Assembly (NCBI RefSeq): GCF_004123675.1
Contig: NZ_CP035417.1
Span: 1,851,501 to 1,915,500, forward strand
Reading direction: 5' to 3'
Source of the DNA: Leisingera sp. NJS204
GTDB taxonomy: Bacteria > Pseudomonadota > Alphaproteobacteria > Rhodobacterales > Rhodobacteraceae
Length of the DNA: 64,000 nucleotides
Each line of letters begins with the position of its first letter. Position 1 is the first letter of the stretch. Shown one piece after another: positions 1 through 64,000 of this stretch. The translations under genes were made by a program, and so were the position numbers. The notes under the pieces were generated by a model. That model had not been told where the DNA came from. It made no database searches and was given only the letters and a program-made list of their open reading frames with translations.

Positions 1-1139
1 CGCCTGAGCGTTTGGCGCAGCTGACCCGGTTGCGCCGCGCCCTGCACCAGATCCCGGAGGTCTCCGGCGCAGAGGAAAAGACCGCTGCCATGGTGGCGGA
101 CTATCTGCGCGGGCACTCCCCAGACCATCTGCTGACCTCCCTCGGCGGCCACGGTGTTGCTGCCGTCTATGAGGGCCGGGCGGGCGGCCCCACGGTCCTC
201 ATCCGCTGTGAACTCGACGGGCTGCCGATTGAGGAACTCTCGGATCACCCCTATCGATCCGCCCACGCGGGCCGCGGTCATCTCTGCGGCCATGATGGCC
301 ATATGACGATGGTTGCCGCACTGGCAGAGGACTTGGCGGCACAGCGCCCCGCGCAGGGCCGCGCCGTGCTTCTGTTCCAACCCGCTGAGGAAACCGGCAA
401 GGGTGCCGCGGCGGTGATTACTGATCCTGCATTCCAGCAAATCGCACCGGACTATGCCTTCTCCCTGCACAATCTGCCGGGGCTTCCGGTGGGACAGGTT
501 GCCTTGTGCTCCGGCGCAGCTAATTGCGCGTCGCGCGGAATGCGGATCAAACTGACCGGCAAGACCTCCCACGCTGCCGCGCCGCAGGACGGGGTGTCGC
601 CTGCAGGTGCCATTTCCCAGCTTCTGCCGGGCCTGGTTGCCTTGGGCAGCGGTGGTGATCCGGGGGCGGATTTTGCGCTGGTCACGCTGACCCATGCCCG
701 GCTGGGCGAAGCCGCCTTTGGCATCGCTCCGGGGGAGGGCGAGGTCTGGGCCACCCTGCGCACTGTCACTGATGCGCGGATGGACCAGCTCATTGCAGAT
801 GCCGCAGCACTGGCGGAACAGGTCTGCGCGGCCGAGGGGCTGGGGCTTTCAATTGAATTCGACGATGTCTTTGACGCCTGCACCAACCACCCGGAGGCGG
901 TGGAGGTGCTGCAGGCCGCCTGCGCCGCAGCCGGCCACCCGGCGCAGATGCGGGACTATCCGCAGCGCTGGTCCGAGGATTTCGGCCAGTTCGGCAAGCG
1001 CGCCAAGGCGGCGATGTTCTGGCTGGGTTCCGGCGAAGATCAGCCGCAGCTGCACAACCCGGATTTCGATTTCCCGGATGCGGCAATCCCGGCCGGCGCC
1101 GGGATCTTTCTGCACACGCTCAGAAACCTGCTGGGCTGA
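1..1139 (+). CDS. M20D family amidohydrolase (hippurate/N-acyl amino acid hydrolase type), 5' truncated
   Basis: Zinc-dependent amidohydrolase that would cleave N-acyl or amide bonds of amino-acid derivatives in the cytoplasm. The frame is open to the left edge (it reads PERLAQLTRLRR), so the true start lies outside the window; the TTG at 12 is only the first candidate start inside it. Counting from that TTG, the M20D signature CGHDGH lies at residues 92-97 and supplies the metal-binding Cys and His. It is followed by a QPAEETGKGA stretch with the catalytic Glu pair. About 375 residues are visible, close to the family's usual 380-400. It ends 3 nt before the convergent RcnB-like gene. Substrate cannot be told from sequence. 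Confidence 0.88.
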   Translation, partial: PERLAQLTRLRRALHQIPEVSGAEEKTAAMVADYLRGHSPDHLLTSLGGHGVAAVYEGRAGGPTVLIRCELDGLPIEELSDHPYRSAHAGRGHLCGHDGHMTMVAALAEDLAAQRPAQGRAVLLFQPAEETGKGAAAVITDPAFQQIAPDYAFSLHNLPGLPVGQVALCSGAANCASRGMRIKLTGKTSHAAAPQDGVSPAGAISQLLPGLVALGSGGDPGADFALVTLTHARLGEAAFGIAPGEGEVWATLRTVTDARMDQLIADAAALAEQVCAAEGLGLSIEFDDVFDACTNHPEAVEVLQAACAAAGHPAQMRDYPQRWSEDFGQFGKRAKAAMFWLGSGEDQPQLHNPDFDFPDAAIPAGAGIFLHTLRNLLG

Positions 1140-1142
1140 CTG

Positions 1143-1487
1143 TCAATTCACCAGCGCATCAACAACGGCAACTGCGCCGATGATGGCCAGCGTGTCTTTG
1201 ACCACCTCAAAGATATTGTCGCCCTGGCGCACATAGCGGTGCCCGTAGCGCGGCGGCTCCAGCCCCCAGCGGTGGTAGTCATCCACATAAATCCAATCAC
1301 CGCCTTGGATATGGCCGTGATCAGGGCCGTTTTTGGCGCGTTGGCGTTTCTTGACCTGGCCCGGCGCATAATGAGCCGCGCTGTTCTTGTGGCCCGGCGC
1401 CCATTTCGGCGGTCCTGCGTGGGACACTTCGGGGGCAAGGGCAAGACCCATGGCTGCTGCTGCGGCTGCCGCCATTACCTTCTTCAT
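1143..1487 (-). CDS. RcnB-like small periplasmic protein
   Basis: A 114-residue exported protein. Residues 1-24 form a signal peptide (KK at the start, an Ala-rich core, cleavage near SHA-GPP). The middle is Lys/Arg/His rich. The C-terminal half carries the RcnB-type pattern WIYVDDYHRWGLEPP followed by YRYV/DNIFEV-like strands and a hydrophobic end. RcnB of E. coli is a periplasmic protein that modulates nickel and cobalt efflux; most alphaproteobacterial relatives are uncharacterised, so the metal role is inference. The start has an AGGAAA ribosome site about 7 nt upstream. No efflux gene is adjacent. Confidence 0.75.
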   Translation of the reverse strand: MKKVMAAAAAAAMGLALAPEVSHAGPPKWAPGHKNSAAHYAPGQVKKRQRAKNGPDHGHIQGGDWIYVDDYHRWGLEPPRYGHRYVRQGDNIFEVVKDTLAIIGAVAVVDALVN

Positions 1488-1721
1488 TGCGGATTTCCTG
1501 TCGTCACTGCTTCTGCGCTTCAGTTGATCGAGACGGGCAGAAAAGGCAAATCCGCTGCGCTGGAAACCGCCGGCAGCAGCGGGCCGGCAGGCGGAGCTGT
1601 GCCGGTACGCGGCGGCGCGCAGGTTTCTGAATTTTGTGGCATTTCTGCACGAAGCCTGCGGCTGGCTGCACAGGTCGTGTGCAGGGGCACGCAGGGTGCC
1701 TGGTCACCTAGGCACGCGCAG

Positions 1722-1741
1722 GGCGGGCGAGTCCGCCCGCC
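1722..1741 (-). terminator. GC hairpin downstream of hpt, no U-tract
   Basis: A perfect 7-bp inverted repeat (GGCGGGC at 1722-1728, GCCCGCC at 1735-1741) with a 6-nt loop lies just after the hpt stop. No run of T follows on the minus strand, so intrinsic termination is uncertain; it could equally stabilise the mRNA 3' end. Confidence 0.4.
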
Positions 1742-1755
1742 GCTTGGGGCTTGGC

Positions 1756-2301
1756 CTAGTCCTCGCCGGTGAACCGCACTTTGCCGATATGCGGCAGGTT
1801 CCGGTTGCGCTGCGCATAGTCGATGCCATAACCGACAACAAATTCATCGGGGATTTCGAAACCCACCCAATCCGAGCGGAAATCCACTTCACGCCGCGAT
1901 GGCTTGTCCAGCAGCGCAATGGATTTCAGCCGCGCCGGATTGCGGCTTTGCAGCAGGTGGGTGACATGGTTCAGCGTGTGGCCGGTGTCGACGATGTCTT
2001 CCACAACCAGCACGTCACGCCCTTCGATTGCGCCGCGCAAGTCCTTGAGAATACGCACTTCCCGGCTGCTTTCCATTGAGTCGCCGTAAGATGATGCCTC
2101 GAGGAAATCAACCTCGATCGGCAGGTCCAGCTCACGCACCAGATCGGCGATGAATACGAAACTGCCGCGCAACAGGCCAACCACGACCAGCTTGTCAGTA
2201 TCGCGGAATTCAGCCTTGATTTCCCCGCAAAGCTCTTCGATCCGTGCTGCAATGGCCTTGGCCGAGATCATCACATCAATGACATATGGACGCTGTGACA
2301 T
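1756..2301 (-). CDS. hpt: Hypoxanthine phosphoribosyltransferase
   Basis: Purine salvage enzyme that makes IMP (and GMP) from hypoxanthine (guanine) and PRPP in the cytoplasm. The 181-residue length is typical. Visible motifs: the LLRGSFVF loop near residues 43-50, the flexible [10 protein letters not shown] loop at 70-79, and the PRPP-binding stretch [14 protein letters not shown] at 97-110 with the catalytic acidic pair. The purine-contacting part near DKPSRREVD also fits HPRT. It is divergent from the COQ10-like gene, with a 74-nt gap that must hold both promoters, and is followed by a GC hairpin. Confidence 0.95.
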
Positions 2302-2375
2302 GGCTGCCCCCTTGAATTTCCCGCGCGTTCATAGGACATGACGCGGCACAATTGTAGCAGAAAATCAGCAGGCCG

Positions 2376-2822
2376 ATGCCTACACACTCGGAAACCCGCC
2401 AGATGCCCTATTCGGCGCAGCAGATGTACGATCTGGTGGCTGATGTCGCGCAGTACCCGAAATTCCTGCCCTGGTGTGCCGCCGCCCGCATCCGCAGCCG
2501 CGCACCGATCGGCGGGGCCGAAGTGTTGGAGGCGGATCTGGTAATCTCCTTCAAGGTGTTCCGTGAACGCTTTGGCAGCCGGGTGACGCTGTATCCGGGC
2601 GAGCGTAAGATCGATACCGAATATCTGGACGGCCCATTTCGCTACATGAAGTCCCACTGGGCCTTTGCCCCGCGCGAGGACGGCACTTGCGATGTGTCTT
2701 TCTTTGTTGATTTCGAATTCAAGAACGCGGTGCTGCAGGGTATCATCGGCGTGGTCTTCAACGAGGCGATGCAGCGCATTGTGCGCGCTTTTGAACGCCG
2801 GGCGGCGGAGCTGTACACCTGA
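2376..2822 (+). CDS. COQ10/RatA-type START-domain protein
   Basis: A 148-residue polyketide cyclase/START-like protein. It begins with the family pattern MPYSAQQMYDLVADVAQYPKFLPWC (residues 10-34; this is where bound ubiquinone or lipid contacts start in relatives) and ends with FNEAMQRIVRAFERRA. In alphaproteobacteria this family is usually called coenzyme Q-binding protein COQ10; the E. coli homologue RatA was described as a ribosome association toxin. The mitochondrial Coq10 role, a chaperone for ubiquinone use, is the likelier one here. A weak AGG lies before the ATG. Confidence 0.88.
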   Translation: MPTHSETRQMPYSAQQMYDLVADVAQYPKFLPWCAAARIRSRAPIGGAEVLEADLVISFKVFRERFGSRVTLYPGERKIDTEYLDGPFRYMKSHWAFAPREDGTCDVSFFVDFEFKNAVLQGIIGVVFNEAMQRIVRAFERRAAELYT

Positions 2823-2917
2823 CACGCGCTTTGACCGGCATTTCTGAATTGACTTGAGGCGGGCTTGAAGTTGTATCGGGGCTGGTCTCAATATCAATCA
2901 GGAAGGGTTGCGCCGGG

Positions 2918-3559
2918 ATGGAACAGGATTTTTGGCAGGCGCGCTGGCGCGAGAACCGGATCGGCTTTCACGAAGATGCGCCCAACACCCTGCTGACGCA
3001 GCATTTTCCAAAGCTGGGCTTGCACGCGGGCCAGTCGGTTTTTGTGCCGCTTTGCGGTAAGGCACTGGACCTGGACTGGCTGTGCACCCAAGGGCTGCAG
3101 GTATCCGGGATTGAATTCAATCAGGGCGCTGTTGAGGAGGTTTTTGCCCGCCAGGGTCTGGAGCCTGAGGTGATCCGGCAAGGGGACCTTATATGTTTCC
3201 AGGCGGGCGCTCTGACCCTTTTTGCGGGTGACTTCTTTGCGCTGACCCCGGCGCATATTGGCCAAGTGGATGTAATTTACGACCGGGCGGCACTGGTCGC
3301 GGTCAAGCCTGAGGATCGCGAGGCCTATGCCGCGCACATCAACAGGATTGCAGGCCCGGCACAACAGTTGCTGGTCGGGTTTGATTATGACCAGTCTTTG
3401 ATGCAGGGACCGCCGTTTTCGGTGCCAGGTGAAACTGTGCAGACATTGTATCAGGAAACCCATGCAATCACGCTTGCCGAGGAACGTGCGGCAGACGGCC
3501 GGATCGGTGAGCGCTGCAATGCGCTGGAGCAGGCCTGGCTGCTGAAACCGCTGGTTTAG
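2918..3559 (+). CDS. tpm: Thiopurine S-methyltransferase family protein
   Basis: SAM-dependent methyltransferase of the TPMT family. Bacterial members methylate thiopurines and, in Pseudomonas, tellurite or selenite; the natural substrate is usually unknown. The 213-residue length is right for the bacterial form. The N-terminal DFWQARWRENRIGFHE pattern at residues 4-19 and the SAM-binding loop VFVPLCGKALDLDWL at 41-55 are diagnostic, and VDVIYDRAALVAV further on matches the family's post-motif region. Monocistronic, convergent with amtB. Confidence 0.9.
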   Translation: MEQDFWQARWRENRIGFHEDAPNTLLTQHFPKLGLHAGQSVFVPLCGKALDLDWLCTQGLQVSGIEFNQGAVEEVFARQGLEPEVIRQGDLICFQAGALTLFAGDFFALTPAHIGQVDVIYDRAALVAVKPEDREAYAAHINRIAGPAQQLLVGFDYDQSLMQGPPFSVPGETVQTLYQETHAITLAEERAADGRIGERCNALEQAWLLKPLV

Positions 3560-3568
3560 AACGCAAGA

Positions 3569-3609
3569 CGGGCCCCCGAGGGGACCCGCCCGGTGCGGAA
3601 ATTGCACCG
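3569..3609. terminator. Tandem GC hairpins between convergent tpm and amtB
   Basis: A stem with one A-C mismatch (CGGGCCCCC against GGGGACCCG) is followed by a perfect 6-bp stem (CGGTGC at 3591-3596, GCACCG at 3604-3609). There is no U-tract. The position between two convergent genes suggests shared transcription end. Confidence 0.35.
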
Positions 3610-3644
3610 TCTGCCGTGAGGGGCGGCATGCGCCATAGCCGGGG

Positions 3645-4826
3645 TCAGCTGTTCATGTCGTACGCACGCTCACCATGTACTGAAAGATCGAGGCCGTTGG
3701 TCTCGCTTTCAAGATCCACGCGCAAAGACGTGATGAAAGCGGAGATTTTCACCAGCGCAATGGTCACAGCCACGGTAAAGACACCGACAATGGCCAGCCC
3801 GCCCAGCTGCGCGGCCCAGGTGCCGGCGCCGAAGACCGCAATCATGATGGTGCCAAAGATACCGCCGACGCCATGCACGGCAAACACATCCAGCGTGTCG
3901 TCGATCTGCATCTTGTTGCGCACCAGGTTGACCATCTCCTGACACAGCACGCCGGCAATGGCGCCGATGATCAGTGCCTCCACCGGGGTGACAAAGCCGG
4001 AGGCCGGGGTGATAGAGGCAAGCCCCGCAATGGTGCCGGTGACCAGACCCACCAGCGACGCCTTGCCGTATTTGATCTTTTCCCACATCGCCCAGCTGAG
4101 CGACGCAGTAGCAGCAGAGATATGTGTCACCGTCAGCGCCATTGCGGCCCCGCCGTCGGCGGCCAGCTGCGAGCCGCCATTGAAGCCGAACCAGCCGACC
4201 CACAGCATCGCGGCCCCGATCATCACATAGCCGGGATTGTGCGGCGGGATGGCGCGGTTTTTACGCGGGCCAAGGTAGAAGGCGATGATCAGCGCAGCGA
4301 TACCTGCGGTCTCATGCACCACGATGCCGCCGGCAAAGTCCTTCACACCCGTTTCACCGAAGATACCGCCATCGGCCAGGAAACCGCCGCCCCAGATCCA
4401 ATGCACCACCGGCGCATAGCACAGCAGCATCCAAAGCCCCGAGAACACGAGGACAAAGCCAAAGCCCACCCGCTCCACATAGGCGCCGACGATCAGCGCG
4501 GGGGTGATGATGGCAAATGTCATCTGGAAGGCAAAAAACAGAACCTCGGGCAATGTGCCGGACAGGCTGTCTGCGGTGACACCGTTCAGGAACATTTTGT
4601 CCAGCCCGCCCCACAGGCCGCTGGTGCCGCTGCCAAAGGCGATTGTGTAGCCGAAGGCGAGCCACAGAACGCTCATCAAACAGGCAATGGCGTAGCAATG
4701 CATAAAGACGCTGAGAACATTGCGGGCACGTACAAGCCCGCCGTAAAACAAGGCCAGCCCTGGCAGTGTCATAAAAAGGACCAGGGCCGTGGCCACAATG
4801 ATCCATGCGGTATCCGCTCCGTTCAT
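3645..4826 (-). CDS. amtB: Ammonium transporter Amt/MEP/Rh family
   Basis: Inner-membrane ammonium channel, about 11 membrane segments, 393 residues. The frame opens upstream at 4919, but the ATG at 4826 is preferred because GGAAGGAA lies 6-7 nt upstream and the protein then begins MNGADTAWII as in relatives without a cleaved signal. The twin pore histidines are visible: H171 in DFAGGIVVHETAG and H318 in DVFAVHGVGG. A glnK/glnB partner normally sits beside amtB, but none is present next to it here. The 5' leader holds overlapping hairpins (see the separate feature). Expression is probably nitrogen controlled, but I see no sigma54 site. Confidence 0.95.
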   Translation of the reverse strand: MNGADTAWIIVATALVLFMTLPGLALFYGGLVRARNVLSVFMHCYAIACLMSVLWLAFGYTIAFGSGTSGLWGGLDKMFLNGVTADSLSGTLPEVLFFAFQMTFAIITPALIVGAYVERVGFGFVLVFSGLWMLLCYAPVVHWIWGGGFLADGGIFGETGVKDFAGGIVVHETAGIAALIIAFYLGPRKNRAIPPHNPGYVMIGAAMLWVGWFGFNGGSQLAADGGAAMALTVTHISAATASLSWAMWEKIKYGKASLVGLVTGTIAGLASITPASGFVTPVEALIIGAIAGVLCQEMVNLVRNKMQIDDTLDVFAVHGVGGIFGTIMIAVFGAGTWAAQLGGLAIVGVFTVAVTIALVKISAFITSLRVDLESETNGLDLSVHGERAYDMNS

Positions 4827-4886
4827 CCGAGTGTTCCTTCCCCTTGAAAAACCGGTGAGGTCAGGAGAAAGCGGAAAACCTGCGCG

Positions 4887-4976
4887 AAAAAAAGCGGCAG
4901 AGGTTCGCAAGCCGCACAATTCGGCGGCTTTTTTGCAAGTGCCGGTTTTTTGGGCAGGCTTTTGCAGGTGCTGCCC
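4887..4976 (-). promoter_or_regulatory. Overlapping hairpins in the pncC-amtB intergenic region
   Basis: Read on the minus strand after pncC there are three stems: GGGCAG/CTGCCC (4971-4976 with 4952-4957), AAGCCGC/GCGGCTT (4924-4930 with 4909-4915) and GCGGC/GCCGC (4911-4915 with 4894-4898) followed by seven U (4887-4893). The second and third stems share 4911-4915, so they exclude each other. The third can act as a terminator of the ispDF operon ahead of amtB; whether the alternation is regulatory is inference. Confidence 0.4.
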
Positions 4977-4990
4977 GGAATGCGGCCGGT

Positions 4991-5464
4991 TTACGAAATT
5001 GCCTGCACCAGCAGGAACAGCGCGTGATCGCGGGCCGCTGTTCGGACATTGGCGCGGCCAATGGCGCCGAAGTCCTCGGTTTCAGTCACCGCAGGATAGC
5101 CTGCACGCGCCAGGCCAAAACAGACGCGGCCCTCGGGTTTGAACTCTGATCCGCCGGGACCGGCGATGCCGGTGACAGAGACCGCGAGCGAAACACCTGC
5201 CTTTGTCACGGCCCCTGCGGCCATCTCAGCCGCGACCTCCTCGCTGACCGCCCCTTTGGCGTCCAGAGTTTCCGCCTTCACGCCCAGCATCTGCATCTTG
5301 GCGTTGTTGGAATAGGTGACAAAGCCGCGGTCGACCACGGCGGAGGAGCCGGGAACATCCGTCAGCGCCGCGGCAATCATGCCGCCGGTGCAGCTTTCGG
5401 CGGTGGCAATGGTGAGACCTGCCGCCTTTGCCTGGGTGATCAGTTTTGCCACATCCACACTCAT
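4991..5464 (-). CDS. pncC: CinA-family nicotinamide-nucleotide amidohydrolase (PncC domain only)
   Basis: Converts nicotinamide mononucleotide to nicotinate mononucleotide in NAD recycling. At 157 residues it is the stand-alone C-terminal CinA domain, without the N-terminal COG1058 part. The family signatures TIATAESCTGGMIAAALTD (residues 18-36) and VSLAVSVTGIAGPGG are both complete. Its ATG overlaps the pgpA stop by 4 nt (ATGA), so it is translationally coupled as the last gene of ispDF-pgpA-pncC. Confidence 0.93.
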   Translation of the reverse strand: MSVDVAKLITQAKAAGLTIATAESCTGGMIAAALTDVPGSSAVVDRGFVTYSNNAKMQMLGVKAETLDAKGAVSEEVAAEMAAGAVTKAGVSLAVSVTGIAGPGGSEFKPEGRVCFGLARAGYPAVTETEDFGAIGRANVRTAARDHALFLLVQAIS

Positions 5465-5958
5465 AATCCCAGTACCCCGTGCGAGAAGCCGGCCAGCAGG
5501 GCAACGCCGATGGCGGCCATGATGCCGGCGATGACATCATCCATCATAACACCAAACGGGCCCTCTTTGCGATCAGCCCAGCCGACAGGGCCGGGTTTCC
5601 AGATGTCGAACAGGCGGAACAGCAGGAACGCGCTGATCCAGCCAGGCCAAAGTGCGGTGATAGGAATGCCATGCGCCCAGGCCGGATAGGAGATGGCCCA
5701 AAGCGCGATCCACTGGCCTGCGACCTCATCCACCACGATTTCCGATGGGTCGTGGTCGTCGCTGCCGGCGGTCATGATCTTGGTCGCCCAGATGCCAGCG
5801 GGGATGCAGGCAAGGGTCGCCAGGGCCAGCAAGGGAAATCCGCCCAGCTGATGCAGCCCGTAGGCCAAGGGCAGGGCGGCCAGCGATCCCCAGGTGCCAG
5901 GGGCCGGGCGGATGTAACCAACGCCGCAGACGGTGCCGATCATCTGCGCCGGTGTCAT
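5461..5958 (-). CDS. pgpA: Phosphatidylglycerophosphatase A
   Basis: Membrane phosphatase that dephosphorylates phosphatidylglycerol phosphate, the last step of phosphatidylglycerol synthesis. The 165 residues contain the PgpA motifs [19 protein letters not shown] (13-31), [14 protein letters not shown] (about 70-83) and [15 protein letters not shown], with hydrophobic segments between. It overlaps the ispDF stop and the pncC start by 4 nt each, so the three form one coupled operon. Confidence 0.95.
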
Positions 5959-7091
5959 GTCTTCACCAAAGCAGCGGTGGCGATGGCGGCGATGCCCTCG
6001 CCGCGGCCGGTGAAGCCGAGGCGTTCAGACGTGGTGGCCTTGATCGAAACCCTGTCAGCCTCGATACCCAGGATTTGGGCCATGACGTCACGCATGCGGG
6101 CCGCGTGGGGGCCGACTTTGGGGTATTCACAGACCAGGGTGCAATCGACGTTCGACAGGGTGAAGCCCATCTCGCGCGCCAGATTGGCGGCATGGCGCAG
6201 GAAAATCTCGCTGGCAGCACCCTTCCACTGCGGATCGGAGGGCGGGAAATGCTGGCCAATGTCGCCGCGGGCCAATGCGCCATAGATCGCATCGGTGACG
6301 GCGTGCATCCCGACATCGGCGTCGGAGTGGCCTTGCAGGGTTTTCTCATGCGGGATTTCGACACCGCAAAGGATCACGCTGTCACCGGGGCCGAACCGGT
6401 GCACGTCGTAGCCATTGCCAAGCCTGATATCCATGTCAGCTCCCAGAATGCGTTCCGCCCGGGTAAAATCCTCGGGGCGGGTGATTTTGATATTGTCCGG
6501 CTCGCCCGGAATGATTGCAACGTCAAGACCTGCGGCGCGCGCAACTTCTACATCATCTGCGGCACCGCCGGGATGGGCGTTGTGGGCAGCGAGGATTGCG
6601 CCGTAGCGGAACCCTTGCGGGGTCTGCGCCGCAAATAAGCCGTTGCGGTCCTGAGTCCCCGTGACGGTGTTCTCTTCGCCAGTCCACAGCGCGTCGGTCA
6701 CAGCAAGCGCCGGGGCTGCTGCAGGTACCTCATCCAAGGCATTGAGAATGCTGTGGATCAGATCGCTGCTGACACAGGGGCGGGCGGCGTCGTGGATCAG
6801 CACTTTTTCCACGCCATGCCTCTCCAGAGCCTTCAACCCGTTCAGGGCAGAGACTGCGCGTTCGGCACCGCCCTCGGCCACGATCAGGCTGGGGCGACCG
6901 GAGAATTCGTCCCAAGCGGCGGTGTCATCGGGCGACAGCACAAGCACCGTGAGATCCACACCTGCTTTGTCAAAGGCCTCCAGCGTCCAATCAATCACCC
7001 GGCGGGTTTTCAGCGGACGCCATTGTTTCGGCGTGCCGCCGCCTGCACGGGTGCCTCGGCCGGCGGCGACGATCAGGGCTGCGGTGGTCAT
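5955..7091 (-). CDS. ispDF: Bifunctional IspD-IspF isoprenoid enzyme
   Basis: Catalyses two non-consecutive MEP-pathway steps: 2-C-methyl-D-erythritol 4-phosphate cytidylyltransferase (IspD) and 2-C-methyl-D-erythritol 2,4-cyclodiphosphate synthase (IspF). From the ATG at 7091 it is 378 residues. IspD covers about 1-218 with the nucleotide loop [15 protein letters not shown] (5-19) and [11 protein letters not shown] (97-107). IspF covers 220-378, starting [13 protein letters not shown] with metal ligands D229 and H231, then [15 protein letters not shown] (H263). The frame stays open to 7598, but the upstream residues do not resemble the family. Such fusions are usual in alphaproteobacteria. 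Confidence 0.95.
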
Positions 7092-7272
7092 GCGGGCCTC
7101 ATGATAAGTTCGGCATTTGTTTATGAGGTGGCGCAGGGATAGGCAATCACCCCACGGAATGTGCCTGAAAAATAGGCAAGTGGTGATTTGCTGTGCCTTG
7201 CAAAGCGCAGTTTCATTGCTGCATAGCAAAGGCTTCGGGTAAAAACCTTTCAGTTGCACAAGGATTAGGCAG

Positions 7273-8259
7273 TTGTCCTTCACGCTTGGAACCACCTCCA
7301 TGTCTCCGCCGATCGCGCTGGCGCCGATGGCTGGAATCACCGACCGTCCGTTCCGGGATCTGGTCCGCTCTTTCGGGGCGGGGCTGATGGTGAGTGAGAT
7401 GGTGGCAAGCCAGGAGATGGTACAGGCCAAGCCTGGCGTGCGCGAACGGGCGGAGCTGAGCGCAGATGTGGAGAACACTGCGGTGCAGCTGGCCGGACGG
7501 GATGAATACTGGATTTCCGAGGCCGCGAAACACGTCGTCGGGCAGGGCGCGCGGATCATTGACATCAACATGGGCTGCCCGGCCAAGAAGGTGACCAATG
7601 GTTATTCAGGCTCAGCCCTGCTGAAGACGCCGGATCACGCGCTGCGGCTGATCGAGGCGGTGGTCGGTGCGGTGGATGTGCCGGTGACGCTAAAGACCCG
7701 GCTGGGCTGGGATGACAACTGCCTGAACGCGCCGGACGTGGGGCGGCGGGCCTGCGATGCCGGCGTGCAGATGATTACGATTCATGGCCGCACCCGCTGC
7801 CAGTTCTACAAGGGTTCGGCCGATTGGCCGGCGATCCGGACGGTGAAGGACGCTGTGACAGTGCCGCTGCTGGCCAATGGCGATATTGTAGATACGGCAA
7901 CTGCGCGGCAGGCGCTGGAGCTTTCGGGTGCGGACGGTGTGATGATCGGGCGCGGCGCCGAAGGCAAGCCCTGGCTGCTTGCTCAGGTGGCCCATGAGCT
8001 ATGGGGTGCGCCGGCACCGAATGTGCCGGAAGGTGATGCGTTGATCCTTATGGTTTCAGAGCATTACAAGGCGATGTTGGAGTTTTACGGGCAGGACCTG
8101 GGCGTGCGCGTCGCGCGCAAGCATCTGGGCTGGTACATGGATGAGTCCGGGACCGGCCCCGCGATGCGCCGGGCGGTGCTGACGCAAAAAGACCCGGCAG
8201 AGGTCCTGGCCCTGCTGCCGGAGGCGCTGAGCGCGCAAGATGCGGAGGCCGCTGCATGA
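7273..8259 (+). CDS. dusB: tRNA-dihydrouridine synthase, DusB/NifR3 type
   Basis: FMN enzyme that reduces uridine to dihydrouridine in tRNA; formerly nifR3 in Rhodobacter, where it heads the ntrBC operon. 328 residues. The TTG at 7273 is chosen because AAGGA lies 8 nt upstream and the resulting N terminus ([12 protein letters not shown] before [15 protein letters not shown]) has the usual spacing; the ATG at 7300 would leave it short. The catalytic Cys is in NMGCPAKKV, and the [18 protein letters not shown] and [15 protein letters not shown] stretches are typical. It overlaps ntrB by 4 nt. Confidence 0.95.
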
Positions 8260-9335
8260 TGGACAGTGCCGCCCTCTGGGCCTCTCTGCCAGTGCCCGCG
8301 TTCCTGATCGATTCCCGGGACAGGATCGCCGATGTGAATGCGGCGGGTGAGGGATTTCTGAATACCTCGCGCAAGGCGCTGGTGGGGCAGCCCGTTTGGG
8401 ACACGCTGGCCATTGACGCGCCGATTGAAGAAGCCTTTGCCCGCGCCCGTGTTCAGGGCACGCCGCTGTTCGTGAATGACATAGATGTCGGTTCGGGCAG
8501 CCGGGCGCCGCTGCAATGCGGGGTGCAGATCGCCCCTTTGCAGGGGCAGGAGGGTGTGATGCTGCTGATGGTCACCCCGCGCGAACTTGCCGGGCGGATG
8601 ACCCAGACTCATTCGGCGAAATCTGCCGCCGCCTCGGCCATTGGCATGGCGGAGATGCTGGCGCATGAGATCAAGAACCCGTTGGCGGGGATCACCGGCG
8701 CGGCCCAGCTATTGAGTATGAACCTGAGGTCCGAAGACTTGGAACTGACTGAACTGATCGTCAGCGAAAGCCGCCGGATCGTGAAGCTTCTGGATCAGGT
8801 GGAGCAGTTCGGAAACCTGACCGGGCCGGCCTTCAAACCTGTGAATCTGCATGATGTTCTGGACCGGGCGCGGCGCTCGGCGCTGCTGGGGTTTGGGGCC
8901 CGCATGACTATAACGGAAAACTATGATCCCTCGCTGCCGATGGCCTGGGGGGATGCGGATCAGCTGCTGCAGGTGGTGCTGAACCTTCTTAAGAATGCAT
9001 CGGAAGCGGCTGATAATAAGGGTGGAAATATTTCCATCCGTACTTTTTATGAGCATTCCTTCCGGCTGCGCCGCAGTGATGGAACAGGTAAGCTTCTGCC
9101 GCTGCAAATTGAAATCTGCGACGACGGGCCGGGGCTGCCGGAGAAGATCAAGGATGACATATTCGACCCGTTTGTATCGGGCCGGGAGAATGGCACCGGG
9201 CTGGGGCTTGCATTGGTGAGCAAGATCCTCTCGGAGCATAATGGCTGGATATCCGTAAGCTCGGTTCCCGGGCGCACGCTGTTCCGGCTGTCGCTGTCGC
9301 GCGTGCCGCGTGACGCAAAACCGCAGGAGAGCTGA
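8256..9335 (+). CDS. ntrB: Nitrogen regulation sensor histidine kinase NtrB
   Basis: Cytoplasmic kinase/phosphatase that relays nitrogen status (through PII proteins in relatives) to NtrC. 359 residues with no membrane segment: a PAS-like N terminus (about 8-110), HisKA with EMLAHEIKNPLAGITGA (phospho-acceptor His137), and a HATPase domain with NLLKNASEAAD, EICDDGPGLPEKI and GRENGTGLGLALVSKI. The start overlaps dusB (ATGA), and ntrC begins 3 nt after its stop, so all three are one operon. Confidence 0.95.
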   Translation: MMDSAALWASLPVPAFLIDSRDRIADVNAAGEGFLNTSRKALVGQPVWDTLAIDAPIEEAFARARVQGTPLFVNDIDVGSGSRAPLQCGVQIAPLQGQEGVMLLMVTPRELAGRMTQTHSAKSAAASAIGMAEMLAHEIKNPLAGITGAAQLLSMNLRSEDLELTELIVSESRRIVKLLDQVEQFGNLTGPAFKPVNLHDVLDRARRSALLGFGARMTITENYDPSLPMAWGDADQLLQVVLNLLKNASEAADNKGGNISIRTFYEHSFRLRRSDGTGKLLPLQIEICDDGPGLPEKIKDDIFDPFVSGRENGTGLGLALVSKILSEHNGWISVSSVPGRTLFRLSLSRVPRDAKPQES

Positions 9336-9338
9336 TCC

Positions 9339-10706
9339 ATGGACGGCACCGTTCTGGTCGCAGATGACGACCGCACCATCCGCACCGTACTGACCCAGGC
9401 GCTGACGCGCGCGGGCTGCAAAGTGCATGCGACCTCTTCGCTGACCACACTGATGCGCTGGGTGGCCGAGGGGAAAGGCGATGCCGTCATTTCAGACGTG
9501 ATGATGCCGGACGGAAACGGGCTGGAGATGCTGCCCAAGATCCAGGCCGACCGGCCCGGGCTGCCGGTGATCGTGATTTCGGCGCAGAATACCATCATGA
9601 CGGCGATCAAGGCAGAGGAAGCGGAAGCCTACGACTATCTGCCGAAACCTTTTGACCTGCCCGAGCTGATGAAGCGCACGGCCAAAGCATTGGCGGCCAA
9701 GCGGGTGGCGCCTGCAGCCGCAAAGACCGAAGCGCCGGATCAGCCGGAAGAACTGCCGCTGATTGGCCGCAGCGAGGTGATGCAGGCGCTGTACCGGCTG
9801 ATAGCGCGGGTGATGAACACGGAACTGCCGTTGTTGATCACTGGGGAAAGCGGCACGGGTAAGTCTCTGATTGCGCAGGCTATTCATGACTTTTCAGATC
9901 GGCGGACCTTGCCCTTTATCCACGCTGATGCCGCGGCATTGATCGACCTGGAAGGCCCGGCGCGGTTGCTGGCCCAGGCCAAGGGCGGCTCGCTGGTGAT
10001 TGACGAATTGGCGGACCTGCCGGAAGAAGCGCAGGCTCGGCTGGTGCGGATGATGGACACTCCGGGCGACCACGCACCGCGGTTCATCGCCTCCAGTCAG
10101 AAAGACCTGGCGGCGGCGATGGAAGCCGGGGAGCTGCGCCAGGATCTCTACTACCGGATCTGCGGCACCGCGCTGCAAGTGCCGGCGCTGCGGGAACGGG
10201 TGGAGGATATTCCGCTGCTGGCCGAGCATTTCCTGATCCGGGCCGAGAACGAAGGCGCGCCGCACCGCGAGCTGAGCGAGGGCGCGCGCGAAGCGCTGCG
10301 CCATTTCGGTTGGCCCGGCAACGTCCGCCAGCTGGAAAACACCGTCCGGCGGCTGGCGCTGACGGCCCGAAATGAGGAAATCAGCCAGTCCGATGCGGCC
10401 GCTGTGCTGGGGCCGCAAAGCGGGCCGGAGCCTGCGGTGGCAGGTCTTGCCAATGAAAAACTCTCTGAGTCCGTGGCCCGCCATCTGCAGCGCTATTTCG
10501 ATTTGCATGGCGACTTGCTGCCGCCGCCGGGCCTCTATATGCGGTTGCTGCGCGAAGTAGAGACGCCGCTGATCGAAATCTCGCTGACGGCGACCGGCGG
10601 CAACCAGGCGAAATGCGCTGAATTGCTGGGGATCAACCGGAATACTTTGCGAAAGAAGATCACTGATCTGGATATTGAGGTGACACGCCGCCGCAAACTG
10701 ATGTAA
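9339..10706 (+). CDS. ntrC: Nitrogen response regulator NtrC lacking the GAFTGA motif
   Basis: Response regulator of nitrogen metabolism. 455 residues: receiver (phospho-acceptor D53 in [13 protein letters not shown], acidic D10/D11), AAA+ domain with Walker A GESGTGKS (169-176) and a Walker B-like [10 protein letters not shown] (218-227), and a Fis-type HTH at the C terminus ([16 protein letters not shown]). Between Walker A and B the usual ELFGHEKGAFTGA segment is gone; only [17 protein letters not shown] remains. NtrC of Rhodobacter capsulatus has the same loss and activates sigma70 promoters. After the stop a GCCACA-GAAA-TGTGGC hairpin (10711-10726) separates it from ntrY. Confidence 0.95.
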
Positions 10707-10806
10707 TATCGCCACAGAAATGTGGCCTTGTTGTGATTTTCCTAGGCAGGGCCACGAGATATGGCGGTGACTCGCAAAGAGTCGCACATCAGGATGAGGG
10801 CAGTCA

Positions 10807-13086
10807 GTGGCGCATAAGTCACATCTGAGGGCAGCATACGGGCCTTTTGCGGCCTTGGACCGGTGGCGGAGAACCCGCCGGGCCCGCAATATCGGCACTA
10901 TCGGGCTGGTGGTGCTGGGGCCGGCTCTGGCACTGGCGACATTCCTTATCATCGGTCCGCTGGGGCAGGGCGCGTCGTCCCGGTCGCTGCGGCTCATTCT
11001 GTTGGCGGATTTGGTCTATATCCTGACCATCGCCGCGCTGGTGATGGCCCAGATTGTCCGCCTGTTTGCCGCGCGGCGCTCCAAGTCAGCGGGATCCCGC
11101 CTGCATCTGAGGCTGATCGGCGCTTTTGGATTTTTGGCACTGATCCCCACAGTCATCGTGGCCGTGTTCGCCGTGTTGACGGTGAATGTCGGGCTGGAGG
11201 GCTGGTTTTCGCAGCGGGTGCGGCAGGTGATCGGCAGCTCTCTGGCAGCGGCGGACGCCTATCAGACGCAGCAGAAAAATGACCTGAGCGAAGATGCCCG
11301 GGCGCTGGCGCGTTACCTGGACAACAGCCGTTCGCGCAGTTTCTTCATCAATGATGCTGAGCTTCGTCTGGTGCTGTCGCAAGGCCAGCTGCAGATTCAG
11401 CGCGGGCTGCGCGAGGCATATATCGTCGACAGCGCCGGCCTGATCCGGGCGCGCGGCGAGCGGTCTTACGAGTTCGATTTCGAGAAGCCGAACAACCGCC
11501 AGATCGGTGCCGCCCGTGCGGACGGGTTTCTGCTGATTGAGGATTGGAACAACAGTGAATTCCGCGCGCTGGTGCGGCTGGAGGCGTTTGTCGACCGGTT
11601 CCTGTACATCAGCCGCGATGTGGACGGCGAGCTTCTGAACCTTCTGGACGACACCCAGGAAACAGCCCATCTGTATCAGCAGCTGGAAAGCGAGCGCGGC
11701 AGGGTGCTGTTTGAATTTGCGCTGCTCTATATCGGTTTTGCAGTGATTCTGATCCTGGCGGCGATGTGGTTGGGAATGTGGTTTGCCGAGCGGCTGTCGC
11801 GTCCGGTCGGACGGCTGACGGTGGCGGCGCAACGGGTTGGCTCCGGCAATTTGGACGTGCAGGTGCCGATTGACGACGGTGGCGATGAAATTTCCCAATT
11901 GGGTCAGTATTTCAATCAGATGACGCGCGAACTTAAGGCGCAGCACGGGCGCCTTGTGGACAACACCCGCCAGATTGAACGCCGCCGCCGCCTGTTTGAT
12001 TCGGTGCTGTCATCGGTGACGTCCGGGGTTGCCGGGCTGGATGCCGACGGGCGTGTCACATTTGTAAACCGCTCGGCTGAGCGGCTGCTGGACTGGCAGG
12101 AGGATCAGCAATCCCTGGCCTTGTCCGTTGCAGTGCCGGAGTTCGGGCCGCTGTTTGTGGAATTGATCGAAACCAGCGCCGAGGTTGTGCAGGAGGAAAT
12201 CAAAGTCACGCGTCAGGGCCGGCTGGAAAACCTGCTGGTGCGGATGTCGCCGCGCCGGTCGGAACAGGGCCGGCTGGAAGGTTATGTGGTGGCGTTTGAT
12301 GATGTGACCGATCTTGTCAGCGCCCAGCGGATGGCGGCCTGGGGCGATGTGGCGCGCCGGATTGCCCATGAGATCAAGAACCCGCTGACCCCGATCCAGC
12401 TGAGCGCGGAGCGGATCAAACGCAAATTCGCGCCCAAACTGGGCGAGGAGAACAGCGATCAGCTGCAATCCATGACCGATGTGATCGTGCGCCAGACCAA
12501 TGATCTGCGCAGGATCGTCGATGAATTCTCGAAATTCGCCCGCATGCCGGAACCGGAGCGGCGCGAAGAGGATCTGGTCAAACTGCTGCGGGACGCGGTA
12601 ATCCTGCAGCAGCAGGGCCAGCCCGGTGTCCGGATCAAGGCGGAGCTGTCCGAGACAGCCATGCCCTCGGATCTGGATGCCACAATGATTGGCCAGGCCT
12701 TGACCAATCTGATCAAAAACGCAGGTGAAGCCATTGAAAGCCTGCAATTAAAGGAAAATCCGCAGGGGCTGGTGCCGGAAATCCGGGTGGCAGCAGTCAA
12801 GGCAGGCAATTTCTATGAAGTCCGTATCGCCGACAACGGCATCGGCTTGCCCGAAGACCGGGCACGGCTGTTTGAGCCTTATGTGACCACGCGGGATGCG
12901 GGCACCGGGCTGGGGCTGCCGATCGTTAAAAAAATCATCGAAGAGCACGGGGGCACGCTGACGCTGGAAGATGCCCCGGTATTCGAGGGACACGCGCATT
13001 ACGGCGCGATGGCGGTAATCCGTCTGCCCGCCGCAAACCGGGCAGCGGCGCCAAACAAGAGCACAGTGAAAGCAGGTCTGACATGA
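10807..13086 (+). CDS. ntrY: Membrane sensor histidine kinase NtrY
   Basis: Inner-membrane kinase partnered with NtrX; in alphaproteobacteria the pair is tied to nitrogen and redox/envelope control. 759 residues from a GTG start with GATGAGGG upstream. Three hydrophobic segments lie at about 30-50, 60-82 and 99-125, then a roughly 170-residue periplasmic sensor part, a fourth segment near 300-322, HAMP, PAS (about 390-500), HisKA (WGDVARRIAHEIKNPLTP, His521) and HATPase (NLIKNAGEAIE, DNGIGLPEDRA, GTGLGLPIVKKII). The stop overlaps the ntrX start by 4 nt. Confidence 0.95.
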   Translation: MAHKSHLRAAYGPFAALDRWRRTRRARNIGTIGLVVLGPALALATFLIIGPLGQGASSRSLRLILLADLVYILTIAALVMAQIVRLFAARRSKSAGSRLHLRLIGAFGFLALIPTVIVAVFAVLTVNVGLEGWFSQRVRQVIGSSLAAADAYQTQQKNDLSEDARALARYLDNSRSRSFFINDAELRLVLSQGQLQIQRGLREAYIVDSAGLIRARGERSYEFDFEKPNNRQIGAARADGFLLIEDWNNSEFRALVRLEAFVDRFLYISRDVDGELLNLLDDTQETAHLYQQLESERGRVLFEFALLYIGFAVILILAAMWLGMWFAERLSRPVGRLTVAAQRVGSGNLDVQVPIDDGGDEISQLGQYFNQMTRELKAQHGRLVDNTRQIERRRRLFDSVLSSVTSGVAGLDADGRVTFVNRSAERLLDWQEDQQSLALSVAVPEFGPLFVELIETSAEVVQEEIKVTRQGRLENLLVRMSPRRSEQGRLEGYVVAFDDVTDLVSAQRMAAWGDVARRIAHEIKNPLTPIQLSAERIKRKFAPKLGEENSDQLQSMTDVIVRQTNDLRRIVDEFSKFARMPEPERREEDLVKLLRDAVILQQQGQPGVRIKAELSETAMPSDLDATMIGQALTNLIKNAGEAIESLQLKENPQGLVPEIRVAAVKAGNFYEVRIADNGIGLPEDRARLFEPYVTTRDAGTGLGLPIVKKIIEEHGGTLTLEDAPVFEGHAHYGAMAVIRLPAANRAAAPNKSTVKAGLT

Positions 13087-14492
13087 GTGACATTCTGATT
13101 GTAGATGACGAGCGCGACATCCGGGAACTGGTCTCGGATATTCTTGAGGATGAAGGCTATGCCACCCGAAAGGCTGCCAATTCCGACGAATGCATGGCCC
13201 GTCTGGAAGACGCCGAACCGGCGCTGATGATCCTGGATATCTGGCTGAAAGACAGCCAGATGGACGGCATCGATATTCTGAAGGCGGTTAAGCGCGACAA
13301 TCCGGAAGTTCCGGTGGTGATCATTTCCGGACACGGCAACATCGAAATCGCTGTCGCAGCGATCAAGCAGGGGGCCTATGATTTCATCGAGAAGCCCTTC
13401 AATATCGACCAGCTGATGGTGGTGATCCGCCGCGCGATGGAAACCTCGCGCCTGCGCCGGGAAAATTCGGATCTCAAGCGCAGGGATACAGGCCCGGCGG
13501 AAATGATCGGCACCTCTGCGTCGTTCCGGACGTTGATCAGCCAGCTGGACAAGGTGACCAAGTCGAACGGCAGGGTAATGCTGACCGGACCGGCCGGCAG
13601 CGGCAAAGAGATTGCTGCGCGCTATATCCATGCCAATTCAAACCGGGCGTCCGCGCCATTCATCACCGTCAACTGTGCCAGTATCGAACCCGACCGGATG
13701 GAAGAGGTTCTGTTCGGCCGCGAATCCTCGGAGCGCGGGGTGGAACCCGGCTTGCTGGAACAGGCGCATGGCGGTGTGGTGTTCTTTGATGAAGTTGCCG
13801 ATATGCCGCTGGGAACCCAGTCCAAGATTTTGCGGGTGCTGGTGGATCAGCAGTTCCAGCGGGTTGGCGGTTCGGACAAAATCCGTGTCGATCTGCGGGT
13901 GGTTTCCGCCACCAACAAAGACCTGGATGCAGAAATCGAAGCAGGCGGGTTCCGGCAAGAGCTGTATCACCGGCTGAATGTGGTGCCGGTTGCGGTGCCG
14001 TCGCTGGCGGACCGGCGCGAGGATATTCCGCTGCTGGCCGGTCATTTCATTGCCCAGTTCAACGAAGCCCAGGGGCTGCCGCTGCGGGTGCTGACCGAAG
14101 AGGCGGTGGCGTTGATGCAGACCATGCTATGGCCGGGCAACGTGCGCCAGCTTAAGAATCTGGTGGAGCGGGTGCTGATCCTTGGCGATGGCAGCGGCCC
14201 GATCGAGGCCAAGGATTTGCCGCGCGAAGAAGACAAGCCGCAGGAGGAGGGCCGGGTGGTCCTGTCCGGCGCGCTGGCGACATTGCCGCTGCGCGAGGCG
14301 CGGGAGGCGTTTGAGCGCGAATACCTGCTGACCCAGATCAATCGCTTTGGCGGCAACATCAGCCGCACGGCGTCGTTTGTCGGCATGGAGCGGTCTGCGC
14401 TGCACCGCAAGCTGAAGTCGCTGGGGGTGGTGACCTCCAACAAGGCAGGCGCCCGGGTGGCGCATGTGGAGGCCGAGGAAGAGCAGGCCTGA
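13083..14492 (+). CDS. ntrX: Response regulator NtrX lacking the GAFTGA motif
   Basis: Partner of NtrY. 469 residues: receiver with phospho-acceptor D52 (MILDIWLKDSQ), AAA+ domain with Walker A GPAGSGKE (169-176) and Walker B VVFFDEVADM (232-241), and a C-terminal HTH (ISRTASFVGMERSALHRKLKSL). In place of the GAFTGA loop the protein reads VLFGRESSERGVEPGLLEQA (209-228), so contact with sigma54 is unlikely, as also noted for Rhodobacterales NtrX. Last gene of the ntr block; a strong GC hairpin follows. Confidence 0.95.
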   Translation: MSDILIVDDERDIRELVSDILEDEGYATRKAANSDECMARLEDAEPALMILDIWLKDSQMDGIDILKAVKRDNPEVPVVIISGHGNIEIAVAAIKQGAYDFIEKPFNIDQLMVVIRRAMETSRLRRENSDLKRRDTGPAEMIGTSASFRTLISQLDKVTKSNGRVMLTGPAGSGKEIAARYIHANSNRASAPFITVNCASIEPDRMEEVLFGRESSERGVEPGLLEQAHGGVVFFDEVADMPLGTQSKILRVLVDQQFQRVGGSDKIRVDLRVVSATNKDLDAEIEAGGFRQELYHRLNVVPVAVPSLADRREDIPLLAGHFIAQFNEAQGLPLRVLTEEAVALMQTMLWPGNVRQLKNLVERVLILGDGSGPIEAKDLPREEDKPQEEGRVVLSGALATLPLREAREAFEREYLLTQINRFGGNISRTASFVGMERSALHRKLKSLGVVTSNKAGARVAHVEAEEEQA

Positions 14493-14497
14493 TTAGG

Positions 14498-14532
14498 CCG
14501 CCATTGCGCCCGGCACCACCGGGCGCAGGCGG
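14498..14532. terminator. Long GC hairpin between convergent ntrX and caspase gene
   Basis: TGCGCCCGG (14505-14513) pairs perfectly with CCGGGCGCA (14519-14527) around a CACCA loop, extended by CCGCC/GGCGG across a 2-nt bulge. No U-tract on either strand. The site between convergent stops makes a bidirectional transcript end likely. Confidence 0.5.
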
Positions 14533-14547
14533 TGCTGCATCATAGGG

Positions 14548-16881
14548 TCAGAACAGGTCCTGGCGGATCGGGTTCAGCGCAAAATGGATCTGCGAGGCCA
14601 GTCGCAGCTGGCTGATGGCATCGCCGGGAACGGTTGCGGGCAGACCTGCCTTGCGCGCCCAATTGCCCAGTTGCTTGCGGGATGACGGGCCGAACTGGCC
14701 GTCGATGGCAATTCCGGCCCCCAGCTGGCGCAGGATGTACTGGGTGCCTGCGGCAACGTCTGTTTCAGCCATGCCGGTCAGCAATTCCCGCGCTGCGGCG
14801 CGTGCATCGGGATCGTTCAAAGCCATCGCCTTGCCTGCCCGCGCAGCAGCAGCATGGGCGGGGATCCGGTCCGGCAGCCTGTTAAGGGCTACCCAAGCGC
14901 CGTTCGAACCACCCCAGGCGTCGCCGCGCGACAGCCCCATGTCATACCATTCCAGTGCTTCAGCTGCGTCGCTGCCGGGCAAGTCGCCGCCCATGATCAT
15001 CCGGCCGATCTCAGCCGGGGCATGGGGATGGCCAAGCTGTGCGGCCTCGGCAAACAGCGCGCGCGCTTTTTCCTTGTCCACCGCCTGGCCCGCGCCGCCG
15101 TCGCGGTAGACATAGCCAAGGTTGGCGGTGCCATAGATATCGCCGCGTCCGGCAGAGGCCTGCAGGTAGGAGAAGCCGCGCTCCGGCTGCGCCAGCTCAT
15201 CGCCGCTCCATAGAAAGAAAACCCCAAGTTCGTTCATCGAATAGGTATGGCCCAGCTCCACTGCGCGGCTCAGCAGGTCAAAACCGCGCCGCTTTTCCTC
15301 CGGGGTGCTGCTTTTTCGCAAAAGCCGCTTGCCTCTGGCGTGCATCGAGAAGGGGTCGCCTGCCTCAATCCCCTTGTCCCACAGGGCAAAGGCCTTGTCC
15401 GGGTTGTAGGGGATGGGCACTGTTTCGCGGTCGACATTCGGGGTGACATGCAGATATGCGACGGCGTTATAGGCGCGGACGTGGTCCAATTCTGCGGCTT
15501 TTTCAAAAGCTTCATAGGCTTCGATCAAGCGGCCCTGACCCTGCAGCGCGCGGCCCAGCTGATAGTGCAGGCGGCCGATATCCGGCGCGGCCCCGACAGC
15601 ATCGCGGCAGGCAGCCTCGGCATCCTTAAGGTTGATTTCATTGGGGTAACGGTAAAGGCCAACCCCCTGCAGATCCAGCAGATCACCGGCTTCCAGGTCG
15701 CATTGCCGGGCGATCATTTCCAGGTTCACGGTCACGTCCCGCACCGCGCCGGCCTGGGCCAGGCGCAGCACCATCCGGTCCTTGCGGACCTGTCCGCCAT
15801 CCTTGCGGGCAGGAAGCTCGGTCAGTTTCGGCGCATAGCTGAGGCTGAGACCGCTGCTGTCCCCGGTTTGCAGCGACGTCACGCCGGAAGAGGGCGATTC
15901 AATAATTGAAACCGTTGTGCCTGCACTGACATAAGGGCTGATCTCCGGCGCCAGTTCCAGCGCGCGGCCCAACGGGATTTTCACCGACAGCACGGCGGGC
16001 ATCCGGTCAAGGCCGGCCGCTTCGGTTTCGGCTTCAGCCTTGGCAATGTTCAATGACCGCTCTGCCGGGCGCAGATAGACCTTCTGCATCAGCGTCGAGC
16101 TTTCCCATGGCACCTGAGTGTTGCCGGTCGCCGCATAAACGTCGCCGCGAATTGCCGAAAGGACAGTCATTGCATCTTCGTCAGGCCGGTCCGGAAAATG
16201 ACGCACGACCGAGGCGGTGTAAGGGCTGTTGCCGCCAGGCTCGCCATCCAGCGCCGTGGCGCCGGGAGACGTTGAAAACGCCACCAGCGTGTTGAGCGGC
16301 GGGCGGAACACGTCAAATCCCTCGCGCGCTTCGTAAAGCTGGGCGCCGACCTCAGCGTTGAGCTTGGCATCCGGCACGGGATTGTCGCGGCAGGAATCCA
16401 GCATCAGGATCTGGCTGCCTGCCTTGCCGCCGAGAATGGCAGAGACGCGGTCAAGGGTGACTGACTGGAAAGGCAGATCGTGAATGCCAGTAAGTTCCGC
16501 GTCACTGGTCAGCAGGTAATTGCGCCGCCCCAGCTGAATACCGTGGCCTGCATAGTAGAAGAACACCTGGCTGCCGTCGCGGATATTAAGAGCGGCCTGG
16601 CGCAGCAGCGCTTCAAACCCGCGCTTGTCCAGGTCATAGCCTTCGTAAACCGTATAGCCGAAGGAGCTGAGCATTTCAGCCATGGCCTTGGCATCCTGGC
16701 GGGTGTTGGTCAGGTCAGTGACGTGGTCATAGTCCTGAATGCCGACAACGATGGCGGTTTCCGGGGCATTGCCCCGTTCGCTGGTTTCATATGCCGCTTG
16801 GGCGGCCGTTGCCGGCAGCAGCGCTGTGCCGGTCAAAAGGGCTGCTGCAAGGGAGGGGATTCTGGAATGATGGGGGATCAT
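14548..16881 (-). CDS. Secreted caspase-like (C14) protein with Sel1/TPR repeats and C-terminal PGB-like domain
   Basis: A 777-residue exported multidomain protein. Signal peptide 1-30 (cleavage after AQA). The caspase p20-type domain (about 41-250) has catalytic His113 in FYYAGHGIQ and Cys164 in LDSCRDNP, both intact. Residues 290-400 look beta-rich, with no family I recognise. About 400-680 hold TPR/Sel1 repeats (e.g. YNAVAYLHV, SMNELGVFFL, GTANLGYVYRDGG, HAPAEIGRMIMGG). The end (AIDGQFGPSSRKQLGNWAR) resembles a peptidoglycan-binding-like domain. Orthocaspases cleave after Arg/Lys in known cases; the target here is unknown. It starts 14 nt after the Gly-rich lipoprotein stop, probably in one operon. 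Confidence 0.85.
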   Translation of the reverse strand: MIPHHSRIPSLAAALLTGTALLPATAAQAAYETSERGNAPETAIVVGIQDYDHVTDLTNTRQDAKAMAEMLSSFGYTVYEGYDLDKRGFEALLRQAALNIRDGSQVFFYYAGHGIQLGRRNYLLTSDAELTGIHDLPFQSVTLDRVSAILGGKAGSQILMLDSCRDNPVPDAKLNAEVGAQLYEAREGFDVFRPPLNTLVAFSTSPGATALDGEPGGNSPYTASVVRHFPDRPDEDAMTVLSAIRGDVYAATGNTQVPWESSTLMQKVYLRPAERSLNIAKAEAETEAAGLDRMPAVLSVKIPLGRALELAPEISPYVSAGTTVSIIESPSSGVTSLQTGDSSGLSLSYAPKLTELPARKDGGQVRKDRMVLRLAQAGAVRDVTVNLEMIARQCDLEAGDLLDLQGVGLYRYPNEINLKDAEAACRDAVGAAPDIGRLHYQLGRALQGQGRLIEAYEAFEKAAELDHVRAYNAVAYLHVTPNVDRETVPIPYNPDKAFALWDKGIEAGDPFSMHARGKRLLRKSSTPEEKRRGFDLLSRAVELGHTYSMNELGVFFLWSGDELAQPERGFSYLQASAGRGDIYGTANLGYVYRDGGAGQAVDKEKARALFAEAAQLGHPHAPAEIGRMIMGGDLPGSDAAEALEWYDMGLSRGDAWGGSNGAWVALNRLPDRIPAHAAAARAGKAMALNDPDARAAARELLTGMAETDVAAGTQYILRQLGAGIAIDGQFGPSSRKQLGNWARKAGLPATVPGDAISQLRLASQIHFALNPIRQDLF

Positions 16882-16895
16882 GGCAGCATCCGGGT

Positions 16896-17180
16896 TTAAC
16901 CCCAGCCTCCGCCGCCGCCACCGCCACCGCCGGAACCACCGCCGCCGCCGCCGGAACCTCCGCCACCGCCGCCTTGATAGGCAGGTTCAGGCGCTTCTTC
17001 TGCCGGGATGACCGGTGCCCTGGGAGCCGCTGCAGGTGCCGGCCGCGTTGCTGGCGCGCTGTATGTTGCAGATGCCGGCGCTGGGGCTGCCGCCGGTGGC
17101 GGGGCAATCGGTGCCACGGGTTCGCAGGCGGCTGTCACAGCTGCAAGAGGCAGCGCGGCAAACAGGAAATGTATCCGCAT
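16896..17180 (-). CDS. Small Gly-rich putative lipoprotein upstream of the caspase gene
   Basis: A 94-residue protein. Residues 1-19 form a signal peptide ending in a lipobox-like VTAAC (Cys19). Then comes a Pro/Ala-rich linker (20-68) and a tail of only Gly and Ser (blocks of 6-9 Gly split by single Ser) closing with Trp-Gly. The AAGG ribosome site lies 7 nt before the ATG, and the low-complexity tail keeps frame to a proper stop. No known family is recognised; such tails occur in surface-exposed flexible proteins. The tight spacing to the caspase-like gene suggests joint expression. Confidence 0.65.
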   Translation of the reverse strand: MRIHFLFAALPLAAVTAACEPVAPIAPPPAAAPAPASATYSAPATRPAPAAAPRAPVIPAEEAPEPAYQGGGGGGSGGGGGGSGGGGGGGGGWG

Positions 17181-17293
17181 CGGGTACCTTTCTTTATGAA
17201 ATACTGGTCAACAAACAATCCGGCGCCAGCTTACTTGAACCGGTGGCGCAATTCAAAGTTAGCCTGCCGCGCATTTTCGGCAAGGGAGTGCGC

Positions 17294-17761
17294 CTAGCCG
17301 CCGGTGCGGATGCTGACGCTGCCATCCTTGTTGCGCTGCGCGCAGGATGCTTCGCTCAGCGGGGCCAGCTGCGGTCCGGCTACGGCGGCGGGGTTGCGCC
17401 GGGTGCAGCGTTTCAGCGCGATCTGCTGGTAGCCCTTGGATGCCATGCAGGATTTCTCCAGCCGCAGGCGCAGGGGTCTGTTCACATCCACCGTGTAGAT
17501 GCCACCGTTCACCCAGTAACCGGGCCGGTAATAACAGCTGCCGCCGGAACAGACTTTGCGGCCGGGGTGGAAAACCGGGGGATGCTGGCGGATTTCATTG
17601 GCGACGGGCGCATCCCGCAGCGATTGTGCCGCACAGCCAAGCTCATCACTTTGCAGGCGCGAGACTTCTGCCCCCTGCCTGTAATAAACAGGAAGCGGTC
17701 CGCAGGCCGCCGTGCCAAGCAGCAGGACCAAGGCCGCCATGATCGTTCGATCCTTGCACAT
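17294..17761 (-). CDS. Putative lipoprotein of unknown function
   Basis: A 155-residue exported protein starting MCKDRTIMAALVLLLGTAAC, with the lipid-attachment Cys at residue 20. A second ATG at 17740 (residue 8) has AAGGA 10 nt upstream and could be the real start, but it drops the charged N-region. The mature part contains several Cys and a CSGGSCYYRPGYWVNGGIYTVDVNRPLRL stretch (split here over the middle of the protein) with a predicted beta character. I recognise no characterised family. It is divergent from trkA, and a gap of 113 nt separates it from the Gly-rich lipoprotein gene. Confidence 0.65.
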   Translation of the reverse strand: MCKDRTIMAALVLLLGTAACGPLPVYYRQGAEVSRLQSDELGCAAQSLRDAPVANEIRQHPPVFHPGRKVCSGGSCYYRPGYWVNGGIYTVDVNRPLRLRLEKSCMASKGYQQIALKRCTRRNPAAVAGPQLAPLSEASCAQRNKDGSVSIRTGG

Positions 17762-17874
17762 ACGCAAAGAATGACTGCAATCAGAGCAAGTTACAATTAA
17801 ATTGACCGTGAAAGCGGCTTCTGTCATTCACATCGGGCGAAACTCCGCCCGAAATTCCGCCAAGGGACACGCAA

Positions 17875-19251
17875 ATGAAGGTCATTATCTGCGGCGCGGG
17901 CCAGGTTGGCTGGCAGATCGCCCGGCACCTGTCCGGCGAGCACAACGATGTGACGGTTGTCGACAACAACCCGGAACTGGTGCGGCGGGCAACCGATACG
18001 CTGGACGTGCAGGGGATCCATGGTTTTGCCTCCTATCCGGATGTGCTGGACCGGGCCGGGGCGCGGGATGCCGACATGATCATTGCGGCCACCCATTCTG
18101 ACGAGGTCAACATGGTGACCTGCCAGGTGGCGCATTCAGTCTTCAAGGTTCAGCGCAAGATTGCCCGCCTGCGGGCCAAAAGCTATCTGACCGCAATCTA
18201 TTCCGACCTTTATCAGCGCGAGCATTTGCCGATCGACGTGGTGATCAGCCCCGAGCGGGAAGTGGCGGCAGCAGCGATGCAGCGGCTGTCGGCGCCGGCA
18301 GCGTTTGACACCGAGACCTTCATGGGCGGCAAGGCGCAGCTTCTGGGGATCCAGATCGACGCCGATTGCCCGGTGGTGAATACACCGCTGCGGCAGCTGA
18401 CCGAATTGTTTTCGACGCTGCGCGCGATTGTGGTCGGGGTGCGGCGCGACGGCACGTTGTTTGCGCCGGAACCGGGCGACCAGCTGTTTGTCGGCGACAG
18501 CTGCTATGTGTTCAGCCACGCCGATGATGTGCCCCGCACCATCGAAGTGTTCGGCAAGCAGGAAACACGCCAGGACCGGGTGGTTGTGGTCGGCGGCGGC
18601 AACGTCGGCCTGGAAGTGGCCAAGGCGCTGGAGGCAAGCACAACACGGATCCGGGCCAAGATGATCGAACGCGACCGTACCTGTGCTGAACGGGCGGCGG
18701 AAACGCTGGAACGCACGATTGTGCTGAACGGCGACGGTCTGGACCGGGCGCTGATGATCGAGGCGGGCATCGACAAAGCGGATGCGATGCTGGCGGTGAC
18801 CGATGACGACAAGACCAACATTCTGGCCGCGGTGCGCGCCAAGGTTGAAGGCTGCCCGCTGGCCATTGCGCTGATCAATGACCCGACCCTGGTGCCGCTG
18901 CTGCCGCATCTGGGCATCGACGCCTATATCAACCCGCGCTCCACCACCGTCAGCTCGATCCTGCGCCACATCCGCTATGGCCGGGTGCGGCAGGTCTACT
19001 CATTGGGGGATGCCGAGGCTGAAATGATCGAGGCCGAGGTTTTGTCGACCTCGCCGATTGCCGGCCAGATGATCCGCGAGACGGATTTCCCCGAAGGCGT
19101 TCTGGTCGGCGGCGTTCTGAAGAACGGCGAGATGCTGCGCCCTTCCGGTCAGATGCGGATCGAGGCGGGCGATGTGATCGCGCTGTTCGCCATGGCGGCG
19201 GACGTGCCTGAGGTCGAGCGCCTGCTGCAGGTTTCGATCGACTATTTCTAG
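17875..19251 (+). CDS. trkA: Trk potassium uptake regulatory subunit TrkA
   Basis: Cytoplasmic NAD(H)-binding gating subunit of the Trk K+ uptake system. 458 residues with two RCK_N/RCK_C repeats: the first starts MKVIICGAGQVGWQIARHL, the second VVVVGGGNVGLEVAKAL near residues 237-253. AAGGGA lies 8 nt before the ATG. trkH begins 1 nt after its stop, so the two subunits are made together. The linkage of ntrBCYX, trkAH and hfq is common in Rhodobacteraceae. Confidence 0.95.
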   Translation: MKVIICGAGQVGWQIARHLSGEHNDVTVVDNNPELVRRATDTLDVQGIHGFASYPDVLDRAGARDADMIIAATHSDEVNMVTCQVAHSVFKVQRKIARLRAKSYLTAIYSDLYQREHLPIDVVISPEREVAAAAMQRLSAPAAFDTETFMGGKAQLLGIQIDADCPVVNTPLRQLTELFSTLRAIVVGVRRDGTLFAPEPGDQLFVGDSCYVFSHADDVPRTIEVFGKQETRQDRVVVVGGGNVGLEVAKALEASTTRIRAKMIERDRTCAERAAETLERTIVLNGDGLDRALMIEAGIDKADAMLAVTDDDKTNILAAVRAKVEGCPLAIALINDPTLVPLLPHLGIDAYINPRSTTVSSILRHIRYGRVRQVYSLGDAEAEMIEAEVLSTSPIAGQMIRETDFPEGVLVGGVLKNGEMLRPSGQMRIEAGDVIALFAMAADVPEVERLLQVSIDYF

Positions 19252-19252
19252 G

Positions 19253-20788
19253 ATGCGCCGCCCGGTCAAAGCTCCCATTGGCGTGCTGCGCCTGCCGCTG
19301 TTCCTGCTGATCTGGGGCATTGCCTCGCTGGCGATGTGGCTGCCTGCTGTGCATGCGCTGGTGCTGGACGATCATCACACCTCGCGCAGTTTTTTCTATG
19401 CCGGCGTTGCCGGGCTGATCCTTGTGGTGCTGATCGGCCTGTCGATGGGCAACCGGGTGCCGCGCTACGGGATGCCGGGGCAATTGCTGTCGCTGCTGGC
19501 GACGTTCACCGTACTGCCGCTGTTCCTGGCGGTGCCGGTTCAGGATGCGCTGGTCAGCACCCGGTATCTGAATGCCTATTTCGATATGGTCAGCGCCATC
19601 ACCACCACCGGCGCCGATGTCTGGGGAGATCCGGACCGGCTGCCGCCCAGCGTGCATCTGTGGCGGGCGATTGTCGGTTGGCTGGGCGGTCTGTTGATGT
19701 GGGTGGCCGCCTCGGCGGTGCTGGCGCCGATGTCCCTGGGCGGGTTTGAGGTCACTGCCAAAGGCGAGCCTGGCGGCGGCACGGCCGCCCCTCTGCATAT
19801 GGAGAGGGCAGATCCCCGCCGACAGCTGGTGCTGGTGACGCGTACCCTGGCGCCGGTTTATGCCGGGCTGACCCTTGTGCTATGGCTGTTGCTGATGATC
19901 ACAGGCGAACAGGCCTTGGCAGGTCTAAGCCATGCGATGTCGGTGATGGCGACCTCGGGCATATCGGCCATCGGCGGGGTGGAAAATGCCGCCAGCGGCC
20001 TGGCGGGCGAGATGGTGATGTTCCTGTTCATGTTCTTTGCGCTGTCGCGGCTGACTTTTTCCAGCGACACGGTCACCGCGGGGCAGGGGCGGCTGGACAA
20101 GGATCCGGAATTCCGCACCGGGCTGCTGATCGTTTTCGGGGTGCCGCTGCTGCTGTTCCTGCGCCACTGGTTGGCCGCCTATGAAGTGGATGCCGGTGAA
20201 GATCTGCCGCAAGCCCTGCACGCGCTTTGGGGCACCTTGTTTACAGTGCTGTCATTCCTGTCGACCACCGGATTTGAAAGTACGCATTGGGAAGCCGCCC
20301 AGGCCTGGTCGGGACTGGAAACACCGGGCATGATCCTGCTGGGGCTGGCAGTGTTCGGCGGCGGTGTCGCGACCACTGCGGGCGGGGTCAAGCTGTTGCG
20401 GGTCTACGCGCTGTACTTGAATGGTCTGCGCGAAATGGAGCGGCTGGTGCATCCCAGCTCGGTCAGCAGCGAAGGCAACCGCGCCAAGCGCTTGCAGAAG
20501 AACGGAGCGTTTGTGGCTTGGGTGTTCTTCATGCTGTTTGCCCTGTCGCTGGCTGTGGTCAGCACTGCGCTGGCCGCAGTCGGCACGGATTTTGAACAAT
20601 CGCTGGTGCTAGCGGTTGCCGCGCTGTCAACAACCGGCCCGCTGGCTGATACGGCCAGCAGTACGCCGATTGTACTGAACCTTCTGACAGATCCTGCCAA
20701 ACTGATCCTGTGCATTGCGATGGTTCTCGGGCGGCTGGAGACCCTGGCCTTCATCGCGCTGCTGTCACCCAACCTTTGGCGCAGCTGA
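19253..20788 (+). CDS. trkH: Trk potassium transporter membrane subunit TrkH
   Basis: K+-translocating inner-membrane subunit; 511 residues with about ten membrane helices in the four-fold pore arrangement. Selectivity-filter-like loops are visible: SAITTTGADVW, VMATSGISAIGG, FLSTTGFES and ALSTTGPLAD, each with the TTG/TSG core. It directly follows trkA. hfq is 120 nt downstream and may have its own promoter. Confidence 0.94.
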   Translation: MRRPVKAPIGVLRLPLFLLIWGIASLAMWLPAVHALVLDDHHTSRSFFYAGVAGLILVVLIGLSMGNRVPRYGMPGQLLSLLATFTVLPLFLAVPVQDALVSTRYLNAYFDMVSAITTTGADVWGDPDRLPPSVHLWRAIVGWLGGLLMWVAASAVLAPMSLGGFEVTAKGEPGGGTAAPLHMERADPRRQLVLVTRTLAPVYAGLTLVLWLLLMITGEQALAGLSHAMSVMATSGISAIGGVENAASGLAGEMVMFLFMFFALSRLTFSSDTVTAGQGRLDKDPEFRTGLLIVFGVPLLLFLRHWLAAYEVDAGEDLPQALHALWGTLFTVLSFLSTTGFESTHWEAAQAWSGLETPGMILLGLAVFGGGVATTAGGVKLLRVYALYLNGLREMERLVHPSSVSSEGNRAKRLQKNGAFVAWVFFMLFALSLAVVSTALAAVGTDFEQSLVLAVAALSTTGPLADTASSTPIVLNLLTDPAKLILCIAMVLGRLETLAFIALLSPNLWRS

Positions 20789-20908
20789 CCGCCCTTGAGG
20801 GTGAAAAGTGTTTTTCTGGTGGAAACTTACATTTTCTCCGTCCATACTGAATTTAATGTGCGTGCTGGTCCGCAGCGCGCGGCAAGAACAAAGGCGAGAT
20901 AATAAAAA

Positions 20909-21148
20909 ATGGCTTCGGACAGACAGAATCTTCAGGATGCCTTCCTGAATCACGTTCGCAAAACCAAGGTTCCGGTTACAATCTTTCTGATCAACGGGGT
21001 CAAGCTGCAGGGTGTGATCACCTGGTTCGACAATTTCTGCGTGCTGCTGCGCCGCGACGGACAGTCGCAGCTGGTCTACAAACACGCGATTTCGACCATC
21101 ATGCCGGCCCAGCCGATCAGTCTCTATGAGGGTGAAGACTCCAATTGA
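20909..21148 (+). CDS. hfq: RNA chaperone Hfq
   Basis: Hexameric Sm-like protein that pairs small RNAs with mRNAs. The 79 residues carry Sm1 ([21 protein letters not shown]) and Sm2 ([13 protein letters not shown], with the YKHA uridine-pocket motif) and a short acidic C-terminal tail, as is typical for alphaproteobacteria. The leader is AT-rich before the ATG, with GGCGAGA as ribosome site. Its stop overlaps the hflX start by 4 nt. Confidence 0.97.
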
Positions 21149-22419
21149 TGGAGCATGAAAGGACGCGCACCCGTGCCTGGGTGCTGCATCCGGAAATCAA
21201 ATCCGATAGCAGGCGCCGCCAGGCTGCACCTGCGCTTGATGAGGCCGTTGCGCTGGCAGCGGCCCTTCCCGATCTTGATGTGATCGGCTCCAATGTTGTG
21301 CGCCTGCCCAAGGCGCATGCGGGGATGCTGTTCGGCTCTGGCAAAATCGAAGAGCTGGCGGGCATCCTCAAAGCAAATGAGGTGGAACTGGTCCTGATCG
21401 ACGGGTCGGTGTCCCCGGTGCAGCAGCGCAATTTGGAAAAAGCCTGGAAGGTCAAGATCCTCGACCGGACCGGGCTGATCCTGGAGATATTCTCGGACCG
21501 TGCAGCCACCCGCGAAGGTGTGCTGCAGGTCGAGATGGCGGCGCTCAGCTATCAGCGGACGCGGCTGGTGCGGGCCTGGACCCACCTGGAGCGCCAGCGC
21601 GGCGGATTGGGATTTGTCGGCGGACCCGGCGAAACCCAGATCGAGGCCGACCGGCGCGCCATTGACGACCAACTGGTGCGGCTGCGCCGGCAGCTCGACA
21701 AGGTGGTGAAGACCCGGAGCCTGCACCGCGCCTCGCGGGCCAAGGTGCCCTATCCGATTGTGGCGCTGGTCGGCTATACAAACGCCGGCAAGTCGACCCT
21801 GTTCAACCGGCTGACCGGGGCTGAGGTGATGGCCAAAGACATGCTCTTTGCCACTTTGGACCCGACCATGCGCCGGGTGCAGATTGCGGATGGGCCGGAG
21901 GTGATCCTGTCCGACACCGTGGGCTTCATTTCGGATCTGCCGACCGAACTGGTGGCATCTTTCCGGGCGACGCTGGAAGAGGTTCTGGCGGCGGATGTGA
22001 TCCTGCATGTGCGCGACATCAGCCATGATGAAAGCGAGCAGCAGGCCAAAGACGTCGAGGCCATCCTGACCTCATTGGGGGTGGACGAAAACCGCGCCCG
22101 GATCGAAGTCTGGAACAAGCTGGACCAGCTGCCTGAGGAAGACGCCGAAGCCCGCCGTCAGCGTGCGGAACGTGAGGACGGCATCCATGCGATCTCGGCC
22201 CTGACGGGCGAGGGGCTGGACGGGTTAATGGCAGATATCGCCGAGCAGTTGCAGGGCGTGCGGCACGAGGAGCTGCTGAATCTCACGTTTGCCGAAGGCA
22301 AACAGCGCGCCTGGCTGTTCAAGGAAGACCTGGTTCAAAGCGAAGAACAGACCGAGGCCGGGTTTGATATCACCGTGCTGTGGACCGACCGGCAAAAGGC
22401 GAAGTACGAGAGGCTGTGA
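21145..22419 (+). CDS. hflX: Ribosome-associated GTPase HflX
   Basis: GTPase that splits stalled ribosomes, notably under heat stress. 424 residues: an N-terminal HflX domain ([13 protein letters not shown], near 66-78), a coiled-coil-like arm ([20 protein letters not shown]), and a G domain with G1 [13 protein letters not shown]3 DTVGFI and G4 NKLD. The start codon overlaps the hfq stop (ATGA), the conserved hfq-hflX arrangement. A bidirectional terminator follows. Confidence 0.96.
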
Positions 22420-22442
22420 AGCCTTGCTTCAAGTGTAAAAGG

Positions 22443-22468
22443 AAAAGGGCGCCGCAGCGCCCTTTTTT
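22443..22468. terminator. Bidirectional intrinsic terminator, hflX / penicillin acylase gene
   Basis: GGGCGC (22447-22452) pairs with GCGCCC (22457-22462) around CGCA, flanked by AAAA on the left and TTTTTT on the right. Each strand therefore has a stem followed by a U-tract. It lies between the convergent stops of hflX and the penicillin-acylase-family gene. Confidence 0.9.
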
Positions 22469-22480
22469 ATTGTCCCGTTA

Positions 22481-24988
22481 TTATTGGCGGGGGGTGATCC
22501 GGGTAATGCCGACAGCTGCGGCGCGGGCCAGGTCCTCGTCCAGTGACATCGGGATATATTCACCGCGCCGCCAGAGCTGGGCCATGTCGTCATAGTAGCG
22601 CGACAGCGGATGGCCGGACTGGCCGGTTGATACGATAAAGACGGAACTGTCGGGATCGGCAAAGTCATAGACCCCGCGGTAGCCGGCAGAATGGGTGTTC
22701 TGGAACGGATCCGGGTCCTTACCTGAACTCTTGCCCCGCTGCAGGGTGTTGCCGCTGCCGCTGGTGGACTGGCGGATGTTTACGAAATAGCGCAGCAGCG
22801 GCACTTCTCCCAGCACCGGGTGGTCCTGCGTGGCCTGATGCGCATCGCCCCAGCGCAGCGATTCCAGCGCGGTGCCATAGCGTTCTTCGATCCAGATCAG
22901 CGCATCATCCAGCGCCAGCCGGGCCATATCAGTGCAGCTTTCTTCCGGAGCGCTTTGGCGCACGTCGCACCAGACGGCGGCACCATCGACATCGCGGTAG
23001 ACCCGCTCGATGAACAACGGTTCCACATGGCGGAAGGTCTTGGCCACCGGACCCAGTTCATCGGTGATCAGCCGGGCCTGCAGGGCGCGCAGCCAGGCGG
23101 CATAGATCAGCGGTTCCGGCAGATGCTCGTTCATTTCACCGTTCCACTCCGACAGCAGGGTCAGGGCGATCTGGCGCTGGCGCTCGCGGGTGCCGGCAGG
23201 GGCGGCCTCTCCGGTGAACCACAGGTCGGCTCCGATCAGCGGCAAGAGGGTGCGGGCGGTGTAGGAGACCGTGTCCAATTGCGCCTCGATAAAGCTGTCG
23301 CGGGTATGCACTTCGCGGTTCTGCATCAGTTTTTCCCAGCGGTGGATGCGCTGGGTATCGCCCCAGTCAAAGGAGACGTGGTTCGGGAAGGGACGGTCCA
23401 GGATCTTGTTGTTGGTATTGCCCAGGATGCCGCCTGCGGGGCTGGTGAATTCAGGGTTTTCCGCATATGGGGCGCGGCCTTGCCAGCGGTTCTCCGGGTG
23501 CCAGCCCTGGCTTGGCATCCGGCCCTTGCTTTGGTGTGCGGCATCGCGCAGCGGGAAGGCGCCGACGGTTTTGAGCGCAATTGTGTCCTTATCCGCCAGA
23601 GTCAGGTTTTGCGAAGGGGCGACAAAGCCTTCTCCGGCTGTGATTGCGTCTTGGACCGTGGTGCTGCGCATCAGGCCGATGGCAGCGCTCATTGAGGTAT
23701 CCTTGGGGCTGAGCACAGTCCAGCTGAGCGACACCACATGGCCGGGCGGGGTGATCCCGGCCAGTTTGAACATCGAACCGGGCAGCACCGGGCCGTTGTC
23801 TGTCCAGCGCAGGGTCAAAGTAACCGGCGCCTGGTCCTTGATCTTGATGATCGACGGGCGGGAGATGAATTCCTTATACCCTTCAACGCTCAGATACTCC
23901 TGAGGATTTTCCGGGTTGAGGCGTTCAATAAACAAGTCCTGGTCGTCCAGATAAGACGAGGTCACCCCCCATCCCAGCACGTCTGAGCGCCCCGTGATTA
24001 TTGCCGGGATGCCAGGGATGGTGCCGCCGATCACACCGCCGGTGCCCAGTTCAAGCCGTGCCAGATACCAGACGCCGGGTGCGCTGAGACCCAGGTGCGG
24101 GTCATTGGCCAATAGCGTGCCGCCCGCCGCCGAACGGCTCGGGGCGGCGGCCCAGGCGTTGGAGGCCCCCGCCAGCCCGCGCGGAGCAACCGGAAACAGC
24201 AGGCTGTCTGCCTCTGCGGGCTTGGCGGTGGCGAACTGCCGGACGCCGGGAACCAGCGCTGCATACTCCGGCAGGGCAGTCAGCCCTTTGCCCGGTGCAT
24301 CGGGCAGGATGTCCTTGATCCTGGCCGCATCATCCAGTGCCAGCGAAGTCCGGGCGCGCAGGATCTCTTCCTTCATGTGGCCGGACAGCTGCAGCGCCAT
24401 CAGCTTCATGATCGCGATGCTGTCGGCGGGCTGCCAGGGCGCAACCGGCATGTTGAACAGGAACATCTCCGGCGCACCGCGGCCAAGCGCATCTTCGTTG
24501 ATCTCCTGCAGGCGGGCGTTGACGCCGGCGGCATAGGCCTTGAGCGCGGTCATCGCTTCGGGCGACTGCACCGCCGCGGATTGCTGCGCCAATCGGTAGA
24601 TATCCAGCCGGCGCAGATATGTGTCGGTCTCAACCGTGCGGGTGCCGAAGATTTCCGACAGGCGGCCCTTGGCGGTGCGCCGCATTACTGCCATCTGCCA
24701 CAGGCGGTCCTGGGCATGGGCATAGCCGAGGCCAAAGTAGACATCCTCGTCGCTGGCGCCGAAACTGCCGAAGATATGCGGTACATTGGCGTTGTCGCGG
24801 ACAATCTCGACAGGCGAGGAGAGGCCGGGCAGGGAAAGCTCTTTGTTGTATTCGGGCAGTGACTGCGAAGCCAGGTAATAGACCAGCAATGCGGCCAGAA
24901 CACTTAGCAGAATCAGGCCGGCAGCTATGCGCATAAGCCAGCGGAAAAGATGTCCCATCAGCGGTCGTTTTCCCTTGGGTTTTGTCAT
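22481..24988 (-). CDS. Penicillin acylase family (Ntn-hydrolase) protein, membrane anchored
   Basis: Self-processing N-terminal nucleophile amidase of the S45 family, 835 residues from the ATG at 24988. The open frame extends to 25081, but the extra residues do not fit the family. One membrane anchor lies at about 18-40, so the enzyme is periplasmic but tethered rather than secreted by a cleaved signal. The autocatalytic site is GLAGASNAWAAAP with nucleophile Ser276, which would begin the beta chain; TLLANDPHLGLSAPG follows as usual. Relatives hydrolyse beta-lactam side chains or acyl-homoserine lactones; the substrate here cannot be told. Convergent with hflX, divergent from the next gene. 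Confidence 0.9.
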   Translation of the reverse strand: MTKPKGKRPLMGHLFRWLMRIAAGLILLSVLAALLVYYLASQSLPEYNKELSLPGLSSPVEIVRDNANVPHIFGSFGASDEDVYFGLGYAHAQDRLWQMAVMRRTAKGRLSEIFGTRTVETDTYLRRLDIYRLAQQSAAVQSPEAMTALKAYAAGVNARLQEINEDALGRGAPEMFLFNMPVAPWQPADSIAIMKLMALQLSGHMKEEILRARTSLALDDAARIKDILPDAPGKGLTALPEYAALVPGVRQFATAKPAEADSLLFPVAPRGLAGASNAWAAAPSRSAAGGTLLANDPHLGLSAPGVWYLARLELGTGGVIGGTIPGIPAIITGRSDVLGWGVTSSYLDDQDLFIERLNPENPQEYLSVEGYKEFISRPSIIKIKDQAPVTLTLRWTDNGPVLPGSMFKLAGITPPGHVVSLSWTVLSPKDTSMSAAIGLMRSTTVQDAITAGEGFVAPSQNLTLADKDTIALKTVGAFPLRDAAHQSKGRMPSQGWHPENRWQGRAPYAENPEFTSPAGGILGNTNNKILDRPFPNHVSFDWGDTQRIHRWEKLMQNREVHTRDSFIEAQLDTVSYTARTLLPLIGADLWFTGEAAPAGTRERQRQIALTLLSEWNGEMNEHLPEPLIYAAWLRALQARLITDELGPVAKTFRHVEPLFIERVYRDVDGAAVWCDVRQSAPEESCTDMARLALDDALIWIEERYGTALESLRWGDAHQATQDHPVLGEVPLLRYFVNIRQSTSGSGNTLQRGKSSGKDPDPFQNTHSAGYRGVYDFADPDSSVFIVSTGQSGHPLSRYYDDMAQLWRRGEYIPMSLDEDLARAAAVGITRITPRQ

Positions 24989-25074
24989 TTCCAGCCGCTT
25001 GGCAGATTGCGCCCCGCGGCGGCGGTGGTAGGGTTGGCGCCAACATAAGCGAAGACAGATCAAGGGAAAAGCAG

Positions 25075-25947
25075 ATGGCAAAAATCGCGTTTCTGGGGCT
25101 CGGCGTCATGGGCTATCCGATGGCCGGGCACCTGCAGGCCGCGGGCCATGAGGTCACCGTCTACAACCGCACCGAAGCCAAGGCCAAGGCCTGGGCCGCC
25201 GAGCATGGCGGCCAGTTCGGTGCCACACCGCGGGCGGCTGCGGCGGGGGCGGATTTTGTAATGGCCTGCGTTGGCAATGACGACGATCTGCGCTCGGTCT
25301 GCCTGGGGGCGGATGGTGCCTTTGCCGGTATGCGCGAAGGCGCGGTGTTTGTTGATCACACCACGGTGTCGGAAACCGTGACCCGCGAATTGCATGGCGC
25401 GGCAGAAGAGAAAGGCGTGTTCTTTGTTGATGCACCGATTTCCGGCGGTCAGGCAGGGGCTGAAAACGGTGTGCTGTCAATTATGTGCGGCGGAGACGAG
25501 GCCGCTTACGCCCGGGTTGAGCCGGTGATGGCTGCCTATTCCAAAATCTGCCGCCGGATCGGCGGCAGCGGGGCGGGACAGCTGACCAAAATGTGCAACC
25601 AGATCGCCATTGCAGGGCTTGTGCAGGGCTTGAGCGAGGCGCTGCATTTTGCCGAGAAGGCCGGGCTGGACGGGCGGGCGGTGGTCGAAGTGATCAGCCA
25701 GGGCGCGGCGGGCAGCTGGCAGATGGCCAATCGTTACGAGACCATGCTGGACGATCATTTCGAGCATGGCTTTGCGGTGGACTGGATGCGCAAGGATCTG
25801 GGTATCTGTCTGGACGCAGCGGATGAAACCGGCGCCAGCCTGCCGGTCACAGCTCTGGTGGATCAGTTCTACAAGGACGTGCAAAAGATGGGCGGCGGGC
25901 GCTGGGATACCTCGTCGCTGTTCAAACGGCTGCGCAAACTGGACTGA
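25075..25947 (+). CDS. NAD(P)-dependent beta-hydroxyacid dehydrogenase (3-hydroxyisobutyrate dehydrogenase family)
   Basis: A 290-residue cytoplasmic dehydrogenase. The ATG at 25075 is preferred over earlier in-frame starts because AAGGGA lies 7-8 nt upstream and the Rossmann loop IAFLGLGVMGYPMAGHL then begins at residue 3. Family signatures: FVDAPISGGQAGAENG (substrate loop) and GSGAGQLTKMCNQ with the catalytic Lys. Possible substrates include 3-hydroxyisobutyrate, tartronate semialdehyde or other short hydroxyacids; context does not decide. Two hairpins close the transcript. Confidence 0.9.
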   Translation: MAKIAFLGLGVMGYPMAGHLQAAGHEVTVYNRTEAKAKAWAAEHGGQFGATPRAAAAGADFVMACVGNDDDLRSVCLGADGAFAGMREGAVFVDHTTVSETVTRELHGAAEEKGVFFVDAPISGGQAGAENGVLSIMCGGDEAAYARVEPVMAAYSKICRRIGGSGAGQLTKMCNQIAIAGLVQGLSEALHFAEKAGLDGRAVVEVISQGAAGSWQMANRYETMLDDHFEHGFAVDWMRKDLGICLDAADETGASLPVTALVDQFYKDVQKMGGGRWDTSSLFKRLRKLD

Positions 25948-25959
25948 GGGTAAGGTAAA

Positions 25960-26006
25960 ATGGCCTTTCCGGCAGGAAAGGCCATGCCTCCGGCGGAGGT
26001 ATTTTC
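25960..26006 (+). terminator. Double hairpin with TATTTTC tail
   Basis: ATGGCCTTTCC (25960-25970) pairs perfectly with GGAAAGGCCAT (25975-25985) over a GGCA loop. Then comes CCTCC-GGC-GGAGG (25987-25999), followed by TATTTTC. It lies between the dehydrogenase and the convergent SYLF gene and serves as a likely terminator. The second element resembles the unit at 43459-43483. Confidence 0.65.
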
Positions 26007-26054
26007 AACCAGAAAGAAGCGAAGGCCGTGAGCCTTTGCCGTTTCCCGGGCTGA

Positions 26055-26630
26055 TCAGGGGATGATGCGGGTGTATTTGGTGCCTTCCAAAGTCGCACCA
26101 ACGCGCAGGCCTGCCTGGGCAAAGACCACTGCAAGCACCGGGGACGTCAGGGTATTGGTGTCGGCACTCAGCGCGTTGCCTTCGTCCTTGATCACATATT
26201 CCACATCTGCGCCTGCCGCCCAACCGGACGAGCGGCGGAAGCCGGCCAAGGCGCCTTCGGTCATGAAGAACAGCACGTGGGCATACTGTTGAGCGCCGAT
26301 CTGCAGGCCCGCATTGCCTTTGTAAGTGGCGTAATAATCGACGGTCACATCGTTGATCCGCAGGGCGCCGCGCCCATAGGCCCCGCCAAATACAAAGCCC
26401 GCCTCAGTGACCAGCGGCATTACCAGCATGCCGGTTGCCTTTTCGGCCAGGGTACGGGTGTTGGGGTACTGGCTGTACATTTGGTTCAGCGTGCTATCAA
26501 CGCGGGCGTCGATGGTCGCGCCATTGCTGTTGCCTATGCCGTTGCCGCATGCGGCGGTAACGCCGGCGCCGGCCAGAGCCGTCAGGGCAAAGCCGCGGCG
26601 GGTCATGCGGGAAGAGGAAAAACTGCTCAT
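26055..26630 (-). CDS. SYLF/YSC84-domain lipoprotein
   Basis: A 191-residue putative lipoprotein. The N terminus (SRMTRRGFALTALAGAGVTAAC) has a twin-Arg pair, a hydrophobic core and Cys28 as lipid-attachment site. The rest matches the YSC84/SYLF lipid-binding fold: ATGMLVMPLVTEAGFVFGGAYGRGAL, then YYATYKGNAGLQIGAQ and a C-terminal VVFAQAGLRVGATLEGT. Bacterial members are mostly uncharacterised; eukaryotic ones bind phosphoinositides. Monocistronic, convergent with the dehydrogenase. Confidence 0.85.
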   Translation of the reverse strand: MSSFSSSRMTRRGFALTALAGAGVTAACGNGIGNSNGATIDARVDSTLNQMYSQYPNTRTLAEKATGMLVMPLVTEAGFVFGGAYGRGALRINDVTVDYYATYKGNAGLQIGAQQYAHVLFFMTEGALAGFRRSSGWAAGADVEYVIKDEGNALSADTNTLTSPVLAVVFAQAGLRVGATLEGTKYTRIIP

Positions 26631-26781
26631 TTCTCAGGTGCCTGTAATGATTTGCTCCAAGGCCGGTATGCTCCGGCTCTGATCGAATGTATACGCGGAA
26701 AACCGCTGCCTGTCATCTGCTGCCAGCTGGACAGCGGCGGCTTCCCGCTGAAGTGATCCGCATCCGCATTGAATGACTGGG

Positions 26782-27780
26782 TCAGCCGTTCAGCAGCCGG
26801 GCCGCGGCGGGTGCGAAATAGGTCAGGATGCCGTTGCAGCCCGCCCGTTTGAAAGCCATCAGGCTTTCCATCATCACCTTTTCGCCGTCGATCCAGCCGT
26901 TTTGCGCTGCGGCCTGGATCATCGCGTATTCGCCCGAGACCTGATAGGCATAGGTCGGCACGCCAAAGGCGGATTTCACCCGGTGGCAGATGTCGAGATA
27001 GGCAATGCCCGGTTTGACCATCACCATGTCGGCGCCCTCCATCAGGTCGCGCTCAATCAGCCGCAGCGCTTCGTCGCTGTTGGCCGGGTCCATCTGATAG
27101 GTTTTCTTGTCGCCCTTCAGCGCGCCCGAGGCACCGACCGCATCACGGAACGGCCCATAGTAGCCGGAGGCGTATTTGGCCGAATAGGACAGGATCGCCA
27201 CATTGTGGTGGCCTGCATTTTCCAGCGCGCTGCGCATCGCCCCGATCCGCCCGTCCATCATGTCGGACGGTCCGATGATATCGGCGCCGGCATCGGCCTG
27301 AGCGAGCGTCATTTTGACCAGCGCCTCGACGGTGGCGTCATTGACGATCTCGCCATCGACCACATAACCGTCGTGGCCGTTGATATTGTAGGGGTCCAGC
27401 GCCACGTCAGTCATCACTGCAATATCCGGCGCCGCATCCTTGATCGCGCGGATTGCGCGATTGGTCAGGTTGTCCGGGTTCCAGGCCTCGACGCAATCTT
27501 CGGTTTTGAGCGAGGCATCGGTGTAGGGAAACAGGCAGATCGCCGGGATCCCCAGGGCCTGCGCCTCAACTGCGGCTTCGGCAATTTTGTCCACCGAGCG
27601 GCGCACCGCACCGGGCATCGAAGCGATCGGTTCCTCAACGCCTTCCCCTTCACGGACAAACACCGGCCAGATGAAATCAGACGGCGTCAGGGTGTTCTCC
27701 CGGACCAGGTCACGGATGGCCTGGCTGGCACGGGTGCGGCGCAGGCGGGCGGCGGGAAAGGGCGCGACGGTGGGCTTCAT
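26782..27780 (-). CDS. hemB: Delta-aminolevulinic acid dehydratase (porphobilinogen synthase)
   Basis: Condenses two 5-aminolevulinate molecules to porphobilinogen in tetrapyrrole synthesis. 332 residues from the ATG at 27780 (the frame extends to 27951, but MKPTVAPFPAARLRRTR is the normal N terminus). The two Schiff-base lysines are in ILSYSAKYASGYYGPFRDA and ADMVMVKPGIAYLD. The metal region lacks the Cys triad of zinc enzymes and reads DVALDPYNINGHDGYV, the magnesium-type form usual in alphaproteobacteria. The 184-nt upstream gap is shared with the divergent membrane-protein gene. Confidence 0.96.
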   Translation of the reverse strand: MKPTVAPFPAARLRRTRASQAIRDLVRENTLTPSDFIWPVFVREGEGVEEPIASMPGAVRRSVDKIAEAAVEAQALGIPAICLFPYTDASLKTEDCVEAWNPDNLTNRAIRAIKDAAPDIAVMTDVALDPYNINGHDGYVVDGEIVNDATVEALVKMTLAQADAGADIIGPSDMMDGRIGAMRSALENAGHHNVAILSYSAKYASGYYGPFRDAVGASGALKGDKKTYQMDPANSDEALRLIERDLMEGADMVMVKPGIAYLDICHRVKSAFGVPTYAYQVSGEYAMIQAAAQNGWIDGEKVMMESLMAFKRAGCNGILTYFAPAAARLLNG

Positions 27781-27964
27781 GGCGGTCTCTCGTTTTGGCT
27801 TGCCCATGGGTGGCATGGAAGCGGCCCCGGGAACAAGAGGCACAATCGCCGCGCCCAAAAACTTGTGCGGCAGGCAGGGCTTGCCTGCACGCGCTTCCCG
27901 GTTGATATAGGGCCGGTTGACAAATTCCAGCCCGAGGATCTGCGGGCACAAGCGGGGGGCTGGC

Positions 27965-28486
27965 GTGGATCTGCTTCATATTATCTATGAGATGATTGAG
28001 CTGCGGTCATTCTCCAACCTGTGGTACTGGATTGCGCTGGCGGTGCTCTGGTCGACGGCCAGTAACAGGATCCTGGGGGTGCCCTATGATATGGTCCAGC
28101 GGGCGCAGCGCAATGGCGGCCAGGCGGAACGCGATCTGGAGGATATGGTCCGGGTCAATGTGAACCGCCTGCTGTACATCTCCGAGGTTTCAGGCCCTTG
28201 GCTGGTGGCGCTGTCCTGTTTTGTGATGTCCGGCCTGGCTGTGCTTGGCTTTGTCTTCCTGATGGAGATTGCCCAGGCCGTGTTCCTGCTGGTGTTTCCG
28301 ATGTCCGTGGTCGGGCTGATCAGCTTTTTGACCGCGCGCCGGATCTCACAGGAAGGTGCCACGGGCGGGGAGCTGCGCAAAAGATTGGCGTTTTGCCGGC
28401 TCTATGTGCAGGTCGTCGGGGTAATCTCCATTGTGGTCACCGCGTTCTGGGGCATGTATCAAAACCTGACCATCGGGGCATTTTAA
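27965..28486 (+). CDS. Four-helix membrane protein of unknown function upstream of mfd
   Basis: A 173-residue integral membrane protein. The GTG at 27965 is chosen because a GGGGG stretch sits just upstream and the start VDLLHIIYEMIELRSFSNLWYWIALAV makes a short amphipathic lead before the first helix; an ATG at 27992 is an alternative. Hydrophobic segments lie at about 18-36, 84-104, 107-128 and 146-168. Rhodobacteraceae relatives are, from memory, sometimes labelled component of SufBCD complex, but nothing in this sequence or context supports an Fe-S role. It ends 44 nt before mfd. Confidence 0.7.
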   Translation: MDLLHIIYEMIELRSFSNLWYWIALAVLWSTASNRILGVPYDMVQRAQRNGGQAERDLEDMVRVNVNRLLYISEVSGPWLVALSCFVMSGLAVLGFVFLMEIAQAVFLLVFPMSVVGLISFLTARRISQEGATGGELRKRLAFCRLYVQVVGVISIVVTAFWGMYQNLTIGAF

Positions 28487-28530
28487 CAGGCGGGCTGAGA
28501 CCGATTGAGGACACCCGGAAAGGAAAAGGC

Positions 28531-31500
28531 ATGGCACAGCGTGCAATCACCATGGGCGGCGCGCCCGAAGGGTTTGATGCCCGGCTGATCCTGAAGGAAG
28601 TGCAGAAATCCGGCGCGCCGGTTCTGCATGTGGCGCGTGACGACAAGCGGATGGAGGCAATGCGGTCAGCACTTGCCTTTTTTGCGCCGCAGATGCCGGT
28701 GTTTGTCTTTCCCGGCTGGGATTGCCTGCCTTATGACCGGGTATCGCCGAACGCCGATATCTCGGCTGCGCGGATGGCCACGCTGGCGGCCCTGGTGCAT
28801 CAGATGCCCATGCAGTTTGTGCTGCTGACCACATTGAACGCCGCCAGCCAAAGGGTGCCTGCGCGCGGGGTGCTGCGCGAGGCGGCCTTTACTGCCCGTG
28901 TCGATCACCGGATTGACGAAGGCGCGCTGCGCAATTTCCTGGTGCGGATGGGGTTCACCCAAAGCCCGACGGTGATGGAGCCGGGCGACTATGCGGTGCG
29001 TGGCGGTATCATCGATATCTTCCCGCCGGGGGAAAGCGGCCCGGTGCGGCTGGATCTGTTCGGCGATGTGCTGGATGGCGCACGGCGGTTCGATCCGGCC
29101 TCGCAGCGCACCACCGAGAAACTGGAGGTGGTGGAGCTGGCGCCGGTGTCCGAAGTGATCCTGGACGAGGCGGCAATCACCCGGTTCCGTCAGAATTACC
29201 GGATTGAATTCGGCGCCGCCGGTACGGATGATCCGCTGTACGAGGCAGTGAGCGCAGGGCGCAAGCATCAGGGGATCGAGCATTGGCTGCCGTTCTTCCA
29301 TGAAAAGCTGGAAACTCTGTTCGACTACCTGCCGCAGGCGACGGTGACGCTGGATGATCAGGTAACACCGGCACGGCTGGCGCGCTGGGACACCATCGAG
29401 GACCAGTTTGAAACCCGCAAACACGCAATGGCGCAGAAGGGACGGATTGATACCGTCTATAAACCCACGCCGCCGGGCCTGCTGTATTTGGATGACGCGG
29501 CCTGGGAGGCCGTATCGGCCGCGCACCGCGTGGTGCAACTGCACCCGCTGCCGCAGGCCTCGGGTCCCGGCACCGTGGATGCCGGCGGGCGGATCGGGCG
29601 CAACTTCGCACCCGAGCGGCAGCAGGAAAGCATCAGCCTTTTCGGGGCTTTGGCATCCCATATTAAGGCGCGGATGCAGGAGGGACCGGTTCTTATTGCC
29701 TCTTACTCCGAAGGGGCGCGCGAACGCCTGACCGGGCTGATTGAGGATGAAGGCCTGGCAGAAGCCATCCCGGTGATGGATGGCACGCGGATCGGCAAAA
29801 GCGGCCTGCATCTGGCGGTCTGGGCTCTGGAGCACGGGTTCCAGGCGCCGGACATGACGGTGATCTCGGAGCAGGATGTTCTGGGCGACCGGCTGATCCG
29901 GGCACCCAAGAAACGCCGCAAGGCCGAGAACTTTCTGACCGAAACGCAATCGCTCAGCCCTGGTGATCTGGTGGTGCATGTGGACCATGGCATCGGCCGC
30001 TACAAGGGGCTGGAAGTGGTGACGGCAGCAGGTGCTGCGCATGAATGCATCCTGCTGGAATATGCCGAAGCGTCCAAACTGTACCTGCCGGTCGAAAACA
30101 TCGAACTGCTGTCCAAATACGGCCATGACGAAGGTCTGCTGGACCGGCTGGGCGGCGGTGCCTGGCAGGCCAAGAAGGCCAAGCTCAAGGAACGCATCCG
30201 CGAGATGGCGGACAAGCTGATCCGCATTGCAGCTGAACGCGCCCTGCGCAAGGCACCGGTGATGGACCCGCCGCCGCATGCCTGGGAGGAGTTTTCTGCC
30301 CGCTTCCCCTATCAGGAGACCGACGACCAGCTGCGCGCCATCGAGGACGTGATGGAGGATCTGCACTCCGGCCAGCCGATGGACCGGCTGATCTGCGGCG
30401 ATGTAGGTTTTGGCAAGACCGAGGTGGCTATGCGCGCGGCTTTTGTCGCGGCGATGTCCGGCCTGCAGGTGGCGGTGGTGGCACCGACCACACTGCTGGC
30501 ACGCCAGCACGCGGCCTCCTTTGCCGAGCGTTTTCGCGGGTTTCCTCTGCAGGTCAGGCAGTTGTCGCGTTTTGTTAGTACCAAAGAGGCCAGCCAGACC
30601 CGTGAAGGGCTGGCCAAGGGGACCGTCGATATCGTTGTTGGAACCCACGCGGTACTGGCCAAGAACATCAGGTTCCAGAACCTCGGGCTGCTGATCATCG
30701 ACGAGGAACAGCACTTTGGCGTTGGCCACAAGGAACGGCTGAAACAGCTGCGCAGCGACATCCATGTGCTGACGCTGACGGCCACGCCGATCCCGCGCAC
30801 ACTGCAGCTGTCGCTGACCGGTGTGCGGGATCTGTCGATCATCGGCACCCCGCCGGTGGACCGTCTGGCGATCCGCACCTACGTCAGCGAATTTGACACT
30901 GTCACTATCCGCGAGGCGCTGCTGCGCGAGCATTACCGCGGCGGGCAAAGCTTCTATGTGGTGCCGCGGATCACCGACCTGCCGGATGTCGAGGCGTTCC
31001 TGCAGGCACAGCTGCCTGAACTCACCTATGTGGTGGCGCATGGGCAGATGGCAGCGGGCGAACTCGACGACCGGATGAACGCGTTTTACGACGGCAAATT
31101 TGACGTCCTGCTGGCAACAACGATTGTGGAGTCGGGCCTCGACATTCCGACCGCCAACACGATGGTTGTGCACCGCGCCGACATGTTCGGCCTGTCGCAG
31201 CTCTATCAGATCCGGGGCCGGGTGGGGCGTTCGAAAACCCGTGCCTATGCCTATCTCACTACCAAACCGCGTCAGCGGCTGACACCGGCGGCAGAGAAGC
31301 GGCTGCGGGTGCTGGGCTCGCTCGACACATTGGGCGCCGGCTTTACCCTGGCCTCGCAAGACCTTGATCTCCGCGGAGCGGGCAATTTGCTGGGCGATGA
31401 GCAATCCGGCCAGATGCGCGATGTGGGGTATGAACTGTATCAGTCGATGCTGGAGGAGGCGATTGCCAAGATCAAGGCGGGTGAGATGGAGGGCCTCTCG

Positions 31501-31995
31501 GACGCCGATGCGCATTGGGCGCCGCAGATCAATCTGGGCGTGCCGGTACTGATCCCGGAGACCTATGTGCCGGATCTGGATGTGCGCCTCGGGCTGTACC
31601 GCCGCCTGTCGTCGCTCTCGACCAAAGTGGAGCTGGAAGGTTTTGCTGCTGAGCTGATCGACCGTTTCGGCAAGCTGCCGAAAGAGGTCAACACGCTGAT
31701 GCTGGTGGTGCGGATCAAGGGAATGTGCAAACGCGCAGGCATTGCCAAGATGGACGGCGGGCCGAAAGGCGCAACGATCCAATTCCACAATGACAAATTC
31801 GCCTCGCCTCAGGGGCTGGTGGAGTTCATCCAGGGCCAAAACGGTCTGGCCAAGGTAAAGGACAACAAAATCGTCGTGCGCCGGGACTGGAAGAAAGACA
31901 GCGACAAGATCAAGGGCGCCTTTGCCATTGCCCGCGACCTGGCAGAGAAAGTCGTGGCAGAGAAGAAAAAGGCCAAGGCAAAAGCGAAAGCTTGA
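28531..31995 (+). CDS. mfd: Transcription-repair coupling factor
   Basis: ATP-driven translocase that displaces stalled RNA polymerase and recruits UvrA. 1154 residues from the ATG at 28531 (AAAGGA 6 nt upstream). In order: UvrB-like domains with FVFPGWDCLPYDRVSPN, a CarD-like RNA-polymerase-interacting region (GDLVVHVDHGIGRYKGLE), a helicase core with Walker A GDVGFGKTEVAMRA, the DEEQ box IIDEEQHFGVGHKE and TATPIPRTLQ, RGRVGRSKTRAYAY, and the TRCF C-terminal domain. The tail is Lys/Ala-rich. Confidence 0.97.
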   Translation: MAQRAITMGGAPEGFDARLILKEVQKSGAPVLHVARDDKRMEAMRSALAFFAPQMPVFVFPGWDCLPYDRVSPNADISAARMATLAALVHQMPMQFVLLTTLNAASQRVPARGVLREAAFTARVDHRIDEGALRNFLVRMGFTQSPTVMEPGDYAVRGGIIDIFPPGESGPVRLDLFGDVLDGARRFDPASQRTTEKLEVVELAPVSEVILDEAAITRFRQNYRIEFGAAGTDDPLYEAVSAGRKHQGIEHWLPFFHEKLETLFDYLPQATVTLDDQVTPARLARWDTIEDQFETRKHAMAQKGRIDTVYKPTPPGLLYLDDAAWEAVSAAHRVVQLHPLPQASGPGTVDAGGRIGRNFAPERQQESISLFGALASHIKARMQEGPVLIASYSEGARERLTGLIEDEGLAEAIPVMDGTRIGKSGLHLAVWALEHGFQAPDMTVISEQDVLGDRLIRAPKKRRKAENFLTETQSLSPGDLVVHVDHGIGRYKGLEVVTAAGAAHECILLEYAEASKLYLPVENIELLSKYGHDEGLLDRLGGGAWQAKKAKLKERIREMADKLIRIAAERALRKAPVMDPPPHAWEEFSARFPYQETDDQLRAIEDVMEDLHSGQPMDRLICGDVGFGKTEVAMRAAFVAAMSGLQVAVVAPTTLLARQHAASFAERFRGFPLQVRQLSRFVSTKEASQTREGLAKGTVDIVVGTHAVLAKNIRFQNLGLLIIDEEQHFGVGHKERLKQLRSDIHVLTLTATPIPRTLQLSLTGVRDLSIIGTPPVDRLAIRTYVSEFDTVTIREALLREHYRGGQSFYVVPRITDLPDVEAFLQAQLPELTYVVAHGQMAAGELDDRMNAFYDGKFDVLLATTIVESGLDIPTANTMVVHRADMFGLSQLYQIRGRVGRSKTRAYAYLTTKPRQRLTPAAEKRLRVLGSLDTLGAGFTLASQDLDLRGAGNLLGDEQSGQMRDVGYELYQSMLEEAIAKIKAGEMEGLSDADAHWAPQINLGVPVLIPETYVPDLDVRLGLYRRLSSLSTKVELEGFAAELIDRFGKLPKEVNTLMLVVRIKGMCKRAGIAKMDGGPKGATIQFHNDKFASPQGLVEFIQGQNGLAKVKDNKIVVRRDWKKDSDKIKGAFAIARDLAEKVVAEKKKAKAKAKA

Positions 31996-32003
31996 TACGC
32001 AGA

Positions 32004-32049
32004 GCCAAGGAAATTCGAATTTCCTTGGCAAATGTCTTCGAAGACATTT
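32004..32049. repeat. Two abutting perfect palindromes after mfd
   Basis: A 26-nt perfect palindrome (32004-32029, GCCAAGGAAATTC plus its complement) is followed without gap by a 20-nt perfect palindrome (32030-32049, AAATGTCTTC plus its complement) and TTTT overlap at the end. Both centre on TTCGAA. As RNA they make two hairpins with UCGA loops between the convergent mfd and TPR genes, so a bidirectional terminator role is plausible; a dispersed repeat is also possible. Confidence 0.7.
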
Positions 32050-32052
32050 TGC

Positions 32053-33726
32053 TCAGCTGCAGCAGCTGTCCGGCTTCATTGCTGCCTGTGCGCAGAAACA
32101 GGACGCAGCCACCGCCTGGTCTGCGCGGGCAAGCGCCATATCGAGTTTCTGCTTTATGTGCCGGATTTCAACGGTTTCGCCGCGGGCCTTCAGGCAATCA
32201 TGCAGGCCTTTCAGGCTCCAGATATTGTCCGGATGGACCGACGCGCGCGGCAAAGTACCATCCAGCCCCAAGTCCGCACGGTAGACCGCCTCGGCTTGTC
32301 CCGAGCGGCCCTGCTCAAACAGCAGCGCCCCAAGTGCGTGGCGGCTGGGCTGCATCCAGCCCCAGGGCTCATCATAAGGCAGGTTATCGTCCAGCTCGGC
32401 CGAGCGGCGCAAATGGGCAAAAGCCGTGTCGTAGTTCTCTTTGCGGTACTCAATCTCACCGCGCAGCATTTCGGATGCGATTTCAAGCAGATCCACGACG
32501 CGGTTGTTGTGCAGCAGGCGGGTTTCCGGAACGCGGCTCTTGGCGGCGCGGAACAGCTGCTCCTCCGCTTCGGCCTGTGACACCCGGCCAGTTGCGGCAA
32601 ATGCGATGGCGCGGGCGTAATGGGTGTTGGCGGTCAAGGTGCAATAGAGCGCTGGGTCTTCAGGCAGCTCCAGCGCCATGGCCTCCTCCCAGCGGCCAAA
32701 GCGGACCAGGATGTGCGGGTGCATTGCCATGTAGCTTTCAAAGAAATCCGCGATAGGCGGGCTTTCTACCAGCAGCATTTCCGGCGGGGTGGTGTCCAGA
32801 ATACCCTGATTGGCCTGCAACGCAGGTTCAATCTGCCCCAGGAACATCGCGCCGAAGATGACGAAGTGGTAGTTATGCTGGCGGTAGCCGGTGTAGATGT
32901 TGAAGGCGCCCTCACGCGCGTAGAACTTCAGATCCGCCTCAATCGCTTTCCGGTTCCAATGCACCACGCTGTGATAGTCACCGCAAAGCACGTCGATATG
33001 GGTCGGCATATGCACCAGATGGCCTGCGTCCGGCACCAGTGTGCGCAGGACATCGGCGGCCTTCAGGGCTTTTTCCGGCGTCGGCGACATCTCCATCAGA
33101 TGCACATAAAGATGCAGCAGGCCGGGGTGCCTCATCGCGCCGGGGTCGTTCTCCATTGCCCATTCCAGAACCTCCTGCGCCTCCAATGTCGCGGCCCCTT
33201 CGGCGGGCAGGCCGGTTTGCAAGTCCCACATTTTCCAAGGTGTCAGGTTCAGCAGGCTTTCGGCATAGACCGTGCGCAGATCCAGATGATCCGGGCAGGC
33301 GGCAAACGCCGCGCGCATGGCGTCGGCAAAGGCATAATCCCAGATGTGCATGTCCTCCATCGCCTCGCGCTGGGGATAGCGGGCCTGAAGGGCATGGATC
33401 AGCTGCCGCTCGGCCTCTGTGCAGCCCTCTAAACAAGCCAGCGCGGATTGGGCGGCGTCAAAAGCCTGTGCCAGATCTTCGGCACGGCCTTTGCCGTCCC
33501 GCAAGTTCCAGGGCAGATTGTAATTCGGGCCGGTTGCATAGGCCACGCCCCAATGGGCCATGGCGCAGCCGGGATCGTGGGTCAGTGCCTGCTTGAAGCA
33601 TTTGACGGCTTCTTCGTGGTTGTAGCCATAAGTCCAGACCAAGCCGCGGTCGAACCACTTTTGCGTCTTGGGCGAAGCTGCCGTTACCAGACAGGAATGG
33701 CTGCCGAGATCATAATCGTAACCCAT
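32053..33726 (-). CDS. TPR-repeat protein with Cys-rich C terminus
   Basis: A 557-residue cytoplasmic helical-repeat protein without signal or membrane segments. TPR-like units are clear near residues 23-60 (RGLVWTYGYNHEEAVKCFKQALTHDPG) and again in the C-terminal third (YDTAFAHLRRSAELDD, LFEQGRSGQAEAVYRADL). Conserved HMPTHIDVLCGDYHSVV-type blocks sit in the middle. The last 20 residues hold a CFC and a CC pair, which could bind metal. Function unknown; no partner gene is obvious. Its GGGGAGG ribosome site lies inside a hairpin (next feature). Confidence 0.85.
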   Translation of the reverse strand: MGYDYDLGSHSCLVTAASPKTQKWFDRGLVWTYGYNHEEAVKCFKQALTHDPGCAMAHWGVAYATGPNYNLPWNLRDGKGRAEDLAQAFDAAQSALACLEGCTEAERQLIHALQARYPQREAMEDMHIWDYAFADAMRAAFAACPDHLDLRTVYAESLLNLTPWKMWDLQTGLPAEGAATLEAQEVLEWAMENDPGAMRHPGLLHLYVHLMEMSPTPEKALKAADVLRTLVPDAGHLVHMPTHIDVLCGDYHSVVHWNRKAIEADLKFYAREGAFNIYTGYRQHNYHFVIFGAMFLGQIEPALQANQGILDTTPPEMLLVESPPIADFFESYMAMHPHILVRFGRWEEAMALELPEDPALYCTLTANTHYARAIAFAATGRVSQAEAEEQLFRAAKSRVPETRLLHNNRVVDLLEIASEMLRGEIEYRKENYDTAFAHLRRSAELDDNLPYDEPWGWMQPSRHALGALLFEQGRSGQAEAVYRADLGLDGTLPRASVHPDNIWSLKGLHDCLKARGETVEIRHIKQKLDMALARADQAVAASCFCAQAAMKPDSCCS

Positions 33727-33730
33727 GAAA

Positions 33731-33758
33731 TAACCTCCCCAAGTATTTGGAGAGGTTA
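33731..33758 (-). promoter_or_regulatory. Hairpin masking the ribosome site of the TPR gene
   Basis: On the minus strand TAACCTCTCC (33758-33749) can pair with GGGGAGGTTA (33740-33731) over an 8-nt loop: nine Watson-Crick pairs and one G-U. The 3' arm contains the whole GGGGAGG ribosome site, placed 7 nt before the ATG at 33726. Translation would be blocked while the stem is closed. Confidence 0.55.
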
Positions 33759-33786
33759 GGCAGAGGCGTTGATCCGGACAAGATAG

Positions 33787-35022
33787 TTATTCTGCGGGCA
33801 ATTGCGCCTCAGCCCGTGCCATTTGCAGCATCAGCAGGAACGCAAGGCCGGCCATTGTCAGCAGTCCTGCAGCCAGCGGCAGCAGTGAACCGTCAAACAG
33901 CAGGCCCACTGGTGCCGCAATGGCAGCGGCCAGAACGGTGGAAATCGCACCAATCACCGAGGCCGCCATGCCGGCAATATGGCCCATCGGCTCCATCGCG
34001 ATAGCATTGAGATTGCCAAGCGTGGTGCCGGCCAGAAAGAAAACGCTGGTCTGCCAGGCGACAAACAGGCCGAACAGCAGCGTTTCCGGCAGCGCCTGTC
34101 CGCTGAGCACCAGCATCACTGCGGAAATGCAGACCTGCGCAGCCAAGGACCAGGTCACGATCCGGCGCATGCCAACGCGGACCACGATGGCCGCATTCAG
34201 CAGGCTGGCGGTGCCTGCCATCAAGGCCACAAATCCAAACCAGAAGGGAAAGCTGCCAGCGCGGTCAAAGATCACGTCATAGACCTGCTGCACCATGGTC
34301 AGCATGGTGAACAGCATGCCTAGGCAAAGGGTCTGCACCAGAATAGACAGGCGCACAGCCGGGTGGGCGAACATTTCCTTTACCGCGCCCAAAAGCAGCG
34401 GCAGACGGAAGGGGCGGCGGTTCTCCACCGCCAGGGTCTCCGGCAGGCGCAGGCCCATCCACATCACGATGAGGATGGCGAAGATGGCAAAGGCCAGGAA
34501 GATGCTGCGCCAGCTGGAAAAGGCAATGATGCCCGCGCCCAGCATCGGTGCAAAGGCGGGAACCAAGGTGAAGATCATCATTGCAATCGACATCATCCGG
34601 GCCATTTCCCGGCCCGAGTACAAATCCCGCACGATGGCAATGCCGACAACCCGCGGCCCTGCGGCACCCAGCCCCATGACGACGCGGGAGGCCAGCAGCA
34701 GCTCCAGCGATTGCGCCTGCCAGGCAACCGCAGAGGCTGCGATGTACAGCGCAACACCGCCGGCTATGACAGTCTTGCGGCCAAAAGCATCGGACAGCGG
34801 GCCGGTAAAGAACGTGCCGATGCCCATGCCCAGCACAAAAGAAGTCAGCACCAGCTGGGCGCGGTTAATGTCATCCGGGCTAAGTGCCTGGCCGATTTCG
34901 GGCAAGGCGGGCAGCATCGCGTCGATGGAAAAGGCGATGGTGGCAAACATCATCGCGATCAGGGCAATGAATTCGGCCTTGGCCATGCCGTGGGCCGGAG
35001 AGTGTACCTGGGGTTGTGACAT
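33787..35022 (-). CDS. MFS multidrug exporter, Bcr/CflA type
   Basis: A 411-residue inner-membrane drug:proton antiporter with 12 hydrophobic segments. The MFS motif A region reads FFTGPLSDAFGRKTVIAGG (about 72-90), and motif C-like GLGAAGPRVVGIAIVRDLY is typical of the Bcr/CflA subgroup. It starts with AGAGG upstream of the ATG. A 60-nt gap with one hairpin separates it from the downstream TPR gene, so partial cotranscription is possible. Substrate unknown. Confidence 0.88.
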   Translation of the reverse strand: MSQPQVHSPAHGMAKAEFIALIAMMFATIAFSIDAMLPALPEIGQALSPDDINRAQLVLTSFVLGMGIGTFFTGPLSDAFGRKTVIAGGVALYIAASAVAWQAQSLELLLASRVVMGLGAAGPRVVGIAIVRDLYSGREMARMMSIAMMIFTLVPAFAPMLGAGIIAFSSWRSIFLAFAIFAILIVMWMGLRLPETLAVENRRPFRLPLLLGAVKEMFAHPAVRLSILVQTLCLGMLFTMLTMVQQVYDVIFDRAGSFPFWFGFVALMAGTASLLNAAIVVRVGMRRIVTWSLAAQVCISAVMLVLSGQALPETLLFGLFVAWQTSVFFLAGTTLGNLNAIAMEPMGHIAGMAASVIGAISTVLAAAIAAPVGLLFDGSLLPLAAGLLTMAGLAFLLMLQMARAEAQLPAE

Positions 35023-35174
35023 TTGAAACCTCTAACAGCTCTTCAGATGTTTCCGGGGAACAAGGCCGGTCCGGGAGCTGTCCGGTTCCGCTATCACGAA
35101 TCCGCATACCGGGCCAGCGCCCGGCTGCACAGCAAACTGTGCATTGTTGCGATGCTAAGCAATTTGCCGCAAGG

Positions 35175-35831
35175 TTATTCGGCCTCTGCGTCTTTCAGCT
35201 GCTGCAGGATGTCTTCGATCACCTGCTTCCACAGTTCCGGCGGCTGGGCGCCGGGCACGGCGTGCTGGCTGGCGACAATGAAGGTCGGCACCGAAGTTAC
35301 CCCCATCTTGCGGGAATGGGCGTCGCGGTCCTGGATGGTCTGCACATCGCTGTCGCCTTGCAGCAGGCGTGCGGCGACATCTGCATCCATTCCGGCCTCG
35401 CGTGCGACGCCGGCCAGAACCGCGTGGTCGCCGATGTCCTTGGCGTCCACAAAGTAGGCTTGGAACAAGGCATCCACCGCTTCAGTCTGCTTGCCTTCGA
35501 TTCCGGCCCAATGGATCAGCCGGTGTGCATCCAGAGTGTTTGGCGTGCGCGTCATCGCCTCGAAATTGATCGTCAGCCCGGCGTTTCCGGCGTGTTCCAC
35601 CACTGGGGCATAAGCCTTAACCGCGCCGTCCTTGCCGCCGAACTTGCGCTCCAGATAGTCGCGCCGGTCCATGCCTTCGCGCGGCATGTCCGGGTTCAGC
35701 TGGAACGGGTGCCATTCGATAACAAAGGGATGATCCGGCACCTCGGCCAGTGCCTTGTCCAGATGGGTCTTGCCGATATAGCACCACGGGCAGATCGGGT
35801 CCGACAGGATGTCGAGCTTGACGGTGGTCAT
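35175..35831 (-). CDS. DsbA-family oxidoreductase (FrnE/HCCA isomerase-like)
   Basis: A 218-residue cytoplasmic thioredoxin-fold protein with the CPWC active site near residue 14 (LSDPICPWCYIGK) and the FrnE-type stretch EWHPFQLNPDMPREG. The closing part (VPTFIVASQHAVPGAQPPELW) holds the cis-Pro loop. The ATG at 35831 has AAGGA 8 nt upstream; an ATG three codons earlier at 35840 overlaps the ligase stop. No signal peptide, so it acts inside the cell, perhaps as a thiol oxidoreductase or isomerase. It forms an operon with the acyl-CoA ligase. Confidence 0.88.
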   Translation of the reverse strand: MTTVKLDILSDPICPWCYIGKTHLDKALAEVPDHPFVIEWHPFQLNPDMPREGMDRRDYLERKFGGKDGAVKAYAPVVEHAGNAGLTINFEAMTRTPNTLDAHRLIHWAGIEGKQTEAVDALFQAYFVDAKDIGDHAVLAGVAREAGMDADVAARLLQGDSDVQTIQDRDAHSRKMGVTSVPTFIVASQHAVPGAQPPELWKQVIEDILQQLKDAEAE

Positions 35832-35836
35832 TTGGG

Positions 35837-37342
35837 TCATCCTTTGAACAGGGCGGGCAGGGCGCGGCGCAGCAGCTTGCCATTGGCGCCTGCAGGCAGC
35901 GCGTCGAGATGGATATAAGCGCGGGGCTGCTTGTAACGGGCCAGGCGCTGGGATGCAAAGGCCTGCAGTTCTGCGGCGTTCAACTCTTCGGGACCGGTAT
36001 AGAAGGCGGCGATGATAAAGGTGTCCGGCTTCACCTCTACCGCTGCGGCGCCGGCTTGTGTGATGCCAGGATGGGCGGCCAAAGCGGTTTCGACTTCAAT
36101 CGGGGACACGCGGTAGCCGCCCGCATTCATCATGTCGTCAGCGCGTCCCAGATAGCGGATCTGCCCGCCGCCGGTCATTGCGCCCTGATCACCGGTCAGG
36201 AACCAATCCCCCTGATAGCGGGCGGCAGTTTCTTCCGGCGCGTTCAGATAGCCAAGCATCAGCCCCGGGTCCGAGCGGTGGATGGCGATGGTGCCTTCCT
36301 CATCCACCGGCACCGGTCCGTCAGGGCCGAGAATCGCGACCTTGCGGCCCGGTTGCGGCTGCCCGAGTGCTCCGTCCTGTGCTGGGCAGGACGGCGAAGA
36401 CGAAATGAAGGTCGAGCATTCAGACATGCCGAAAGCCTCAAACAATCCGCGGCCTGTTGCGGTGTCCCAGGCAGCGTGCAGATGGCGGGAAAGCTTTTCA
36501 CCAGCGCAAAGCCCATGCCGCAAGTCCGGCAAATCGAGCGGGCCGGATTGCAGGAGCTTCCGGTAGACGCCGGGGGCCGCAGCAAAGAGGGTTGCACGGT
36601 GTCGGCGCAGCAGCGCGGGCAGGTCCTCTGGTGGGGTTCCGGGGAGTGGGATCAGCGCCGTTGCACCCGCCGCCCAGGGGTCCAGCAGGCCGGTGCCCAG
36701 GGTGTAGGTCCAGTTGAACGCACCGGCGTGCAGCAGCCGGTCGTCTGCTGTCAGACCGTACCAGCCCTCCACCATCATCTGCCGCGCCCAAACCGCCTGG
36801 TGGGCGTGGGCAACTGCACGCGGATTTCCGCTGGTGCCGGAGGTGTAGACCACATAAGCGCGCCGCTCGGGGTTGCCAAAGGCGTAGTCGCAGGGAGGCA
36901 GATGGTGCATATCCAGCAAGCGGGCCGTACTGATCTGCAGCGGGTGACTCGCGCAGGGCACAGCCGGGTCGCGCAGCACCGCAGCCGGGTTCAGATCCGC
37001 AATCATCCGGGCGGTTTCGGGCGCTGTCAATTGGGATGAGGTGGGCACCGGCACCAGTCCGGCGGCAATGGCGCCGAGGTAGGCAATGGGAAACTCAACC
37101 GTGTTCCCCAGCCGCAGCAGCACAATATCTCCAGGTTTCAATCCCGCCTTGAGCAGCCCAGTTCCGGTTCCGCGCACCGCTGCTTCAAGCCGGGCATAAC
37201 TCCAGTCTTCGCAGGCATCGCCCGCGAGAACCGACAGGGCGGGTTTTTCCGCCAGCCGACGGGCATGGCGCAGCACATGGGCCGCGAGATTGAAAGGCGA
37301 AGGGCAGGGCGCAAAAGGCCCCTGATCAAAAACGGACAGCAT
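35837..37342 (-). CDS. AMP-dependent acyl/aryl-CoA ligase
   Basis: Activates a carboxylic acid to its CoA thioester through an acyl-adenylate. 501 residues, closest in pattern to benzoate/2-aminobenzoate-CoA ligases. Motifs: the phosphate loop YVVYTSGTSGNPRAVAH (about 157-173), LFEAFGMSECSTF, TGDQGAM, GRADDMMNAGGYRVSPIEVE and the catalytic Lys in ANGKLLRRAL at the C terminus. It is divergent from the XRE-cupin gene (about 60 nt between starts), which probably regulates it. Substrate cannot be told. Confidence 0.88.
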   Translation of the reverse strand: MLSVFDQGPFAPCPSPFNLAAHVLRHARRLAEKPALSVLAGDACEDWSYARLEAAVRGTGTGLLKAGLKPGDIVLLRLGNTVEFPIAYLGAIAAGLVPVPTSSQLTAPETARMIADLNPAAVLRDPAVPCASHPLQISTARLLDMHHLPPCDYAFGNPERRAYVVYTSGTSGNPRAVAHAHQAVWARQMMVEGWYGLTADDRLLHAGAFNWTYTLGTGLLDPWAAGATALIPLPGTPPEDLPALLRRHRATLFAAAPGVYRKLLQSGPLDLPDLRHGLCAGEKLSRHLHAAWDTATGRGLFEAFGMSECSTFISSSPSCPAQDGALGQPQPGRKVAILGPDGPVPVDEEGTIAIHRSDPGLMLGYLNAPEETAARYQGDWFLTGDQGAMTGGGQIRYLGRADDMMNAGGYRVSPIEVETALAAHPGITQAGAAAVEVKPDTFIIAAFYTGPEELNAAELQAFASQRLARYKQPRAYIHLDALPAGANGKLLRRALPALFKG

Positions 37343-37406
37343 GGCAATTGGCTAGCCCGCGCCGTCCTGCGTTGCAAGCTGCGCAGGTGCGGCTTATAGA
37401 GTGGCT

Positions 37407-38030
37407 ATGACAAGCCGTGACCCGAAGTCCCTGATTACCATCGCCCGTGCAAACGGCGGAGATAACGAAGCAGAGCCATTGGACCTGGGCGCGCGCGTGC
37501 GCGAACTGCGCAAGGCGCGGGATTGGACGCTGGAACACGCTGCCAATCAGGCCGGGCTGGCGCGCTCGACCTTGTCCAAGATCGAAAATGGCCAGATGTC
37601 ACCGACTTACGAGGCGCTTAAGAAGCTGGCGGTGGGCCTGCAGATCTCGGTGCCGCAGCTGTTTACCCAGCCGCAGCGCGGTCAGGTGAACGGGCGGATG
37701 ACGGTGACCAAATCCGGTGACGGTTCGGCCCATGCCACCGCGACATATGAGCACGAGCTGCTGGCGGACGGTATGTCGCGCAAGCAGATGCTGCCGTACC
37801 GGGCGCGGGTGCGGGCGCGGTCACTGGATGAGTTTGACGGCTGGGTGCGCCATGACGGCGAGGAATTTCTGTATGTGCTGACCGGGGTGGTTAAGCTCTA
37901 CACGGAATTTTACGAGCCGATTGAAATGCGCCGCGGTGACAGCGCCTATTACGACGCAGCCATGGGGCACAATGTCATATCTTCCAGCCCCGAAGATGCA
38001 ATGATCCTCTGGGTGACGTCGCTGGCTTGA
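37407..38030 (+). CDS. XRE-family regulator with C-terminal cupin domain
   Basis: A 207-residue transcription factor. The HTH spans about 25-80 (VRELRKARDWTLEHAANQAG then LARSTLSKIENGQMSP), and the cupin sensor domain covers 120-207 (GEEFLYVLTGVVKLYTEFYE, MRRGDSAYYDAAMGHNV). A GTG two codons upstream (37401) is an alternative start. Such regulators often sense small carboxylates or polyamines and control a neighbouring catabolic gene, here most likely the divergent acyl-CoA ligase and DsbA-like gene. Confidence 0.88.
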   Translation: MTSRDPKSLITIARANGGDNEAEPLDLGARVRELRKARDWTLEHAANQAGLARSTLSKIENGQMSPTYEALKKLAVGLQISVPQLFTQPQRGQVNGRMTVTKSGDGSAHATATYEHELLADGMSRKQMLPYRARVRARSLDEFDGWVRHDGEEFLYVLTGVVKLYTEFYEPIEMRRGDSAYYDAAMGHNVISSSPEDAMILWVTSLA

Positions 38031-38059
38031 TCCTGAGGCCTGAAACAGCGGCTGCGTTG

Positions 38060-38290
38060 CTAGTGCGGCCGCCCGTCCAGTTCTCTTAGCAGGCTTTCAA
38101 TATAAAGGAAGTCGTCCACTTCCTCCCTGGCTTCGTTCAAGGTGAGGTGATGGGTGCGGGCCAGATAGGCAACAAATCTGTCCCGGTCATCCACGAGTGA
38201 CGGAGCGTTGCAGGCTTTCAGATGCGGAAAGCGCTGTTTGATGCGGGGCATCCTGTCAATCCAGCTGGCAGCTGCTGTCTGTACAGGCAT
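38060..38290 (-). CDS. Small hypothetical protein (76 aa)
   Basis: A 76-residue acidic/basic soluble protein with no recognised domain. AGGGAGG lies 8 nt upstream of the ATG, a strong ribosome site, and the C-terminal half is a predicted helix (NEAREEVDDFLYIESLLREL). It stands alone between the XRE-cupin gene (convergent) and the arsenic operon. No function can be assigned. Confidence 0.55.
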   Translation of the reverse strand: MPVQTAAASWIDRMPRIKQRFPHLKACNAPSLVDDRDRFVAYLARTHHLTLNEAREEVDDFLYIESLLRELDGRPH

Positions 38291-38420
38291 TGGGGGGGCC
38301 TCCCTGACAAACTGATTATGGTTGTTGGACCCTCATGCTAGCATTTTTTCTGCCGTCGCGTAACGTCGGCCCCGGGCCATCAGCCCAAGGCCGCTGTGTT
38401 AAGCGGTTTTTTGCCAGCGC

Positions 38421-39077
38421 CTAGGCCGGTGCGAACAGCCGGGGCAGCACCAGATGGCCGATTCCAACCGCAATCAGCTGCATCACAATGAACATCGGGA
38501 TATGCCCCGGATAGATGCCCGCAAAGGTGTCGCTGAAGCCGCGTGCGATGGTCACTGCCGGGTTGGCAAAGCTGGTCGAAGAGGTGAACCAGTAGGCTCC
38601 GGTGATGTAGATTCCAACCAGAGCAGGCACTGTATCAGGACGCGAGCGCAGCCCGCCGAAGATCACGAACAACAGGCCGAACGTGGCCAGGATTTCGGAA
38701 AACCACTGCGCTGTTCCTGTTCGGTGCATAGTCTCAGAGCTTTGCAAAACTGCAAGATCAAACATTGCATGGCAAGCCCAGACCCCCAGGATCCCGCCTC
38801 CGATCTGCACCAGAACGTAGGGTGTCACCGCACGCCATTCATGTTCGCCGCGCAGGGCGAAGGCAAGGGTTACGGCCGGGTTGAAATGGGCGCCTGAAAT
38901 CGGACCCAGGGTAGTGATGATCGCATAAAGCATGCAGCCGGTGGCAACAGCATTGGCCAGCAGGGCCAGGGCCACGTTTCCTCCTGCCAGGTTTTCAGCC
39001 ATGATCCCGGAGCCAACAACACCGACCAGCAGCATGGATGTGCCCAGCCCTTCGGCCAGAAGTTTCTGCCCGGTCAT
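38421..39077 (-). CDS. aqpS: MIP-family aquaporin/aquaglyceroporin in arsenic operon (AqpS-like)
   Basis: A 218-residue channel with six membrane helices and both NPA boxes: GAHFNPAVTLAFA and TSFANPAVTIARG. In Sinorhizobium meliloti an arsR-aqpS-arsC operon uses the AqpS channel to let arsenite made by ArsC flow out; the same setting is seen here, and no ArsB or ACR3 pump is present. The ATG overlaps the arsC stop by 4 nt. The assignment to arsenite passage rests on context; by sequence alone it could be called an aquaporin. Confidence 0.88.
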   Translation of the reverse strand: MTGQKLLAEGLGTSMLLVGVVGSGIMAENLAGGNVALALLANAVATGCMLYAIITTLGPISGAHFNPAVTLAFALRGEHEWRAVTPYVLVQIGGGILGVWACHAMFDLAVLQSSETMHRTGTAQWFSEILATFGLLFVIFGGLRSRPDTVPALVGIYITGAYWFTSSTSFANPAVTIARGFSDTFAGIYPGHIPMFIVMQLIAVGIGHLVLPRLFAPA

Positions 39078-39550
39078 TGGATTTCTCCGATCAGTTTAAG
39101 CTGCTGCGTCAGTTCGGTCTCATTCATGGAGTCAAACGGCAGATCCAGCAGCGCCTTGGCGCGCTTTTCCAGCGTGGCATAAGCCGCGCGAAAGGCGGTG
39201 TCCCATTCCGGTTGGTCCGCGGCAGCCGGATCTGCGACGCCCCAATGGGCGCGAACCGGCGCGCCGGGCCAGACCGGGCAGGTTTCGCCCGCTGCTGCGG
39301 CGCAGACGGTGATCACTATGTCCATTTCCGGTGCGCCTTCAGCGGCAAACACGTCCCAGCTCTTGGAACGGGCACCGGTGGTGTCGTGGCCGAGTTCTTC
39401 CAGCAGCACCAGGGATTGCGGATGCACCTTGCCGGTGGGGTTGGAGCCTGCAGAAAACGCGCGGATGCGGCCAGTGCCCAGGGTGTTGAAGATCGACTCC
39501 AGCAGGATGGAGCGGGCGGAGTTTCCCGTGCAGAGGACAAGAATGTTCAT
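39074..39550 (-). CDS. arsC: Arsenate reductase, low-molecular-weight phosphatase type
   Basis: Reduces arsenate to arsenite, using thioredoxin- or glutaredoxin-type electron donors. 158 residues with the phosphatase P-loop VLCTGNSARS (nucleophile Cys7) and the redox Cys pair C83 and C91 (TVCAAAAGETCPVWPG), matching the three-Cys thioredoxin-coupled mechanism. It lies 22 nt after the ArsR-ArsC fusion gene and overlaps aqpS. Confidence 0.94.
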   Translation of the reverse strand: MNILVLCTGNSARSILLESIFNTLGTGRIRAFSAGSNPTGKVHPQSLVLLEELGHDTTGARSKSWDVFAAEGAPEMDIVITVCAAAAGETCPVWPGAPVRAHWGVADPAAADQPEWDTAFRAAYATLEKRAKALLDLPFDSMNETELTQQLKLIGEIQ

Positions 39551-39572
39551 GGGTTTTGACCGTTCTATAGAG

Positions 39573-40409
39573 TTAGTCGGAAGAATTCACGCGGCCGATG
39601 CCGTCAACCTGATGCTGAAGCGAAATGCGGTCGAGTGTGTCAAAGGGCAGCGCTGCAAAGGCATTGATCCGGTTGCGCAGCAGCCCATAGGCTTGCTGAA
39701 AGGCCAGGCGACGTTCGGCATCGGTGCCTGTCGCCCTGACCGGATCTGCCAGCCCCCAATGGGCACTCATCGGCTGGCCGGGCCAGGCCGGGCATTCCTC
39801 ATTGGCGGCGTGGTCGCAGACGGTGAAGATGAAATCCATGCCAGGCGCGTTTGCCACGGAAAATTCATCCAGATCCTTGGAACGCAAGGCGCTGGTGTCA
39901 TAGCCTTTGGCCCGTAGCAGAGAGATTACTTCGGGGCGCGGGCCAGATGAAGAATGGCAGGTCCCTGCTGAATAGGCGCGGAATTTGCCGTCGCCTGATC
40001 GGTTCAGGATGGCTTCTGCCAGCAGCGACCGGGCGGAATTGCCAGTACAGATGAACAGAACGTTAAACGGGTGCTCAACCGTCGGCATGGCCCTTTCTTC
40101 ATTCGTGAAAGGGCTGCAGATATCGGGCCGGTTCTGGCAGCAGCCTGTCAGCAAGTTATCAAACATACCGCGCAAGCCAGGCAGATCGGCGGTGTACATC
40201 AGCGAAGTTCCGGTACGGCGCTGCCTGATTAGCCCGGCCTGTTTCAGGACTGACAGGTAAGCAGAAGCCGTGTTGGGCTTGAAGTCCAGCGCCGAGGCGA
40301 TCTCACCCGCCGGAACTGCGTCCGGATAGCGCCGCATCAACAGGCGGAACAGCGCCAGACGGTTCGGATGTGCAAGGGCGCTGAGCTTATCTGCAATATT
40401 TAATTCCAT
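39573..40409 (-). CDS. ArsR-ArsC fusion: arsenite-responsive repressor plus arsenate reductase
   Basis: A 278-residue two-domain protein. Residues 1-100 are an ArsR winged helix (HPNRLALFRLLMRR, TASAYLSVLKQAGLI), with a probable As(III) site at Cys90, Cys91 and Cys98 (GCCQNRPDIC). Residues 114-278 are a second ArsC of the phosphatase type (VLFICTGNSARSLLAEA, Cys121; redox Cys198 and Cys206). It would repress the operon and also make the arsenite inducer. No ribosome site precedes the ATG, which lies inside the operator palindrome, so the mRNA is probably leaderless. Confidence 0.92.
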   Translation of the reverse strand: MELNIADKLSALAHPNRLALFRLLMRRYPDAVPAGEIASALDFKPNTASAYLSVLKQAGLIRQRRTGTSLMYTADLPGLRGMFDNLLTGCCQNRPDICSPFTNEERAMPTVEHPFNVLFICTGNSARSLLAEAILNRSGDGKFRAYSAGTCHSSSGPRPEVISLLRAKGYDTSALRSKDLDEFSVANAPGMDFIFTVCDHAANEECPAWPGQPMSAHWGLADPVRATGTDAERRLAFQQAYGLLRNRINAFAALPFDTLDRISLQHQVDGIGRVNSSD

Positions 40410-40445
40410 ATTTCGTGAATTATGGAATTAAAGTCCGCAAGTCAA
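40399..40445 (-). promoter_or_regulatory. ars promoter with palindromic ArsR operator
   Basis: TTTAATTCCATA (40399-40410) and TATGGAATTAAA (40421-40432) form a perfect 12-bp inverted repeat with a 10-bp spacer. On the minus strand a -35 TTGACT (40445-40440), a 17-nt spacer and a -10 TAATTC (40422-40417) overlap it, putting +1 at or next to the ATG at 40409. ArsR binding would block polymerase directly. Confidence 0.75.
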
Positions 40446-40479
40446 CTGGCTCGCCCATCGAAAGCCGCTGGTCAGCGCC

Positions 40480-42303
40480 TCAGTCTGATTGATACCACCA
40501 GACATCTGGCATGAATCCGGTCCGGTCGCCGTAGATCGGCAGGTATTCCGGAAACCGCATTTCCTTGACATGGGCGATCCGCCCCGCATCGAACCGCCAG
40601 AATGGAATGACATAGCGCCCTGCGGTCAAAACCCGGTCCAGCGCCCGCACGGCGGCGGTGAAATCCTCAGGGTCCTTGGCTGTCAGCATGGCATCAATCA
40701 TCGCTTCGGCAGCGGGGCTGTCCATGCCCATCAGGTTGCGGCTGCCGGGCTGGCTGACGCCGTCGCTGCCCCAGTAATAGCGCTGTTCGTTGCCGGGGCT
40801 TAGCGACAACTCTCGGCGGTAACGGGTGAGATCGAAGTCATAGGCGCTTTGGCGTTCGACATACTGGGCATTATCGACGGTTTCCGCCGTTAGGGATATG
40901 CCCAACCGCTCCAGTGCGCGGGCATAGATTTCAGTGATGGTCTTCATCTCGCCGTCGCCTTGGCGGATCAGAACGGTGAACTCCAATGGCGTACCATCGT
41001 TCTTGCGCAGCACGCCGTCTGTGACGTTCCATCCTGCATCGGCCAGCAGTTTCATCGCCTTGCGCAGATTTCTGCGGTTGCGCTTGCTGCCATCGCCCTG
41101 CGGCAGCGCGTAGCCTTCCAGCGTCCCGGGCAACAGCGTGTCTGCAAACGGGGCCAGCAGTGTGCGAACCTCTCCAGCAGCTGCGCCGGGCAGCGTGCCT
41201 AGTTCGGATCCCGAGAAATAAGAGGTGATCCGCGGCTGCACGCCGCCAGTCACGGTGCCGTTGATGTATTCAAAATTGAACGCTAGCAGCAGCGCCTCGC
41301 GAACGCGCCAGTCATCCAGCGGAGCCCGGCGGCTGTTCATCACCAGCCCGGTCATGCCGGAGGGGCGCTGATGCGGGATTTCGCTTTTGACCACATCGCC
41401 GCGGGTCACCGCCGGGAAGTTATAGACACTGTCCCATTTGTCAGCATTGAATTCCCGCACCGCGCTCAGTTCGCCTGCCTTGAAGGCTTCGAACAAAACT
41501 GTTGCATCGCCAAAGAAATCCAGGCGCAGTTCGTCAAAGTTCCCGGTACCGCGCCGAAAGGGCAAGTCTTTGCCCCAATAGTCCGGGTTTCTGGACAGGG
41601 TAACGAAACGGCCGGGTTCGAAATTCCGGACCACATATGCGCCGGTGCCAATCGGGGCGCCGGTCAGGTCATCGGCACCGAATTCCTTGTCCTGCCATTG
41701 CGCCTTTTTTAGGATCGGGCGCAGTCCGGCGATCAGTGCCAGCTCGCGGTCTTCGGTATTGAAGGTCAGGCGCAGGCTGCGCGGTCCGGTCTGTTCAATC
41801 CGCGCCACCTTGGTCCAGAAACCGCGATAGCGCGGGTGGCCTTGGGTGCCCAATGTCTTATACGACCAGATCACATCTTCGACGGTCACCGGGCTGCCAT
41901 CGGAGAATCGCGCCGCCTCCCTAAGGGTGAATTCGACCCAGGAGCGGTCCTCGGGCACCTCAATCGATTCGGCCAAAAGACCGTAAAGCGTGAACGGCTC
42001 ATCCCAGGAGCGGCCCATCAGGCTCTCGTATCCCCAGAACCTCAGCTGCCACGGCGCGGTCCCCTTAAGGGTGAACGGGTTCAGTGAGTCAAAGCCGCCG
42101 GTATTGCCGAAAACCACCTTGCCGCCTTTGGGCGCATCTGGGTTGGCATAGGGTAAAGACACAAAATCGGGTGGCAGCGCAGGCGCCCCATACATAGCTA
42201 TGCCATGACCTGATTCTGCCTGCGCAAAATTCGCAGCAAAAGCCAAGGTGATTCCGGTCAGTGCCGCACCGGGATTCAGGAAATTTTCTTTTCGCAGTTT
42301 CAC
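40480..42303 (-). CDS. Extracellular solute-binding protein family 5, YejA-like
   Basis: Periplasmic peptide-type binding protein of an ABC importer, 607 residues, GTG start. Signal peptide about 1-29 (cleavage after FAQA). The family 5 signatures are present (GGKVVFGNTGGFDSLNPF, GLLAESIEVPEDRSWVEFTLR, ARFSDGSPVTVEDVIWSY). The length and the ending (YLPIYGDRTGFMPDVWWYQ) match YejA, the receptor for oligopeptides and microcin C-type compounds. Its permease and ATPase genes (yejBEF) are not adjacent downstream, where the ars operon begins instead. Confidence 0.9.
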   Translation of the reverse strand: MKLRKENFLNPGAALTGITLAFAANFAQAESGHGIAMYGAPALPPDFVSLPYANPDAPKGGKVVFGNTGGFDSLNPFTLKGTAPWQLRFWGYESLMGRSWDEPFTLYGLLAESIEVPEDRSWVEFTLREAARFSDGSPVTVEDVIWSYKTLGTQGHPRYRGFWTKVARIEQTGPRSLRLTFNTEDRELALIAGLRPILKKAQWQDKEFGADDLTGAPIGTGAYVVRNFEPGRFVTLSRNPDYWGKDLPFRRGTGNFDELRLDFFGDATVLFEAFKAGELSAVREFNADKWDSVYNFPAVTRGDVVKSEIPHQRPSGMTGLVMNSRRAPLDDWRVREALLLAFNFEYINGTVTGGVQPRITSYFSGSELGTLPGAAAGEVRTLLAPFADTLLPGTLEGYALPQGDGSKRNRRNLRKAMKLLADAGWNVTDGVLRKNDGTPLEFTVLIRQGDGEMKTITEIYARALERLGISLTAETVDNAQYVERQSAYDFDLTRYRRELSLSPGNEQRYYWGSDGVSQPGSRNLMGMDSPAAEAMIDAMLTAKDPEDFTAAVRALDRVLTAGRYVIPFWRFDAGRIAHVKEMRFPEYLPIYGDRTGFMPDVWWYQSD

Positions 42304-42377
42304 AACAATCCCGCTCTGCCCTTATTTTCTTGCTTCTGCACGCTACGTGCGCTTTTTCGTCTTTTCAAACTTTTAGC

Positions 42378-42406
42378 TTGGACGAAAGCCGGAAATTGCT
42401 TATAAA
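42378..42406 (+). promoter_or_regulatory. Strong sigma70-type promoter of the candidate sRNA
   Basis: TTGGAC (42378-42383), a 17-nt spacer and TATAAA (42401-42406). This is the best housekeeping-type promoter match I found in the window. Expected start of transcription is about 42412-42414. No open reading frame of note begins before the terminator at 42460. Confidence 0.7.
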
Positions 42407-42412
42407 GGGATC

Positions 42413-42488
42413 ACTGCTCGATAGGTTTCTTGCCTGTATGAAACCTGCCTCAATAACTAACGCCCGCCTTGTGCGGGCGTTTTTTTTT
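42413..42488 (+). ncRNA. Candidate small RNA with two hairpins
   Basis: A transcript of about 75 nt is predicted from the promoter at 42378-42406. It would contain a 7-bp hairpin (AGGTTTC 42423-42429, GAAACCT 42440-42446, loop TTGCCTGTAT), a single-stranded CAATAACTA stretch, and a terminator hairpin with a long U-tail, the layout of Hfq-dependent small RNAs. An hfq gene is in this window. No known alphaproteobacterial RNA family is recognised. A short leader peptide cannot be ruled out (ATG at 42438 gives only a few codons). Confidence 0.6.
42460..42488 (+). terminator. Strong intrinsic terminator
   Basis: ACGCCCGC (42460-42467) pairs perfectly with GCGGGCGT (42473-42480) over a CTTGT loop, followed by nine T. 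No protein gene on this strand ends within 4 kb upstream, so it must serve a short local transcript. Confidence 0.92.
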
Positions 42489-42622
42489 GGGACGTTTCCA
42501 CACTGCCTCTGACGGGAAATGCCCCTGCGTTGCAAGGGGCGATCCGCTGTCTTACGCGTTTCTTTTGCAGCTGCAGCATGGCACAGTGCCGTCAGTTTCA
42601 TTCAGCCGAGGGAAAGTTGCCG

Positions 42623-43396
42623 ATGTCCTTGCAAGGGAAGACCGCCGTTATCACTGGATCAAATTCAGGTATTGGCCTGGGGGTTGCGCGCGAACTGGCG
42701 CGGGCCGGGGCCGATGTGGTTCTGAATTCATTCACCGACCGGGATGAAGATCACGCGCTGGCAGCAGAGCTCGCCCGTGAATTCAGCGTCAAGGCCCAGT
42801 ACATTCAGGCTGATATGTCCAAAGGGCCGGATTGCCGGATGCTGATTGAGCAGGCCGGCGCCTGCGATATTCTGGTGAACAATGCAGGCATTCAGCATGT
42901 GGCGCCGATCGATGCGTTCCCGCAGGACAAATGGGACGCGATCATCGCGATCAACATGAATTCAAACTTTCATACCATGGCCGCCGCCTTGCCCGGAATG
43001 CGCGCGGCGGGCTGGGGGAGGATCGTCAATATTGCCTCGGCCCACGGGCTGACGGCCTCGCCGTTTAAGGCAGCTTATGTGGCGGCCAAGCACGGGGTTG
43101 TCGGGATGACCAAGACGGTGGCACTGGAAACCGCAGAGGAGCCGATCACCTGCAATGCGATCTGCCCGGGCTATGTGCTGACACCGCTGGTTGAGGCGCA
43201 GATCCCGGACACCATGGAGAAATACAACATGGGCCGCGAAGAGGTGATCAAGAAGGTGATGCTGGAGCGCCAGCCAAGCCGCGCGTTTGCCACTGTGGAA
43301 CAACTGGGCGGCACCACGGTGTTCCTGTGTTCGGACGCAGCAGCGCAGATCACCGGCACCACGCTGAGTGTCGATGGCGGCTGGACGGCGCTGTAG
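42623..43396 (+). CDS. bdhA: 3-hydroxybutyrate dehydrogenase (SDR family)
   Basis: NAD-dependent oxidation of D-3-hydroxybutyrate to acetoacetate, in PHB or ketone-body use. 257 residues from the ATG at 42623 (GAGGGAAA upstream; the open frame reaches 42530 but the extra part is not family-like). SDR features: TGSNSGIGLGVA (9-20), NNAG, catalytic Ser in NIASAHGL and YVAAKHG with Tyr and Lys, then CPGYVLTPLVEAQ typical of BdhA. An intercistronic set of hairpins lies between it and the patatin gene. Confidence 0.93.
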   Translation: MSLQGKTAVITGSNSGIGLGVARELARAGADVVLNSFTDRDEDHALAAELAREFSVKAQYIQADMSKGPDCRMLIEQAGACDILVNNAGIQHVAPIDAFPQDKWDAIIAINMNSNFHTMAAALPGMRAAGWGRIVNIASAHGLTASPFKAAYVAAKHGVVGMTKTVALETAEEPITCNAICPGYVLTPLVEAQIPDTMEKYNMGREEVIKKVMLERQPSRAFATVEQLGGTTVFLCSDAAAQITGTTLSVDGGWTAL

Positions 43397-43416
43397 GCGG
43401 TACGTGGAAGCGGCGG

Positions 43417-43483
43417 GAGGGGGCCGGCCCCCTCTTGCCCCTAGGGGGCAATTCACCCCCGGAGTATTTTCACAAAGGTGAAA
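43417..43483 (+). repeat. Three consecutive hairpins between bdhA and the patatin gene
   Basis: An 18-nt perfect palindrome (43417-43434), TGCCCC-TAG-GGGGCA (43436-43450) and TTTCAC-AAAG-GTGAAA (43468-43483). The last unit includes CGGAGTATTTTCA, much like the unit at 25994-26007. They may reduce read-through from bdhA or stabilise its mRNA. Confidence 0.6.
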
Positions 43484-43500
43484 TAGGCAGGTGTATTTTG

Positions 43501-44526
43501 GTGAAACGCATTAATCTGGCCCTGCAGGGCGGCGGCGCGCATGGGGCGTTTACCTGGGGAGTGCTGGACCGGCTGCTGGAGGATGAAGGGGTTGAGGTGG
43601 CTGGGATCACCGGCACCTCGGCCGGCGCATTGAACGGCGCGGCCTTCAAGTCCGGCATGGTTCAGGGCGGGCGGACCGGTGCCAAGGCGGCGCTGGACAA
43701 GTTGTGGGCGCAGATGGGGGCGGTGGGCGACATGCGCTTTGCCCATTGGCTGACCCGGTTTGATGCGGTGGCCTGGACCGGTGCATTGGAGGCTGCCATG
43801 CCATTCTCGCCGCTGGAAACCATGAGTCAGATGATCTCTCCCTATCACTACGGCCCTTTTTACAAGAACCCGCTGCAGGAGGTTGTCGATCAGTTCTGTT
43901 TCGATGATGTCTGCGCCGGGGCCGGGCCGGAGCTGTTTGTCTGCGCGACCTGTGTGCGCACGGGCAAGATCCGGGTCTTTGAGGGCACCGGGATCAGCAC
44001 CGATGCAATTCTTGCCTCGGCCTGCCTGCCGGACATGTTCCAGGCGGTGGAAATCGAGGATCCGGAGACCGGCCGGATGGAGGCCTATTGGGATGGCGGT
44101 TTCACCGGCAATCCGGCGCTGTTTCCGTTATTCCGAGCAGAGTTGCCGGGGGATGTGGTGATTGTGAACATCAATCCGCTGGAGCGCGAGGAGGTTCCGA
44201 AGACGCCGCAGCAGATCCGCAACCGGGTGAATGAGATCAGCTTTAACTCGTCCTTGCTGCGGGAGCTGCGCGCCATCAATTTTGTGCAGCGGCTGCTGGA
44301 GGATGGCACGCTTGAGGCCGGGCGGATGAAGCAGGTTCGGGTGCACATGATTGCAGATGATGATCTGATGACGCAGCTGTCAGTCACCACCAAGCTGTTT
44401 CCGGTGCCGCAGATCCTGGCGCGGCTGAAACAGGCAGGGCGGGACGCGGCGGAGAACTTCCTGGCACAGGACGGTGAAAATCTCGGCCTGCGCTCTTCAA
44501 CGGATCTGCCTGCGATGTTCAGCTAG
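43501..44526 (+). CDS. Patatin-like phospholipase
   Basis: Ser-Asp dyad lipid hydrolase, 341 residues from a GTG start (AGGTG 8 nt upstream). The oxyanion loop is LQGGGAHGAFTWGVL (8-22), the nucleophile Ser40 is in GTSAGAL, and the catalytic Asp is in YWDGGFTGNP. No signal peptide, so it acts in the cytoplasm. A patatin gene beside bdhA recurs in alphaproteobacteria, so a role around storage polyester or membrane lipids is plausible but unproven. Confidence 0.9.
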   Translation: MKRINLALQGGGAHGAFTWGVLDRLLEDEGVEVAGITGTSAGALNGAAFKSGMVQGGRTGAKAALDKLWAQMGAVGDMRFAHWLTRFDAVAWTGALEAAMPFSPLETMSQMISPYHYGPFYKNPLQEVVDQFCFDDVCAGAGPELFVCATCVRTGKIRVFEGTGISTDAILASACLPDMFQAVEIEDPETGRMEAYWDGGFTGNPALFPLFRAELPGDVVIVNINPLEREEVPKTPQQIRNRVNEISFNSSLLRELRAINFVQRLLEDGTLEAGRMKQVRVHMIADDDLMTQLSVTTKLFPVPQILARLKQAGRDAAENFLAQDGENLGLRSSTDLPAMFS

Positions 44527-44527
44527 G

Positions 44528-45238
44528 TCAGGCGGGTTCTTTCAGGGCTGGTTTCTTGCCGTTTTCCAAAGGCTTTGAAGGATCCTTGGGGTTCGGGTAG
44601 ACAAGGCCTGCCGAGATTACCAGCTTGGCAGAATCCTCCACCGACATATCCAGCGCGATCACATCCTCTTCGGGGACGAACAGCAGAAAGCCGGATGTCG
44701 GGTTTGGTGTGGTCGGCAAAAAGACACTGACCAGGCCGCCGCTGGTTTCGACCTTCTTGGCGATCTCACCCTTGGCGTTGGTTGAAATGAAGCCGATCGC
44801 CCAGATGCCCTTGCGCGGGTATTGGACAAGGCAGGCCTTTTCAAAACTGCGTTCCGATTGGGCAAAGACAGTTTCGGAAATCTGCTTGATGCCCGAATAA
44901 ACGGTGCGGACCACCGGCATGCGTTCCACCAGGCTTTCGGCAAAGCTGATCAGCGACCGGCCCAGAATGCCCTTGGCGACCCAGCCGACAACAATTGTGA
45001 ACAGCAGAAAGATGATCAGCCCGACACCGCGCAGGTTGATGCCGATGTATTGTTCGGGCCGGACTGTGTGCGGTACCAGCGGCAGCACCACGCTGTCGAT
45101 CCAGCCCATCACCGACCACAGAAGCCAGATGGTCAGACCTACCGGCGCAATGACGACGATCCCGGTAAAGAAGGAGGCGCGCAGACTGGCAAACAATCCG
45201 CGGCGTCGGTGAGGTTCTTCGTCGAAGGGCGTGGTCAT
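44528..45238 (-). CDS. DUF502 membrane protein
   Basis: A 236-residue inner-membrane protein with two helices (about 20-42 and 64-86) and a soluble C-terminal part. Family patterns are TGIVVIAPVGLTIWLLW, VERMPVVRTVYSGIKQISETV and ISTNAKGEI/VFLPTTPNPTSGFLLFVPEEDV. The ATG at 45238 is used rather than 45301 because the upstream residues are not family-like. Plant homologues (COV1-like) affect trafficking; the bacterial role is unknown. It ends next to the convergent patatin gene with only 1 nt between. Confidence 0.88.
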   Translation of the reverse strand: MTTPFDEEPHRRRGLFASLRASFFTGIVVIAPVGLTIWLLWSVMGWIDSVVLPLVPHTVRPEQYIGINLRGVGLIIFLLFTIVVGWVAKGILGRSLISFAESLVERMPVVRTVYSGIKQISETVFAQSERSFEKACLVQYPRKGIWAIGFISTNAKGEIAKKVETSGGLVSVFLPTTPNPTSGFLLFVPEEDVIALDMSVEDSAKLVISAGLVYPNPKDPSKPLENGKKPALKEPA

Positions 45239-45318
45239 GTGGCTTCTTTGCGGAAATTTCGAGTGGAACCTAGGCACTGATTGCGGGCGGAGCAATGGCA
45301 TCCGCCCGGAAAATCAAG

Positions 45319-46233
45319 TCATTGTGCCAGTTTGTTCAGTTCCTGTGCGATCTTTGCCGCCAGCCGGGCGTTGTTGCGCACCAATGCGATATTGGCGGTA
45401 AGCGAACGGCCTTCGGTCAGCTCGAAGATGCGGCGCAGCAGGAAGGGGGTCACATCCTTGCCCGAGATGCCTTGTTCATCCGCCTCCGATTGGGCCTGAG
45501 TGATGACCGGAGCCAGTTCCTCTGCCGCGATTTCGGCGTCTGCCGGGATCGGGTTGGCGATCAGCTGGCCGCCGGGCAGCCCCATTGCCTGCCGTGTGGC
45601 ATGGGCGCGGGCAATCTGTGCCGGATCATCCATGCGCAGCGGTGCCTTCAGATCCGACTGGGCCGACCAAAAGGCCGGAAAGCTGTCTTGGCCATAGGCG
45701 ATGACCGGCACGCCCTGGGTTTCCAGCACTTCCAGCGTTTTCGGCACGTCAAGAATGGCTTTGGCGCCTGCCGCCACCACGGTGACCGGGGTCTGCGCCA
45801 GTTCCATCAGGTCGGCGGAGATATCGAATGTGGTTTCCGCGCCTTTGTGGACGCCTCCGATGCCGCCGGTGGCAAAGACTTCAATCCCGGCCAGACGCGC
45901 GGCAATCATCGTGGCCGCAACAGTGGTGGCACCGGTGCCGCCTGTGGCGATACAAGCGGGCATGTCGGCGCGGGAGATCTTGGCAACCCCCTGCGCCTGG
46001 CCAAGCGCCTGCAATTGATCGGGTTCCAGCCCCACATGCAGCACGCCTTTTATAACGGCCATGGTGGCGGGCACCGCGCCACCATCGCGGATGTCTTGTT
46101 CTACCTGTGCGGCGACCTCGACATTCTGCGGGTAGGGCATGCCATGGGTGATGATGGTGCTTTCCAGCGCAACAATGGCCTGTCCTGCAGCCTTGGCGGC
46201 CTGGACCTCGGATGAAGTGCGGATCTCGATCAC
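45319..46233 (-). CDS. psuG: Pseudouridine-5'-phosphate glycosidase
   Basis: Reversibly cleaves pseudouridine 5'-phosphate to uracil and ribose 5-phosphate. 304 residues with the family patterns VALESTIITHGMPYPQN (23-39), GVLHVGL, KISRADMPACIATGGTGATTVAATM and FATGGIGGVHKGAE. It overlaps psuK by 4 nt, giving the complete two-step pseudouridine degradation pathway. Confidence 0.95.
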   Translation of the reverse strand: MIEIRTSSEVQAAKAAGQAIVALESTIITHGMPYPQNVEVAAQVEQDIRDGGAVPATMAVIKGVLHVGLEPDQLQALGQAQGVAKISRADMPACIATGGTGATTVAATMIAARLAGIEVFATGGIGGVHKGAETTFDISADLMELAQTPVTVVAAGAKAILDVPKTLEVLETQGVPVIAYGQDSFPAFWSAQSDLKAPLRMDDPAQIARAHATRQAMGLPGGQLIANPIPADAEIAAEELAPVITQAQSEADEQGISGKDVTPFLLRRIFELTEGRSLTANIALVRNNARLAAKIAQELNKLAQ

Positions 46234-47138
46234 AGCGGTGGTTCTCCTGAAACATAGGTGGCCGCAGCCTTGAGGGCGGAGGCCAAAGCGGTCTTGCGGT
46301 CTTCGCCCCGTGCCTCGGCAACGATATGGGCGGCCATGAAGGTATCACCTGCGCCGGTCACGCGGGCAACCGTGACGCGGGGCGGGACAAGGGTGATGGC
46401 GCCCTGGGCATCGGCTACAGTGGCAGAGGAGCCGCCATCAGTGACCAGCACCCGCGCCGCGCCGCGGTCCAGCATCGCCTTAGCGGCGGTTTCGCTGTCG
46501 GTGAATTCGGCTTGGCACAGGATGCCGGCTTCTTCGAGGTTCACATAGAGCGTGCCGCGGGTGCGGTTGAGGAAGGGGCGCAGCCGTTCCGCCTTGCCAG
46601 GGGAAGCAGGCGCCACCCGCAAGTCTGCCTTGGCAAAGGCCGGGCTGGCGACAATGTCATCCAGCAGCGACAATGTAAGGTTTCCATCCAGCGCAACCTG
46701 ACCCGTGTAGGGGGTCTCCGCGGTACCCAGTGCGCCGTTGGACAGCGGGCGCAGGATCTTGTCGCCTGCCGCCTCCAGCGAATGGGCATCGGCAATGGCG
46801 GCGATCAGCCCGTTGGCACCCTCAACAGCCATGTAGCGGTCGGTGGGCAGATCCTCGGAGCGGTAGATGTGGTCGGTGATCAGGCCGAAGTGGCTGCAGG
46901 CATGGATCAGCTCGTCTCCTTCGGGATCGCGGCCCACGGCCGTCAGCAGGGCAGGCTGCATGCCGAACCGCGACAGGGTCATGGCGATGTTCATGGCCAC
47001 GCCGCCAGGCAGCCGGGTGATGCGCCCGGGCATGTCCGAGCCGCGCTGCATTTCCGTTCTGCAACGGCCGATGATGTCCCACAGAACCGATCCGATGCAT
47101 AGGATGGCAGGTGTCCGGGAATGAGAGGCTTGTGTCAT
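46230..47138 (-). CDS. psuK: Pseudouridine kinase (PfkB family)
   Basis: Phosphorylates pseudouridine for PsuG. 302 residues, PfkB fold: GRITRLPGGVAMNIAMTLSRFG near the N terminus, and the C-terminal ATP/catalytic signature VARVTGAGDTFMAAHI with the base Asp. The substrate call rests on overlap with psuG. There is no clear ribosome site before the ATG, and the DUF4198 gene ends 41 nt upstream, so it may be co-transcribed with that gene. Confidence 0.93.
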   Translation of the reverse strand: MTQASHSRTPAILCIGSVLWDIIGRCRTEMQRGSDMPGRITRLPGGVAMNIAMTLSRFGMQPALLTAVGRDPEGDELIHACSHFGLITDHIYRSEDLPTDRYMAVEGANGLIAAIADAHSLEAAGDKILRPLSNGALGTAETPYTGQVALDGNLTLSLLDDIVASPAFAKADLRVAPASPGKAERLRPFLNRTRGTLYVNLEEAGILCQAEFTDSETAAKAMLDRGAARVLVTDGGSSATVADAQGAITLVPPRVTVARVTGAGDTFMAAHIVAEARGEDRKTALASALKAAATYVSGEPPL

Positions 47139-47179
47139 AATGATCTATTGCCGCCTTTACCCGCCCTCTGCAAGCGGCT

Positions 47180-47989
47180 TCAGCGTAGCGGCACGGCAAA
47201 GGTCAGCGCGGCCCAAAGGCTTTCCCACACGTGATCTTTGTCCTCCGGCGCAGGGCGCAGGACCACAGCGTCCAGCAGATAGGTATGCCCCGGTAGTACT
47301 GGGATGACGGATTTTCCCTGTGAATCTGTCAGCCGGGTGCTGATGGTGACACTGCCGTCCTGGGCTTTGGCAAAGACCTCGACCTGCACCTGCGGGCGCG
47401 GGTTGCCCTGGTACAGAACCTGAACCGGGAACCCCGCTACCAGATCATCGGTATAGGGATTGGCGAGGGCTACGATTTCGGTCTCCATACCGGTGTCCAG
47501 ATCGGACCCTTCACCGCTGCCGATGGCCACCAGAGCCTTGGCATGGCGGGTGTATTGCTCGGCAAAGCCCGCGTCGGGCAGGCCGCGTTCGGTATGCTGA
47601 CTGGGGATGCCGGCAAAACCCTTGTGGTCAATGAAGGCCTGAAAACCTTCCCATGTTTCATAGGTCAGTGTCTGCGGCTGTGTCTGGTGGATGATCACGG
47701 TCAAACCATCGCCGGTCTCATCCGCTGAGAACGCAGGCATATCGCCCATCCGGCCCTTATAGGGGGACGCTGATCCGTCCTTTATGACCTCGAACCGGGC
47801 GATCCGGTGATCCAGATAGGGCTGCTCGGCGCCGTTGAATTCCTGCCCGTTGCGCAGACTGGCCACCACTGTAGTACCGGAATTCACTTGATATTTTTCC
47901 GGCTCGATCCAAAACTCGTGGGATAACAGCGGGGCGGCCCCCAAAGTCAGCCCGGCACAGAGAATTGAGCAGAACAGGCGGTATTGCAT
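47180..47989 (-). CDS. DUF4198 periplasmic protein (metal-transport associated family)
   Basis: A 269-residue exported protein; signal peptide about 1-23, mature start near HEFWIEPEKYQV. DUF4198 proteins often sit with nickel or cobalt uptake genes. The ATG at 47989 has AAGGA 7 nt upstream; the frame runs to 48208 but that part is antisense to the neighbour. Its start codon shares bases with the start of the divergent HupE/UreJ gene, which supports a joint function, probably in Ni/Co or similar metal handling. Confidence 0.85.
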   Translation of the reverse strand: MQYRLFCSILCAGLTLGAAPLLSHEFWIEPEKYQVNSGTTVVASLRNGQEFNGAEQPYLDHRIARFEVIKDGSASPYKGRMGDMPAFSADETGDGLTVIIHQTQPQTLTYETWEGFQAFIDHKGFAGIPSQHTERGLPDAGFAEQYTRHAKALVAIGSGEGSDLDTGMETEIVALANPYTDDLVAGFPVQVLYQGNPRPQVQVEVFAKAQDGSVTISTRLTDSQGKSVIPVLPGHTYLLDAVVLRPAPEDKDHVWESLWAALTFAVPLR

Positions 47990-49139
47990 GAATTTGTCCT
48001 TGGCTGTCGGGCGCAGTGTGACTTGGCTGCGGATCCTATTTGCGCTGCTGTTCACTATGGTTGCAATAGGCGCTGGAAGTGCCCGCGCCCATGAAGTCAC
48101 GCCGGTGATTGCCGATTTCACGGTGAAAGACGGGCAGGTTGCACTGGAACTGCGTCTGAACGTTGAGGCCTTTGTTGCCGGGATCAATCTGGATGGGCTG
48201 TCCGACACAAATGAGACCGCACAGGCTGCCGATTATGACGAGCTGCGCGCGCTGGAGGCTCCGGAACTGGAACCGATGGTTCAGCTCTTTGCCGAAGAAT
48301 GGCTGGAGACCTTTTCCCTGCAGGCCGGCGGCCCGGTGGAGTTGCGCGTCTCTGGCATTTCGATTCCTGAGGCAGGCGACACAAACCTGCCGCGGGCGTC
48401 CTTTCTTGAACTGACCGGTGAAATTCCTGCGGGCGCAGACAGCCTGCGCATTGCCTGGCCTGCCGGGTCCGGCGGGGTGGTGCTGCGGCAGAACGGGGTG
48501 GAGGAGCCTTACACCGGGTACTTGCAGGGGGGAGAGACCTCACCCTCGATCCCGCTCCAGGGCGGTGCGGCCAAGACGCCGGTCGAGGCCTTTGCGGAAT
48601 ACATCCCCGTCGGCTTTACCCATATCCTGCCGAAAGGGCTGGACCATATCCTGTTTGTTCTGGGGCTGTTCTTTCTCAGCCCGCGGGTGAAGCCGCTGCT
48701 GCTGCAAGTAAGTATCTTTACCGTGGCCCATACCATCACCCTGGCGCTGGGCGCTCTGGGGGTGGTCAGCGTCAATGCTGCCATTGTCGAGCCGCTGATT
48801 GCGCTGTCGATTGTCTTTGTCGCGGTCGAGAACATCTTTGCCCGCAAGCTTCACAGCTGGCGGACCTTTGTGATCTTTGGCTTCGGGTTGCTGCACGGGT
48901 TGGGCTTTGCCAGCGTTTTGGGTGCGTTTGGCCTGCCGTCCAGTCAGTTCCTGCCAGCCCTGATTGGTTTTAACGTCGGCGTGGAGCTGGGTCAGCTAGC
49001 GGTGATTGCAGCTGCTTACATCGGCGTGCGCCTGTGGTTCGGGCGGCATCCGAAATACCGCGGCCGGGTGGCAATTCCGGCTTCGGTCACAATCGCGCTG
49101 ATAGGGGGGTACTGGTTTGCCGAGCGGGTGTTCCTGTAA
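47988..49139 (+). CDS. HupE/UreJ-family membrane protein
   Basis: A 383-residue exported membrane protein. Signal peptide about 1-34 (cleavage after ARA, mature HEVTPVIADF), a periplasmic domain of some 170 residues, then six helices with HupE/UreJ_2 signatures GFTHILPKGLDHILFVLGLFF, FTVAHTITLALGALGV, LLHGLGFASVLG and GFNVGVELGQLAV. The His-rich helices suit nickel or cobalt permeation. A GTG at 48018 is an alternative start that would free the overlap with the divergent gene. No hydrogenase or urease gene is near. Confidence 0.87.
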   Translation: MNLSLAVGRSVTWLRILFALLFTMVAIGAGSARAHEVTPVIADFTVKDGQVALELRLNVEAFVAGINLDGLSDTNETAQAADYDELRALEAPELEPMVQLFAEEWLETFSLQAGGPVELRVSGISIPEAGDTNLPRASFLELTGEIPAGADSLRIAWPAGSGGVVLRQNGVEEPYTGYLQGGETSPSIPLQGGAAKTPVEAFAEYIPVGFTHILPKGLDHILFVLGLFFLSPRVKPLLLQVSIFTVAHTITLALGALGVVSVNAAIVEPLIALSIVFVAVENIFARKLHSWRTFVIFGFGLLHGLGFASVLGAFGLPSSQFLPALIGFNVGVELGQLAVIAAAYIGVRLWFGRHPKYRGRVAIPASVTIALIGGYWFAERVFL

Positions 49140-49154
49140 ACGCCCGCTGATGGA

Positions 49155-49787
49155 TCAGCCCATTGCCCGCATCAGGGTCTTTATCTGGGCAAGCGGATCC
49201 TCTGCGTGCCAGATTTCATCGCCAATGCCAAAGAAATCCGTAAAGGGGGCAATGCTGCGTATCAGGTCTTCGGTCAAGCCGCCCTCGGCCACGACCGGAA
49301 CTTCGATCATCTGGGACCACCACTGGAACAGATCGGCCTCGGCCTTGGCGCCGTCGCCCAGACCAGAAGTGCCGACGGGGCCAAAGCTCACATAGTCCAC
49401 ACCTGCCTCACCTGCCACCATACCGTCATGCTGAGACGCTCCGCAGAAACAGCCGACAATGGCATCCGCCCCCAGCGCCTTGCGCGCGGTGCGAACCGAT
49501 TTAGAAGCGTCGGTCAGATGCACGCCATCCAATCCCAGCCGCTCGGCCAGGATCTGGTGATCCGAGATCACCAAAGCCACATCGCGCTCCATCGTGACCT
49601 CGCGCAGCGCGTCACCGGCACGGCTCAGCGTGTCCTCATCGCGGCTGGCCAGATCCAGGCGCACGCAGGCGACATCTATTTCGTCCAGCACCCGTGCCAA
49701 TTGGCCGGGGAACTTGCCCAGCTCAAAGCTTGGCGGGGAGATCAAATAGATCTGCGGCTGTTCCGGTGCGTCAGAAGGGCTGTCCAT
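49155..49787 (-). CDS. Thiamine phosphate synthase-like protein with altered active site
   Basis: A 210-residue TIM-barrel homologue of ThiE; the ATG at 49787 follows GGAG with 7-nt spacing. GLDGVHLTDA and GVDYVSFGPVGTS show the family. The residues that bind HMP-pyrophosphate in ThiE are changed: the usual QLREK reads RLDLA, ND reads SD, and PTxTK is replaced by TSGLGDGAK. It may be a TenI-like or other ThiE paralogue rather than a working synthase. Convergent with the HupE gene; no other thi gene is present. Confidence 0.8.
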   Translation of the reverse strand: MDSPSDAPEQPQIYLISPPSFELGKFPGQLARVLDEIDVACVRLDLASRDEDTLSRAGDALREVTMERDVALVISDHQILAERLGLDGVHLTDASKSVRTARKALGADAIVGCFCGASQHDGMVAGEAGVDYVSFGPVGTSGLGDGAKAEADLFQWWSQMIEVPVVAEGGLTEDLIRSIAPFTDFFGIGDEIWHAEDPLAQIKTLMRAMG

Positions 49788-49956
49788 GGTGGCGCTCCAT
49801 TGTTCAGGCGATTGGACGGTGTTTAGCCGATTTGCCGCCGGACGCAAGGATTTGCGCAGCCCGAGGCAGCGGGAAATACCAGCAAGGCAGGTGCCGGACC
49901 TTGCCCCGGACGCCCGCGGGGATTACAGCAAGGCGGATTTTAAGCGCAACAGACGG

Positions 49957-50721
49957 ATGACCGCAGCAATGCCCACCGATACGCCTCAGCCCGCCTTTGT
50001 CCTTGTCCGCCCGCAGATGGGCGAGAATATCGGCGCCGCGGCGCGGGCGATGTGGAACTTCGGCCTTGACCGGATGCGCATCGTCGCACCGCGCGACGGC
50101 TGGCCGAACCCCAAGGCGGTGGCGATGTCCTCGGGGGCCGGTCGCCTGCTGGACGAGGCGCAGCTCTGTGCGGACGTGCCGGAGGCGCTGGGCGATTGCA
50201 CTTATGTGTTTGCCACGACTGCCCGCCAGCGCGGATTGACCAAACCCGTCTACAGCCCCGAACGCGCGATGCAGATCGCGGCGGAGAAGATCGCGGCGGG
50301 CGAGAAGGTCGCGGTGATGTTCGGGCCCGAACGCGCGGGCCTCGAGAATGAGGATATTGCCAAGGCCAACGCCATCATCTCGGTGCCGGTGAACCCGCTG
50401 TACGCTTCGCTGAACCTGGGCCAATGCGTGCTGCTGACCGGTTATGAATGGATGCGCCAGTCCGCGGATGTGGAGCATGAAACCACTGACCTGGGCCGCA
50501 AGGGCGAATGGGCAAGCGGCGTCGAGGTCGAGAAACTGGTGGAGCATTACGAGGACCGGCTGGACGAGGCGGGCTTCTTCTTCCCGCCGGAAAAGGCCGA
50601 CAGCATGAAGACCAACCTGCGCAACCTGTGGAGCCGGATGCGGATGACCCGTTCCGACGTGCAGATGCTGCACGGGATCATGCGCCAGATGGTCCGCTGG
50701 AAAGAGCGCGGCGGCGAGTAA
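49957..50721 (+). CDS. trmJ: SPOUT RNA methyltransferase, TrmJ type
   Basis: Probable tRNA 2'-O-methyltransferase for position 32. 254 residues; the knot signatures are FVLVRPQMGENIGAAARAMWNFGL (N-terminal), VAVMFGPERAGLENEDI and NPLYASLNLGQCVLLTGYEW (C-terminal). The C-terminal extension (FFFPPEKADSMKTNLRNLWSRM) is typical of the TrmJ subgroup. Either ATG 49957 or 49969 could start it; neither has a clear ribosome site. Confidence 0.88.
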   Translation: MTAAMPTDTPQPAFVLVRPQMGENIGAAARAMWNFGLDRMRIVAPRDGWPNPKAVAMSSGAGRLLDEAQLCADVPEALGDCTYVFATTARQRGLTKPVYSPERAMQIAAEKIAAGEKVAVMFGPERAGLENEDIAKANAIISVPVNPLYASLNLGQCVLLTGYEWMRQSADVEHETTDLGRKGEWASGVEVEKLVEHYEDRLDEAGFFFPPEKADSMKTNLRNLWSRMRMTRSDVQMLHGIMRQMVRWKERGGE

Positions 50722-50781
50722 GCCGCTCTGGACCTTTAGATAACCCGCCCCTAGCTTGGCACCACAGACAAAGAGGCAAGC

Positions 50782-51927
50782 ATGAGCAAGCGCAGCATTT
50801 TCGAAGAGGTTGAGGGCGAGAAGACGGACGCCCCCGCAGCGCAGCCGGGGCTGATCGACCGCGGCCGCGGCGGCGCCCGCAAAGGCATCCGCGCCTGGCT
50901 GATGGTGCTGTTTGCCCTGGTGGTGGCAATGATCGTGGTGGGCGGGTTGACGCGCCTCACGGACTCGGGCCTGTCGATCACCGAATGGCGCCCCGTGACC
51001 GGATCCATCCCGCCGATGTCCGAGGCGGAATGGCAGGCGGAGTTCGGCAAATACCAGCAGATCGACCAGTGGCGTATTCAGAACCAATGGATGGAACTGT
51101 CAGATTTCAAATCGATCTATTGGTGGGAATGGGGCCACCGGCAATTGGGCCGCGTCATTGGCCTGGTTTGGGCGCTCGGCTTCCTCGGGTTCCTGGTCGC
51201 GCGCAAGATCCCGGCAGGCTGGGCAGGACGCTTGGCGCTGCCCGGCATCCTGGGCGGTGTGCAGGGCGCGATCGGCTGGTGGATGGTGGCCTCTGGCGTG
51301 ACGCAGGGCGAGGGGATGACCGCTGTCGCCTCCTACCGCCTTGCCGTGCATCTGGGATTGGCCTTTGTGATCCTTGGCTTCATTGCCTGGTACATGCTGA
51401 TGCTGGGCCGCGAGGAGCGCGAGCTGATGCAGGCGCGTCGCGCCAAGGAGGCCAAGCTGTTCAGCCTGTCCACCGGCCTGATGCATTTCGCCTTCCTGCA
51501 GATCCTGCTGGGCGCACTGGTGGCGGGGATCGACGCGGGCCGCTCGTATACCGATTGGCCGCTGATGGGCGGGCAGGTGATCCCGCCGCAGCCTTTCATG
51601 ATTGAACCCGTGTGGAAGAATTTCTTTGAAAACCCCGGGCTGGTGCAATTCATTCACCGGGTGGCGGGGTACTTGCTGTTTGCCTTTGGCGTGGTGGCCT
51701 GGCTGCGCGGGCGCGGCTCTGCCCATGCGCGCACCCGTTTTGCCTTCAACGCCGTCTTTGCAGCGCTGTCCGTGCAGGTGCTGCTGGGGATCATCACCGT
51801 GATCTATGCCGCACCGCTGCACGCCGCGATCACCCACCAGCTGGTGGCAATCGGCGTCTGGGTGCTGATCCTGCGCGCCCGCTTCCTGTCTGCCTATCCC
51901 ATTGCAACCTCGATCAAGGATCATTGA
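50782..51927 (+). CDS. ctaA: Heme A synthase (COX15/CtaA type 2)
   Basis: Oxidises the C8 methyl of heme O to give heme A for aa3 oxidases. 381 residues, eight membrane segments. Diagnostic parts: GGLTRLTDSGLSITEWRPVTG (54-74), EFKxIY-like DFKSIYWWEWGHRQLGR with the first heme His, YRLAVHLGLAF, and QFIHRVAGYLLF and AITHQLVAI with the other His ligands. Three nucleotides separate it from the M32 gene downstream. Confidence 0.95.
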   Translation: MSKRSIFEEVEGEKTDAPAAQPGLIDRGRGGARKGIRAWLMVLFALVVAMIVVGGLTRLTDSGLSITEWRPVTGSIPPMSEAEWQAEFGKYQQIDQWRIQNQWMELSDFKSIYWWEWGHRQLGRVIGLVWALGFLGFLVARKIPAGWAGRLALPGILGGVQGAIGWWMVASGVTQGEGMTAVASYRLAVHLGLAFVILGFIAWYMLMLGREERELMQARRAKEAKLFSLSTGLMHFAFLQILLGALVAGIDAGRSYTDWPLMGGQVIPPQPFMIEPVWKNFFENPGLVQFIHRVAGYLLFAFGVVAWLRGRGSAHARTRFAFNAVFAALSVQVLLGIITVIYAAPLHAAITHQLVAIGVWVLILRARFLSAYPIATSIKDH

Positions 51928-51930
51928 CCT

Positions 51931-53400
51931 ATGAGCGCATTTGACGAACTGATGGCCTTTCAGCGCGAAACCCAGGCGTTGGGGCAGATTGCGGGCCGGT
52001 TGGGCTGGGATCAGGAAACCATGATGCCGCGCGGGGCGGCGCCGCAGCGGGGCGAGGAGATGGCCGCGATCGAAGCCGTTCTGCATGCCCGCCGAAGCGA
52101 CCCGCAGGTGGCGGAGTGGCTGGAGCAGGCAGTTGCGCCGAATGAGGCAGGGGAAGCCCAGCTGCGTGAAATCCGCCGCAGCTATGAGCGCACCGTCAAA
52201 GTGCCTGCTGATCTGGCCAAGAAGATCGCCCAGGTGACATCCGAGGCACAGGGCAAATGGGCCGCCGCGCGGGCGGATGAGGATGTTGCCGCCTTTGTGC
52301 CGGTGCTGGAGGAAGTGGTCGCCCTCAAGCGCGAGGAAGGTTTGGCGCTGGCCGCGGGCGGCGATGTCTACGACGCCATGGTCGAGGATTATGAACACGG
52401 CATGACCGGGGCAGGGATCGCGGAGATCTTTGACGCAATGCGTCCTGGCTTGGTGGACCTTCGCGCCAAGGTGCTGGAGAAGCCCGCGCCCAAGGGATTG
52501 GCAGGCACATTTGACGAAGCGGCGCAGATGAAGCTCACCCGGAAGCTCGCCAAAGCTTTCGGCTATGACATGGCGCACGGGCGGGTCGACAAGGCAGTGC
52601 ATCCGTTCAGCTCCGGCTCGGGGCTGGATGTGCGGATCACCACCCGGACCAGTGAGGTGGATCCGTTCAACTGCTTCTATTCGACCATTCACGAGGTCGG
52701 CCACGGCGCCTATGAGCAGAACATCAGCCGCGACTACCTGCTGACCCCGCTGGGCAGCGGCGTGTCGATGGGCGTGCATGAAAGCCAAAGCCGGATCTAT
52801 GAAAACCAGATCGGCCGCAGCCGGGCGTTCACCGGCTGGCTGTTTGAGGAGATGAAAGCGGCGTTTGGCGATTTCGGCATTGCGGATGCGGACAGCTTCT
52901 ATGCCACGGTGAACGCAGTGCATAAGGGCTATATCCGGACTGAGGCGGATGAGCTGCAATATAACCTGCACATCATGCTTAGGTTCGGCCTGGAGCGCGC
53001 ACTGATGAGCGGCGATCTGGCGGTGAAGGATCTGGAGGCGGCCTGGAATGACCGGTTCGAGGCGGACTTTGGCTATGCTGTCGACAGGCCGTCAAACGGC
53101 TGTTTGCAGGACGTGCATTGGTCTGTGGGTCTGTTCGGGTATTTTCCGACCTACAGTTTGGGCAACGTCTATGCCGGCTGCCTGTATCAGGCGCTGCGCC
53201 GTGATGTTCCGGGGCTGGATATGCAGTTGGCAGAGGGCGACACCACGGGTGCGACCGGGTGGCTGAAAGAATCCCTGCAACAGCATGGCGGATTGCGCAG
53301 CCCACGCGATACCATCGTGCACGCATCCGGCATGGAGCCCAGCCACGCACCGCTGCTGGCCTATCTAGAAGAGAAGTTCAGCCTGCTTTACGATCTCTGA
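51931..53400 (+). CDS. M32 family carboxypeptidase (thermostable carboxypeptidase 1 type)
   Basis: Zinc metallocarboxypeptidase, 489 residues, all-helical. The zinc motif HEVGH is at residues 254-258, with the third-ligand Glu in GVHESQSRIYEN about 30 residues later; VRITTRTSEVDP precedes the metal site as in the family. Bacterial members remove C-terminal residues with broad specificity. Translated 3 nt after ctaA. A 9-bp hairpin follows its stop. Confidence 0.94.
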   Translation: MSAFDELMAFQRETQALGQIAGRLGWDQETMMPRGAAPQRGEEMAAIEAVLHARRSDPQVAEWLEQAVAPNEAGEAQLREIRRSYERTVKVPADLAKKIAQVTSEAQGKWAAARADEDVAAFVPVLEEVVALKREEGLALAAGGDVYDAMVEDYEHGMTGAGIAEIFDAMRPGLVDLRAKVLEKPAPKGLAGTFDEAAQMKLTRKLAKAFGYDMAHGRVDKAVHPFSSGSGLDVRITTRTSEVDPFNCFYSTIHEVGHGAYEQNISRDYLLTPLGSGVSMGVHESQSRIYENQIGRSRAFTGWLFEEMKAAFGDFGIADADSFYATVNAVHKGYIRTEADELQYNLHIMLRFGLERALMSGDLAVKDLEAAWNDRFEADFGYAVDRPSNGCLQDVHWSVGLFGYFPTYSLGNVYAGCLYQALRRDVPGLDMQLAEGDTTGATGWLKESLQQHGGLRSPRDTIVHASGMEPSHAPLLAYLEEKFSLLYDL

Positions 53401-53433
53401 AACGGCCTTGCACCACGGCTAAGGCTTTCTGGC

Positions 53434-53454
53434 GGCAGCGGAAAATCCGCTGCC
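53434..53454 (+). terminator. 9-bp hairpin after the M32 gene, no U-tract
   Basis: GGCAGCGGA (53434-53442) pairs perfectly with TCCGCTGCC (53446-53454) over an AAA loop. The next bases are CCGGAAATG, without a T-run. Confidence 0.45.
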
Positions 53455-53519
53455 CCGGAAATGCCGTATTTCAGGTGTATTCTCGGATGCTCATGGGGAT
53501 GAGAGCAGAGAAATAACTG

Positions 53520-53582
53520 ATGCATACAGCCATAGCCTATCTGATTTTTGCCAGCTTTGTGCTGGCGCCAACCCTGATCTGA
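53520..53582 (+). CDS. Possible 20-residue hydrophobic micropeptide
   Basis: An ATG-to-TGA frame of 20 codons (MHTAIAYLIF then ASFVLAPTLI), almost entirely hydrophobic and long enough for one membrane helix. Upstream only a weak GAG/GAGA could bind the ribosome. It lies in a gap between two convergent genes. Chance frame is quite possible. Confidence 0.2.
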   Translation: MHTAIAYLIFASFVLAPTLI

Positions 53583-53593
53583 AACGCAAACCG

Positions 53594-53944
53594 TCAGATC
53601 AGCGCCATGCGCTCCGCCCGCTCGGGATCCGGGAAGGGACGGTAGAGGCCGGTCTCTGACGTGGCGATCAGGGCTGTGACATGGGAGTAGAGCTTTTCGA
53701 CCTCCTCGTCATGTTCGCCCAGGACACGGAAAGCCTGATCCAGCTGGGTCATGTCCCTAAACTCAATCTCCAGCAGGAAATCGCGGCAAGTGTCGCTGGC
53801 CAGGTTCAGCTTGCGCCGCAGCAGCCGCCAGCCCAGGATCACGCCGCGCTCCTGCAGGTAGCTCATCCATTGGTCAACCGCGCTGGCAAAGCTCAGCGCC
53901 TTGGCTTCGTGATGCAGGTCGATGGAGCATTGATAGAGGTTCAT
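53594..53944 (-). CDS. Conserved small protein of unknown function (possible DUF6614)
   Basis: A 116-residue soluble protein starting MNLYQCSIDLHHEAKALSFA. It has the look of a dimeric alpha-beta barrel fold, alternating strands and helices (GVILGWRLLRRKLNLA, FRDFLLEIEFRDMTQLDQAF-like, EKLYSHVTALI), and ends FPDPERAERMALI. I believe Rhodobacteraceae relatives form Pfam DUF6614, but I could not check. The first ATG at 53968 is less likely than 53944, where family-like sequence begins. Confidence 0.7.
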   Translation of the reverse strand: MNLYQCSIDLHHEAKALSFASAVDQWMSYLQERGVILGWRLLRRKLNLASDTCRDFLLEIEFRDMTQLDQAFRVLGEHDEEVEKLYSHVTALIATSETGLYRPFPDPERAERMALI

Positions 53945-54013
53945 GGGACGATCCCTTGGTGCAGACAACTCAAGCGATAGTCTGTCACAGAAAGATTAGG
54001 CAGCGGTTAAACA

Positions 54014-54047
54014 CAAAAGCGCCGCCCAGGTGATCCAGGGCGGCGCT
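54014..54047 (-). terminator. Intrinsic terminator of gyrA
   Basis: AGCGCCGCCC (54018-54027) pairs perfectly with GGGCGGCGCT (54038-54047) over a 10-nt loop. On the minus strand the stem is followed by UUUUGUGUUU. It lies 26 nt beyond the gyrA stop. Confidence 0.9.
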
Positions 54048-54072
54048 GCTTTAGTCAGGCTGAGCGGCGGTG

Positions 54073-56814
54073 TTACTCTTCGCCGCCGCCGTCTTCCTCA
54101 TCACCGTTTTCAGCAATCCATGCGACGGACACCACTTCTTCGCCCTTGCCGGTGTTGAACACCCGGACACCGCCGGCCGAGCGTGAACGGAAGGAGATGC
54201 CATCCACAGGCACCCGGATCGACTGGCCCTTGGACGTGGCCAGCATGATCTGGTCATCCATTTCAACCGGGAAGGAGGCCACGATTTCACCGCCGCGCAT
54301 CGCCTTGTCCATCGCGGTGACACCCATGCCGCCGCGTCCGCGCACCGGATAGTCATGCGAGGAGGACAACTTGCCCGAACCGCCTGTGGTGATGGTCAGG
54401 ATCAGGTTTTCCGCCGCCGACATTTCCGCATAAAGCTCGGTCGAGAAGTTCGGATCCTCGGGCGCATCCTCATCCGAGGCCTCGGCATCGTCAGTCAATC
54501 CGGCCATCGCGCGGCGCATCTTGAGGTAGGCGGTGCGCTGTTCCGGCGTGTATTTCGAGTGCCGGATCACCGACATCGAGACCACACGGTCCTCACCGCT
54601 GAGACGGATGCCGCGCACACCGGTGGATTCGCGCGAGTTGAACACCCGCACATCGGTGGAGCGGAAGCGGATCGCACGGCCTGAGTCGGTGAACAGCATC
54701 ACGTCATCGTCTTCCGAACAGATACGGACATTCACCAGCTGGACCGATCCGTCCTCGGGCAGTTTCATCGCGATCTTGCCGTTGCGGCGGACGTTGGTGA
54801 AATCCGACAGCCGGTTGCGGCGTGTATCGCCGCCGCTGGTGGCAAAGACCACCTGCAGGTTTTCCCATTCATCATCCGGCACATCGACCGGCATAATTGC
54901 CGCGATGGAAACCCCGGTCGGGATCGGCAGGATGTTGACGATGGCCTTGCCCTTGCCGGTGCGTCCGGATTGCGGCAGGCGCCAGGTCTTCAGCTTGTAG
55001 ACCATGCCGTCGGTGGTGAAGAACAACAGCTGGGTATGGGTATTGGCCACAAAGAGGGTGGTGATCACATCCTCTTCTTTGGTCTGCATACCCGACACAC
55101 CTTTGCCGCCGCGCTTTTGCGACCGGAAATCAGCCAGCGGAGTACGCTTGATGTAGCCGCCGGAGGTCACGGTCACCACCATGTCCTCGCGTTCGATCAG
55201 GTCTTCGTCTTCCATGTCGCCGGACCAATCGACGATCTCGGTGCGGCGCGGCACAGCGAAGTTGTCGCGCACTTCGCGCAGCTCATCGCCGATGATGCCC
55301 ATGATGCGCTCGCGCGACGACAGGATCTCAAGGTATTCCTTGATCTTACGGGCCAGTTCTTCCAGCTCGTCAGTGACCTCTTTCACGCCGATCTGGGTCA
55401 GGCGCTGCAGGCGCAGTTCCAGAATTGCGCGGGCCTGGGTCTCCGACAGGTTATAGGTGCCGTCGTCATTGGCCGTATGGGTCGGATCATCAATCAGCGC
55501 GATGTATTCCAGGATCGGCTGGGCCGGCCAGCGGCGGGTCATCAGCTTTTCACGCGCCTCGGCCGCATCGGCAGACTGGCGGATGGTGGTGACGATTTCG
55601 TCGATATTGGTGACCGCAACCGCGAGGCCGCACAGGATGTGGCTGCGTTCACGGGCCTTGCGCAGCAGATACGCGGTGCGGCGCGCCACCACGTCTTCGC
55701 GGAAGTCGATGAAGGAGGTCAGGAACCGGCGCAGCGTCAGCTGTTCCGGCCGGCCGCCGTTCAGCGCCAGCATGTTGCAGCCAAAGTAGGTCTGCATCGG
55801 AGTGAAGCGGTAAAGCTGATTCAGTACCACTTCGGGCGTGGCATCGCGCTTAAGCTCAACCACCACACGCACGCCGTTGCGATCGGATTCGTCCTGCACA
55901 TGGGCGACGCCTTCGATTTTTTTGTCGCGCACCTGCTCGGCGATCTTTTCGATCATTGCCGCCTTGTTCACCTGATAGGGAATCTCGTCCACAACAATGG
56001 CATAGCGGTCTTTCCTGATTTCCTCGGTGCGGGTCTTGGCACGGATGACCACACTGCCGCGGCCCTCCAGATAAGCCTTGCGGGCACCGGAGCGGCCCAG
56101 CATCACGCCGCCGGTCGGAAAGTCCGGGCCGGGCACGTAATCAATCAGCTGTTCGCTGGTCAGGTCGGGATCGTCGATCAGCGCCAGGGTGGCATCAATC
56201 ACTTCGCCTAGGTTGTGCGGCGGAATGTTGGTGGCCATGCCGACCGCAATACCGCCGGCGCCATTGACCAGCATATTCGGGAACCGGGCCGGCAGAACCG
56301 TCGGCTCGCGGTCTTTGCCGTCATAGTTGTCCTGAAAGTCGACGGTTTCCTTGTCGATGTCAGACAGCAGGAAGGCCGCCGGCTTGTCCATCCGCACTTC
56401 GGTGTAACGCATGGCCGCCGGGTTATCGCCGTCCATCGAGCCAAAGTTGCCCTGGCCGTCCAGCAGCGGCAGCGACATTGAGAAGTCCTGCGCCATCCGC
56501 ACCAGCGCGTCATAAATCGCGCTGTCACCGTGCGGGTGGTACTTACCCATCACGTCGCCGACCGGGCGGGCCGATTTGCGGTAGGACTTTTCATGTGTGT
56601 TGCCGGATTCGTGCATTGCATAGAGAATGCGCCGGTGAACCGGTTTCAGCCCGTCCCGCAGGTCCGGGATGGCGCGGCTGACGATGACCGACATGGCATA
56701 GTCCAGGTAGGACGTGCGCATTTCGGATTCAATGGATACCGTGGGGCCGTCATATACGGGCCGTTCCGGCAGGTTTTCGTCCATGTTTTCAGGAGTTTCC
56801 GGCGTATCGCTCAC
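54073..56814 (-). CDS. gyrA: DNA gyrase subunit A
   Basis: Breakage-reunion subunit of gyrase, 913 residues, GTG start. The catalytic Tyr137 lies in [10 protein letters not shown]. The quinolone-determining region reads [19 protein letters not shown] with Ser98 and Asp102 (E. coli Ser83 and Asp87), the susceptible state. The C-terminal beta-pinwheel has the GyrA box QKRGGKG, and the tail is acidic (Glu/Asp-Gly-rich). Monocistronic; a canonical terminator follows. Confidence 0.97.
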
Positions 56815-57007
56815 GTTGGCTGCCCGCTCTTTCTTCTGGCTCTATATATTGTGTTTGCACCCTATCAGATACCGTATATGGGGCGCAAGCAAACAGCCGG
56901 GAAAGCGGAAAACAGGCCGTTCACACAGCGGTAACACACTGTTTTTGGGGAAATTAACCAATAGCAGCCTAGCATCAGTAAGAGGGGGCAAATTTTGGAG
57001 GCTGTAA

Positions 57008-57277
57008 ATGGAGACCACAGAGACCGAGCTGATGCTGAAGGGATACGGGCTGACCACGGCTGAGTTCACCTATTGTATGCCCGACTATATCCACGTTCTG
57101 AACACCTTTGTGTGGCAGGAGTACGACCTTGCCCCGGACCATCCGCGGCTGTTTGAGTTCATCGAATTCTGGCAGCGGGAAATTGACGGTCCGCTGCATT
57201 CTGTTCGGTTCAATCACCGCAAAATGATTGGCCCGGGAGAATGGCGTAACGTGGTCGGAGAGTTCCAGCTGCACTGA
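57008..57277 (+). CDS. usg: Usg family protein
   Basis: An 89-residue soluble protein with the Usg pattern ELMLKGYGLTTAEFTYCMPDY (7-27), VWQEYDLAPDHPRLFEFIEFW and EIDGPLHSVRF. The family is widespread in alphaproteobacteria; the name comes from a gene upstream of another locus and its role is unknown. GGAGG lies 6 nt before the ATG, so translation should be strong. Divergent from gyrA. Confidence 0.88.
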   Translation: METTETELMLKGYGLTTAEFTYCMPDYIHVLNTFVWQEYDLAPDHPRLFEFIEFWQREIDGPLHSVRFNHRKMIGPGEWRNVVGEFQLH

Positions 57278-57435
57278 ACCGGCTGGCTTTTTAAAGGGAT
57301 TGCAGGGCCGTGCGGCAGTCTTTGCCGTTGCGTGCATGTAGCAGCCGCCCTAATCCTATGCGTGTTTGAAGCACCCGGGCCGGCTCACGGTATTCCTATC
57401 GGGACCCGGGGCACAGGGAAAGCAGGCAGGGATTC

Positions 57436-58566
57436 ATGCGCAAGAACTCTTTTGGAAACCAGTTCGAAAACATCTTCGTGGCGTCCTCGACGATCCGGGA
57501 GAGTTTTTACGGGCGGGGCGGCGACGATGATTTCACGCTTTATCATCACGAAACGGATGGTGTGAACATTCCGGATCTGACCGACCGTTTCTTTGGCGGC
57601 AGCGGCGATGACACGCTGGAATTGTTGAGCTTCAGCATGACCGAAGTTGCTGACAACCTCAGCAAGTACAGCCAGCTCAGCTTTGATGGCGGCAGCGGTT
57701 ACGACACTGTAAAATCAAAAGTATCTGCAGTCATGTCAGGTGGCTCCACTCTGGATCTGAATTCCATTGAGACCAGCGTCATTTCTGTTGAGCATTGGTT
57801 TTATGACATATTTTTGAACGCAGTTACGGGAGATGGCCGCTTCACCATCCAGAGCGGGTTGAAGGACGACACGCTGAATATCTACCAGCAAGCCGACGCA
57901 TCGGAAAACAGCATCCGTGTCAACACATCCGCCGGTGCAGACAGCGTCCTGTACACCGCGAACGCCGACGTGAGCGACCTGAAGGTGAACACCGGCAGCG
58001 GCAAGGACTATTTTGAATTCAACGGCAATTGGGGCGTTACTGCAGATATCACGGTGAAAACCGGCAACGGCAATGACACGGTTGTCATCAATGGCTCGAC
58101 CATTACATCGCCAGGCGGGCTGGACGCGGTGATCAAAACCGGCAGGGGCGCTGATACGGTTGTTCTGGAAGGCATGCATTCGGAAAGTCTGAATGCCGGC
58201 GGCGGGTCGGATGACATCTACGTGCTGACCGGCAGTTTTGCGAACGCAGCCGACACCATCAAGACAGGCGGCGGCAGGGATCGTCTGTTTGTGGAATTGG
58301 ATGCCTATTCCACCGTTGCAGTTGTTGAAGATTTTTCCGCTGCAAAAGACGTGTTTGTGTTCGATCGCCAGGAATCCAGCCGGGCGATTCCAAGAGATAC
58401 AGACGTCCTGTTCGACCGGGGCGAATGGGAGGCCGCAGAGGAAGACAGGCTGTTCATGGATAACAGCGCGGACAAGCTCTATTACGGCAGCAACGTCCTG
58501 GTGGAATTCGAAACGGATGTCGAATTGACAGCCGGCAATTTCACCGTGGGCAACTGGGACTACTAA
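57436..58566 (+). CDS. RTX-like calcium-binding secreted protein
   Basis: A 376-residue protein without an N-terminal signal, as expected for type I secretion. Nonapeptide-like repeats of the GGxGxDxU type are scattered, about nine: e.g. GRGGDDDF (26-33), GGSGDDTLEL (54-63), GGSGYDTV (85-92), TGSGKDYF, TGNGNDTVVI, TGRGADTVVL, GGGSDDIYVL and TGGGRDRLFV. Many are degenerate. The C terminus (DVFVFDR, DKLYYGSNVLVEF, LTAGNFTV) resembles the RTX secretion end. No toxin or enzyme domain is seen, and no type I export genes lie nearby. AGGCAGGGA precedes the ATG. Confidence 0.82.
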   Translation: MRKNSFGNQFENIFVASSTIRESFYGRGGDDDFTLYHHETDGVNIPDLTDRFFGGSGDDTLELLSFSMTEVADNLSKYSQLSFDGGSGYDTVKSKVSAVMSGGSTLDLNSIETSVISVEHWFYDIFLNAVTGDGRFTIQSGLKDDTLNIYQQADASENSIRVNTSAGADSVLYTANADVSDLKVNTGSGKDYFEFNGNWGVTADITVKTGNGNDTVVINGSTITSPGGLDAVIKTGRGADTVVLEGMHSESLNAGGGSDDIYVLTGSFANAADTIKTGGGRDRLFVELDAYSTVAVVEDFSAAKDVFVFDRQESSRAIPRDTDVLFDRGEWEAAEEDRLFMDNSADKLYYGSNVLVEFETDVELTAGNFTVGNWDY

Positions 58567-58588
58567 GCTCCGCCCAAGAGAGGAGGCG

Positions 58589-59542
58589 TCAGGCCGAGCA
58601 GCTGGCGCCTCCCAGAACGCAGAACTTGGCGCAATGGGGGTGGTTCAGCTGCACCGGGCGTTCCGCCTCGGCCAGGGTTTCGCCCATCTCGAACTCAGGT
58701 GCATAAGGCAGCAGTGTGCAGGCCAGCACAGCCGGTGCCTTGGCGCCTTTGCGTTTAACGACCATGCGGGATGAGGCGCACATGACGCTGTCCGGGGATT
58801 TGCCCAGGATACCCCAGCAGGCGGTTGTGATTTCGGGCACTTCCACGGTTTCGTCCATCTCGGGAAACAAAACCGTCTGACCCGGGTTATACGCATCAAT
58901 GGCAAAGCCATGCGCGGCAAACAATGCGGCATAGCCGTTACGGGCCTCGGCTTCGCTTTCCCCCCAGACAGTGCGGCCGGCCACGGTCATCCGGACGCCG
59001 TTGTCGCGCAGCCATTCCATGCCTTCGATGGTTTTGGCAAAACTGCCGGCGCCGCGCTCTTTGTCGTGCAGGGATTCGCGGTGATGATCGACCGAGATGC
59101 GCAGTGTCAGCTTGTTCCCGAATTCCTCCCGCAGGGCCAGCAATCCGGTTTTCACAGTCTTGCGCATCATCGGGCGCATGGCATTGGTCAGGATCAGCAC
59201 GTCAAACCCGCGCTCCAGCGCCGCCCGGGCCATGGCGATCATCGCGGGGTTCATGAACGGCTCGCCGCCGGTAAAGCCGATTTCGCGGATTGGCCAGTTG
59301 CGTTCCCCGATCTGGCTGAGATAGCTTTGCACTTCGGCCTCGGTCAGATAGACCAGTGCGTCATTGGTAGGAGAGCTTAGGATATAGCAGTTTGTGCATT
59401 CGATATTGCACAGCGTGCCGGTGTTGAACCAAAGGGTCTCGGGATTGCTGAGCGGCACCGATGCGCGTTGCTGACCATTGGCCGTCACAAAGGCGTCTTG
59501 GAACTTGCCTAGGTTCGCGACGGGTTTTTGCAGGTCTTTCAT
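58589..59542 (-). CDS. Radical SAM protein with extra C-terminal cysteines
   Basis: A 317-residue radical SAM enzyme. The cluster motif CNIECTNC gives Cys45, Cys49 and Cys52; GGE follows in EIGFTGGEPFMNPAM, and ISVDHHRESLHDKERG fits the barrel. Six further Cys lie in the last third, including Cys304, Cys308 and Cys315 in HPHCAKFCVLGGASCS, enough for an auxiliary Fe-S cluster. The reaction is unknown; MoaA/PqqE-like folds are closest by pattern. AAAGGA precedes the ATG. Divergent from zwf and convergent with the RTX-like gene. Confidence 0.88.
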   Translation of the reverse strand: MKDLQKPVANLGKFQDAFVTANGQQRASVPLSNPETLWFNTGTLCNIECTNCYILSSPTNDALVYLTEAEVQSYLSQIGERNWPIREIGFTGGEPFMNPAMIAMARAALERGFDVLILTNAMRPMMRKTVKTGLLALREEFGNKLTLRISVDHHRESLHDKERGAGSFAKTIEGMEWLRDNGVRMTVAGRTVWGESEAEARNGYAALFAAHGFAIDAYNPGQTVLFPEMDETVEVPEITTACWGILGKSPDSVMCASSRMVVKRKGAKAPAVLACTLLPYAPEFEMGETLAEAERPVQLNHPHCAKFCVLGGASCSA

Positions 59543-59682
59543 GCGGATGTCCTTTGGGGCAGTTCCTTTCGCGGCAAGCTACCTTATACTATGCAGGAAT
59601 GGAAAGCAGCCGGGCAGGCACATGACAGGGATGTGAGCGGCGGTGTGCTGCGCCAGCACCGGCTTGAACAGGAAGAACAAGA

Positions 59683-61158
59683 ATGGTTTCGCGTGTGATA
59701 CCGGTCGACCCGTTTGACCTGGTGATTTTTGGCGGCACAGGCGATCTTGCACAGCGCAAGATCCTGCCGGCGTTGTTCCGCCGTCATTGCGCTGGCCAGC
59801 TGACAGGCGCTGAGCGGATTATCGGGGCTGCGCGCTCTGGCTTGTCCAGTGCTGAATACCGCACAATCGTGGCCGAAGCGGTGCGGGCGCACGCGGGCCC
59901 CAAGGCCTGCGGCGGCGGTGCATTGGAGGCGTTTCTGGAGCGGATCAGCTATGTTGCGCTTGACGCTTTGGGAGAGGCGGGCTGGCAGGAGTTGAGCCAC
60001 CAGTTGCGGCCGGACGATGAGGCGCCAGTCCGTATGTTCTATTTCTCGGTAGGGCCAGGCCTGTTCGGCCCGCTGGCAGAGCGGCTGCACGTCCATGGGC
60101 TGGCCAATGCAGATACACGGATTGTTGTGGAAAAACCGTTCGGCCGGGACCTGGCCTCTGCGCAGGAGCTGAACCGGACGTTGGCCAGTCATTTCGATGA
60201 GGGTCAGATCTACCGGATCGACCATTACCTGGGCAAGGAAACCGTGCAGAACCTGATGGCGGTCCGGTTCGGCAACATGCTGTTTGAACCGTTGTGGAAC
60301 AGCCAGTATGTCGATCACATTCAGATCACCGTGGCCGAGACCGTAGGTGTCGAGGGGCGCGAGGAATATTATGAACGCGCAGGCGCAATGCGAGACATGA
60401 TGCAGAACCATCTGATGCAGCTTTTGTGCCTGATCGCGATGGAGCCGCCGGCCAAATTCGACCCGGACGCGGTGCGTGATGAAAAGCTGAAAGTGATCCG
60501 CGCACTGGACCCGGTTGAGCCGCATCACATCGTGCGCGGCCAGTATCAGGCGCGCCTGGATCCGTCAGACCCGCATCCTTCGTACCGAGGGCTGGTCAGC
60601 AATCCGCGCAGCAGCACCGAAAGCTATGTTGCCTTGAAGGCGCATATCAGCAACTGGCGGTGGGCGGGCACGCCGTTCTACTTGCGCACCGGCAAGCGGC
60701 TGGTGAACCGGTCTTCGGTTATCAATGTGATGTTCAAGGACGCACCGCATTCGATCTTCGGGGCCGAGGCCGGGCGCCATGCAAACCATCTGAAGATCCG
60801 CCTGCAGCCCAACGAAGGCATCACGCTGAGCGTGACGATTAAGGAACCGGGGCAGGGCGGAATGCGGCTGATCGACGTGCCGCTGGACATGAGCTTTGCC
60901 GAGGCGCTGGGACCTGAGGGCGGCGATCCGCCGGATGCCTATGAACGGCTGATCATGGATGTTGTGCGCGGCAACCAGACGTTGTTTATGAGGGGCGACG
61001 AGGTTGAGGCGGCCTGGGCCTGGACGGATCCGCTGATTGCGGGCTGGAAGTCCCGGGGCGATGTGCCTAAACCTTATGAAAGCGGCAGCACCGGACCCGG
61101 CGATGCCGATTTGCTGATGCGCCGCGATGGGCGTGAATGGAGAGGGATAAACCCATGA
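59683..61158 (+). CDS. zwf: Glucose-6-phosphate 1-dehydrogenase
   Basis: First step of the oxidative pentose phosphate and Entner-Doudoroff routes: glucose 6-phosphate to 6-phosphogluconolactone with NADP (or NAD). 491 residues; coenzyme loop FGGTGDLAQRKILPAL (11-26), EKPFGRDL, and the active-site RIDHYLGKETVQN with catalytic His. AGGAAGA precedes the ATG. The stop overlaps the pgl start by 4 nt. Confidence 0.97.
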   Translation: MVSRVIPVDPFDLVIFGGTGDLAQRKILPALFRRHCAGQLTGAERIIGAARSGLSSAEYRTIVAEAVRAHAGPKACGGGALEAFLERISYVALDALGEAGWQELSHQLRPDDEAPVRMFYFSVGPGLFGPLAERLHVHGLANADTRIVVEKPFGRDLASAQELNRTLASHFDEGQIYRIDHYLGKETVQNLMAVRFGNMLFEPLWNSQYVDHIQITVAETVGVEGREEYYERAGAMRDMMQNHLMQLLCLIAMEPPAKFDPDAVRDEKLKVIRALDPVEPHHIVRGQYQARLDPSDPHPSYRGLVSNPRSSTESYVALKAHISNWRWAGTPFYLRTGKRLVNRSSVINVMFKDAPHSIFGAEAGRHANHLKIRLQPNEGITLSVTIKEPGQGGMRLIDVPLDMSFAEALGPEGGDPPDAYERLIMDVVRGNQTLFMRGDEVEAAWAWTDPLIAGWKSRGDVPKPYESGSTGPGDADLLMRRDGREWRGINP

Positions 61159-61826
61159 AATTCAACGAATACCCTGATCAGGACATGCTGGCGATCGAAG
61201 TCGCCAATGAAATTGCAGGCGATCTGAAAACCCATCTTCTCACACATGATGCGGCTTCTTTTGCAGTGGCGGGCGGTACCACGCCGGGGATGATCTTTGA
61301 CGACCTGTGCGCTGCCGATATCGAGTGGGACCGGGTGCAGATTATGGCCACGGATGAACGCTGGGTGCCCGCAGACAGCCCGCGCTCCAATGCAGCAATG
61401 ATCCGCGCACGGTTGCTGCAGAACCGGGCAGCGGCGGCGCAATTGCTGCCGTTTCATGTGCCGGAGCGGCAGCCCGAAGAGGTGCTGGCGGAACTGGAAA
61501 GCCAGGTTGTGCCGCAATTGCCGCTGTCCGTCCTGCTTTTGGGAATGGGTGAGGACATGCACACAGCCTCGCTGTTTCCTGGCGCTGAAGGGATAGAGGA
61601 TGCACTGGCGGCGGATGCGCCTGCGCTTATTGTCATGCGGCCTGACAGTCAGCCCGAAGCGCGTATCAGCCTGACAGCACGGGTGCTGGATGCCGCCATA
61701 GCCAAACATTTGGTGATTTTCGGGGACGCCAAGCGCCGGGCGCTTGAACAGGCGCTGGCATTGCCGCCGGAAACCGCGCCAATCCAAGCGGTAATGTCCG
61801 AGGTATCCGTGCATTGGGCGCCTTGA
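61155..61826 (+). CDS. pgl: 6-phosphogluconolactonase (DevB/Pgl type)
   Basis: Hydrolyses 6-phosphogluconolactone made by Zwf. 223 residues; [16 protein letters not shown] (33-48) with the phosphate loop, [24 protein letters not shown], and [18 protein letters not shown] are all diagnostic. The ATG at 61155 has GAGAGGGA upstream and overlaps zwf, so an earlier in-frame start at 61137 is not needed. Confidence 0.96.
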
Positions 61827-61843
61827 ATTCAGGAAAGATTGAT

Positions 61844-63451
61844 ATGTTCAAGGATTTGAAGTCGCTGCGTTCCCAGGAATGCGGTGAGAGTATTTCCGGG
61901 TTGTTTGAAAAAGATCCGAACCGCGCTGATATGTTCAGCGTGCGGTTTGAAGCGCTTTTGTTCGACTACTCCAAGACGCAGATCACCGTCGAAGTGCGCG
62001 CGGCGCTGACGGCATTGTGCAGTCAGCAGAATGTAGCCGGGCGGCGTGATGCCATGTTTGAAGGCGGAGAGATCAATGAAACCGAGCAGCGCGCGGTGCT
62101 GCATACAGCGCTGCGGGATCCCGACGGTCCTGAACTGATCGTCGAGGGGGAGGATATCCGTGCTCCTCTGCGCGCGACGCTCGGGCGGATGGAGCGTTTG
62201 GCGCGGCGTGTGCGCTCGGGCAAACTGGCAGGCCCCGGCGGCCCCTTTACCGATGTGGTGAACATTGGCATCGGCGGGTCTGACTTGGGGCCGGTGATGG
62301 CGGCGCTGGCGCTGGCACCGTATCACGACGGGCCGCGGTGCCATTTTGTGTCCAACGTCGACGGCGCTCACATTCACGACATCCTGCAACGGATTGATCC
62401 GAAAACAACTTTGGTGATCGTGGCCTCCAAAACTTTTACCACAGTCGAAACCATGACCAACGCCGCGACCGCGCGGCGATGGATTGAGGCCGGCGGCGGT
62501 GAACCTGCGCGCCAATTCCTGGCGCTGTCAACTTCCGAAGAGGAAACCGCAGCCTTCGGCATCCCGCGGGAGCATGTGTTCGGGTTTGAGGATTGGGTCG
62601 GCGGGCGTTATTCGGTGTGGGGCCCGATCGGGCTGAGCCTGATGCTGGCGGTCGGCCCGGACCGCTTCCGTGCATTCCTGGCCGGCGGCAAGGCGATGGA
62701 CGACCATTTCCGCACGGCCCCCTGGGAACAGAACATGCCGGTGATGCTGGCATTGACTGGCATTTGGCACAATCAGGTCTGCGGCCATCCGACCCGCGCG
62801 GTGCTGCCATACGACCAACGGCTGCGGCGCCTGCCGGCTTATCTGCAGCAGCTGGAGATGGAATCAAACGGCAAGTCTGTTGCGATGGATGGCGCGCCTT
62901 TGCCGTATCCCTCAGGGCCTGTCGTATGGGGCGAGCCGGGCACCAACGGGCAGCATGCTTTTTATCAGCTGCTGCATCAGGGCACGTCGGTCGTGCCTGC
63001 AGAATTCCTGGTTGCAGCCAAGGGGCATGAACCGGAGCTGGAGCCGCATCACCGGTTGCTGGTGGTCAACTGCCTGGCCCAGTCCGAGGCTCTGATGCGC
63101 GGACGCAGCCTGGAAGAGGCCAGCGCGCTGATGCAGGATGCTGGGTATGAAGGCGCCGAGCTGGAACGTCAGGCGCGCCACCGGGTTTTTCCGGGCAACC
63201 GGCCCTCAACCACGCTGATCTATCCGCAGCTGACACCCTATGTGCTGGGCCAGATCATCGCGCTTTATGAACACCGGGTGTTTGCCGAAGGCGTGATCCT
63301 TGGCATCAATTCCTTTGACCAATGGGGCGTGGAACTGGGCAAGGAACTGGCCGATTCCCTGATGCCGCTGTTGGCGGGGGAGAAAGATGATGCGGGCAAG
63401 GACGGGTCCACCCGTGCCTTGCTGGACTTCGTGCGTAATTCCAAGGCCTGA
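61844..63451 (+). CDS. pgi: Glucose-6-phosphate isomerase
   Basis: Interconverts glucose 6-phosphate and fructose 6-phosphate, which lets gluconeogenic or fructose carbon enter zwf. 535 residues from the ATG at 61844 (AGGAAA upstream). Signatures: [30 protein letters not shown], and the C-terminal [16 protein letters not shown]. Third gene of zwf-pgl-pgi, 17 nt after pgl. An 8-bp hairpin closes the operon. Confidence 0.97.
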
Positions 63452-63467
63452 GACAGGCACTAGTGCA

Positions 63468-63490
63468 GGCGGGGCAGGTCAAGCCCCGCC
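63468..63490. terminator. 8-bp GC hairpin between pgi and the convergent gene
   Basis: GGCGGGGC (63468-63475) pairs perfectly with GCCCCGCC (63483-63490) over a 7-nt loop; no U-tract on either side. Probable shared transcript end. Confidence 0.5.
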
Positions 63491-63496
63491 GCCAAT

Positions 63497-63979
63497 TCAG
63501 GGCAGTGTCACGCTGCTGGTGATGGTATTGACGAATTTCCCGGTTTCCGGGTCTGTCATTGACGAGAAGCCGCCGCCGCCCTCGGCATGCGACCAGTGGC
63601 CAGTGCCGCCAGTCAGTTTCCAGCTGCCGGTCAGGGCGCCGGACGGATCCATTGCTTCAGCAGTCCAATGCAGCACAACCTTGTCACCGGTACTGCTGGT
63701 AAAGGCGCATATGCCGCCGCCGTCAACGCTGCCGGACGCAATCTCAACCGCGCCGAAACACGGCCCTGACGCACCGTTCATCGGGTGGCCGGCATCTGCC
63801 ATTTCCATGTTGTCATAAGAACTGCTGATTTGCATGACCATGTGCCCGTCGGCAATTTCAGTTACAGAGCTGGTCGAGATACCCGTTCCAGTGCCTGCCT
63901 GGTCCCAGGTCGTGCCGGCAATTCCGCCTCCCGCGCTGAAGGCGCAAAACAGTGCCATAAACAAACAATGACGTTTCAT
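63497..63979 (-). CDS. Secreted beta-rich protein of unknown function
   Basis: A 160-residue exported protein; signal peptide about 1-22. The mature part is rich in Gly, Thr and Ser with repeated short strands (GTGTGISTSSVTEI, MVMQISSSYDNM, KVVLHWTAEAM, SGALTGSWKLTGGTGHWSHAEG), which suggests a beta-barrel or lipocalin/allene-oxide-cyclase-like fold. Only two Cys pairs could bond. No family is recognised. Its promoter side reaches the right edge of the window. Confidence 0.65.
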   Translation of the reverse strand: MKRHCLFMALFCAFSAGGGIAGTTWDQAGTGTGISTSSVTEIADGHMVMQISSSYDNMEMADAGHPMNGASGPCFGAVEIASGSVDGGGICAFTSSTGDKVVLHWTAEAMDPSGALTGSWKLTGGTGHWSHAEGGGGFSSMTDPETGKFVNTITSSVTLP

Positions 63980-64000
63980 ACTGGTTCCCTCTCAAAACAA

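Follow-up and report, generated by a model that had tools for sequence, protein, structure and literature searches.

Does the short intergenic segment at positions 42378-42488 of the 64,000-nucleotide stretch of Leisingera sp. NJS204 DNA analysed here (the window) encode a stand-alone small RNA (sRNA), and, if it does, with what does that RNA pair? The first-pass annotation had proposed such a gene, with a promoter, a hairpin, and a terminator, and had named no target for it. On the forward strand, a −35 element TTGGAC (42378-42383) is separated by a 17-nt spacer from a −10 element TATAAA (42401-42406). With the start inferred at 7 nt past the −10 element and the 3′ end placed inside the T run, the predicted sRNA spans about 72-76 nt (42413-42488), and its ends have not been mapped experimentally. 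It comprises a 5′ tail, CTGCTCG (42414-42420), unpaired in the predicted fold; hairpin 1 (42422-42447), with the stem 42422-42429/42440-42447 and the loop TTGCCTGTAT (42430-42439); and a Rho-independent terminator (42459-42488), with a stem of nine perfect pairs (42459-42467/42473-42481), a 5-nt loop, and nine T at 42480-42488. The positions annotated for the promoter, hairpin, terminator, and T run all held, and the terminator stem, given as 8 bp, held in part. The fold of 42378-42500 had a z of −2.5, and 6 of 200 shuffles folded equally well.

No same-strand open reading frame of at least 100 codons ended within 200 nt upstream of the locus, bearing out the annotated absence of a nearby protein gene end on this strand. 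The nearest upstream gene (40480-42303) is divergent, on the minus strand, and encodes a solute-binding protein of family 5 (Pfam SBP_bac_5; previously labelled yejA-like), and a gene for a 3-hydroxybutyrate dehydrogenase of the SDR type (42623-43396, plus strand; TIGR01963 above cut-off) starts about 135 nt downstream of the sRNA on the same strand; neither is part of the RNA. Farther along the plus strand, 43501-44523 encodes a patatin-like phospholipase (Pfam Patatin) with a weak likeness, far below cut-off, to antiphage phospholipase models. A looser scan of the window gave five U-tailed terminators, and the claim that the terminator of the sRNA is the only one not tied to a protein gene was nearly right, there being one other candidate at 38,407 (plus strand). 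That terminator (8 bp, T6) also lacks a same-strand frame ending within 200 nt, and it sits next to the point where a minus-strand gene (38421-39077), aquaporin-like by eye, ends.

A sigma-70 consensus scan did not call the TTGGAC/TATAAA promoter, TTGGAC matching the consensus at three of six positions; the case for a real promoter rests on the conservation of its elements across loci. The TTG and TAT described for RpoHI/II motifs (PMC10673084) are present and also fit the housekeeping sigma factor. No family of Rfam 15 reached its gathering score anywhere in the window, and the sub-threshold scores within 42000-42800 in a permissive scan were 26.3 against 55 for RyhB and 25.8 against 52 for Hrs13. 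SorY of Rhodobacter sphaeroides (RF02651), likewise a small RNA with its own promoter from the same bacterial family, scored 14.6 bits at the locus against a gathering score of 111.

A 123-nt query matched 37 of 61 genomes, including all those of the same family (37/37) and none of the 24 from other families of the class. The 78-nt RNA used as a query found a match in all 390 sampled genomes of the order, representing 139 of 139 genera, and, in one genus sampled further, in 124 of 125 genomes (113/113 among the better assemblies). An exact 38-nt core occurred in at least 118 contig stretches; 80 of these carry either names that we take to be Rhodobacterales, Neomegalonema having been looked up, or unclassified labels. 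Viral contigs held no exact match to a 30-nt core.

Of 70 loci that BLAST retrieved, 69 shared the same first 40 nt of the RNA and the remaining one differed by one loop base; the 5′ tail CTGCTCG was identical in all 70. These loci included 60 that were distinct over 135 nt and 21 from the window's genus, and those taken from the 390-genome search were its best matches. A larger set of 184 loci, 174 of them distinct over 180 nt, was used for the flanks; it is uninformative on hairpin invariance, because its selection pattern requires the hairpin and many of its members came from the exact-core scan. Among the 174 distinct loci, CTTGG lay at a fitting distance from a TAT-type −10 element in at least 143, and the −10 element was TATAAA in 103 and another TAT-type sequence in most others, with none recognised in seven. 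An uninterrupted terminator stem followed by a T run was present in 170 of the 174, in the form of 76 distinct hairpins, and each of the eight pairs counted showed changes on both of its sides; third from the loop, for example, stood C-G in 109, G-C in 41, A-T in 13, and T-A in seven. The stems were found by requiring complementarity, and the counts were not corrected for relatedness. The conservation of the 5′ half is therefore one of sequence and that of the terminator one of structure, with that caveat on relatedness. The compensatory terminator changes and the promoter conservation that had been suggested as a check on related genomes were thus both found, and the proposal of a stand-alone sRNA gene is supported by its order-wide presence, its own conserved promoter, its covarying terminator, and its near-invariant body.

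These data bear on one alternative, that the locus is a fortuitous array of promoter, hairpin, and terminator, or a tiny coding gene, without RNA function. An ATG is present in the hairpin region, which would suit a tiny gene. However, its frame is not kept, comprising seven codons before a stop in R. sphaeroides and running past the terminator in the window; the terminator covaries; and chance would not account for 40 nt near-identical in 69 of 70 loci and an RNA matched in 390 of 390 genomes. This alternative is all but ruled out.

Conservation extends upstream of the promoter. In the profile of the 174 distinct loci, a block at 42361-42377 (plus strand; TTTTCAAACTTTTAGC type, TTTTCAAACTTTTAG) is conserved to roughly the same degree as the promoter, and CAAACTTTTA, just 5′ of the −35 element, was exact in 124. 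This block could be an activator site or an UP element, a tentative assignment for which no binder has been identified; by eye, it does not resemble the CenR (TGA-N8-TGA) or NtrX (GCA-N9-TGC) motifs.

The neighbourhood is also widely retained. Within 1.5 kb, the solute-binding protein gene lay on the opposite strand in 159 of 167 loci and the dehydrogenase gene on the same strand in 140 of 167; among the 133 loci with at least 1.5 kb of sequence on both flanks, 129 and 116, respectively, kept these genes within that distance. The RNA might accordingly be imagined as a cis-acting leader or attenuator of the 3-hydroxybutyrate dehydrogenase gene, standing to it as the sRNA UpsM of R. sphaeroides stands to mraZ, a reading favoured by the shared strand, the distance of about 135 nt, and the retention of the neighbour in 116 of 133 loci. 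Against it, no dehydrogenase match (tblastn, E 1e-10) lay within 1.5 kb in 17 of the 133, though a distant or diverged copy is not excluded; the stretch past the T run is poorly conserved in an anchored profile; and it is to a leader far away that the invariant body is complementary, as described below. We therefore regard a cis-acting role as very unlikely and retain the reading of an independent sRNA gene.

That distant leader belongs to the dcw (mraZ) cluster. UpsM is released from the dcw leader of R. sphaeroides by termination; transcription starts 268 nt upstream of mraZ, and UpsM, at 206 nt, is the most abundant sRNA of that bacterium and makes up about 60% of its Hfq-bound sRNAs (PMC5089854). 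The long dcw leader has been called exclusive to Rhodobacteraceae (PMC5089854). In R. sphaeroides, StsR (formerly RSs0827), reported as a 72-nt sRNA that depends on RpoHI/RpoHII, binds both UpsM and the dcw leader (PMC8307010), and this binding lets RNase E cut both; its discovery paper is Grutzner 2021, and the facts given here come from later papers. The dcw leader was compared with the present sRNA because identity with StsR was under test.

The dcw leader of the window's genome holds GCAGGTTTCATACAGGC, the perfect complement of the 17-nt sRNA segment GCCTGTATGAAACCTGC (42432-42448), which consists of hairpin loop and 3′ arm; this site 1 lies at G000:C1:2696915-2696930 (minus strand). We assembled 119 dcw leaders, from 80 of 108 candidate places (28 being left out) plus 39 other loci. 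The 11-nt core site TTCATACAGGC was exact in 108 of the 119 and present with at most one mismatch in 112, while its reverse complement occurred in none and 200 shuffled words gave a mean of 0.075 and a maximum of nine. Longer words were also frequent, the 16-mer CAGGTTTCATACAGGC being exact in 78 leaders and the 17-mer in 35. The exact core was absent from 11 leaders, seven of which keep a drifted site with TACAGGC; the other four (G169, G247, G196, and G028) have no recognisable site 1, a wrong or incomplete leader not being excluded. No compensatory change between the partners was seen, the sRNA staying constant where some leaders have drifted.

A second leader site, CGAGCAG (site 2), is complementary to the 5′ tail of the sRNA. 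It followed site 1 by 10-90 nt in 104 of 108 leaders, at 36-39 nt in 96 of these. Shuffled 7-mers gave a mean of 1.5, but the overlapping word GCGAGCA reached 102 of 108, and 15 leader 7-mers in the surrounding, wholly conserved block are present in at least 90% of leaders. The chance that one of these near-invariant 7-mers fits some 7-mer of the 40-nt sRNA stretch is 15 × 34/16384, or roughly 3%. Site 2 is supporting evidence only, weaker than site 1. The complement of the loop seed together with site 2 at a fitting spacing was found in 111 of 119 leaders, against 0 and 0 for two control patterns. The conserved leader block just 3′ of site 1, with the consensus AGAGATCCGGCGCGCGaGCGAGCAGACATCCCCCCAGGTGGCGCGCGCAG in 104 leaders aligned on CGAGCAG, is in itself more constant than a plain hairpin would require.

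In eight whole genomes, the 16-mer with zero to two mismatches occurred at 25 places, compared with five for a reversed-word control, and every genome contributed its sRNA gene and its dcw leader, 16 of the 25 in all. The nine remaining places showed no mutual similarity, and weaker targets lay outside the scope of this search. Prediction of duplexes against whole leaders gave no clear advantage over shuffled ones in several genomes: 40 and 24 of 100 shuffles were equally good in R. sphaeroides and 1 of 100 in the window's genome. Such prediction favours long weak pairings and is a poor test, and it was replaced by the word and whole-genome tests. The sRNA gene, its conservation, and its complementarity to the dcw leader are shown by these results; that the sRNA actually pairs with the dcw leader and UpsM is inferred, without expression or binding data, and we consider it very likely.

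The R. sphaeroides genome was assigned through a reaction-centre H protein that was 100% identical, and the position of mraZ in it agrees with the published NtrX peak at mraZ (PMC7240162). In it, RpoE/ChrR as encoded in the window's genome had no close match, although the species is described as having rpoE-chrR; missing sequence may be the reason. The homolog of the sRNA lies on chromosome 1 at 1,443,996-1,444,072 (minus strand), among the same kinds of neighbours, with a start predicted at or near ACTGCTCG. It would lie near RSs1368 if RSs numbers follow the gene order of chromosome 1, a tentative inference from few positions (PMC6238624); neither RSs1386 nor RSs1368 was found in the literature searched, and the homolog is accordingly given no name here. 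Site 1 in R. sphaeroides has one mismatch to the sRNA and corresponds to UpsM +54 to +70. As the 130-nt RNase E fragment starts near +77, the site is just 5′ of the cut.

Both RNAs being short, intergenic, and complementary to UpsM and the dcw leader, identity of the sRNA with StsR was the reading first favoured, for the similar length (72 nt for StsR) and the shared partner (PMC8307010). However, the published StsR probe GGACAGTGAAGGTAGAACGG (PMC11354728, section 3.3) has its complement elsewhere in the R. sphaeroides genome, near 858,073, in a stretch followed by its own terminator, and that complement is absent from the 3 kb around the sRNA homolog. The presumed StsR word in the leader, GGGACAGTGAA, itself an inference from an 11-nt match, occurred in six of 119 leaders compared with 108 of 119 for the core site, and it starts near UpsM +13 instead of +54. 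StsR thus differs in locus and sequence, and orthology with it is as good as excluded, barring a misprint in the probe.

Considering these results, we propose the following scenario as the best explanation of the locus, one that is likely overall, though expression, pairing in vivo, the direction and sign of the effect, and any role of Hfq are inferred. An sRNA of about 75 nt that acts in trans and is universal among the sampled Rhodobacterales would be made from its own promoter and ended by its intrinsic terminator, with the dcw leader, and so UpsM, in R. sphaeroides and its relatives as the principal partner. UpsM is a by-product of leader termination, whereas the sRNA described here has its own promoter and gene. 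An 8-nt loop segment, GCCUGUAU, free in the sRNA, would first kiss AUACAGGC in the leader, and pairing would then invade the sRNA stem to reach up to 17 bp, an invasion made possible by a copy of the sRNA 5′ arm (AGGUUUC) carried by the leader. The 5′ tail CUGCUCG would clamp the second site, CGAGCAG, about 37 nt downstream, and the two contacts are in matching antiparallel order without crossing. Opening the 8-nt seed is calculated to cost 0.2 kcal/mol in the sRNA and 3.7 (own leader) or 1.3 (R. sphaeroides) in the leader. The predicted 17-nt hybrid reaches −30.8 kcal/mol in the window's genome and −26.5 in R. sphaeroides, or −13.9 and −11.6, respectively, net of opening costs.

The likeliest outcome would be altered RNase E cleavage of UpsM and the leader, along with altered read-through into dcw, since site 1 is just 5′ of the RNase E cut. 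In folds with site 1 blocked, the RNase E region was not freed (unpaired 0.31 to 0.32 and 0.40 to 0.40), which argues against a simple switch. For 74 of 108 leaders, the segment past the site had a better upstream pairing than any of 20 shuffles, which makes it probable that many leaders enclose the site in a loop; as a conjecture, a rigid helix may strain that loop. Lowering of dcw and UpsM by the sRNA, their protection by it, and its sponging by UpsM are all compatible with the sequence.

The last of these possibilities amounts to a rival in which the pairing is real, but UpsM titrates the sRNA, the main targets of which are other, imperfectly matched mRNAs. The abundance of UpsM and its share of Hfq-bound sRNAs (PMC5089854) favour such a sponge, and many targets could likewise account for a body that is invariant throughout. 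On the other side, eight genomes held no other recurrent site within two mismatches of the 16-mer, imperfect targets being outside the scope, and the leader already provides matches to those parts of the sRNA that are both invariant and unpaired. A sponge remains possible, and regulation of the dcw leader is the reading we prefer. A bolder version of the preferred reading is that the sRNA is an order-wide core riboregulator, its invariant half built for the dcw leader and UpsM and setting dcw output in all Rhodobacterales, with StsR as a later, lineage-restricted addition; we hold this to be as likely to be right as wrong.

Further claims of the first-pass annotation concerned the seed and Hfq. 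Complementarity of loop and 3′ arm to the dcw leader supports the 10-nt loop as a seed. For the CAATAACTA linker, proposed as another possible seed, support is lacking: no partner was found for it, and its columns in the conservation profile are mostly 0.7-0.9 compared with at least 0.9 in the hairpin. An hfq gene is indeed present (20909-21148), but at a distance of about 21 kb its description as a neighbour carries no weight. The layout of an Hfq substrate, in the sense of an intergenic RNA with its own promoter and a U-tailed terminator, is borne out by sequence and conservation alone, Hfq dependence itself remaining a presumption without binding data.

Words from the sRNA sequence appeared in no paper of the literature searched, supplements being outside the search, and titles and abstract openings of that literature disclosed no other sRNA partner of UpsM or dcw. 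Intergenic 60 and 134 of Paracoccus denitrificans (PMC5107571) gave no coordinate match to the sRNA, and intergenic 134, which also matches Actinobacteria, was set aside as an unlikely match. A Ruegeria pomeroyi catalogue (PMC4809877) is said to place its coordinates in a supplement, which lies outside the search. Detection of this RNA in earlier work as an uncharacterised transcript is therefore possible, and it is nearly certain that the order-wide sRNA gene is real and unnamed in the literature searched. EcpR1 of Sinorhizobium meliloti (PMC4414408) is likewise an alphaproteobacterial trans-acting sRNA tied to the cell cycle, but belongs to another order.

A near-invariant sRNA and its fit to the dcw leader suggest that cell division is under an RNA control not recognised before. 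For the dcw cluster, regulation by RNA is already known from R. sphaeroides, and the sRNA described here would be the second such regulator. If the proposed scenario is true, the case would come down to a single short contact open to disruption and repair in R. sphaeroides or a laboratory roseobacter, the retention of the long dcw leader would be explained in part, and RNA control of cell division would be the rule across a major order of marine and soil bacteria.
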